DNA of 41,219 nt. Source: a bacterium (lineage in GTDB: Bacteria; Bacteroidota; Bacteroidia; Bacteroidales; P3). Location: assembly GCA_014803485.1 (NCBI GenBank), contig JAAVBQ010000029.1, positions 1 through 41,219 on the forward strand, given 5' to 3'. Of this stretch, positions 1 to 41,219 are shown piece after piece (position 1 is the stretch's first letter; each line of letters begins with the position of its first letter). Position numbers and translations under genes: made by a program. A model generated the notes under the pieces. The model did not search any database, was not told the DNA's origin, and saw only the letters and a program-made list of their open reading frames with translations.

Positions 1-203
1 ATGAAAATCTTATCGGCCTCTTTCCCTTCTCTCATTTTTTTGGTTTTTCCGAAGGATATTTGGGCAATAAATGCAAAGGCCTACCTTCGACAATGAACAA
101 TGGAAGAACGAACTACTCCTACGACTTTGACCATGATGGTTTCGTGTCAACCATCTATGTAAACGGAAAACCCGACTATCGAATTACCTACCTCAAAAAA
201 TAG
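1..203 (+). CDS. 3' end of a DUF4595-like lipoprotein-type protein (partial, continues off the left edge)
   Basis: Frame 3 is open from the window edge to TAG at 201-203. It encodes ...GYLGNKCKGLPSTMNNGRTNYSYDFDHDGFVSTIYVNGKPDYRITYLKK, which aligns to the C-terminus of the 5332-6129 protein (...GYFSNFCKRFPTEI...FEYSFSDDNFIESFIEFNVDGEGDVHTKVSYLKK). Confidence 0.7.
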   Translation, partial: ENLIGLFPFSHFFGFSEGYLGNKCKGLPSTMNNGRTNYSYDFDHDGFVSTIYVNGKPDYRITYLKK

Positions 204-225
204 TTTTTGCAAAAACAAAGAAGAG

Positions 226-248
226 GGGCAGTCCATTGCGGACTGCCC
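226..248. terminator. Bidirectional-type intrinsic terminator
   Basis: GGGCAGTCC-ATTGC-GGACTGCCC perfect 9-bp stem followed by TTTT, between convergent genes. Confidence 0.75.
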
Positions 249-254
249 TTTTGT

Positions 255-881
255 TTATCTATCCTTGTGTTGCTTCTTGATATACTTCTCCAACCTGTTC
301 ACCTTGGCTTTCAAGGCTTCCATCTCTGCCAGAATCTTCTTTATCGTCCTGAGCGAAACCACCTCCTCCTGTTTCAACATAGCACCCTTACCGTTCAGAA
401 CCCACTCCATATTGAGGCGCGGATAGGTCGTCTCGATGTCCGCCAGCTGCCGCAACGTCAAATCCTCCTTTAACGCCTTGTCGTAAGCCCTGCGCGTCCA
501 CTTCAACTGCTCCAACGCCACCTTAATCTGGATATTCTCCGCATACAGAAAAGTTACGAAGCGGTCCACCTTCCGCATCTCCCCCTGCGGCGCCGTTTCA
601 TTCCGCTTGTACAGCATTTCCTCCTCTCCGGTTATTACCCAACCTATATTAATCTTGGAATCTAAAACTTTTATCTTTTCTAATAGCTTTTGAGGAACAG
701 GTGCATCCCCTTTCAATATACGCCAAAAACTTGGATAAGCTTTATATCCCAACAAAAAGCCCAAGTCTCTACGACTTTTTGCCACCGCGCAACCAATTAA
801 ATAATCACACACTTCACAAAACCTCACCGCCTGTTGTTTAAGGAGTTTTTCCTCCAACATTCCTTTTTCTTGTTTTTTCAT
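255..881 (-). CDS. Phage-type helix-turn-helix transcriptional regulator (repressor-like)
   Basis: 208 aa from MKKQEKGMLEE. HTH-like N-terminus, with two copies of the xxWVxxGxGxML motif (INIGWVITGEEEML, LNMEWVLNGKGAML) seen in Bacteroidetes prophage/element repressors. Divergent from the 980 gene. Confidence 0.6.
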   Translation of the reverse strand: MKKQEKGMLEEKLLKQQAVRFCEVCDYLIGCAVAKSRRDLGFLLGYKAYPSFWRILKGDAPVPQKLLEKIKVLDSKINIGWVITGEEEMLYKRNETAPQGEMRKVDRFVTFLYAENIQIKVALEQLKWTRRAYDKALKEDLTLRQLADIETTYPRLNMEWVLNGKGAMLKQEEVVSLRTIKKILAEMEALKAKVNRLEKYIKKQHKDR

Positions 882-905
882 ATAGTTTATGTACTTTTGT
901 GAAAG

Positions 906-930
906 AATGTATACATAAAATATATACATT
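906..930. promoter_or_regulatory. Candidate operator dyad between divergent repressor and element genes
   Basis: AATGTATAcATAAAATaTATACATT; 10 of 12 positions symmetric, with perfect 8-bp outer arms. Confidence 0.55.
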
Positions 931-979
931 ACTTGCAAAAACAAAGTATATAACAATACTTTACGCAAATATAACAAAC

Positions 980-1228
980 ATGAAAGACTTTCGCATAGGT
1001 GAAAATTTCAGCAAGTTCGGCGCCACCTACACGGTGCGCGCCGGCGGAGGGTGTACCTGCTGCGCCTTCCACGGGCAGCCGGACATCTGCTCCACCCTCG
1101 CCTGCCGTGGCGATGAGCGCGGTGACGGCCGCAACGTGCATTTCGACGGCATCCCCCTCACACCCGGCATCCTGTCGTCGGCGGCCGCCACCTCCGGCGA
1201 ACGTGCCTTTAACCTTATAAAACGATAG
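980..1228 (+). CDS. Small Cys-rich mobile-element/phage-type protein
   Basis: 82 aa MKDFRIGENF...GGGCTCCAFHGQPDICSTLACRGDERGDGRNVHF. The CxxC...C...C...R.DGxNVxF pattern is like small zinc-ribbon-type proteins of Bacteroides phages. Confidence 0.5.
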   Translation: MKDFRIGENFSKFGATYTVRAGGGCTCCAFHGQPDICSTLACRGDERGDGRNVHFDGIPLTPGILSSAAATSGERAFNLIKR

Positions 1229-1232
1229 CATT

Positions 1233-1610
1233 ATGTATGTAGTTGACACAAGAGCCTCTATTTTAATCTGCGTCGGACTCCTATTCTTTTTAGTGGCGAT
1301 GCTGATGGTACGCTATGTATGGTTAAACGATATAGACCTGGACAGACTACAAAAGAGAGGTATTCTTATCTCGGCCTTCATCCTGCTCACGGTACCCGTC
1401 GTTTGCTTTTTCGAAATCAAGAAAAATAATCCGCCAACAAGAGTACCCACAACTCGTGAACTTATCAAGGAAATATCGAACCAACAGCACGCAACGGACA
1501 GCCTCATGTCCGCCCGTTTGATTCACCTGGAAGAACTATGCGACAGCCTGCGCCTGATAGCCACCCAAAATTCAGAAACAGAAAACCTTGCAACTAAACA
1601 TCATGAGTGA
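1233..1610 (+). CDS. Small membrane protein (two TM segments, C-terminal helical region)
   Basis: 125 aa with hydrophobic segments near the N-terminus and the LEELCDSLRL motif shared with the 4284-4613 protein. Confidence 0.5.
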   Translation: MYVVDTRASILICVGLLFFLVAMLMVRYVWLNDIDLDRLQKRGILISAFILLTVPVVCFFEIKKNNPPTRVPTTRELIKEISNQQHATDSLMSARLIHLEELCDSLRLIATQNSETENLATKHHE

Positions 1611-1962
1611 CATATACACCACCCAAGAAGAACTGACCACCGTGGTAAAACAGGTGGTCGAAAAAGTGATTGACCGCCATCTGCGCATCATGTACGCCAA
1701 TGCCCGCCATTCGGTTCAGGCCAGCCCCCGGCTTTCGTCGGTGGGTTTCCTTGTCGGCCTGGACGAGATATGCGGCTTCCTGCATTGCTCCCGTCCCACC
1801 GCCATCAAGCAACTGAACACGACTTTGAAACGCGCCGTGCTGTCCGGCAAGGGCGGGAAACGCTATATGCTGGACGGCGACATGGCGGCGCGGCTCCTCT
1901 CCCATGCAGCGGAACGGAATCGCAAAACCGTGAACACACCCAAATGCAAGAAACATGATTGA
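1603..1962 (+). CDS. DUF3853-like helix-turn-helix protein
   Basis: FLVGLDEICGFLHCSRPTAIKQLNTTLKRAVLSGKGGKRYMLDGDMAARLL matches the DUF3853 pattern. ATG at 1603 (MSDIYTTQEEL). Confidence 0.6.
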   Translation: MSDIYTTQEELTTVVKQVVEKVIDRHLRIMYANARHSVQASPRLSSVGFLVGLDEICGFLHCSRPTAIKQLNTTLKRAVLSGKGGKRYMLDGDMAARLLSHAAERNRKTVNTPKCKKHD

Positions 1963-2929
1963 CATAAGCCTTATCCGACAGATTCCCATTGAGAACTGGC
2001 TTGCCTCACGCGGCATCGAGCCGGTCCGTCAGAACGGCCACGACCTGTGGTACCACTCGCCCCTGCGACAAGGCGACCGCACCCCCTCCTTCGTGGTACA
2101 CCGCAACTCCAATTTCTGGAAGGACTTTTCTTCCGGCGAGGGCGGCAGCATCATCGACCTGGCCATGCATCTGAACCAGCGCCCCTATATCGACACCATC
2201 ATGATGTTGTCGGACTTCGCCCCCGAGGCCAAGCAATACACGCCGATGATGCCGGCATTGGGCGGCCCCGGGGATAGCGCCGCCACACCCCGCTCGTTCG
2301 AACTGCTCAAGGTGAAGCCTTTCGGCGGGAACCAAAGCCTGGTGGATTATGTGCGGCAACGGAACATAGACCCGTCCGTGGCGACACGCTACGGATTACA
2401 GGAAGTCTATTATCTCAACAGCCGTGGCCGACGGTGCTTCGCGCTCGGCTTCCCGAACGACAGCGGCGGCTACGAAATCCGCAATCCCTACTTCAAGGGC
2501 ACCATCGGCAACAAGGCCATCACCACCATTTCCGCCAAAGACCCTTCGGTGGCGGCAGTCTTCGAGGGCTTCACCGACTATCTGTCCTACCGCCAGCTGC
2601 ACCCCGAGTTCCGCGGCATGGCGGTTGTGCTCAATTCCACCGCCCTGGCGGAGCGTGCCGTCCCCGTCCTGCAGGAGTGTCGGGAAGTGACCCTGCTGCT
2701 GGACAATGATGCCGCCGGCAACGAAAAGACGGCTGAAATCACCGCCCGTCTCGCCCAGCTCGCACCGAGCTGCCAAGTAAAGGACGGACGCACCGAATAC
2801 GCCGCCCACAATGACCTGAACGATTACCTGCGGGCCTCTTCCATGAATGAAAAGACGACACGGAGGGAAGAGGTACGACGGGCGGCACCCATGCCGAACA
2901 AGCATAAATCACACACTCATAAATTTTAA
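1955..2929 (+). CDS. Toprim domain protein / DnaG-like primase of a mobile element
   Basis: N-terminal CHC2-like region (HDLWYHSPLRQGDRTPSFVVHRNSNFWKDFSSGEGGSIIDLAM) plus toprim motifs (VFEGFTDYLS, LLLDNDAAGNE). Confidence 0.8.
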   Translation: MIDISLIRQIPIENWLASRGIEPVRQNGHDLWYHSPLRQGDRTPSFVVHRNSNFWKDFSSGEGGSIIDLAMHLNQRPYIDTIMMLSDFAPEAKQYTPMMPALGGPGDSAATPRSFELLKVKPFGGNQSLVDYVRQRNIDPSVATRYGLQEVYYLNSRGRRCFALGFPNDSGGYEIRNPYFKGTIGNKAITTISAKDPSVAAVFEGFTDYLSYRQLHPEFRGMAVVLNSTALAERAVPVLQECREVTLLLDNDAAGNEKTAEITARLAQLAPSCQVKDGRTEYAAHNDLNDYLRASSMNEKTTRREEVRRAAPMPNKHKSHTHKF

Positions 2930-2940
2930 AGAGCCTCATC

Positions 2941-3435
2941 ATGATTAACCCTTTCAAGCCCTCCCCTGCCGACGCGCCCGAAAACCGCGATATATGCTTC
3001 CGATACAACCGCTATCGCCGTTATCTCGGCCGCCAGCGACGCCGTGAAAAACGGCGCAATATGTCGCTGTACGTCATGCTGCCCGTCATGGCGGCGGCCT
3101 TAATCATATCGTTGTATCACACTTTCGCACCCAAGCGGCAATTGCTGCCCACTGCGGAGAGTGCGGGCGTGAACCTTCTGCCCGACAGATTCCTCCAATC
3201 CCTCGACAACGCTTCCACACGGCTCGACAGCATCCTGCACGTGTTTATGCCCGACGACAGTGTGTCGGCCCGACAACTGCGGGAGAGGTTCGATTCCTTG
3301 GATCCGAACTTCGACCTCTTTCTGGGAGAGCCGGGGCTCGGCACCTTCCTGAATGTGGTTTCCGCCTGTGCGGAATTCGCCTCTGTCGGAAAACAGGCCG
3401 AGGCCCAAACGGAAAAACAACCCGAAAAAAGATAG
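2941..3435 (+). CDS. Single-TM hypothetical protein of the element
   Basis: 164 aa with a basic N-terminus, the hydrophobic segment MSLYVMLPVMAAALIISLYHTF and a charged C-terminal region. Tightly packed between primase and SSB. Confidence 0.5.
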   Translation: MINPFKPSPADAPENRDICFRYNRYRRYLGRQRRREKRRNMSLYVMLPVMAAALIISLYHTFAPKRQLLPTAESAGVNLLPDRFLQSLDNASTRLDSILHVFMPDDSVSARQLRERFDSLDPNFDLFLGEPGLGTFLNVVSACAEFASVGKQAEAQTEKQPEKR

Positions 3436-3437
3436 CC

Positions 3438-3860
3438 ATGGCGGGATTTTTAGCAGCGGAACTAGTCGGCCGCATCGGGCAGCCGGCAAAATGGAACGAA
3501 CGGGAACGTCGCTACCTCACGTTCTCGGTGGCGCATAATGTTACAGCGGGGCGCAACGGCATACCGCCCGAAGTGTTGTGGGTTTCCTGCATTTGGTTCG
3601 AAGCGCCCCAAAAAATTGCGGAATACCTCACCGCCGGCACGGAGGTGTTTGTGCGGGGCAGGTTGTCGGTCCACACCTACCGCACTTCGCAGGAGGAAAC
3701 CAAAGTATCGCTCGACATCACCGTCAGCGAGCTCAAAATCCTGCATACCGCCGCCCGCAAGAACGAGGACGGCGGGCAACAGGCCGCCGATCCGTCGGCT
3801 TCTCCGGAGGGCAAGGAACTGGATGCGGCGCAGGATAAAACCTTTTATAGGGATTTTTAA
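3438..3860 (+). CDS. ssb: Single-stranded DNA-binding protein (SSB family)
   Basis: OB-fold SSB pattern VGRIGQPAK..YLTFSVAHN..WVSCIWFEAPQKIAEYLTAGTEVFVRGRLSVHTY..VSLDITVSELKIL with an acidic/polar C-tail. Confidence 0.75.
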   Translation: MAGFLAAELVGRIGQPAKWNERERRYLTFSVAHNVTAGRNGIPPEVLWVSCIWFEAPQKIAEYLTAGTEVFVRGRLSVHTYRTSQEETKVSLDITVSELKILHTAARKNEDGGQQAADPSASPEGKELDAAQDKTFYRDF

Positions 3861-4252
3861 TGGAGACACTGACGGAAATACAATCGACCGCGAACACATG
3901 GGAATCCTTTGTCCGCATACGAAGAAACGGACAGGTATTCTTCTCTCGGGCGGCGGTGGAACGCCTCCACCTGTCGGCCGGCGACCCGATATGGTTCCTG
4001 ACCGACACCCAAGACGGAAAGGCCTGGTTTTTCCTACGCACCTACGGACAAGCCGCAGGCAAGACACTCCTACGCTGTGTTCCGGGTGGCCAAAGCCTGG
4101 TGTGCAACCACCTCACCTTCAGCCGACAGTTGTTTGCCGCGCTGGAGAAACACAACCCCGCGATTCAGGAATACAATACGTATAAATGCCTGCTGGCCAC
4201 CACCGCCGACGAAAACGGATTGTATTCCATCATGACCGATAAGATTTTATAA
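3860..4252 (+). CDS. Conserved hypothetical mobile-element protein
   Basis: 130 aa, overlaps the ssb stop (TAATGG). The WESFVRIRRNGQVFFSRAAVERLHLSAGDPIWFL pattern resembles Bacteroides element/phage hypothetical proteins. Confidence 0.45.
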   Translation: METLTEIQSTANTWESFVRIRRNGQVFFSRAAVERLHLSAGDPIWFLTDTQDGKAWFFLRTYGQAAGKTLLRCVPGGQSLVCNHLTFSRQLFAALEKHNPAIQEYNTYKCLLATTADENGLYSIMTDKIL

Positions 4253-4283
4253 CAATACCTATAAACCCTAAAAAAATAATCCT

Positions 4284-4613
4284 ATGCTCGAAGTAATCGC
4301 TCTCATCGTAATCTTCTTATGTTTCATTGTCTCATTGGTGTGCGTGGTATACAGTACGTACCCAAAAAACATTAAGCTTGCTATGTTCTTCGCATACTTT
4401 ACGGCCATGGCTATTTTCTCATGGCAGGCAGTCAAGGCTTATAAGGATATGCTAAACGAAAAGGAAGAGCGCACGCGCTATGTGGAGGAAAGCACACATA
4501 CTTCGTTAGAGAAGTTGTGCGACAGCCTACAACTGGAGCACGTTATTGAAGAAAGCTACGTGACCCTTACTGACAGCACCATCGATATACACTTATTGTT
4601 AAACAAACGATAA
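4284..4613 (+). CDS. Small membrane protein, paralog-like to 1233-1610
   Basis: 109 aa with two N-terminal hydrophobic segments, then LEKLCDSLQL. Confidence 0.5.
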   Translation: MLEVIALIVIFLCFIVSLVCVVYSTYPKNIKLAMFFAYFTAMAIFSWQAVKAYKDMLNEKEERTRYVEESTHTSLEKLCDSLQLEHVIEESYVTLTDSTIDIHLLLNKR

Positions 4614-4665
4614 GCCATATCCAACAACATACATTTTTGTAACCCCACGCAAAAGAGAAACGACT

Positions 4666-5016
4666 ATGGATATTGATGTACAGGCCTTGCTCAAGAAACC
4701 CATCATGGAGATGACCGGAGAGGAATTCTTGGCCTTATCGAATGCGCGCGCCACACAGGCGATACAGGAAAAACCGCATACGGAACCCATAGCCCATACC
4801 ACCAAGTATGAAGCGACACAATACGTTTTCGGGCTGGAGGGAATCGGAAAGTTATTGGGTGTGGGTAAATCCACCGCCGCCTATTACAGGAAAACCTTCC
4901 TTGCCTCCGCCATCATTCAAGGTGGCCCCCATTGCAAGATTAGAATCGACCGTTCGGAAGCCTTGCGGCTTTTCGAAGAACATATGGGGAAAAACGGTAT
5001 TATAGGGAGTGTTTGA
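4666..5016 (+). CDS. DUF3853-like helix-turn-helix protein (second, divergent copy)
   Basis: YVFGLEGIGKLLGVGKSTAAYYRKTFLASAIIQGGPHCKIRIDRSEALRLFEEH aligns with the 1603-1962 product. Confidence 0.6.
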   Translation: MDIDVQALLKKPIMEMTGEEFLALSNARATQAIQEKPHTEPIAHTTKYEATQYVFGLEGIGKLLGVGKSTAAYYRKTFLASAIIQGGPHCKIRIDRSEALRLFEEHMGKNGIIGSV

Positions 5017-5173
5017 TTAAGGAAAATTTTCATAATTTCGCATAAATGATACCATAAAAACACAAACAGTGAGCCATACGGCACCCACAATACGTGTTGT
5101 ATATTGTGTTTTAAATTATACAACAGACTGAATACCAATACAAGTTAGAGTCCCCGTGGGAGTACGAAGATTA

Positions 5174-5214
5174 AACACCCAATTTTACACCTTCTGTATG
5201 TAGAGCTGGGTGTT
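5174..5214. terminator. Hairpin/intrinsic terminator candidate
   Basis: AACACCCA ... TGGGTGTT 8-bp arms followed by CTTGTTTTT. Confidence 0.5.
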
Positions 5215-5331
5215 CTTGTTTTTAGGCCTCTACATAAAATTTCGGGAAAAACTTGATGAAATTGTAGAACAAAAAAGGGGGTTCACCACGTTCTAAAGTG
5301 CCCCCCCGCCTTTTCTTATCGGTGTCCAATA

Positions 5332-6129
5332 TTATTTCTTCAGATAAGAAACTTTCGTGTGAACATCACCTTCACCATCAACATTAAATTCGATAAAGGA
5401 TTCAATAAAGTTGTCATCGCTAAAAGAGTATTCAAACACGTGATGAAACTCTTCTGAATGTTCTGGATATTTAATAGTTATTTCTGTCGGAAATCTTTTA
5501 CAGAAATTGCTGAAATAACCTTCAACCATATAAATTGGATGGTCACTATATTCAAAACCTTTTAAAAAACAGATATTTGTTCGATTTTCTCTGTTGGATA
5601 AATAGGTATAATACTCTTCCCGTCCCTGTCCATCTTTAATTATAGACAATAGATCTTTTTCCCAACTATATTTTCTTGAGAACCAGTCTACATCATCTTG
5701 ATATTCTAACAATCGGCCGCTGGCATCATAAGAAATAGCGTGTGTGGTGGAAACAACCCGCCCGTTTTCCCATCTATAACAAGAATCAATCCGTCCGTTT
5801 ATTCCTTTTTTATAAACGATACTATCAGAACCATCTATAAACACTACAATTCTGTCCTGAAAATACTTATATTGATAACTTTCACGGATTTCGTTATTAA
5901 AACATTGTACAATGGATATGATTCTTTGGTGCTCATCATACTCAAATGAAAGAGAAGATAAATCGTTTTTACCATTAAAGGCTACGAATTCCTGCTCTAT
6001 CTTACTCACCAACCGGCGTCCGTGGCTATCGGTGACGTATTGGGAGGTTTCGGAAGTGGGTTTGTTGCAGGCGGTGACCAACAACAGAACCGCCGTAGCG
6101 GCAAGCACAAGGTGTAATAGTCTTTTCAT
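5332..6129 (-). CDS. DUF4595-like (YD-repeat-like) lipoprotein
   Basis: Lipoprotein signal MKRLLHLVLAATAVLLLVTAC, then FEYDEHQRIISI / ISYDASGRLLEY repeats. The C-terminus is paralogous to the partial CDS at 1-203. Confidence 0.65.
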   Translation of the reverse strand: MKRLLHLVLAATAVLLLVTACNKPTSETSQYVTDSHGRRLVSKIEQEFVAFNGKNDLSSLSFEYDEHQRIISIVQCFNNEIRESYQYKYFQDRIVVFIDGSDSIVYKKGINGRIDSCYRWENGRVVSTTHAISYDASGRLLEYQDDVDWFSRKYSWEKDLLSIIKDGQGREEYYTYLSNRENRTNICFLKGFEYSDHPIYMVEGYFSNFCKRFPTEITIKYPEHSEEFHHVFEYSFSDDNFIESFIEFNVDGEGDVHTKVSYLKK

Positions 6130-6206
6130 ATTGCTTTTGTGTTTTAATGATACAATAAGGTGGCAAAAGTAAGTATTTTATTGGCCAAAATAAAATGTAA
6201 ATTATT

Positions 6207-6316
6207 GTATTTTATTATTATAAAAGGTTGTTTGCGGTCAAAAAAAATGCCAGGCCGCAGAAATTTATCTCCACACTCTCAACCCCATCCGCCCCTCTTT
6301 TATAATAATAAAATAC
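6207..6316. repeat. 20-bp perfect inverted repeat (MITE-like or structured element)
   Basis: GTATTTTATTATTATAAAAG at 6207-6226 and its exact reverse complement CTTTTATAATAATAAAATAC at 6297-6316, with a 70-nt interior. Confidence 0.6.
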
Positions 6317-6454
6317 TCGACAAACGGACACATCATCTCAAAAAAAGTTATCAACAGGATAAGGAGTTTATTGTTTGTGGTTTGCTCCCCGCCAGCGTGC
6401 CTATCGCATTAACCTGTATGCAGGTTGTTAAACTGCTGGTTTATTTACTATTTA

Positions 6455-6691
6455 TTATTTACTGAATATGCACGTAAAAGGATCCACATCTTTCACCATC
6501 AAGCCTCCGATCATAGGTGGCGGAGCAATTGTGATTGTTTTTGACGTACCTGTTAGTCTTAATATTTTTTGCACGAAAGGAATCTTCTTATTTATCGCAC
6601 TTCTGACTTTCGGATTATACGTACTCTCCCAGCCGTACAATAACTGTTGAAAATTTTCAAGTTCTTTTACTATTTCTACTTTGCTACTCAT
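6455..6691 (-). CDS. Short hypothetical protein, possibly a truncated gene
   Basis: 78 aa MSSKVEIVKELENFQQLLYGWESTYNPKVRSAINKKIPFVQKILRLTGTSKTITIAPPPMIGGLMVKDVDPFTCIFSK. It ends abruptly after a conserved-looking PPPMIGG..DPF motif. Confidence 0.4.
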   Translation of the reverse strand: MSSKVEIVKELENFQQLLYGWESTYNPKVRSAINKKIPFVQKILRLTGTSKTITIAPPPMIGGLMVKDVDPFTCIFSK

Positions 6692-6733
6692 TGGATATAA
6701 TCTAAATTGAAATAAATAACGGGTACTGTATAG

Positions 6734-8032
6734 TTAATCTCTCAAACAACCAATTGGTATTATTTTCACCCCGTCCTCGCGAGTGTATGCCATTTCTCCG
6801 CCTGTGAGAACAATCAGTAAATCCGGTTCGCGAAGTCTGATTTGCTTCTCTGCATTGTTCTTCTCAGCTATAAGGCGTTTGATTTCAAGAAGGTGCTTAG
6901 CACCTTCTTCTATTTCCCGACTACCGAGTTTGCATTCTATCAATGCATATCGTCCATCATCAAGGTGTAGCACTGCATCTGCCTCAAGCCCGAGACGATC
7001 ATGATAATACGATAGTCGCCCACCCAATGCTTGTGAATATACACGAAGGTCACGAAAACATAAACATTCGAATATAAATCCAAAAGTATTTAAATCCAAT
7101 TCAAGGCTCTCAGGCGATGCACCCAAAGCGGCTACAGCAATAGAAGGATCCACGAAACAACGTTTCTTGCTGGTACGGATAACCGTCTTCGAGCGAATTG
7201 CAGGAGACCACGCTTCAATATCATCTATTACAAAAAGTTTCTCCAATGCTCCGACATAATCATCAAATGTAGGCATAGAAGTTCCTTCCATTTCCTCGGA
7301 TACATCAGCAAGCATAGCTGTTTTCTTTGCAAGAGTGCATATGTTTCGTGCATATGTACGAAGAATCAGACGTGCCAATGTGGGATTACGGCGTGTTTTA
7401 TCAACCCTTGAAATATCCTTATTGCAAATCTCGTCAACATAATCCTTCGCTATGAGTAGTTTTGCATTTACACTCATATCATCAAGAGACGCAGGCCAAC
7501 CGCCACGACAAGCGGCAAATATCAGCCGATCGATAGAGAGTTGGGATATATCGCCGTCAATATTGTAATCAGGGTCATCGAAAAGGCGGCGCAACGAAAT
7601 AGCACCGTTTGAATCAAGAGACTCGAATAGACTCATTGGATACATTGCCATCTTGGTTATGCGTCCCGTTCCAGTATGCATTATTTCATCATCGTCTATT
7701 ACTGTTGAGCCCGTCAGAATAAACTGCCCCTTCTCTCTACGTTCGTCAACGGCATGGCGAACTGCATCCCATATTACAGGAGCCACCTGCCATTCATCAA
7801 TAAGCCGAGGGGGAGCTCCCTTGAGCAACAGCGAAGGCTTTGTACGTGCAGTAGCAAGATAGCCTTCCCGTCGGTCCGGATCCTGCATCTTTATGACACT
7901 TTCCGCGCGTCGCTCTGCTGTCGTTGTCTTGCCACACCACTTGGGGCCGGCAATCTGTACCGCACCGAAAGCCTCAAGCCTCAAATCAAGAGTCTTGTCT
8001 GCAATTCTACTTAGATACTTTTTTTCTTTCAT
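6734..8032 (-). CDS. ATP-binding protein, DUF4143 family
   Basis: Walker A GPKWCGKTT, LIDEWQVAPVIWDAVRHAVD, GQFILTGS and a C-terminal nuclease-like region LGLEADAVLHLDDGRYALIECKLG, typical of AAA/DUF4143 proteins. Confidence 0.8.
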   Translation of the reverse strand: MKEKKYLSRIADKTLDLRLEAFGAVQIAGPKWCGKTTTAERRAESVIKMQDPDRREGYLATARTKPSLLLKGAPPRLIDEWQVAPVIWDAVRHAVDERREKGQFILTGSTVIDDDEIMHTGTGRITKMAMYPMSLFESLDSNGAISLRRLFDDPDYNIDGDISQLSIDRLIFAACRGGWPASLDDMSVNAKLLIAKDYVDEICNKDISRVDKTRRNPTLARLILRTYARNICTLAKKTAMLADVSEEMEGTSMPTFDDYVGALEKLFVIDDIEAWSPAIRSKTVIRTSKKRCFVDPSIAVAALGASPESLELDLNTFGFIFECLCFRDLRVYSQALGGRLSYYHDRLGLEADAVLHLDDGRYALIECKLGSREIEEGAKHLLEIKRLIAEKNNAEKQIRLREPDLLIVLTGGEMAYTREDGVKIIPIGCLRD

Positions 8033-8073
8033 AACTAATTGCAAAGTTAATAATTAAATCTGACACCACAAAA

Positions 8074-8142
8074 TTATTTTGTGTTTTTGAACGATTTTAT
8101 TTTGTGTTTTTGAATGATTTTATTTTGTGTTTTTGAAACAAG
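8074..8142. repeat. Three tandem 23-bp direct repeats between divergent genes
   Basis: TTATTTTGTGTTTTTGAACGATT / TTATTTTGTGTTTTTGAATGATT / TTATTTTGTGTTTTTGAAACAAG. Confidence 0.85.
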
Positions 8143-8147
8143 CATCT

Positions 8148-8179
8148 TTTGCTTCTGCTCTCAACTTTTCGTATCTTTG
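8148..8179 (+). promoter_or_regulatory. Bacteroidetes -33/-7 promoter for ridA
   Basis: TTTG (8148-8151), 20-bp spacer, TATCTTTG (8172-8179), matching TTTG-N19-21-TAnnTTTG. Confidence 0.6.
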
Positions 8180-8215
8180 ACGGCTTTTGAAATTATAAAA
8201 TCCAAATTATAAGTT

Positions 8216-8590
8216 ATGAAAAGAGTTATCGCCACAGAGAACGCTCCCAAAGCTATCGGCCCCTACAGCCAGGCTATCGAGGCCGGCAATCTGATTTTTG
8301 TATCGGGACAGCTTCCCGTAGACCCCGCTACGGGCAAGGTAGCCGACGACATCACCTCGCAGACCGAACAGTCTCTCAAAAACCTGAAAGCCATTTTGGA
8401 AGAAGCCGGCTACACCCTCGACAATGTGGTGAAATGCACCTGCTACCTCAGTTCGATGGACGACTTCAAGGCGATGAACGAGGTTTACGCCCGCTACTTC
8501 ACCAAGGATTTCCCCGCCCGCGCCGCCTTTGCCGTGCAAAAACTGCCTATGGGCGTTTTAGTTGAAATCGAAGCTATCGCGGCGAAGTAA
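8216..8590 (+). CDS. ridA: RidA family (YjgF) enamine/imine deaminase
   Basis: [40 protein letters not shown]...[36 protein letters not shown]. Confidence 0.93.
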
Positions 8591-8592
8591 GC

Positions 8593-10203
8593 ATGATAGA
8601 ACGCAACACTCCCGAATCGGCTCTGAACGAAAGGCAGGGCGTGGACAAACTGCCCACGGTAAATCCCTATATCTCAAACAACCTACAGGCTCGCAGGGCG
8701 CAGAAGTCCATGAGCACGGAGGAGTATGTAAAAGGCATACGGGAAGGGAACCGCACGATACTGAGCCGCGCCATTACACTTATCGAGAGTACTTTACCCG
8801 AGCATCAACGGCAGGCACAGGAGATTATCGAAAAGTGCCTGCCCTACTCGGGCAATTCGTTCCGTTTGGGCATCACCGGTGTGCCGGGTGCCGGCAAAAG
8901 CACCTTTATCAATACGTTGGGGCTACACTTGGCCCGCACGGGCAAGAAGTTGGCTGTGTTGGCCATAGATCCCAGCAGCGAACGTACCAAAGGCAGCATT
9001 TTGGGCGACAAGACCCGCATGGATGAACTTGCCTGTCAGGAAAATGTCTTTATCCGTCCTTCCCCCTCGGCCGGTTCGTTGGGCGGGGTGGCCCGCAAGA
9101 CCCGCGAATCGGTGATTCTCTGCGAGGCGGCAGGGTTCACCCATATCATTATCGAAACCGTGGGTGTGGGACAATCGGAAACCGAAGCCTACAACATGGT
9201 CGATTATTTCCTGCTCCTGCAGTTGGCCAACTTGGGCGACGAACTGCAAGGCATCAAGCGGGGCATCATGGAAATGGCCGACGGTATCGCCATCAACAAG
9301 GCCGAGGGCGATTTTAGGCCCAAGGCGCTTTTGGCGCAGACCCAACTGCGCAACGCCCTTCAATTGTTTCCTCCCACCGCATCGGGCTGGAAGCCCTCTG
9401 TGGAAATCTGTTCGGCCAAAATCAACGAAGGCGTGACGGGGGTTTGGAGCGTGATTGAAGAGTTTGAACGGTTCTGCAAGCAGAACGGCAGTTTTGAACG
9501 CCGTCGCCGCGAACAACTCAAGAAAGTGTTGCAGAACTCCTTGCAAGAAAACATCTTGGCGCATTTTTTTGCGCAACCCGATACGGAAAAGAATCTGGAC
9601 GAAGCAAGGGAAAAAGTTTACGACTACAAGGTGAATCCCTACACGGCCGCTCAAAAATTGGCGGAAGATTATTTCAATTCGTTGGGGAAATCGCCCCAAA
9701 AACCGGCGGTGTCGCCTGCAAGCCCGGTGGTGCCTCCTGCGCCGAAATCCACCGCGCCACAGTCCGCCCCGAAGCCCGTCCGCTCCGACATACCGCACTT
9801 CGAACACGCCCTGGCCGTAGACGCGGCCTGCGCCGGCAATCCCGGGAAGATGGAATATCAGGGTGTACAGGTAAACAACGGCAAAGTGATTTTTCATGTC
9901 GGTCCTTTCCCCGAGGGAACCAACAACATAGGCGAGTTTTTGGCGATTGTGCACGCCTTGAGTTTCCTCAACAAACACGGCCTCACGCAGACGCCCGTCT
10001 ATTCCGATTCGGTGACGGGAATGGCTTGGGTGAGAAAGAAGAAGGCGAACACGAAAATTGTCCCCTCCGCCCGTAACCGTGAGTTGCTCGATATGGTGGC
10101 GCGGGCCGAAAACTGGCTGCAGACAAACCGTTATCAAAACCCTGTCTTGAAGTGGCAGACGGAAAAATGGGGCGAGATTCCGGCGGATTTCGGAAGAAAG
10201 TAA
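8593..10203 (+). CDS. MeaB/ArgK-family GTPase fused to a C-terminal RNase HI domain
   Basis: Residues ~1-360: LGITGVPGAGKSTFINTLG, LAVLAIDPSSERTKGSILGDKTRM, ETVGVGQSE (MeaB). Then a Pro/Ala linker and ALAVDAACAGNPGKMEYQGV...GTNNIGEFLAIVHAL...VYSDSVTGMAWV...KWQTEKWGEIPADFGRK (RNase HI with D-E-D-D residues). Confidence 0.9.
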   Translation: MIERNTPESALNERQGVDKLPTVNPYISNNLQARRAQKSMSTEEYVKGIREGNRTILSRAITLIESTLPEHQRQAQEIIEKCLPYSGNSFRLGITGVPGAGKSTFINTLGLHLARTGKKLAVLAIDPSSERTKGSILGDKTRMDELACQENVFIRPSPSAGSLGGVARKTRESVILCEAAGFTHIIIETVGVGQSETEAYNMVDYFLLLQLANLGDELQGIKRGIMEMADGIAINKAEGDFRPKALLAQTQLRNALQLFPPTASGWKPSVEICSAKINEGVTGVWSVIEEFERFCKQNGSFERRRREQLKKVLQNSLQENILAHFFAQPDTEKNLDEAREKVYDYKVNPYTAAQKLAEDYFNSLGKSPQKPAVSPASPVVPPAPKSTAPQSAPKPVRSDIPHFEHALAVDAACAGNPGKMEYQGVQVNNGKVIFHVGPFPEGTNNIGEFLAIVHALSFLNKHGLTQTPVYSDSVTGMAWVRKKKANTKIVPSARNRELLDMVARAENWLQTNRYQNPVLKWQTEKWGEIPADFGRK

Positions 10204-10225
10204 AATAGAAAATAACAATATTACA

Positions 10226-13200
10226 ATGTCAACGTATCAGCAAAACGAGTATCTTTTTGAGGTGAGTTGGGAGGTTTGCAACAAGGTTGGAGGCATCTAT
10301 ACCGTGGTGAGCACCAAAGTTCCCTCCATGCAGAAGCGTTTCGGCGAACACTATTTCGCCGTGGGGCCCGATGTATGGAAAGACAAGGCCAACCGCGATT
10401 TTATCGAAGACCGCGATTTGTATGCCGACTGGCGCAAATATGCCGAAAGCCAAGGCATATTTTTCCGCATAGGCCGCTGGAACACCGCCGGAGGCCCCAT
10501 TGCCGTGATGGTCGATTACCGCTCGCTTATCTCGCGCAAAGACGACCTTTTGGGAGCGGCCTGGCGCGACTACAACCTCGATTCGATCTCGGGTCAGTGG
10601 GATTATATCGAACCTTTCCTCTTCGGCTACGCCGCAGGGAGGCTCATTCAGACCTTCTACGAATATCATGTTTTTCCGCAAGAAAAAGTATACGCCCACT
10701 TCCACGAATGGATGACCGGCGCCGGCCTCCTCTTCCTGAAGAAGAACCAGCCACAGGTGGCCACCCTCTTCACCACGCACGCCACCGTTTTGGGACGCTG
10801 TCTGGCCGGAAACGGAATGCCTCTCTACGGCGATCTGGACAAGCTCGACCCCGATGAACTCTCTTCGCGTTTCGGCGTGCGCGCCAAATACTCGCTCGAA
10901 AAACTCTCGGCGCAACACGCCGACTGCTTCACGGCCGTGAGCGAAATCACCAACCGCGAATGCCGCGCCTTTCTCGGAAAGGACATCGACGTTCTCACAC
11001 CCAACGGCTTCGACGACGCCTTTGTGCCGTCTATGGAAGATTTTGCCGCCAAACGCAAGCAAGCCCGCGAAAAACTGCGCGAAGTCACTTCCCAACTTAT
11101 GGGGGAAGAGGTGGACGACCATACCATCTTCTTGATAAACAGCGGTCGCTATGAATTCAAAAACAAAGGCATAGACTTGTTCATCGACACGCTCGCCGCC
11201 CTCAACAAAACCCTGCCCGACGGCAAGAAAGCGGTGGCCTACCTCACCGTTCCCGCCGGTCACGGTCCGGCCCGTCAAAACCTTTCCGCGCGCGAACCCG
11301 AGCGGGATTTCGAACAAAGATTCTGCACCCACTACCTCGACGACCCCTACTCCGATCCCATTCTCAACCGTCTTAAGATAAGCGGCCTCAACAACGCCCC
11401 CGAAGACAAGGTAAAAGTGGTGTTCGTACCCTGCTATCTGGACGGCGAGGACGGCGTTTTCAACCTTACCTACTACGACCTTCTCATCGGTTTCGATATG
11501 TCGGTATTCCCCTCCTACTACGAACCGTGGGGCTACACACCTATGGAAAGCATCGCTTTCTGTATCCCGTCGGTCACCACTTCGTTGGCAGGTTTCGGAC
11601 GTTGGGTAAAAGATCATCATCCCGCTCAAAAAAGCGTAAAAGTGATTGAACGCGATGATTATAATTCTTCGGAGGCGGTTTTGGAAATGGAAACGGCCCT
11701 GCACGATTTCATCTTGCTTTCCGATAAGGAAAGAGAAGAATACCGTGCCGATGCCTACGCTCTCTCGCGTCATTTCCTGTGGTCGCATTTGGGCGAACAC
11801 TACGGACAGGCCTACGGAAAAGCCGCCGCCAAATGGGAAGCAGAGCCCTCGTTGTTGGGCAAATCGCTGCCTGCCAGCAAGGATAAAATCGAATACGACA
11901 CTTCTTCGCAGCCCCAATGGCACAAGTGCATGATAGAATACCGGCTTCCGAAGAAACTGGAAAGACTGCGCGAGTTGAGCAACAACCTGTGGTGGTGCTG
12001 GGACAATCAGGCACAGGACATGTGGGCCTATATCGAACCCGAATTGTGGGTGGAATGCGGTCATAATCCTTTGGCCCTGCTCCGTCTGTTGAGCGCGGCC
12101 CGCTTGCAGGAATTGCAGAATGATGCCGTGTTCAACAAGCTTTTGGACGAGGTTTACGCCCGCTTCACCGCCTATATCGATGAGGGCAAAAACAAAAAAT
12201 CGCCCAAGGTGGCCTATTTCTGCATGGAATATGGCCTGCACGAAAGTCTCAAGATTTATTCGGGCGGCTTGGGCATTCTGGCGGGCGACTATCTGAAGGA
12301 AGCCAGCGACGCCAATGTGGATATGCTCGGCGTGGGCCTGCTCTACCGTTATGGTTATTTCGAACAGAAGATAGACGAAAACGGCTGTCAGAACGCCCGT
12401 TACGTGCCTCAAAGCTTCTCCAAGCTTCCCATCGTGCCCGTACGTGATGAAAACGGTATATGGCGCACGGTGTCGGTATCGTTGCCAGGACGCGATCTTC
12501 TGGCCAAAATCTGGCGGTGCGACGTGGGACGCGTTCCCCTTTATCTCCTCGATACCGATATAGACGAAAACATAGAAGCCGACCGCTGCGTCACCCACCA
12601 GCTCTATGGCGGCGATTGGGAAAACCGCTTCAAGCAGGAAATGCTTCTGGGTATCGGCGGTATCCGTATGCTTCGCCAACTGGACATCCATCCCGATGTA
12701 TATCACTGCAACGAGGGACACGGTGCCTTCACGCTTCTGGAACGTCTGCGCCACTATGTGAGCAACGGTCTGGAATTCTGGCAGGCACGCGAACTGGTGC
12801 GCAATTCCTCGCTTTTCACCACCCATACGCCCGTGCCCGCCGGACATGACGCTTTCGACGAAGATATCGTGCGGACGTATCTGAACGCTTGGGCGGACCG
12901 TCTCAGAATTTCGTGGGAAGATTTCATGGCTTTGGGGCGTATCGATAAAAATCATATTCACGATAAGTTCTCGATGAGCCACTTGGCGGTGAATCTTTCG
13001 AGTGCGGTGAACGGTGTGAGCCGAATCCACGGACGGGTGTCGCAGGAGATGTTCGCCCCGCTCTATCCGGGGTTCTACCCGCAGGAAGTGCCGGTGGGTT
13101 ATGTGACCAACGGCGTGCATCTGGCCACGTGGGCGCACAAGGAATGGCAGGAACTGTTCGCCAAGTATTTCGGTGCCGGGTTCCAAAAGGATGTGTCGGA

Positions 13201-14443
13201 CGCTTCGGCATGGGAGGCCGTGCAGAAGATTCCCGCAAAGGAACTTTCGGATATCCGCAACCGCCGGCGCACGGAACTCATTGATTTTGTAAAGGAGCGC
13301 ATTCAGAAAGAATGGCCCGAGAGAGGCGAAAGCCCGCAAAATCTCATCAAGGCCATTCACGGGTTGCGTCCCGATGTGCTGACCATCGGTTTCGCGCGTC
13401 GTTTCGCCACCTATAAACGGGCGCACCTGCTCTTCAAGAACCTCGGCCGTCTGAGCAAAATCGTAAACGACCCGCAACATCCCGTGCAGTTTATCTTCTC
13501 GGGCAAGGCGCACCCCGCCGACGGAGGCGGACAGGCGCTCATCCGCCAGATTATCGAGATTTCGCAACGCGAGGAGTTTTTGGGGAAAATCGTCTTTCTC
13601 GAAAACTACAACATCGATGTGGCCAAACACATGATTCAAGGGGTGGACGTATGGATGAACACCCCCACCCGCCTCATGGAGGCTTCGGGAACCAGTGGAG
13701 AAAAAGCGCTGATGAACGGAGGTGTGAATTTCAGTGTGTTGGATGGCTGGTGGGCCGAGGGCTACCGCAAAGGTGCGGGCTGGGCGTTGCGCGAGGAACA
13801 GACCTACGCCAACCAAACCTACGAAGATGAGTTAGATGCCGAAACCATCTACACCATGCTCGAACAGGAGATTGTGCCCGCTTTCTACGAAAACGGTCAG
13901 GCAGGAAGCAACGATACGTGGCTGCAGTTCGTGCGCAACAGTTTCTCGCAGATTGCGCCGCACTACACGATGCGCCGTCAGTTGAAAGACTATTACAATC
14001 AATATTACAACTCGTTGGCAGATCGCTACAAGAAACTGCGTGCCGACAATCTGGCCCGCGTGACGGATATGACCCGCTGGATGATCCGCATCGCGTCGGC
14101 ATGGAACGCCATCCATGTAACCGGCTACGATTGCCCCGATTCCACCAACGCTCCCTTGCAGATGGGCCAGGCGGGACATTTCGGCATCACGCTTCACCTT
14201 GCCGGACTCAATCCCGATGAAATCGGGGTGGAAGTGGTGTTCGGACACAAGGAGAACGATCAGGTGAAGGAACTGATACGCACCGAGGACCTGAAGCTTG
14301 AGAAATTCGAGAACGGCAGGGCCACCTACGCGGCCGATTTGGTGCTCGACGGGGCGGGCGTATTCGACTATGCTTTCCGTATGTATCCGAAAAACAGCGA
14401 ATTTCCCGAACAAAACAAGTTCAGGATGAATCGCTGGTTGTAA
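10226..14443 (+). CDS. Glycogen/starch synthase fused to alpha-glucan phosphorylase
   Basis: N-terminal LFEVSWEVCNKVGGIYTVVSTK (GT3-like glycogen synthase). From ~residue 570, a DUF3417-like region then VAYFCMEYGLHESLKIYSGGLGILAGDYLKEASD and ...GTSGEKALMNGGVNFSVLDGWWAEGY (GT35 phosphorylase family). Confidence 0.9.
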   Translation: MSTYQQNEYLFEVSWEVCNKVGGIYTVVSTKVPSMQKRFGEHYFAVGPDVWKDKANRDFIEDRDLYADWRKYAESQGIFFRIGRWNTAGGPIAVMVDYRSLISRKDDLLGAAWRDYNLDSISGQWDYIEPFLFGYAAGRLIQTFYEYHVFPQEKVYAHFHEWMTGAGLLFLKKNQPQVATLFTTHATVLGRCLAGNGMPLYGDLDKLDPDELSSRFGVRAKYSLEKLSAQHADCFTAVSEITNRECRAFLGKDIDVLTPNGFDDAFVPSMEDFAAKRKQAREKLREVTSQLMGEEVDDHTIFLINSGRYEFKNKGIDLFIDTLAALNKTLPDGKKAVAYLTVPAGHGPARQNLSAREPERDFEQRFCTHYLDDPYSDPILNRLKISGLNNAPEDKVKVVFVPCYLDGEDGVFNLTYYDLLIGFDMSVFPSYYEPWGYTPMESIAFCIPSVTTSLAGFGRWVKDHHPAQKSVKVIERDDYNSSEAVLEMETALHDFILLSDKEREEYRADAYALSRHFLWSHLGEHYGQAYGKAAAKWEAEPSLLGKSLPASKDKIEYDTSSQPQWHKCMIEYRLPKKLERLRELSNNLWWCWDNQAQDMWAYIEPELWVECGHNPLALLRLLSAARLQELQNDAVFNKLLDEVYARFTAYIDEGKNKKSPKVAYFCMEYGLHESLKIYSGGLGILAGDYLKEASDANVDMLGVGLLYRYGYFEQKIDENGCQNARYVPQSFSKLPIVPVRDENGIWRTVSVSLPGRDLLAKIWRCDVGRVPLYLLDTDIDENIEADRCVTHQLYGGDWENRFKQEMLLGIGGIRMLRQLDIHPDVYHCNEGHGAFTLLERLRHYVSNGLEFWQARELVRNSSLFTTHTPVPAGHDAFDEDIVRTYLNAWADRLRISWEDFMALGRIDKNHIHDKFSMSHLAVNLSSAVNGVSRIHGRVSQEMFAPLYPGFYPQEVPVGYVTNGVHLATWAHKEWQELFAKYFGAGFQKDVSDASAWEAVQKIPAKELSDIRNRRRTELIDFVKERIQKEWPERGESPQNLIKAIHGLRPDVLTIGFARRFATYKRAHLLFKNLGRLSKIVNDPQHPVQFIFSGKAHPADGGGQALIRQIIEISQREEFLGKIVFLENYNIDVAKHMIQGVDVWMNTPTRLMEASGTSGEKALMNGGVNFSVLDGWWAEGYRKGAGWALREEQTYANQTYEDELDAETIYTMLEQEIVPAFYENGQAGSNDTWLQFVRNSFSQIAPHYTMRRQLKDYYNQYYNSLADRYKKLRADNLARVTDMTRWMIRIASAWNAIHVTGYDCPDSTNAPLQMGQAGHFGITLHLAGLNPDEIGVEVVFGHKENDQVKELIRTEDLKLEKFENGRATYAADLVLDGAGVFDYAFRMYPKNSEFPEQNKFRMNRWL

Positions 14444-14497
14444 TGGTATTTTTCTTTAAATTTGCTTTCAGAAAACCCATAAAAAATTAAAACGACT

Positions 14498-14854
14498 ATG
14501 GAAGATTTCAGGGGTAAGGAACGCGAAAAGGAAGAAGTTTACTCCAAGGCTGTGAAGGCCGGCAAGCGCACCTACTTTATGGATGTGAAAGAGACCAAAT
14601 CGGGCGAGCGTTATCTGACCATCACCGAGAGCAAACGTCTCTTCGACGAGAACCTCAACAAGTTCGTCTACGACAAGCATAAAATTTTCCTTTACAAGGA
14701 AGACTTCGACAACTTCGTAGAGGGCCTGCAAACGGTTATCCACTTTATCCAGACCGGCGAAGTGCCCGTGGAAGACACGCTTTCGGGCGAAAGTCTCGGC
14801 ACGAGCGGCTTTTCGGCCCAGGACGACATGGAATTTGAAAACTTGGGCAAGTAA
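14498..14854 (+). CDS. DUF3276 (PUR-domain-like) protein
   Basis: EEVYSKAVKAGKRTYFMDVKETKSGERYLTITESKR...KIFLYKEDFDNFVEGL. Confidence 0.85.
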   Translation: MEDFRGKEREKEEVYSKAVKAGKRTYFMDVKETKSGERYLTITESKRLFDENLNKFVYDKHKIFLYKEDFDNFVEGLQTVIHFIQTGEVPVEDTLSGESLGTSGFSAQDDMEFENLGK

Positions 14855-14863
14855 TTGACTTGT

Positions 14864-15643
14864 ATGGGAAAGGTTATTTCGATTACAAATCAAAAAGGCG
14901 GCGTGGGAAAAACCACCACGGCCGTGAACCTCAGCGCGGCGATGGCGGTGTTGGAAAAGAAGGTGTTGCTGATAGACGCCGACCCGCAGGCCAACGCCAC
15001 GTCGGGTGTGGGACTCGATTCGGAAACCGTGAGCGGACACAGTATCTACGAATGTCTGCTGGGCGATGTGGAACCCGATGCCTGCATCAAATCCACCTCG
15101 TTCAAGAATCTCGATTTGATTCCCTCGCACGTGGATTTGGTGGGCGCTGAATTGGAGATGGTTTCCATTCCCGACCGCAATCAGGTGTTGCGGAACAAAT
15201 TGCAGGAAATCCGCAATCGCTACGACTATATCTTCATCGACTGCGCCCCCTCGCTGGGCATCATCACCACCAATGCCCTCACCGCCTCCGACTCGGTGAT
15301 TATTCCCGTACAATGCCAATATTATGCGTTGGAAGGACTTTCCAAACTCCTCAACACCATCCGCATTGTGCAGAGCCGTTTCAATCCCGACCTCGAACTG
15401 GAGGGTATTTTATTGACGATGTACGATGTACGCACCAGTCTCTCGAAACAAGTGGTGGAAGACGTGCGTAAGAATTTCCAGCAGTTGATGTTCAATACCC
15501 TTATCCACAGCAATACAAAATTGGCCGAAGCCCCCAGCTACGGTGTACCTATTCTGGAATACGACATCAATTCGACCGGTGCTATCAACTACCTCAATCT
15601 CTGCAAGGAAATCCTGCAAAGAGATTCGGCCGAAAAACATTAA
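14864..15643 (+). CDS. parA: ParA family chromosome-partitioning ATPase
   Basis: [28 protein letters not shown]...[13 protein letters not shown]. Confidence 0.95.
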
Positions 15644-15654
15644 AAAGAAAAGAC

Positions 15655-16581
15655 ATGACATCAAAGAGACCGGCTTTGGGACGCGGATTATCGGCATTGA
15701 TGGGCGAAATCCCGGTGAAGAAGGATGCCGAAGCCCGCACCCCCGTCGATATGACCGAAAGCGTTATAGGGGCAATCGCCGCCATTCCCGTGGAACTTAT
15801 CGAGGCCAATCCCTACCAACCCCGCAAGCAATTCAGCAAGGAAAGTCTGGAGGAATTGAGCCAGTCCATCCGCACCAATGGTGTCATTACGCCTATCACC
15901 GTGCGCAAGACGGGCAAGAAATACCAATTGATTTCGGGCGAACGCCGTCTGCGTGCCTCCAAACTGGCGGGATTGAAGGAAATCCCCGCCTACATCCGCA
16001 TGGCCAGCGACAATGAGTCGCTCGAAATGGCCCTGATTGAGAACATTCAGCGCGAAGACCTCAACGCCATTGACGTGGCGCTTTCCTATCAGGCCCTGAT
16101 CGATGCCTGCCACTACAATCAGGAACAGTTGGGCGAGCGTGTGGGGAAAGGCCGCAGCACGGTGGCCAACTTTCTGCGTCTGCTCAAACTGCCCGCCGAT
16201 ATCCAACTCTATCTCAAGGACAATAAGCTCAGCATGGGACATGCCCGTTGTCTGGCCGGCGTGACGGACGAAGAAAAGCAGCTCCGTCTGGCGCGCAATA
16301 TTATCGAAAACGGTCTCTCGGTGCGGCAGTTGGAAGATTTGATTCGTCAAACCGATACCCCTGCCGAAAAGACCGTTGCCGGCGCCAGCAAAACAGGCAA
16401 GACACCGGCTCAAGATGTCGACCTTCCCGATTGGTGTGTGGCGGCGCGCAACCGTCTCGCCGAAAGGCTCAACACGCCCATCGTCGTGAAACCCAAGAAG
16501 AACGGCAAGGGCAGTCTGATTATCGACTATGCCTCGGACGAGGTACTGCAAAAGATTTTTGACGCATTGAATGGAAAGTAA
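15655..16581 (+). CDS. parB: ParB/Spo0J/Noc family partition protein
   Basis: RPALGRGLSALMG..NPYQPRKQFSKESLEELSQSIRTNGVITPITVR..YQLISGERRLRASKLAGL..ALIENIQREDLNAID. Confidence 0.95.
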   Translation: MTSKRPALGRGLSALMGEIPVKKDAEARTPVDMTESVIGAIAAIPVELIEANPYQPRKQFSKESLEELSQSIRTNGVITPITVRKTGKKYQLISGERRLRASKLAGLKEIPAYIRMASDNESLEMALIENIQREDLNAIDVALSYQALIDACHYNQEQLGERVGKGRSTVANFLRLLKLPADIQLYLKDNKLSMGHARCLAGVTDEEKQLRLARNIIENGLSVRQLEDLIRQTDTPAEKTVAGASKTGKTPAQDVDLPDWCVAARNRLAERLNTPIVVKPKKNGKGSLIIDYASDEVLQKIFDALNGK

Positions 16582-17347
16582 GCGAAGTCTTTTCTTTCTC
16601 TTTTTTGTGTTCTTCACCTTTGTGTCGGCAGGGGAGGCTTGGGGGCAGTTCACCCCCTCTTCGTCTGCCGATCCTGTTCTTTATGCCTCGAACGACCTTT
16701 CTTCCGTAAGTCTTGTTCCTGTCGATTTCAGAAAAATAGACCTTATGGAAGAGGGGTTTTCCCAAATGACCGGCCCCAAGAAAAAGGACAGTATCCGCTA
16801 CGAGGCTTCCCCCGGCGTCGACTTCAAGTCCCTCACCTTCCGGCAGCGCAATTCAGGTGCCTTCAAGCGCAGGAAGAAAGGCGGATTGAAAGATCCCGGC
16901 ATGGCGATTCTCTGTTCGGCCGTGGTGCCGGGTCTCGGACAGATTTACAACGGACAATGGTATAAAACGCCCGTTCTATATGCAGGGGTGGGCGTACTGG
17001 CCTATTTCACCGACGATTTTCTCAAACAACGCAACATCTACCAAAAAGAACTGCACGCCCGCACCGACAGTACGGGTGCCCTCAACGCCTCGTTGGCAAG
17101 CTACAGTTTCGACGAAATCCTGCAACTGCGCAATTACTACGAACAATATTTCGAATTGTGCCTGATCATCGCCGGAGCCGTATATCTGCTCAACCTGATG
17201 GACGCGGGCGTTTACGCACATCTGTCGTCGTTCAACGTCACCCCCAATCTCGCCCTTTCCGTGAAACCCTACGCCAACACTTGCTATAATTACAAGACCC
17301 GTTTTCCTTTAGACGCAGGGGTAAAACTTTGTTTCACGCTAAAATAG
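16571..17347 (+). CDS. DUF5683 domain membrane/periplasmic protein
   Basis: Signal peptide, then AILCSAVVPGLGQIYNGQWYKTPVLYAGVGVLAYF. Follows parB with an 11-bp overlap. Confidence 0.75.
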   Translation: MESKRSLFFLFFVFFTFVSAGEAWGQFTPSSSADPVLYASNDLSSVSLVPVDFRKIDLMEEGFSQMTGPKKKDSIRYEASPGVDFKSLTFRQRNSGAFKRRKKGGLKDPGMAILCSAVVPGLGQIYNGQWYKTPVLYAGVGVLAYFTDDFLKQRNIYQKELHARTDSTGALNASLASYSFDEILQLRNYYEQYFELCLIIAGAVYLLNLMDAGVYAHLSSFNVTPNLALSVKPYANTCYNYKTRFPLDAGVKLCFTLK

Positions 17348-17354
17348 ACAGGGA

Positions 17355-18080
17355 ATGGAAACGAATCGATCCCTCCGGATAGCTTTGTCGGGTTACGGCC
17401 GCATGGGACGCGAAGTGGAGAAAGTCGCGTGCGCGAAAGGCCACGGAATCGTATGTCGCATCAACGACGGCAAAGATTGGGAAAAGGCACTGCCGGCGCT
17501 GAAAGAAGCGCAGGTGGTGATTGACTTTTCGGAACCTTCGTGTGCGGCGGAAAATATCGGAAGGTGTTTCGACCTGCATCTGCCGGTGGTGGTGGGCACC
17601 ACCGGCTGGGACGCTGCGCGCGATGCCTTGAAAGCACGTTGTCTCCAAGAGGGGCAAGCGTTGATGGAGGCTTCCAATTTCAGCATAGGGGTCTATCTGT
17701 TCATGGCCACGGCGCGGTTTCTGGCGGAGAAGATGAATGCGCAACCCCAATATGCGGCGGGCATCGAAGAGACGCATCATATCCACAAGTTGGACAAGCC
17801 CAGCGGCACGGCCATTACGTTGGCGAAAGAGGTGTGCGGAGAAATGGAACGGTATGGGGATTGGAAAAGTCTTCCGATAACCAGTTTCCGCGAGGGGGAG
17901 GTTTTCGGTATCCATACGTTGACTTTCGATTCGGAGGTAGATACGGTTACGCTTCGGCACGAGGCCAAATCGCGGCAGAGTTTCGCGGCGGGGGCCGTGC
18001 GGGCGGCCGAATGGCTCGCCGCCACCTGCGCAGGCGGAAAGCAAGGGTGGTTCGGAATGAAGGATATGATGGGTTTCTAA
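17355..18080 (+). CDS. dapB: 4-hydroxy-tetrahydrodipicolinate reductase
   Basis: LRIALSGYGRMGREVEKVA..VVIDFSEPSC..VVGTTGW..EASNFSIGVYLF..ETHHIHKLDKPSGTA. Confidence 0.93.
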   Translation: METNRSLRIALSGYGRMGREVEKVACAKGHGIVCRINDGKDWEKALPALKEAQVVIDFSEPSCAAENIGRCFDLHLPVVVGTTGWDAARDALKARCLQEGQALMEASNFSIGVYLFMATARFLAEKMNAQPQYAAGIEETHHIHKLDKPSGTAITLAKEVCGEMERYGDWKSLPITSFREGEVFGIHTLTFDSEVDTVTLRHEAKSRQSFAAGAVRAAEWLAATCAGGKQGWFGMKDMMGF

Positions 18081-18091
18081 CAGGGATAGGA

Positions 18092-21000
18092 ATGAAAGCG
18101 ATGAAGGCAAGAAGATTTCGATGGTATGTGATGATGGCGGGATGGCTCCTGGCATCGGCCGGACTGCAGGTGCGGGCACAGCATGCACAGGCCGTTCCCT
18201 ACCCTGCCGAAAGCGATCTTCACACACCCTTTCTCGACAGTATCATCAAAACGCTGAGCATAGAGGATATGGCGGCCCAGACCTTGATTCTGCGCACCAA
18301 AGCCGTTCCCACACCCGAATACATCGTCGAAATGCGCCGCCGGCTGGAAAGCCATCCTTTCGGGGGCATCTGTTTTTTCGCAGGGACCACGCCCGATATG
18401 CTCACGCTTCAGAAAGCGTATAAAGCCGCCTCGCGTCTGCCTCTGCTCTTCAGCATAGACGGAGAATTCGGAGCCGGCATGAGGCTCTCCGACCTGCATC
18501 GTTTTCCGCGTCAGCAGACGCTCGGCGCGGTTTCCGACCCGCAACTCATCTACGAAATGGGGCAGGCCGTGGGGCGACAATGCCGTCTTCTGGGCATTCA
18601 GTGGAACTTCCTGCCCGTGGCGGATGTCAACAACAATCCTCTCAACCCCGTCATCAACACCCGCTCGTTCGGAGAAAATCCCTCCGATGTGGCACGCTTG
18701 GCCTCCCTCTATCTGAAAGGTATGCAAAGCGAAGGTGTGATGGGCTCGGTGAAGCATTTTCCGGGACACGGCGACACCAAGACCGATTCGCATCTCGCCC
18801 TCCCGCTCATCGCCCTCGACAAGAATGTCTTGGACAGCATTCACCTTGCCCCTTTCCGGAAACTTATCCAAGAAGGTGTGGAGAGTGTGATGGTAGGGCA
18901 CCTCAATATCCCCGCCTACGATTCGAGCGGACTTCCCGCCAGTCTGAGCCCGCTTGTGGTGACGCGGCTTCTGCGCGAGGAATTAGGCTATCGGGGACTT
19001 ATCGTGACCGATGGTCTGGAAATGCAAGGGGTGCGCAAGACGCTACAATCCTTACCCAACTATAAGGAGACGGGCGAAGGGGCCATCGAGGTGCAGGCGC
19101 TGCGGGCGGGTTGCGACGTACTTCTGCTTCCCAAAAATCCCGAAGCGGCGGTGAAGGCCATCGCCCATGCGGTCAAGACGGGCAAACTGCCGCGCGAAAG
19201 GCTCGAAAACGCCTGCCGCCGCATTCTCTATTATAAATTCTATCCGACGTTCGCCGCCGACTACAATCGCTATCCGAGTGCGGAAACGTTGCACAACCTG
19301 CCCCGTTTCATCGAGGATTCCCTCAACGGCGCCCCCATCCGGGCCCTGCGGCAGGATATCTACGACCATGCCGTAACGGTGATGGACAATATCAACGAAG
19401 TGTTGCCGCTTTCGTCCACCGTCGCGCCCCGCAAAATCGCCCTGCATATAGGCACGGGCGAAGCCGATGAATTTTCCCGGACCTTGGCCGGATTCGACCC
19501 CTCCCTCGAACAGCTCTTTCTGGGCAAGGATTTCAACTATAGCGCGGTGGCTTCCGGCTCGTTGCTCAACCGTCTCAAAGACAAGGATCTCATTCTGCTC
19601 TCGATTACCAACACAAATTACAACCCGAATAAGAATTACGGTATCTCCGAACAGACGCTGCGCCTTTGCAAAGCCCTGCAGGATGTGCAGATTCCGGTAG
19701 TGCTCTGCGTCTTCGCCTCTCCCTACGCCTTATTGTCGTTTTACGATATGCCGCATATTTCGGCGGCCGTGTGCGGTTATCAGGATGTGGACGAAAGCAA
19801 GCGTGCGTGCGCGCGGGTACTCTACGGGGCCCTGCCCGCCACGGGACATCTGCCCGTGCGTGTGGCGAAATACTGGCCGGCGGGTTTCGGCATCACCACT
19901 TCCGCATGGATACTCGATTTCGACCGCACGTATCAGGAGTCGGGACTTTCGTCCGAAACCCGCCGGCGCATCGACTCTCTGGCCACAACGGGACTGGAGC
20001 AAAAAGCCTACCCCGGCTGCCAGATTCTGATTGCCCGGAAAGGCAAGGTAATCTACGACCAATGTTTCGGCACCGCCACCTACGATTCTCTCTCCGCCGC
20101 CGTGCAACCCAACAGTCTCTACGACTTGGCCTCGCTCACCAAAATCCTCGCCACCACGCTGGCCTATATGCGTTTGTATGAGAACGGTGAGATTGCGCTC
20201 GACGAACCGATACGCAACTATCTGCCGCGTTTGGGTCAAACCAACAAGAAACACATCACATTCCGGCAAACCCTGACCCATCAGGCAGGGCTGAAAGCCT
20301 TTATCCCCTACGTAGACCCGGACCTGATGCACAACGGCAAACCGGTCTTCGACAGTGTGTATTCGTCGAACTACCCGCTGCAGGTGGCCGACCGTCTCTT
20401 TCTGATTAAGGACTACGACAAGGAAATCCGCAAACGTATCGACGAAACGCCCGTCAACCCTCGGAGGCCGTATGTATACAGCGACCTCGGTTTCTACTAC
20501 CTCAACGAAGCCCTGCGGAAAATCACCGACACCACGCTGGACGGCTTTGTGGAACGCGAATTCTACGCGCCATTGGGATTGAAGACCTTGGGGTTCCGTC
20601 CGCTCAACCGCTTCCCGCTCTATCAGATTATGCCCACCGAAAACGATACCCTTGTGCGGAAACGCCAGATTCGGGGCTATGTGCACGACCCCTTGGCCGC
20701 CTTTTCGAACGGAGTGGCGGGTTCGGCGGGATTGTTCGGTTGCAGCCGCGATGTGGCGGTAATAGGACAGATGCTGTTGCAGAACGGCTTTTACGGCGGC
20801 ATTCAGTTCTTCGATTCCGCAACGGTCAAAGCTTTCACTTCCTGCCGTTTTTCGCAAGCCGACAACCGCAGGGGCGGAGGATTCGACAAACCGCCTTTCA
20901 AGAAAGACGACCCCTCGCCCACCTGCGCTTCCGCCTCGTCCGAAAGTTTCGGTCACAGCGGCTTCACAGGCACCTATCTGTGGGTAGACCCCTCCCTCGA

Positions 21001-21109
21001 TTTGGTATATGTGTTCCTTTCCAACCGCGTCTATCCCGATTCGCACAACAAGAAGCTGAACGTGCTCGGAATCCGTACCTCCATTCTGGAATTGCTCTAC
21101 GAAGAATAA
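18092..21109 (+). CDS. GH3 (NagZ-like) domain fused to serine beta-lactamase-like domain, secreted
   Basis: ATG at 18092 with signal sequence. GH3 motif GSVKHFPGHGDTKTDSHLALPLI; C-terminal half with SLTK (SxxK), YSD and HSGFTG motifs of class C beta-lactamase-like proteins. Confidence 0.88.
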   Translation: MKAMKARRFRWYVMMAGWLLASAGLQVRAQHAQAVPYPAESDLHTPFLDSIIKTLSIEDMAAQTLILRTKAVPTPEYIVEMRRRLESHPFGGICFFAGTTPDMLTLQKAYKAASRLPLLFSIDGEFGAGMRLSDLHRFPRQQTLGAVSDPQLIYEMGQAVGRQCRLLGIQWNFLPVADVNNNPLNPVINTRSFGENPSDVARLASLYLKGMQSEGVMGSVKHFPGHGDTKTDSHLALPLIALDKNVLDSIHLAPFRKLIQEGVESVMVGHLNIPAYDSSGLPASLSPLVVTRLLREELGYRGLIVTDGLEMQGVRKTLQSLPNYKETGEGAIEVQALRAGCDVLLLPKNPEAAVKAIAHAVKTGKLPRERLENACRRILYYKFYPTFAADYNRYPSAETLHNLPRFIEDSLNGAPIRALRQDIYDHAVTVMDNINEVLPLSSTVAPRKIALHIGTGEADEFSRTLAGFDPSLEQLFLGKDFNYSAVASGSLLNRLKDKDLILLSITNTNYNPNKNYGISEQTLRLCKALQDVQIPVVLCVFASPYALLSFYDMPHISAAVCGYQDVDESKRACARVLYGALPATGHLPVRVAKYWPAGFGITTSAWILDFDRTYQESGLSSETRRRIDSLATTGLEQKAYPGCQILIARKGKVIYDQCFGTATYDSLSAAVQPNSLYDLASLTKILATTLAYMRLYENGEIALDEPIRNYLPRLGQTNKKHITFRQTLTHQAGLKAFIPYVDPDLMHNGKPVFDSVYSSNYPLQVADRLFLIKDYDKEIRKRIDETPVNPRRPYVYSDLGFYYLNEALRKITDTTLDGFVEREFYAPLGLKTLGFRPLNRFPLYQIMPTENDTLVRKRQIRGYVHDPLAAFSNGVAGSAGLFGCSRDVAVIGQMLLQNGFYGGIQFFDSATVKAFTSCRFSQADNRRGGGFDKPPFKKDDPSPTCASASSESFGHSGFTGTYLWVDPSLDLVYVFLSNRVYPDSHNKKLNVLGIRTSILELLYEE

Positions 21110-21225
21110 AGACGCCCCTTTTTTAAAATCTGAAAAGGGTTATGTTTTTTCTATTGAATTTTATTATTATATTTGCACATTGTTAAAAATAGAAATATTT
21201 GATAAGACTATAAACTATTTCAACA

Positions 21226-22086
21226 ATGAAGCGCATATCTATTATTTTAAGTTTTTTGTTTCTATTCCAAATCGTTTATGCCAGTAAACCTAACAAAGCG
21301 ATTTATTTTCCCAATGAAACTAAAAAGGTATTCGGAATAACCTTTGTCAAAGTGGGAGTGGGTACAAAAAAAGAAATAAAGAACAATACCTTCCAATCCT
21401 ACTACATAAGTACGTCTAAGGTGTCGAGGCGCCAATTTGCTTATTTTCTGAATGACATAAAAGCCGAATATGAGCTTGCCGGCATCTATAAAAACGACAT
21501 ATGTTTACTTTCTGATTTTAGATATGTTGGAAAAGGTCCGGTGTCTTGGGACTACAATTCGAAAAAAAATGAATGGACATACACGCCTAAACCTTTGGCA
21601 AATGAACCTGCCGGAATGGTCACTATACTCGGGGCAAACCAGTTTTGCCATTGGCTTCAACAAGAAACAGGGGAAAATGTACGTTTACCTAAACCCATAG
21701 AATATCGTCCAACCTTGCCACAAAATATCAAGAAATATATAAGAAAGAACAAGAAATCATTAAGTATAGAAGATATAGATTTGATTAAATCACTAAACAT
21801 AGAAAATTTGAGTACAGGTACCGAATGGGCACAATACACACCTGGTAGTGCTTATATTATGAGTTATAGCAAAGATTGTCCTAAAGGACTCTACATTCCC
21901 ATGCTCCTTCTTTCTTGTACCGGTGTAGCTACACCTATCACCATACCTATTTTAGCGTTTGTCAAAATTCCCAAGCTGAAGTTCACGTCATTATATTCGT
22001 CCAACGAAAATTCCACATTTCCAACTGCGGAACCCGATCTTGGTTTCCGTCTTGTTATTCCCGCCCCCAATTACTGGGATGATTAA
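21226..22086 (+). CDS. Secreted SUMF1/FGE-sulfatase-domain-like protein
   Basis: Signal peptide; YYISTSKVSRRQFAYFLND, EPAGMVTILGANQFCHWLQQETGENVRLPKPIEY, EPDLGFRLV resemble SUMF1-like domains. Confidence 0.6.
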   Translation: MKRISIILSFLFLFQIVYASKPNKAIYFPNETKKVFGITFVKVGVGTKKEIKNNTFQSYYISTSKVSRRQFAYFLNDIKAEYELAGIYKNDICLLSDFRYVGKGPVSWDYNSKKNEWTYTPKPLANEPAGMVTILGANQFCHWLQQETGENVRLPKPIEYRPTLPQNIKKYIRKNKKSLSIEDIDLIKSLNIENLSTGTEWAQYTPGSAYIMSYSKDCPKGLYIPMLLLSCTGVATPITIPILAFVKIPKLKFTSLYSSNENSTFPTAEPDLGFRLVIPAPNYWDD

Positions 22087-22132
22087 TACACAATATATAA
22101 AACAATAAAATTCATTCTATTACAAGCTTTTC

Positions 22133-22159
22133 AAAAGGTCACCAAGTTGGTGACCTTTT
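22133..22159 (+). terminator. Intrinsic terminator
   Basis: AAAAGGTCACC-AAGTT-GGTGACCTTTT (11-bp perfect stem) followed by T-rich sequence. Confidence 0.85.
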
Positions 22160-22205
22160 TTGTGAAATACCAACAATTCTCAGACCGAACCCCTGTGGTT
22201 CCACC

Positions 22206-22240
22206 GGGCTGAAAGAATTGCCAAATTTTCCTTACCTTCG
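22206..22240 (+). repeat. 35-bp direct repeat copy 1, upstream of yhcG-like gene
   Basis: GGGCTGAAAGAATTGCCAAATTTTCCTTACCTTCG; 34/35 identical to copy 2. Confidence 0.9.
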
Positions 22241-22289
22241 TGAGGTATTCGCAGGACAGGACATTACTATGTCTGTACCATAACGAAGG

Positions 22290-23396
22290 ATGAGAGATAT
22301 GGACGATAAACCAACATTTGTATATCGGGACGGAATGTTGTCGGACACGAGATATGTAGAATGGCTATCTGATGTAAAGGCTCGCTTCCGCCAAAGTCAG
22401 ATTAAAGCCTCTATCCGCGTCAATACAGCTATGCTTGAATTCTATTGGGGTGTCGGAAGGGACTTGGTAGCATTACGTGCAGAAGAACGTTGGGGAGCAG
22501 GCGTGGTGAAACAGTTTGCCCTCGATATGCGTCAGGCTTTTCCATCAATAACCGGCTTCTCGGACTCCAATGTCAAGTACATGAAGCAATGGTATTCGTT
22601 CTATTTTGAAGGTGTTACAAAAAGCCAGCAGCCTGTTGGCCAAATAAAAAAAGAAAAAAGCCAGCAACCTACTGACCAATTGGAAATGCCCGAAATCTTC
22701 GGTCACGTGCCTTGGTTTCATCATGTGCATATCATTTCCAAATGCCAATCTCTTGACGAGGCTTTATTTTATATCAACAAAGTAGCTGAAGAGGGGTGGA
22801 GTCGCAGCATACTTGAAAACAAGATTGCGTCCAACTTTTTCCTATCTCAAGGTGCGGCCGTTACCAACTTTGAACGTACATTGCCTTCATCACAAAATTC
22901 ATTGGCCAAAGAAATGCTGAAGGACCCCTATCACTTTGATTTCTTGTCTATGAAGGCTGAATATGACGAGCGTGATTTGGAAGAAGCGCTTGTAGCCAAC
23001 ATAACCCAGTTTTTATTGGAATTGGGCAAGGGCTTCTCTTTCGTGGGACGACAAATGGAGTTGCAGATGCCCGGAGGACAGACTTTCTTTCCCGATTTGG
23101 TGTTTTATCATATTCCGCAACACAGGTATGTCATCATAGAGTTGAAAACGGTAAAATACATTCCGGAGTTTGCCGGCAAACTCAACTTCTATGTCACGGC
23201 AGTCGATGCGTTGCTCCGCGGAGAGGGGGATAATCCCTCCGTGGGGCTGATTATCTGCAAATCCACAGACAAAACCATCGTGGAATGGTCTTTAAAGGAC
23301 ATCAATAAGCCCTTGGGGGTAGCCACCTACCAATTACAGGAAGTGGTTGACCGCACAATGGCAGAACTGGAACTGAGAACAAAGAAATTCTTATAA
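22290..23396 (+). CDS. DUF1016/YhcG-type PDDEXK nuclease domain protein
   Basis: N-terminal YVEWLSDVKARFRQSQIKASIRVNTAMLEFYWGVGRDL; C-terminal GKGFSFVGRQMELQMPGGQTFFPDLVFYHIPQHRYVIIELKTVKYIPEFAGKLNFYVTAVD (PD-(D/E)xK). Confidence 0.88.
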   Translation: MRDMDDKPTFVYRDGMLSDTRYVEWLSDVKARFRQSQIKASIRVNTAMLEFYWGVGRDLVALRAEERWGAGVVKQFALDMRQAFPSITGFSDSNVKYMKQWYSFYFEGVTKSQQPVGQIKKEKSQQPTDQLEMPEIFGHVPWFHHVHIISKCQSLDEALFYINKVAEEGWSRSILENKIASNFFLSQGAAVTNFERTLPSSQNSLAKEMLKDPYHFDFLSMKAEYDERDLEEALVANITQFLLELGKGFSFVGRQMELQMPGGQTFFPDLVFYHIPQHRYVIIELKTVKYIPEFAGKLNFYVTAVDALLRGEGDNPSVGLIICKSTDKTIVEWSLKDINKPLGVATYQLQEVVDRTMAELELRTKKFL

Positions 23397-23459
23397 AGGA
23401 TTCACTCTGCGGAAAGGTTCTGCCACAAAACACAAGAGCCGTTTTTCTGAAATCTCGCT

Positions 23460-23494
23460 GGGCTGAAAGGATTGCCAAATTTTCCTTACCTTCG
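23460..23494 (+). repeat. 35-bp direct repeat copy 2, upstream of pdxS
   Basis: GGGCTGAAAGGATTGCCAAATTTTCCTTACCTTCG; contains a TAccTTcG -7-like element. Confidence 0.9.
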
Positions 23495-23559
23495 CAAGTA
23501 ATTGAGGCGCACGTTGCGTCTCACCTAGCACAACTAAAATTATAAAATTAACTGCAATT

Positions 23560-24450
23560 ATGAAAAATACGAAAGCAAACGATTGGCAAGTGAAAGTGGG
23601 TCTTGCCGAAATGTTGAAGAATGGGGTGATTATGGATGTTACCGATGTGGAACAGGCCAAAATCGCCGAGGATGCCGGTGCCATAGCCGTAATGGCTTTG
23701 GAGCGTGTGCCTTCCGATATTCGTAAACAAGGTGGCGTGGCGCGTATGAGCGATCCGAAAATGATTAAGGAAATCAAGAAGGCGGTGAGCATCCCCGTTA
23801 TGGCCAAATGCCGTATCGGACACTTCGCCGAAGCACAGATCCTGCAGGCTTTGGGTATCGACTTTATTGACGAGAGCGAGGTTCTCACGCCCGCCGATGA
23901 AGAATTCCACATTCACAAACACGATTTTAAGATTCCGTTTGTGTGCGGTTGCCGCAATTTGGGTGAAGCCTTGCGCCGCATAGGCGAAGGTGCGGCGATG
24001 ATGCGTACCAAGGGCGAGGCCGGAACGGGAAATATCGTGGAAGCCGTGCGCCACATACGCGCCTTGATGAACGGCATCCACCGTCTGCAAGGTTGCAGCA
24101 AGGAAGAGTTGATGACCGAAGCCAAGAACCTCGGCGCTCCCTACGATTTGGTATGCTATGTGGCCGAACACGGCAAACTGCCCGTTCCCAATTTCTCCGC
24201 CGGTGGCGTAGCCACCCCCGCCGACGCGGCCTTGATGCGTCAGCTGGGTGCCGAATCGGTATTCGTAGGCTCGGGTATCTTCAAATCGTCCAACCCCAAG
24301 AAAGTGGCCAAGGCGATTGTGGAAGCCACCACGCATTACGACAACCCCGACAAGTTGGCCAAGCTGAGCGAAAATCTGGGCGAACCCATGCACGGCATCG
24401 ATGTCCGTCAATTAGGCGAAAACGAGCTTTTTGCAGGAAGAGGCTGGTAA
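23560..24450 (+). CDS. pdxS: Pyridoxal 5'-phosphate synthase lyase subunit PdxS
   Basis: [56 protein letters not shown]... Confidence 0.96.
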
Positions 24451-24466
24451 GGTATAAGAAATTCGG

Positions 24467-25030
24467 ATGAAGACAATCGGTGTTTTAGGAATTCAGGGTG
24501 CGATAGAAAAGCACCTGGAAAGCGTGGCCGCCATAGGCTGCAAAGGGCTTTGGGTCAAAACCGCCGCCGACCTGAAGAAGATCGACGGCATCATTTTGCC
24601 CGGAGGCGAAAGTACCTCCATCGGCAAGCAACTGGAATGGTTCGGCATGATGAATCCTTTGCGCGAAGCTATCGCGCAGGGCCTGCCCGCATTCGGCACC
24701 TGTGCCGGCATGATTCTGTTGGCCAAAGATATCGAGGCCTGCACACAGGCCCGCATCGGCCTGATGGACATTACCGTACGCCGCAATGCCTACGGCTCTC
24801 AACTGGACAGTTTCATCACCGACCTGCAGGTGAAAGGCATCCAAGGCAAGATTCCCGCCGTATTCATCCGTGCGCCCCGCATCGAAAAATGCGGCAGGAA
24901 CGTGGAGATTCTCGCTTCGCATAAAGACCACCCTGTGTTGGTGCGCCAAAAGAACATGATGGCGGCAAGCTTTCACCCCGAACTGACCGAAGACACCCGC
25001 CTGCACGCTTGTTTTGGCCAAATGCTGTAA
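24467..25030 (+). CDS. pdxT: Pyridoxal 5'-phosphate synthase glutaminase subunit PdxT
   Basis: IGVLGIQGAIEKHLESV..GIILPGGESTSIGKQLEWFGM..PAFGTCAGMILLAKDI. Confidence 0.96.
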   Translation: MKTIGVLGIQGAIEKHLESVAAIGCKGLWVKTAADLKKIDGIILPGGESTSIGKQLEWFGMMNPLREAIAQGLPAFGTCAGMILLAKDIEACTQARIGLMDITVRRNAYGSQLDSFITDLQVKGIQGKIPAVFIRAPRIEKCGRNVEILASHKDHPVLVRQKNMMAASFHPELTEDTRLHACFGQML

Positions 25031-25031
25031 G

Positions 25032-25991
25032 ATGTTTAACCGAAGATACATACGCGAAAAGGTAGTGCAAGCCTACTACGGCTTTGCACAAGGAGGTTGC
25101 GAGAGCGCCCTTTCCTGTCAGAAAAATTTTCTGACAGGTCTGGATCAGACCGCGCAACTCTACTATTATCAACTTGGATTTGTCGTGACGTTGGCCGACT
25201 ATGCCGCCGAACAATACAGACAGGCCAAGGAACGCGGTATCCGCTCGCAGAAACTTCTGGAAGGACTGCGGATGATGGCCGAGAACGCCGCCATAGAGAA
25301 ACTCCGTCGCGACAGCGTGCTCAAAACCAAAACCGCCGAATACCGATTCGATACCCAAGCCCTTCACGACTTGGCCAAGTCCGTTTACGAAAGCCTTTTC
25401 CTCAACCAAGGCGAAGGTTCCGTGGCGGGACGTATGCAAGCCGACACTTCCGACGAAGACCCGTTCCTGCACCATCGCGAATTTTTGCGCCGTCTCTACA
25501 AACGCAAGATTTCCGATCATCCCGCGTTACGGGCCTATTGTGAGGAACATTCCCTCTACTGGGAAGCGGACTACGAATCGGCCTGCTTTTGGGCCTACAC
25601 CACGCTCGCCCGCATGGAAGAAGAAAATGAAACGGGCATCGACGAAGGCTGGACTGTGGACGACGAGGTGGTGACCTTCGGGAAAACCTTGCTCGAGAAA
25701 ACGCTTCTTCATCACGACACCTACAACCGGTATGTGGCCGAAAGCCTCGAAAACTGGCGGCAGGAACGCATAGGAATCACAGAAAGCGTGCTGTTGTGTG
25801 TGGCGGTGAGCGAAATGATAAATTTCCCCTCCATTCCCATCAAGGTGAGCCTGAACGAATATATCGAGCTTTCGAAGCATTTTTGTTCGAAAGACAGTGC
25901 GGCCTTCGTGAACGGAGTGCTCAACAAGGTAGCCGGGAAACTCAAGGAAGAGAAAGTGATTAAAAAAAGTGGCCGGGGCCTGATTGGATGA
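25032..25991 (+). CDS. nusB: Transcription antitermination factor NusB (Bacteroidetes long form)
   Basis: MFNRRYIREKVVQAYYGFAQG...; C-terminal MINFPSIPIKVSLNEYIELSKHFCSKDSAAFVNGVLNKV is a NusB signature. Confidence 0.9.
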   Translation: MFNRRYIREKVVQAYYGFAQGGCESALSCQKNFLTGLDQTAQLYYYQLGFVVTLADYAAEQYRQAKERGIRSQKLLEGLRMMAENAAIEKLRRDSVLKTKTAEYRFDTQALHDLAKSVYESLFLNQGEGSVAGRMQADTSDEDPFLHHREFLRRLYKRKISDHPALRAYCEEHSLYWEADYESACFWAYTTLARMEEENETGIDEGWTVDDEVVTFGKTLLEKTLLHHDTYNRYVAESLENWRQERIGITESVLLCVAVSEMINFPSIPIKVSLNEYIELSKHFCSKDSAAFVNGVLNKVAGKLKEEKVIKKSGRGLIG

Positions 25992-26020
25992 GGATTATTA
26001 ACCCTAAATTATAATTGACT

Positions 26021-26338
26021 ATGTATTTGATGAACATTATGTTGCAAGCTCCCGCCAACGGTGGAGGCATGTGGCAGCAAATTATGATGATTGCCCTGAT
26101 TCTGGTGATTTTCTATTTCTTTCTGATTCGTCCGCAGATGAAACGCAGCAAGGAAGCCAAGAAATTCCGCGACAGCCTGCAGAAAGGTCAGAAAATCGTG
26201 ACCATAGGCGGTATTCACGGAAAAATCGTGGAAATCGACGAAAACACCGTGACGATTCAAGTGGAGAACGAAGGCCGTCTGCGCATGGAAAAGAGCGCGA
26301 TTGCCTCGAGCGCCACCGAGCAACTTCCCAATGCTTAA
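26021..26338 (+). CDS. yajC: Preprotein translocase subunit YajC
   Basis: MMIALILVIFYFFLIRPQMKRSKEAKKFRDSLQKGQKIVTIGGIHGKI. Confidence 0.93.
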   Translation: MYLMNIMLQAPANGGGMWQQIMMIALILVIFYFFLIRPQMKRSKEAKKFRDSLQKGQKIVTIGGIHGKIVEIDENTVTIQVENEGRLRMEKSAIASSATEQLPNA

Positions 26339-26915
26339 AATCGGTCTTACCGGAGGTATGGGCTGCGGCAAATCTGTCGTAGCCCATATTTTTTCTTCTT
26401 TAGGCGTGGCGGTATACGATGCCGACAGCCGCGCCAAGGAAATCTCGGCTTTGCCTTCCACCCGCACCGCAATAGCTTCACTTTTCGGTGAAGAAGCTTC
26501 TCGAAACCGCAAAATCTTGGCGGAAAAAGTGTTCACTCATCCCGAAGAATTGGCCAAACTCAATGCTCTCCTGCACCCGTTGGTGATGGAAGATTGCAAG
26601 AGGTGGTTCTATGATTTGGCCGCACGCGAGGACTACACCGCTCCTTATGCCGTGGCCGAGGCGGCGATTTTGTTCGAAAGCGGCATGGAGAAACTTTTTG
26701 ATTTTATCGTGACGGTAGAGGCACCGCAGCAGGTGCAGATTGCACGCGCCATGAAACGCGACGGCTCCACCCGCGAACAGGTTCTCGCCCGTCTTTCCCG
26801 CCAGCTCCCCTCCGAAATCCGCCGCCAAAAGGCGGATGCCGTTCTCCTCAACGACTCCATCCATCCCATTCTCCCGGATGTACTGAATCTCGATAAGGAA
26901 TTCCGTCTTAAATAA
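26331..26915 (+). CDS. coaE: Dephospho-CoA kinase
   Basis: MLKIGLTGGMGCGKSVVAHIFSSLGVAVYDADSRAKE; overlaps the yajC stop. Confidence 0.93.
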   Translation: MLKIGLTGGMGCGKSVVAHIFSSLGVAVYDADSRAKEISALPSTRTAIASLFGEEASRNRKILAEKVFTHPEELAKLNALLHPLVMEDCKRWFYDLAAREDYTAPYAVAEAAILFESGMEKLFDFIVTVEAPQQVQIARAMKRDGSTREQVLARLSRQLPSEIRRQKADAVLLNDSIHPILPDVLNLDKEFRLK

Positions 26916-28059
26916 GATAGATAGCACCGCCGATATTGTCGTGGCGGGCGCCGGTAACGCTCTTCAGGCAGTTGGGACGCCCCTCCATGCGAAGCACGCC
27001 GAGAAGGGCGAAAATCAAGGCTTCTTTATAGGCGATGAGGGTTTTATCGACTGGAGCGAGGGTGAGGCCGCTCCACGCGGCGATTCGCTCGGCCAGATAG
27101 GTGTTGAGGGCTCCGCCGCCGGTCATCAACATAGAGGCATCGACACAGGCGGCCGAACCGCCCCCGTCGGGGGCGGCGGGGCGAAAGTCCCGCGCCTCGC
27201 GACATACCTGCCCGATTCTCCGGGCGATATGTTCCACCAACGTATGCAGGATGTCTTCCGTGGAAGAATTTTCGTAGGGTTTGACAATCGGCAGGAATTC
27301 GTCTTTGAAATTCTCGAATCCCAAAGACTTGGGTGGCTTCTGCGCATAATAGGGAAGAGCCTCCAATTCTTCGAGAAGCGAGGGGACGAGAGTGCCTTTG
27401 CGGGCCAAACGGCCGTCTTCGTCGTAGGAGAGACCCGCACGGGAGGCGTAGTAATTCAGTGCCATATTGCAGACGCTGATGTCGAAAGCCTCACGCGCCC
27501 CTTTGGCATCGCGATAAGAGATATTGGCGATACCGCCCAGATTGAGGCAGAACGTGTAGTTGCCGAAAAGCAGTTCATCGCCTATGGGCACCAAAGGTGC
27601 CCCCTGCCCGCCCAACGCCACATCGGTGGTGCGGAAATTATTGACAATCGTGAGACCGCTTTCGGCCGCCATGGCCGCGCCGTCGCCGATTTGCAGGGTG
27701 AGCCCGTTTTCGGGTTGGTGAAAGACCGTATGTCCGTGCACGGCGGCAAAGTCCGGCGCGGCAGGCAGGCTCTGCGAGCCTGCCCCGCTTGCAGTTCCTG
27801 CAAGCGGCATGGCGGCGAAACGCCGCAACGCCTTTCCCACGAAATGCCCGTAATCCACATGCAGCTGCGCAAGTTGCAGACCGCTCATATTCACGGCCCC
27901 GGCCAAGCGGCTCCGCCAAACCTCCGGATACGGCAGCGTCTCGGCACGGAGGAACACGTAACGCCATTGCCCGTTTTCACACGTAAACGCGACACGAAGC
28001 AAGTCGAGACCATCTAAAGACGTACCCGACATCACCCCTATCACATCATATCTTTTCAT
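26908..28059 (-). CDS. anmK: Anhydro-N-acetylmuramic acid kinase
   Basis: YDVIGVMSGTSLDGLDLLRVAF..VHGHTVFHQPENGLTLQIGDGAAMA..TTDVALGGQGAPLVPIGDELLF. Carries apparent in-frame insertions (see findings). Confidence 0.93.
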   Translation of the reverse strand: MKRYDVIGVMSGTSLDGLDLLRVAFTCENGQWRYVFLRAETLPYPEVWRSRLAGAVNMSGLQLAQLHVDYGHFVGKALRRFAAMPLAGTASGAGSQSLPAAPDFAAVHGHTVFHQPENGLTLQIGDGAAMAAESGLTIVNNFRTTDVALGGQGAPLVPIGDELLFGNYTFCLNLGGIANISYRDAKGAREAFDISVCNMALNYYASRAGLSYDEDGRLARKGTLVPSLLEELEALPYYAQKPPKSLGFENFKDEFLPIVKPYENSSTEDILHTLVEHIARRIGQVCREARDFRPAAPDGGGSAACVDASMLMTGGGALNTYLAERIAAWSGLTLAPVDKTLIAYKEALIFALLGVLRMEGRPNCLKSVTGARHDNIGGAIYLI

Positions 28060-28075
28060 ACCCACAACGAAAAAC

Positions 28076-28783
28076 TCAGTTCAGACCTTTTACATGCGGC
28101 TTACCCGCCTTGAAATCCTTGAGATAGAACGGCTCGAAATAGGCCGTGTCTTCGAAACGCCCGTCTTGAAAAGCCTGCTGCGCCAAAGCGGCCATGCACC
28201 GCGCCTCCGGCGCGATGCCGTCCATAAAACGGGCATTGGCCTCGCTACCCAAGACAGCCTTGCATTTTTCGGCGCCGTTGCCGAAAAAATATACGGGACG
28301 GTAGGCGAGATATTCGTTATAACACCCCGCTTCTACAATATCGGCACGCACCCCGCGCACCTCTTCCAATGCAAGATTGTAGAACGCACTGTAGACCTCC
28401 ATACGCCCCGCATCGGTCATAGGACAAAACAAAGCGTCGGCGGGCACTTCGCCCGTCTTGTGCAGACGCGAAACCGCCTCCCATGCCATAGCCTGCAGAG
28501 GGCTCACCGACAGGAGCGGTTTTTGCAGCGCATAGGCCAAACCCTTGGCCGTAGCCACACCGATGCGCAAGCCCGTATAGGAACCCGGGCCTTTGCCCAC
28601 CGCCACCGCGTCCAAATCCTCGGGACGGAGCGCCGCTTCACGCAAAACCTCATCGATAAAAACGGCAATCTTGGCGGCATGATCGTTGCCGGCACAAGAC
28701 TGCCGTCCGAAAAGGATTCCTTCGCGTGAAAGCGCCACCGAACAATTCACCGTGGACGTTTCAATGCAAAGAATCTTTGCCAT
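28076..28783 (-). CDS. tsaB: tRNA threonylcarbamoyladenosine biosynthesis protein TsaB
   Basis: MAKILCIETSTVNCSVALSREG..VAVGKGPGSYTGLRIGVATAKGLAYAL. Confidence 0.92.
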   Translation of the reverse strand: MAKILCIETSTVNCSVALSREGILFGRQSCAGNDHAAKIAVFIDEVLREAALRPEDLDAVAVGKGPGSYTGLRIGVATAKGLAYALQKPLLSVSPLQAMAWEAVSRLHKTGEVPADALFCPMTDAGRMEVYSAFYNLALEEVRGVRADIVEAGCYNEYLAYRPVYFFGNGAEKCKAVLGSEANARFMDGIAPEARCMAALAQQAFQDGRFEDTAYFEPFYLKDFKAGKPHVKGLN

Positions 28784-28787
28784 GCTT

Positions 28788-30539
28788 TTACTTCTTCTTG
28801 GCCGAGGTTTTCTTAGCGGCGGCCGGCTTCTTGGCGGTAGCTTTCTTCGTGGTGGCGGCAGCGGTCTTTTTCGTAGCCGTCGTGGTCGCTTTTTTCTTCG
28901 TGGCCGTGGCGGTCTTCTTTACCGCAGGTTTCTTCGCAACCGTAGACTTCTTCGCAGCCGTCGCTTTCTTCGCAGCGGCTTTCTTCTCCTTCTCCATTTC
29001 GGCCTTCACTTCTTTCACGGTAGCCTTCACCACCTTCGCCACTTTCTTGCTCGCCTTGGTGGCCTCTTTCCTGGCCTTTTCCAAAGCCACCTTGCCTTTG
29101 GCAACGGTCTCGTTGTCCTTGGCGGCCTTAGCCACTTTCTTGCTCACCTTCACGGCCTCTTTCCTGGCCTTTTCCAAAGCCGCCTTGCCCTTGGCCACGG
29201 CTTCCTTGCCCTTGGTGTTCTTCAATTCGTTCACCTTGCTTCCGGCTTCTTCCGCCATTTTTTTCAGTTTGGCCGAAGCCACCCGCCCTGTAGCCTTTAC
29301 AGCGGCGATAAAATCTTCTTTTTTCATAGTTCCGTTTTCGTTTAGCAGGTCTTCCGCCTCGAGACGTTCGAGGAAGTCGGACCAGACATTCATATAATTA
29401 ATATAAGCATCGTAAGGAGAATCGTAGGGGTTGAGATAGCGGATGGAGGGACGGGTGGTGAAATACTTGGTGGACATGAAACCAAGGTTCTCCACGCCCA
29501 TCAAGAAGCGGAAATCCTTTTGCAATTCCTCGTCCGTGCACACACGCATCACCTCGCAGACCCTACGCCAATTTTCCACCACATCCTTCTGCAAGTCGTT
29601 GGCGTAAAGAGCGGTGAGATCCTTTTCCTCGTCGAGATTCGATACCGTGAAAGGCACATACAAAGCGGGGTAATCTTCCTTCAGGCTGCAAAGTTTGGAG
29701 GGATTCACAAATACATAATCCGTATCGGAAACGATATGGTTCACAAGGGCTTCAAAGAATTCGAAGATACCGCTTCCCTCATCCTGAAATTCACCCAACA
29801 CGCCATAGTTCATGTAGAGGGTGATATGGTCGTTGCCGTTCGTGGCATCGCGGTCCACCTGCATCCTCTCGATGAACTTCTCTGCCGTAAGAGGCCACAA
29901 ACCGCTGTTCTTGTCCGAAAAGCGAAGCGAAATATCCTCACTCAGAACACCGTCCCGCAAGATTATCTTCAATTTGGAGGTGGGATGCGAATAGAGCACG
30001 TGCGGACTCTTCCATCCCAATACCGGCTTGGCGCCCTCGGTCATCACGCCTGCAAATCCCATCTGCGCCACACTTTCACCGATTTCATCATCGTAGAGCA
30101 AATGCGAACCGGCCAACACCGAGGGCTTCTGTCCGAACACTTCGGCCAAGCGCTCACGGTGCAGTTTCACCTGCTTTTTCCACAATTCCCTGTCTAAAAT
30201 AGCCGTGGCGGAACTACTGTAGTCGGTAGCCAGAAGTTCCACACCCTCGCGGGCAATGAGCGTTTTGAAATTGTCGAGCACTTCCGGCATATACCACTCC
30301 ATCTGATCCATCGAACAACCCGTAAACACAAACGAGAAGCCGAACTTGTCGCCGTGTTTGTCCAACAGACCGTTGAGCATGGCGTTGGCCCGATAGTAGG
30401 TGCGCTCCGAAAACCTCTTCAACAGATACTTGTTGCGATAGTCGTCGTAGTAGTTGTGCCGCTGCCCTATATCGAAGAAACGATACGAGCGCAGATAGAA
30501 CGGGTGATGCACCTTGAAAACGATACTTACGGTATTCAT
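28788..30539 (-). CDS. GH57 family glycoside hydrolase with a C-terminal histone H1-like Lys/Ala-rich tail
   Basis: MNTVSIVFKVHHPFYLRSYRFFDIG..FSFVFTGCSMDQMEWY..KPSVLAGSHLLYDDEIGESVAQMGFAGVMTEG (GH57). The last ~179 aa (28788-29327) are KKATAKKPAAAKK-type sequence. Confidence 0.88.
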   Translation of the reverse strand: MNTVSIVFKVHHPFYLRSYRFFDIGQRHNYYDDYRNKYLLKRFSERTYYRANAMLNGLLDKHGDKFGFSFVFTGCSMDQMEWYMPEVLDNFKTLIAREGVELLATDYSSSATAILDRELWKKQVKLHRERLAEVFGQKPSVLAGSHLLYDDEIGESVAQMGFAGVMTEGAKPVLGWKSPHVLYSHPTSKLKIILRDGVLSEDISLRFSDKNSGLWPLTAEKFIERMQVDRDATNGNDHITLYMNYGVLGEFQDEGSGIFEFFEALVNHIVSDTDYVFVNPSKLCSLKEDYPALYVPFTVSNLDEEKDLTALYANDLQKDVVENWRRVCEVMRVCTDEELQKDFRFLMGVENLGFMSTKYFTTRPSIRYLNPYDSPYDAYINYMNVWSDFLERLEAEDLLNENGTMKKEDFIAAVKATGRVASAKLKKMAEEAGSKVNELKNTKGKEAVAKGKAALEKARKEAVKVSKKVAKAAKDNETVAKGKVALEKARKEATKASKKVAKVVKATVKEVKAEMEKEKKAAAKKATAAKKSTVAKKPAVKKTATATKKKATTTATKKTAAATTKKATAKKPAAAKKTSAKKK

Positions 30540-31819
30540 GATATAGCCTCCTTATAAACCTGTTTGATTTTCTCGGCCGCCGAGCTCCATTTGAGCTGCT
30601 GGGCGTCGGCCGCACCCATGCGGGCGAACGTCCGCGAAAGCGCGGGATAATGCAGAAGTCCGTAGATGGCGTCGGCCATAGCGTCCACATCCCAAAAATC
30701 CACCTTGAGCGCATGATTGAGAATCTCGCTCACGCCCGATTGTTTGGAAATCACCACGGGCACATTCGAACGCATGGCCTCCAAGGGCGAGATGCCGAAA
30801 GGTTCGGACACCGAGGGCATCACATACACACTGCTCATTCCATACATTCTGTCGACATCGGCACCGCGCAGAAAACCGGTAAAGTTGAAGCGGCGCCCCA
30901 TGCCCAAGGCCGCCACGCGACGCACGATGGTATGCAGCATATCGCCCGAACCCGCCATCACGAAACGTACATCCTTGTCTTTTTCCATCACAAGGCGCGC
31001 GGCCTCCACAAAATATTCCGGTCCCTTCTGATAGGTTACGCGCCCCAAGAAAGTAACAATCTTCCTGCGGCCGCGCGCCGTTTCGTCCATCGGTTCCTTG
31101 TCGGGCCCGGGCTCCACGGCATTATACACAGTGGTGACCTTGGCAGGGTCTATGCCATAGCGTTTGACAACAATCTCGCGGGTATAGTTGCTCACCGTGA
31201 TGATTCTGTCGGCGGCCAGCATACCTTCGCGTTCGATGCCGTAGACAATGGTGTTGACATTTTCGCCGGTGCGGTCGTATTCGGTGGCGTGCACATGAAT
31301 CACCAACGGCTTGCCGCTGGCTTTCTTGGCAGCGATGCCCGCGCGGTAGGTGAGCCAATCGTGGGCGTGAATCACATCGAAATCGTAGCCCGTAGCCACT
31401 TTCACCGCCACCATGGCGAGGTTGTTCACCTCGTCCATCAAGTTGGCGCGGTAGGCGCCCGAAAACGAATACTTGCGCTTGGAGTATATCTCCGAATCGA
31501 AATGCGAAGCGCGTTTCAAAGCCTTTTCCAGACTAAAATACTGGTCTGTCCCCACATAAGGGATAAGATTGGCTCCTGCCTGTATATAAGTGAGGTTCTT
31601 GAAAATCTCTTTGTAGAGAGGGTGACGTAAATCCACTTCCACATCCGAGGCATTGACTAAATGCGCCACGCCTTTGTCCTCGTCGCCATGCAGGGTGGGA
31701 GCCACGAAAATCACCTCCACATTTTGGGCCAATAATCCCTTGCACATTCCGTAGCAGGCTGTGCCCAATCCTCCCGAAATATGCGGAGGAAACTCCCATC
31801 CAAACATTAATACCCTCAT
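30536..31819 (-). CDS. Glycosyltransferase family 4 (glycogen/starch-synthase-like)
   Basis: MRVLMFGWEFPPHISGGLGTACYGMCKGL..HAHDWLTYRAGIAAKK..FLGRVTYQKGPEYFVEAA..MPSVSEPFGISPLEAM. Confidence 0.92.
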   Translation of the reverse strand: MRVLMFGWEFPPHISGGLGTACYGMCKGLLAQNVEVIFVAPTLHGDEDKGVAHLVNASDVEVDLRHPLYKEIFKNLTYIQAGANLIPYVGTDQYFSLEKALKRASHFDSEIYSKRKYSFSGAYRANLMDEVNNLAMVAVKVATGYDFDVIHAHDWLTYRAGIAAKKASGKPLVIHVHATEYDRTGENVNTIVYGIEREGMLAADRIITVSNYTREIVVKRYGIDPAKVTTVYNAVEPGPDKEPMDETARGRRKIVTFLGRVTYQKGPEYFVEAARLVMEKDKDVRFVMAGSGDMLHTIVRRVAALGMGRRFNFTGFLRGADVDRMYGMSSVYVMPSVSEPFGISPLEAMRSNVPVVISKQSGVSEILNHALKVDFWDVDAMADAIYGLLHYPALSRTFARMGAADAQQLKWSSAAEKIKQVYKEAIS

Positions 31820-31829
31820 ATCCTAACTT

Positions 31830-33788
31830 TTAATTATTGTCAATCATCGCCTTCATGCGCAACAGTTCCGCCACGCTCCAAGCCTGACTGAAAGCGCCTT
31901 TGGCCGCATAGCCGGGATCTCCGTCGTAGATTTCGGCCACCGAACCCAAGCACAATTCCCCCAAAGCCGGTTCAAAATCTTCGTATAAACGTGCGGTCAA
32001 AGTTCTTCCGCTTTCACCGTAAACCTTAATGCAGGCCTCGGCGAAATGTCCGGTCAGCCACGGCCAGACCGTGCCTTGATGATAGGCCATATCCCGCTTG
32101 TCCTGATCGCCCCGATAAACCCCCTTGTAGCGCGAATCGGAGGGCGAAAGGGTGCGCAGGCCGCGCGGCGTGAGCAAGAACGTGCGGACGGTGTCCACCA
32201 CCAGCTGCCCCACCTTCTCGCTCACGGGCGAATAGGGCAACGACACGGCGAAAATCTGATTGGGCCGTATGCTCCAGTCGCGGATGCCGTTCTTGACGGT
32301 GTCGGCCAGATAACCTTTCTCCTTGTCCCAGAAAGTTTGCTTGAACATGGCGGGGAACTGCTCCATACGGGGTTCCCATGTCTTTACGAAATCCTTATCT
32401 CCTCTCTTGCCGCAGGCCTTTTCGGCCTCAACGGCAAACATCACGGCATTATACCAAAGGGCGTTTATTTCCACCGCCGCACCGTCGCGAGGGGTAACGG
32501 GCCGGCCACCTACCACGGCATCCATCCACGTAAGGGCGAAACCTTCCTTGCCGGCATAAATCAATCCGTCTTCGCCCCGCCCTATTCCGTATGGAGAACT
32601 CTGCCCCGAAGCATAGTTCTCTATCACCTGCTTCACCGCATCGCCGAATTCCCGCCAAACGGCCTCAATATTACCTGTGTGCAGGGCATATTGCTGCAGG
32701 GCCCACACAAACCACAGCGGCGCATCCACCGAGTTATAGGCCGAAGCCTCGCCATAACCCACATTGGGAAACAAGCCGCCCACCTGATCTTTGAGCATGG
32801 CCCGCATCACATCCAGAAAGTCGTCTTCCCTACCCGTGCAGAGCGTCAGGCCGGGTAAAGCGATAAAGGTGTCCCGTCCCCAACTTCCGAACCACGGATA
32901 GCCGGCCATAACCTGCAGGCGTTTTTCCTTGCGCACCAGAAACGAAGCGGCGGCGGCCCGGAGACAATTTTCAGACGAATCCAAAGGAATGAGCTCCCTC
33001 ACACCCTGTTGAAAAAGCTTTTCGAACCCATCGCTTTTCTTGAGCGGAGAAAGCCCGGCACAGAAATACACCGACTCGCCCTGTTTGAGCTGCACGCAGA
33101 ACGAACCGGGGGTGAACAGGTCTTCCCTGCAAGGATAACCGCGCTCTTCTTCGCAGGCATACTCCACCTGATGGTACCAATCGGGGCGGATGTCCATGCG
33201 GCAGGGTTCCGAAACCTGCAGATAAAGGTCGGAAAAACCGGGATACATACAGCATTTGATGCCCTTTTCCACAAACTGAGCCTGCGTACAGGCGCTGTCG
33301 TTGCACACGGTAAGTTGGTGCGCGTTGCGGAAAGCCAGAAAAGGACGAATCTCGAGCGAAGTATCGGAATGGGCGTCCACCAACGTATATTTCAGAAAGA
33401 GCCGGTTTTCGGAGGGGTGCATCAGGAGTTCCTTGGTGAGCACCACACCGCCCACATGATAGGTCCAAACCGGATGGGTATGATATTCGAACCGCTCTAT
33501 ATATTTATGTCCCTTGGGTTCGAACACGCCGCCCTTGTATTTCTTCACACCGAGATGAAAATCCCTCTCGCGTTGAATCACGGTCTCTTCCACCGACGAA
33601 AGCAACACAAAGTTGTCTTGACTCAACGCAGGCTGGGCGCAGACAAAAAGCCCGTGGTACTTGCGGCTGTTACAGCCCGCCAGCGTGGACGAGGCATAGG
33701 AACCGTTTTGCGAGACACACACGAACTCTTTATGCAGAGAATCCTCCAAATTGGAAAGACGGTTTTTATCAAAATCGAAAATCTCCAT
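31830..33788 (-). CDS. Glycogen debranching enzyme / amylo-alpha-1,6-glucosidase
   Basis: NGSYASSTLAGCNSRKYHGLFV..PWFGSWGRDTFIALPGLTLCTGR..YHQGTVWPWLTGHFAEA. ATG at 33788; TAAATTTG -7-like element on the minus strand at 33813-33820. Confidence 0.92.
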   Translation of the reverse strand: MEIFDFDKNRLSNLEDSLHKEFVCVSQNGSYASSTLAGCNSRKYHGLFVCAQPALSQDNFVLLSSVEETVIQRERDFHLGVKKYKGGVFEPKGHKYIERFEYHTHPVWTYHVGGVVLTKELLMHPSENRLFLKYTLVDAHSDTSLEIRPFLAFRNAHQLTVCNDSACTQAQFVEKGIKCCMYPGFSDLYLQVSEPCRMDIRPDWYHQVEYACEEERGYPCREDLFTPGSFCVQLKQGESVYFCAGLSPLKKSDGFEKLFQQGVRELIPLDSSENCLRAAAASFLVRKEKRLQVMAGYPWFGSWGRDTFIALPGLTLCTGREDDFLDVMRAMLKDQVGGLFPNVGYGEASAYNSVDAPLWFVWALQQYALHTGNIEAVWREFGDAVKQVIENYASGQSSPYGIGRGEDGLIYAGKEGFALTWMDAVVGGRPVTPRDGAAVEINALWYNAVMFAVEAEKACGKRGDKDFVKTWEPRMEQFPAMFKQTFWDKEKGYLADTVKNGIRDWSIRPNQIFAVSLPYSPVSEKVGQLVVDTVRTFLLTPRGLRTLSPSDSRYKGVYRGDQDKRDMAYHQGTVWPWLTGHFAEACIKVYGESGRTLTARLYEDFEPALGELCLGSVAEIYDGDPGYAAKGAFSQAWSVAELLRMKAMIDNN

Positions 33789-33851
33789 AGCCAGAACCTT
33801 TTGACTTCCCTCCAAATTTACGTATTTTTTTCGATATGAGAAGAAAAAAAA

Positions 33852-33889
33852 TAACGCGGGGGCGGATTTTTCAATCCGCCCCCGCGTTA
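33852..33889 (-). terminator. Strong intrinsic terminator of the T9SS gene pair
   Basis: TAACGCGGGGGCGGATT-TTTC-AATCCGCCCCCGCGTTA (17-bp perfect stem); on the minus strand followed by TTTTTTTTC. A second short hairpin (CGGGGCG-GAA-CGCCCCG) sits at 33904-33920. Confidence 0.9.
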
Positions 33890-33930
33890 AGAGAGGTTCC
33901 GTGCGGGGCGGAACGCCCCGTGTCAGACCT

Positions 33931-36900
33931 TTATCGTACCACCAGTTTCATGGTCACCGTCTTGCCGTTCGTCAAAACGCGCACCATATAGACACCGCTG
34001 TGGTCGAGCGACAAACCGTGTACCCCGGAAGTCATTTCCCTACGCAGTACAATCCGTCCCGTCATATCGTATATCTCCACCATACCGTTGTAGGTCATCT
34101 GCAAATTGAACGCACCGGCCGAAGGATTGGGATAGACCGACACACCGGCATCCTTCGCCTCGGTTTCGTTGTCCAAGGTGGAGGTATAGACATACATGTA
34201 GTCCGAGAACTGTTCTTCGGCACCGTCATACACCGCACTCACGCGATATTCGTATTCATCTTTGTCCTGCGACAGATTGGCATCTGTATATTCGAAGCCT
34301 GTCAACAGGGTTTCATTGATTTTTTCATCATCGCGATACACATTGAAACCTCTCAGTTTGATACCGTCGCTCGTGGTTTTCCGCGCATGCTCGGGAGCCA
34401 CGGCGCCACGGCCCGAAAGTTTCAACGCAGCATCCATCGTCACGGCCTTTCCCGCTATATAAGCTTGGGGATTGGGTGCGGAAGCCGCCGCTTCCAAATC
34501 GCGTTGACGCACCACCAAGGCATTGATACAAAGGTTTACATCAAGATCCATGCGACCCAGATAGTCGAATTGTTCACCGTTCCCCGAAACCAAGTCGGAA
34601 TACTGAGGCTTGCCGGGACCGGCGTCGTAGGCGAATACAGACTGTACCTCTTCGGGATTGTAGGATACCGCATAACCCACCCCGATTTCCTGCTTCTGTT
34701 TCATACGGTAGATTTTGGTGAAATAGGAACGGCACCATTCCCATTCATTGAGCTTATCGTCGTAAATCTGTTGATGCACCTGCTGGTCATCTACATAAAT
34801 CAAGGTGCGGACATTCTCTACCTGCTTGGTTCCCAACATAAATTCCACACCCACCAGATAGAGGTCCTCATCGAATTTGGCCATATCCTCGGCATCCCAA
34901 CCAATGACGCAATATACCTCCGAAGCATCTCCGATTGAGTTGGCGCTGTACGGATTCTTACAGTATCCGTAGGCCATCGGTTCTTCGAAGAAAGGCAGGT
35001 TCCACGAGGCTATCACATCAAATTTTCCATCTTCTTCCTCATGCAGCATTCCCGTCACCTTCACCGCCGAGGGCGCTTCGGCCGTTCCTTTGCCGTTAAG
35101 GGTAATGGTTACGGTGTCGGAGGCCACACACGAATTATCGTAGAAGGCTTCCACCACATACATATATTCCTTGTCCATCTCGGCCGTAACGTCGTAGAAT
35201 TTCTTGTCCGCGAGACGCGGTTCGGAAATCAACGAACCGTCGCGGTACACATTGAAGCCCACCAAGCCTGCGGTGCTCTCAATCTCCCATGTGAGGACGG
35301 TTATGGAATTCGATTCACGAGCTTTCAAATCCGTAGGAGGATTGCACTCGCCGATAGCGTTAATCTCCACGGTAACGGTAGCATTCACTTCCGAAGAATT
35401 GCTGGAGCAACCTTTCTTGTCGAGATATTCTATACTATATACATAGGTGCCCTCGTCCAAAAGGTCTTCCTCGAAATGACGGGAGATAAGGGTGTCGCTC
35501 ACTGGTTTATCGTTGCGATAAACCCTGTAGCCCAATACGCTGGAAGAAGCTTCGATTTCCAGATCCACCACGAAATGGGGATTGACGGAACTCTGCATCA
35601 AACACTCCAACACCACCGTACCGTCGTTCAAGGTTGTCTTCGTGAGGCCCAGCGGGTAGCTGACCTTCGTGTCACCGCCCACATACTCGGCGATACGAGC
35701 GTTTTCGAAGAGGTTCTGCCGATGGATTTCTTCTCCCGTGGCCAAATCGAAGGTTATCAAATCGCAACCGTTGACACCACTTTGATCGGTGATATAGAGC
35801 TTACCGTCGTGACATTCGCTGCCTCCGATAATAAGGCTGGTTAAACCCGTACTGCCGCCGGGAATCATATCATTGGCTCCCCGGGCTGTAACAGGATAGC
35901 GCACCACACTCTCATACCCACCCAAAATCAGATAATCGTCACCTTCGTTAACCGATGGGTCTTGGTTTTCCACATACGCGATATGCGTCACATTCGCGAT
36001 ACGCGTCGACCAATAGCGTCCCATGCTTACTTCCAAAGGATCTTGACCGAGGGTTAGTTCTATAATCTGGCTACTGTTGCAGGCCAGCCAGAAAGTGCCG
36101 TCGTGATAGGTCATGTCGTAGATTGTGGAGGTGGCCAACATAGGAATGTCGGCGGTCTTCAAGGCCTTGTGGGTATACGCATCATATATCGTGAAAATAC
36201 CGCCGCGCGTAGTGGTGTAGATATAGTCGCCCACCTTCACCGCCGCACTCAGCATGTAGCTTTGCGGTTGGAAAAAGCCTGCGGGATAGACATCTCCCGC
36301 CGCTCCCTTGGCCGCACGCCGGCCCAGAGACAAGTCGGACGAAGGCAAATCCCAATCCAACTGTACGGTGCGGTTATAAACCACATTTTTATAGATGTTC
36401 TGCACAGGCAGACAACCGTTGGGGTTGATGACATAAATCGAGACCGAATCGGATTTCGGAGCCGTACCCTCGTCATAAACCGCCTCCACCGAATACCAGT
36501 ACGTGTTTGGGGACACTCCCATATCGAGATATGTATTTTGGTTGGCAGCCACCATCGTGGAGTTTACCTTGGTTTGTCCACGATATACATTATAACCCAG
36601 CACCGTGTATTCGCTCGTTAAAGGAGCGCTCCATCTCACCTGCACGTTGTCCGTTCCGAGATTTTGTTGTGCCTGTACGTCGAGGGCCGGAGCGAAAGCT
36701 TGCTCGGCATCCAAAATCACCACATAGGGATAGAAACTGCCGGCGGCAGTGTAACCGGTAAAGATGCGGGCATCGGAAGAAAGCGACATAGGGGTGTATA
36801 AGTCTATCTCCTTTTCAACATCGAGACCATAGAGATAATGGCAATAGTCGTGCAGATTATATTTGGTTTTAGTGTCGGCAAAATAGAGATAAGGAGTGCG

Positions 36901-37797
36901 GTCCTGGGCCTCCATACCTTCCGCCCCTATCACCACATGGTTGTCCGAAACACCCCACGCGTGCGCTTGAGTATTGTTCGGCCACCGAGGAATATTTTCG
37001 GTGGTAAAGGTGCCCTTCGCCTTGTCGTAGCGCACGATATAGGCATAGCCGTCATTGGCGCCCACGGCAAAACTACCGTCGGTGCTTATCGCGGCAAGTT
37101 CGCCGTCGCTGACCTCGCCTTCCGTGCCGGTATAGTTGATGCTGCCGCGTTCTCTATCCCAAAGCGCTGCCGAAAAGTTGGAATAGGCACGAGGCATGGT
37201 GGCGCGACCGGCAATAATCTTTCCGTCGCCGCTCATTGCCATACCCGTGCTCACAATACCTTTTTCTGTCTCAAAATCGATATCAAAAAATTCGAGCGTA
37301 TCCAGAATATCGCCCGTTTTGGTGTCGAGGATAAGCGTAAGTTGCGGGGTACCCGGTGTGGACATATAGGCCACCGCCATCAAGGTATTGAGATCTTCCG
37401 AAGCGGCCACGATTCTGAAATCATTTCCCCCCGCGTCTTCACTACCCCGGTTCCACCGCGTGTAGTCCTGACATATATCATTGCCCATTTGGGCGTAGTT
37501 CGATGTGATATATTTATCCCAATCTTCCACCGCCACAACATAACCATCCTCGATATATTCGAATTCCCGAGTGGCGAGTTCATAGATAAATCCCTCATTG
37601 CCGTTCTTTCCGAACACAAAGCGACCGTTGCGAGAAAGATAAATCTCCTGCCAATTCTGCAAACCGTAAAAGACAATCATCTCTCCTTTCGAACCTTTCA
37701 CCACTTTGTTCTTGCTCATATCGGGCTGACCCCACAGGGTTGTTCCCGAGAGCAAAGCAATCCAGGCAAAGATTGCAATTTTCTTCAAAATTCTCAT
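33931..37797 (-). CDS. Large secreted Fn3/beta-propeller-like protein with T9SS type A sorting domain
   Basis: Signal peptide; four GxxVYRd-type fibronectin-III-like repeats; C-terminal VSVYPNPSAGAFNLQMTYNGMVEIYDMTGRIVLRREMTSGVHGLSLDHSGVYMVRVLTNGKTVTMKLVVR. Confidence 0.88.
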   Translation of the reverse strand: MRILKKIAIFAWIALLSGTTLWGQPDMSKNKVVKGSKGEMIVFYGLQNWQEIYLSRNGRFVFGKNGNEGFIYELATREFEYIEDGYVVAVEDWDKYITSNYAQMGNDICQDYTRWNRGSEDAGGNDFRIVAASEDLNTLMAVAYMSTPGTPQLTLILDTKTGDILDTLEFFDIDFETEKGIVSTGMAMSGDGKIIAGRATMPRAYSNFSAALWDRERGSINYTGTEGEVSDGELAAISTDGSFAVGANDGYAYIVRYDKAKGTFTTENIPRWPNNTQAHAWGVSDNHVVIGAEGMEAQDRTPYLYFADTKTKYNLHDYCHYLYGLDVEKEIDLYTPMSLSSDARIFTGYTAAGSFYPYVVILDAEQAFAPALDVQAQQNLGTDNVQVRWSAPLTSEYTVLGYNVYRGQTKVNSTMVAANQNTYLDMGVSPNTYWYSVEAVYDEGTAPKSDSVSIYVINPNGCLPVQNIYKNVVYNRTVQLDWDLPSSDLSLGRRAAKGAAGDVYPAGFFQPQSYMLSAAVKVGDYIYTTTRGGIFTIYDAYTHKALKTADIPMLATSTIYDMTYHDGTFWLACNSSQIIELTLGQDPLEVSMGRYWSTRIANVTHIAYVENQDPSVNEGDDYLILGGYESVVRYPVTARGANDMIPGGSTGLTSLIIGGSECHDGKLYITDQSGVNGCDLITFDLATGEEIHRQNLFENARIAEYVGGDTKVSYPLGLTKTTLNDGTVVLECLMQSSVNPHFVVDLEIEASSSVLGYRVYRNDKPVSDTLISRHFEEDLLDEGTYVYSIEYLDKKGCSSNSSEVNATVTVEINAIGECNPPTDLKARESNSITVLTWEIESTAGLVGFNVYRDGSLISEPRLADKKFYDVTAEMDKEYMYVVEAFYDNSCVASDTVTITLNGKGTAEAPSAVKVTGMLHEEEDGKFDVIASWNLPFFEEPMAYGYCKNPYSANSIGDASEVYCVIGWDAEDMAKFDEDLYLVGVEFMLGTKQVENVRTLIYVDDQQVHQQIYDDKLNEWEWCRSYFTKIYRMKQKQEIGVGYAVSYNPEEVQSVFAYDAGPGKPQYSDLVSGNGEQFDYLGRMDLDVNLCINALVVRQRDLEAAASAPNPQAYIAGKAVTMDAALKLSGRGAVAPEHARKTTSDGIKLRGFNVYRDDEKINETLLTGFEYTDANLSQDKDEYEYRVSAVYDGAEEQFSDYMYVYTSTLDNETEAKDAGVSVYPNPSAGAFNLQMTYNGMVEIYDMTGRIVLRREMTSGVHGLSLDHSGVYMVRVLTNGKTVTMKLVVR

Positions 37798-37817
37798 TTC
37801 TTTATTGTTTATAGTTT

Positions 37818-40800
37818 TTACAATATAATGACTTTAAATGTCGCCATCCCGGCCCCCTCGCTTATGGCGCGCAACAAAACCGCGCCGTGGGGAAGACGGT
37901 GTGTCAGACGCACATCGGCGGAGGAATTCACGGGGAATACGGCCAACCGACGTCCCGTTGTGGAAAACGCCTGCAGTTCCTTCACATATTCGCCGGTGTA
38001 GTTTTCGAGTATGATTTCATCGGCGGTTACACGCACACGCAAAGCGTCGTTCAACTTCGCTTCTTCGGTGGAGGAAACACTTTTGGGAAGCGTGGTGAAT
38101 GATTGTTCCGCCGTCCACGCACTGATTCCGGCCATGCAGACAGCCCGTGCCTTGATATAATACGTAACGGCCTCGCAGTCGGTCAGCCCTCGTATAATTG
38201 TTGTATCGCGTTGAACATCAATCAAATCGAATTCATACGGGCATTCATCCAAATCGGCGGAACGGATACTCAACTGTTTCTTGGGGGCGGAAGAAAGCAC
38301 CACCACAACAACGCCGTCCTGCGTTTCGGTTCCTTCCAGAATTTCGAGACGGGGAACATCGCAATCCTCGAGGGTGGCGAAGACACGGGTACTCGATTTT
38401 TCGCTCACTTTTTCCCGTTCCTCATCGCAATAGGTCAATACATAATATTCGTAGGACGTGCCGCTTTTAAGACCCTCGAGATGTATCGTGGTCTCGCTCG
38501 TGAAGACGGTATCCCACTTCTCACTTTCTTCCTCTCTATACAGAAGGGCATATTCCAAGCCCTCGCCGCTCCAGGAAATATCCACCGAATTGGTTTCGAG
38601 GTGCGATTGGCGCAAACTCTTCACGGGGTCGCAATAGATGTCCGTCCATTCCACTTTTATGTGGTTTGCAAAAATTGTATCGATATCCGTATCGGTTCTG
38701 TCCTGAAATTTCGTGTATAAAGCAATATACAGATAGGGTGTTTCCACCTCAAATTCCACACTGACTTTGTGGGCCTGTGTCGTAAAGTAGCTCGAATCAA
38801 GCACCGCCAATACCTCCGAACGGCTGAAAAGGCTGTCGGGAGATACGAATACGAAAAGGGAATCTTGATGCCAGAACTCATTTGTCCCCCACGTCGTTAT
38901 GTCCAATTGCGCTTTTCCCCGGGTATTGCCTACCGCCAAAACGGGAAAACGCAACCAAAGCGGATTCTCCTTCACACGTTTCAACCATATGAACATGCTG
39001 TCGTTTCCAAATTCCGCCATTCTCCATACTTCTTTATCGGGTTCCCCTAACGAAGCATGGCCCGTGGCGGGCAAGTCCCCCATGCGGAAGGTGATTTCTT
39101 CGGGCATTTTACCGTCGGAAGCCGCCTTCAATACATAAGGTAGACCCCTATGCGTGGTGAATCGAACCATCTGTTCGGCGGAGGTGTCGCCCGCGCCGCA
39201 TACGGCCCGAACGGAAACCTCATAGGGCGTATGGGAGGCAAGGCCTCTGATATTGGCCTCCCGTACAAGAACATCCATTCTTTTTTGGATGGCGGTATTG
39301 GATTCGTTCCAATTCACCACATACGACTCCGCACGCGGCGTATTGTTCCTATCCTCCCATGTCACCAAGGCATTGTTGTGCATCACATCCGAAACCCGCA
39401 AGGCCGAAACCTCGCTGCAAGGCACATAGACACTCACGCTCTGAATGGAGGCGTAGTTACTCCCATCTCGTCCCACTCCTTGGTTCGAAGCCACCGATAC
39501 GCGCAGACGGAAACTTTTGCCTGCGGTTTCGAAAGCCGGAGTCTTTACCGAAAGCATACCCTCGCTCACCTTTGCGCTGTTCGTCACGGTTGCCATCGTG
39601 GTCCAGGCCTCTTGTCCGTCCAAGCGGTATTGAAGGTAGAGGGTGTCGGTTGCATTGGGTGCGGAAGCGAGATATTCGCCCGCTATACTTCCTTCTTTCC
39701 AAAAATACAGATTGAAGATTGCCCCCACCCTGAGATTCTCTCCCGATTCAAAGACCGGTGACACAGCCGTACTGTGCATAATACTATTGTCTTCTACGTT
39801 TTTTAGCATCCGTACACTCAAAATCTTTCCTGTTTTGAGGGATGTAAATTCGTAAACATAGAAAGGATTATCGTTATCTTCACCGAAAAGCCATCCCGCA
39901 GGCCCACCTGCGGCAGGACTGGTTATCTCGACATTAACGGCTGCCGAATCGAAATTCACGGTAGAAGGAACCCTCTGCAAAGTCGAAAAACCCCGGCATA
40001 TCGGTTCGTACGAATATTCGCTTTGGTCGGTGCGGGTCGACCAGGCATAATACCAACGCTCCGTTCCGGCGGTAAGGCCACCTACCCGATACGAAGCGTC
40101 TGTGGCGCAAGGTGCCAACACTTCTATTTTTTCATTGCCTATCGTAATCACATCGCCCGTCGCATACCCGCCCGGCTTGGGGTGAAGCCTGTTGGTCAAG
40201 AGGATTGCGGGCGATATTTGCCGCGTACTTACCGCCAACAGATAGGGTGCGTTACCGGCCTTAGCCACGGAAATGACATAGCCGGTATCGGAAATCGAAG
40301 CCTCCTCCACCTGCAAGGAAGGGGGGAGCATCGCAGTTTTGATTTCGAGACGGGGAATGTCGGTGGCATTGTATTGAAAATTACTGCAAGTGTCGTTGTA
40401 GGGGAAAGCATAGAGATAATAGCGGGTGTCGGGAGTGAGTCCCGTCACTCTCTTGTTCTGTATGTATGAACCGTTTGCCTCGTCCCTCATCGCTACGGTG
40501 GCGAATACGCTCGTGCCTATCTTCAAACCCGCCCTGTCGCTGTATTCGGTTCCATTTTGAGGCAAATCGTTTCCCATAAGGCTCGCCTTGGTGGACAGCA
40601 GAAAAATACACATGGTGCCTTCCGCCCAAAGCATACCTTCCGATGTAGGATTGATTTCGAATTCGGTAGCTGTGATATTGTAGCTCCACCGGGTTATTTT
40701 CGGAGAAGCAATCGCCCGACAGGGAGCCGGCTGCATAAAGGCATACGACTCGGAAGGATAACTTGCATCGGTGATTTCAACATTAGGAATGCCCGGATAC

Positions 40801-41219
40801 GGTTGCACAGTGGTCACCGTTCCGCTCAAATTATTCAGAAAGATATCTTCACTCATGCCGCTGCCGGGAATCAAACCCAGCTTGAAAAAGAAATAATTGG
40901 CACCCGTGCTACTATCCGTACTGCCCGTAGGCCGCATCGCTACGGGAATCAGGGTGATGTTGCCGTCGGGCGTTATCTTGTATTGGAACGAAAGGGGCAA
41001 TGTGGTGGCATTATTCTTGCTGTATACTTTCAGATTTTCGTAGCCCACGAACAAGGTGTCGCCCACAATTTCGTATTTCGCGGTAGCGTTTTCACCGGCA
41101 TACACCGAAGTGACGACACATTCATTTCGTTCCATAACAGCATTATAAGTACCATTGAGGAATTCCAAATACACGAAAGTCTTGAGTTTGCTCGATCCCC
41201 TAATATCCACATCGGGATT
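37818..41219 (-). CDS. Large fibronectin type III domain protein, probable T9SS cargo (5'-partial, runs off right edge)
   Basis: Open frame to the window edge; Fn3-like segments (VTWEDRNNTPRAESYVVNWNES.., VDISWSGEGLEYALLYREEES..); C-terminus ENYTGEYVKELQAFSTTGRRLAVFPV..LPHGAVLLRAISEGAGMATFKVIIL resembles a sorting tail. Confidence 0.75.
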   Translation of the reverse strand, partial: NPDVDIRGSSKLKTFVYLEFLNGTYNAVMERNECVVTSVYAGENATAKYEIVGDTLFVGYENLKVYSKNNATTLPLSFQYKITPDGNITLIPVAMRPTGSTDSSTGANYFFFKLGLIPGSGMSEDIFLNNLSGTVTTVQPYPGIPNVEITDASYPSESYAFMQPAPCRAIASPKITRWSYNITATEFEINPTSEGMLWAEGTMCIFLLSTKASLMGNDLPQNGTEYSDRAGLKIGTSVFATVAMRDEANGSYIQNKRVTGLTPDTRYYLYAFPYNDTCSNFQYNATDIPRLEIKTAMLPPSLQVEEASISDTGYVISVAKAGNAPYLLAVSTRQISPAILLTNRLHPKPGGYATGDVITIGNEKIEVLAPCATDASYRVGGLTAGTERWYYAWSTRTDQSEYSYEPICRGFSTLQRVPSTVNFDSAAVNVEITSPAAGGPAGWLFGEDNDNPFYVYEFTSLKTGKILSVRMLKNVEDNSIMHSTAVSPVFESGENLRVGAIFNLYFWKEGSIAGEYLASAPNATDTLYLQYRLDGQEAWTTMATVTNSAKVSEGMLSVKTPAFETAGKSFRLRVSVASNQGVGRDGSNYASIQSVSVYVPCSEVSALRVSDVMHNNALVTWEDRNNTPRAESYVVNWNESNTAIQKRMDVLVREANIRGLASHTPYEVSVRAVCGAGDTSAEQMVRFTTHRGLPYVLKAASDGKMPEEITFRMGDLPATGHASLGEPDKEVWRMAEFGNDSMFIWLKRVKENPLWLRFPVLAVGNTRGKAQLDITTWGTNEFWHQDSLFVFVSPDSLFSRSEVLAVLDSSYFTTQAHKVSVEFEVETPYLYIALYTKFQDRTDTDIDTIFANHIKVEWTDIYCDPVKSLRQSHLETNSVDISWSGEGLEYALLYREEESEKWDTVFTSETTIHLEGLKSGTSYEYYVLTYCDEEREKVSEKSSTRVFATLEDCDVPRLEILEGTETQDGVVVVVLSSAPKKQLSIRSADLDECPYEFDLIDVQRDTTIIRGLTDCEAVTYYIKARAVCMAGISAWTAEQSFTTLPKSVSSTEEAKLNDALRVRVTADEIILENYTGEYVKELQAFSTTGRRLAVFPVNSSADVRLTHRLPHGAVLLRAISEGAGMATFKVIIL

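Follow-up and report, generated by a model that had tools for sequence, protein, structure and literature searches.

A MeaB-type GTPase and an RNase HI domain encoded in one reading frame across a genus of Bacteroidales

The locus and its domain layout

The window, i.e., the whole stretch of 41,219 nucleotides analysed here, belongs to a metagenome-assembled genome (MAG; G000) of 1.71 Mb that is 77% complete and whose genus consists of uncultured bacteria from the gut. It contains a gene that runs from ATG to TAA with zero internal stops and joins a GTPase of the MeaB family to an RNase HI domain (Table 1). The original prediction of such a fusion in one uninterrupted frame was borne out by the ORF itself, by Pfam and NCBIfam matches and by 11 congeners, and the position proposed for the linker (about 9685-9780) was about right.

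Table 1. Features of the fusion gene and its immediate neighbours (positions in the window)
Feature	Positions	Strand	Basis
meaB::rnhA fusion gene, 536 aa	8593..10203	+	Unbroken ORF; same fusion in 11 congeneric genomes
MeaB/MMAA G3E GTPase domain and C-terminal dimerisation helices, residues ~45-361	8725..9675	+	PF03308, PRK09435, switch residues, Foldseek
Pro/Ala-rich linker, residues 362-399	9676..9789	+	Variable length, poor alignability, relaxed dN/dS, low pLDDT
RNase HI catalytic domain without hybrid-binding domain (HBD), residues 400-536 and stop	9790..10203	+	phmmer, invariant catalytic residues, Foldseek
ridA (Ribonuc_L-PSP), directly upstream, 2-bp gap	8216..8590	+	PF01042 (4.9e-44); same position in g9 as well as in the window's genus
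Glycogen synthase and alpha-glucan phosphorylase, 1405 aa, directly downstream, 22-bp gap	10226..14443	+	PF05693, PF11897, PF00343; kept downstream in the genus

In the AlphaFold model based on a 39-row alignment (mean pLDDT 78.0), two confident domains were separated by residues 367-404 with pLDDT <50; an earlier model built with 10 close homologues only was poor (mean pLDDT 45.9). The domain architecture is new while its parts are known, and no description of a MeaB-RNase H fusion was found in the literature searched.

Other features of the window were recorded in passing. The downstream neighbour of the fusion gene is itself a second large fusion, in which glycogen synthase, DUF3417 and alpha-glucan phosphorylase share one ORF conserved in the genus. 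Further along on the same strand are a 1189-aa ORF in which a GH3 glycosidase domain is joined to one of the beta-lactamase family (17540-21106) and a YhcG/DUF1016-type PDDEXK nuclease adjoining pdxS/pdxT-like genes (SOR/SNZ, SNO; 22290-23396). A Toprim/CHC2 zinc-finger protein near an SSB gene (1955-3860, + strand) seems to belong to a mobile element.

Conservation in the genus and evolution of the linker

The same one-frame fusion was present in 11 further congeneric genomes, with stop-to-stop lengths of 537-638 aa; in a twelfth congener (G007) the fusion gene was cut by a contig end. It has been kept although the genus members have diverged strongly (about 70% identity), and none of the 12 intact loci shows a re-split, and the order ridA, meaB::rnhA, glycogen synthase/phosphorylase is common to the genus loci whose flanks reach those genes. 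The assemblies come from several projects, and the named contigs of the genus include Candidatus Pullibacteroides excrementavium. Some record titles look wrong (L034, L038, L040, and L096): contigs of the genus are labelled Lentimicrobiaceae, Ruminococcus flavefaciens or Bacteroides sp., and a "Roseburia" contig bears a Prevotellaceae-like RNase H.

As every member is a metagenome assembly, an assembly or frameshift artefact has to be considered, and the frame at 9660-9800 had been named as the place to look. However, 11 congeneric genomes are open across the linker, and the 12 concordant assemblies show the same fusion with linkers of 31-84 aa and conserved flanking genes. The probability of an artefact is therefore negligible.

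Linkers of different genus members align poorly. Pairwise dN/dS, computed by the Nei-Gojobori method with our own script and only approximate where dS is saturated, was 0.04-0.19 for MeaB, 0.02-0.07 for RNase H and 0.27-1.7 for the linker where computable. The MeaB and RNase H halves are thus under strong purifying selection, whereas the linker is not. Most fused congeners have a short helix-like motif, approximately LLKxAxxIPHF, ahead of the RNase H domain, of which the window's own subclade keeps only IPHF. This IPHF resembles the IPYF with which the stand-alone rnhA of genus g10 begins.

The fused frame could also yield two proteins, through internal initiation or proteolysis within the linker. 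The linker is predicted to be disordered and would be accessible to proteases, in-frame GTG and TTG codons lie in the linker of G000, and in G005 (L009) an in-frame ATG at the end of the linker, just ahead of the RNase H domain, could permit a separate RNase H product. On the other hand, G005 is the sole congener with such a codon: the linkers of the 11 remaining genomes contain no in-frame ATG, and the alternative starts show no conservation. Production of two proteins is therefore regarded as quite unlikely.

The MeaB half and its client mutase

The Pfam profile MeaB (PF03308) spans residues 57-329 (E 1.1e-101; 339.9 bits, cut-off 23.1) and the NCBIfam profile MeaB (PRK09435) scores 451.6 bits against a cut-off of 329. 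The best PDB relatives of the N-terminal part are members of the MeaB/Rv1496 family, and a Foldseek search with the predicted model recovered MeaB 4jyb (E 7.6e-29). The P-loop reads GVPGAGKST. The usual base-specificity motif of MeaB is NKAD, which is found in most aligned congeners, the exceptions being G000, G004, and G009 with NKAE, as in g9. With this deviation from the NKxD pattern, the MeaB of G000 and its two nearest congeners is a putative GTP binder, which counts against the favoured explanation given below. MeaB dimers of this family control the loading of cofactor onto the mutase MutAB. Eight residues of Methylobacterium extorquens MeaB (8dpb), D92, D105, R108, E154, Q160, D182, Q185, and K188, correspond to D126, D139, R142, E188, Q194, D216, Q219, and K222 of the fusion; these switch I-III residues are invariant across the aligned congeners and matter both for signalling and for the active conformer of the GTPase (PMC9974510).

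It had been remarked that no mutase gene lies in the window. This is true but uninformative, because the client mutase is encoded elsewhere in G000, with mutB on contig C24 (5942-7480) and mutA on contig C4 (9053-10540), and both genes are present in 13/13 genus genomes. A search of 11 genus genomes gave no activation domain of B12-type methionine synthase, so that the mutase may rank among the main B12 clients of the genus. By profile score, switch residues and client mutase, the MeaB half belongs to the family, and GTPase activity and adenosylcobalamin delivery are predicted for it.

Like the MeaB/MMAA (ArgK) chaperones (M. extorquens MeaB, Rv1496), the fusion has the full domain, switches I-III, the P-loop, the C-terminal dimerisation extension and a mutase in the genome; it differs in the added C-terminal RNase HI and, in the window's species, in the NKAE motif. 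IcmF, the fused isobutyryl-CoA mutase/GTPase, also carries a MeaB-like G domain within a larger fusion, but its partner is the mutase itself and not an unrelated nuclease.

The RNase HI half and the missing HBD

RNase HI removes RNA that is paired to DNA. In the whole protein, Pfam RNase_H just exceeds its cut-off (residues 407-495; 25.9 versus 25.8 bits). NCBIfam RNaseH_Halikb (NF046109) matches with E 2e-54 at profile positions 79-211 of 211 only (184.5 bits, cut-off 320), which means that just the C-terminal catalytic part is present and the N-terminal viroplasmin/HBD part is absent. Bacillus halodurans RNase H was the best PDB relative of the C-terminal part in phmmer (1.3e-40), and the fold was recovered by Foldseek with the predicted model (6do9; E 3.9e-15, TMt 0.93). 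The catalytic residues, retained as had been proposed, are D410, E448, D472, E528, and D532; they are invariant among the aligned congeners, and their equivalents in the B. halodurans enzyme are D71, E109, D132, E188, and D192. Residue numbers 132, 188, and 192 of the latter also appear in PDB mutant titles. By active site and modelled fold, the RNase HI half is of the B. halodurans type, with cleavage of RNA/DNA hybrids as its predicted activity. Compared with RNase HI of that type (HBD plus catalytic domain; NF046109), it shares the catalytic residues, with 46-49% identity in structure matches, and differs in that the HBD is absent and the catalytic domain is placed behind MeaB.

No HBD (PF01693) was found in the window's genome or the genus. 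It is absent in g1, g7, g8, g9, and g10 and present in the other genera of the family, so that the statement that RNase HI of Bacteroidales usually carries this domain is correct for most of the family's other genera. In G000, at 77% completeness, the fused copy was the only RNase HI found, and the same is true of congeners with more complete genomes; RNase HII is present in 13/13 genus genomes. The HBD probe was also negative in seven RNase HI loci of the rumen Prevotella/Bacteroidaceae type (L085, L089, L090, L093, L096, L101, and L109), with no meaB nearby. In G019, an HBD-less RNase H (L165:4984-5784, - strand) has its C-terminus replaced by about 135 unrelated residues; it was rejected as a real variant and ascribed to a probably chimeric contig of a fragmented MAG.

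The fusion might be explained as a substitution, in which MeaB homodimers render RNase H bivalent, thereby restoring the hybrid binding or processivity lost with the HBD. MeaB dimerises via its C-terminal extension (PMC9974510), directly behind which RNase H is attached in the fusion; the HBD raises activity and processivity of a homologous enzyme (PMC3526281), and RNase H1 has been suggested to dimerise by means of its HBD (PMC7657459). The absence of the HBD from the genus is also in line with this explanation. However, unfused RNase HI without HBD occurs in g7, g9, g10, and rumen Prevotella/Bacteroidaceae, which argues that no substitute is needed where the HBD is missing, and the differing linker lengths mean that the geometry is not conserved. 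Moreover, MeaB is not known to have a surface that binds nucleic acids. Replacement of the HBD by MeaB is accordingly considered unlikely. That a GTPase now stands in the place of the viroplasmin domain is correct as a description of the present arrangement; a swap in one step is probably not, given the HBD-less unfused rnhA genes of the sister genera.

Distribution and unfused relatives

In a survey of 121 genomes of the family, the fusion was confined to the window's genus, and it was not seen among the matches listed (best first) for 148 genomes of the order or 299 of the phylum. The architecture is thus genus-wide (12 genomes), with no occurrence elsewhere in these sets. Separate adjacent ORFs, which had been envisaged for relatives, do exist outside the genus, where they are genuinely separate, and not within it. 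In g9, the TAG of meaB is followed after 4 bp by the ATG of an HBD-less rnhA in a different frame, with ridA upstream as in the window. In g10, meaB and an HBD-less rnhA are unfused with a 4-nt ATGA overlap. In g7 the pair is adjacent in one genome and on different contigs in the two others checked (G018 and G029). In the family f106, meaB is followed by an rnhA with intact HBD in 5/5 genomes. No RNase H gene followed meaB at 70 other MeaB loci with flanks.

In the MeaB tree, the fused genus formed one clade (SH-aLRT 100), adjoined by g9 (80), g10 (98) and then g7/g8 (97), with f106 near the family. The RNase H tree was too short for resolving history; in AU tests, one clade of meaB-linked rnhA (f106 and f1) was not rejected (p 0.79), nor was it demonstrated. 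Since the sister genera and f106 hold unfused neighbours, HBD-less in g9 and g10 and HBD-bearing in f106, adjacency and loss of the HBD probably preceded the fusion. The simplest order would be adjacency, then HBD loss, and then loss of the stop with a change of frame.

Three further candidates were rejected. The open frame of 591 reported for G267, which would have been another independent fusion, was due to a tool that reads through stops: in the locus concerned (L200), meaB ends at 2583 and rnhA starts at 2629. L039, which matches query residues 3-536, consists of two genes. As for a phage origin, matches to phage records number just three, with identities of 35-43%.

Discussion

The results are best explained by a vertical operon fusion, shared by the whole genus, of meaB with the only detectable RNase HI, which lacks the HBD, giving two independent enzymes on a flexible tether; we put the probability of this explanation at about 0.7. 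The graded series of unfused intermediates in relatives argues for it. The polypeptide would fold as two independent enzymes. The MeaB half would dimerise and control how MutAB, the B12-dependent methylmalonyl-CoA mutase, is loaded with adenosylcobalamin; the RNase H half would use two-metal catalysis to clear the RNA out of RNA/DNA hybrids (primers, R-loops). Each MeaB dimer would thereby bring two RNase H copies together. Most likely, both activities operate in vivo, the fusion dimerises, and it was fixed by drift or co-expression rather than for cross-regulation. However, retention without re-splitting, together with a meaB-rnhA neighbourhood perhaps older than the fusion, may fit a benefit of tethering as well.

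The original prediction offered two options, a chance operon fusion or a functional link between GTPase and RNase H. The former is favoured by the graded intermediates; the latter would require regulation of RNase H by the GTPase cycle or by MutAB binding, or regulation in the opposite direction, so that hybrid removal would be coupled to B12/propionate metabolism. Genus-wide retention and the intact switch I-III residues are compatible with such regulation. To our knowledge, however, no pathway links B12/propionate metabolism to hybrid removal, the linker is disordered and unconserved, and the domains of the actinobacterial RNase HI-CobC proteins are dissociable in vivo (PMC7466739). Cross-regulation is therefore very unlikely. 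Control or scaffolding of RNase H by the MeaB dimer and its GTP/mutase state, tying RNase HI to B12-dependent metabolism, is likewise very unlikely. If it were true, convergent selection and not drift would lie behind the two independent fusions of RNase HI, with MeaB here and with CobC in Actinobacteria.

The closest parallel is RNase HI-CobC of Actinomycetales (MSMEG_4305 / Rv2228c). In Mycobacterium smegmatis its domains are dissociable, its linker is variable and its fixation was ascribed to drift; in vivo, growth and hybrid levels were nearly unchanged when CobC was removed (PMC7466739). Both systems fuse RNase HI to an enzyme of B12 metabolism through a variable linker, and in both the two domains are under purifying selection, with RNase H more conserved. 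They differ in that RNase HI is N-terminal and the partner is the phosphatase CobC in Actinomycetales, whereas here the order is reversed and the partner is MeaB. Moreover, M. smegmatis has a second RNase H (rnhA), whereas no second RNase HI was found here. As lineage and partner are unrelated, the meaB::rnhA fusion is independent; it is not a member of the RNase HI-CobC family, although it may be similar in mode.

For the organism, annotation pipelines may label the gene only as "MeaB" and thereby miss its RNase HI. The intermediates in sister lineages (HBD-bearing neighbour, HBD-less neighbour, 4-nt overlap and full fusion) form a clean natural record of the way from an operon pair to one protein. 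Together with RNase HI-CobC, there are now two cases in which RNase HI became fused independently to a B12-related protein, and this makes the question of drift versus coupling directly testable.
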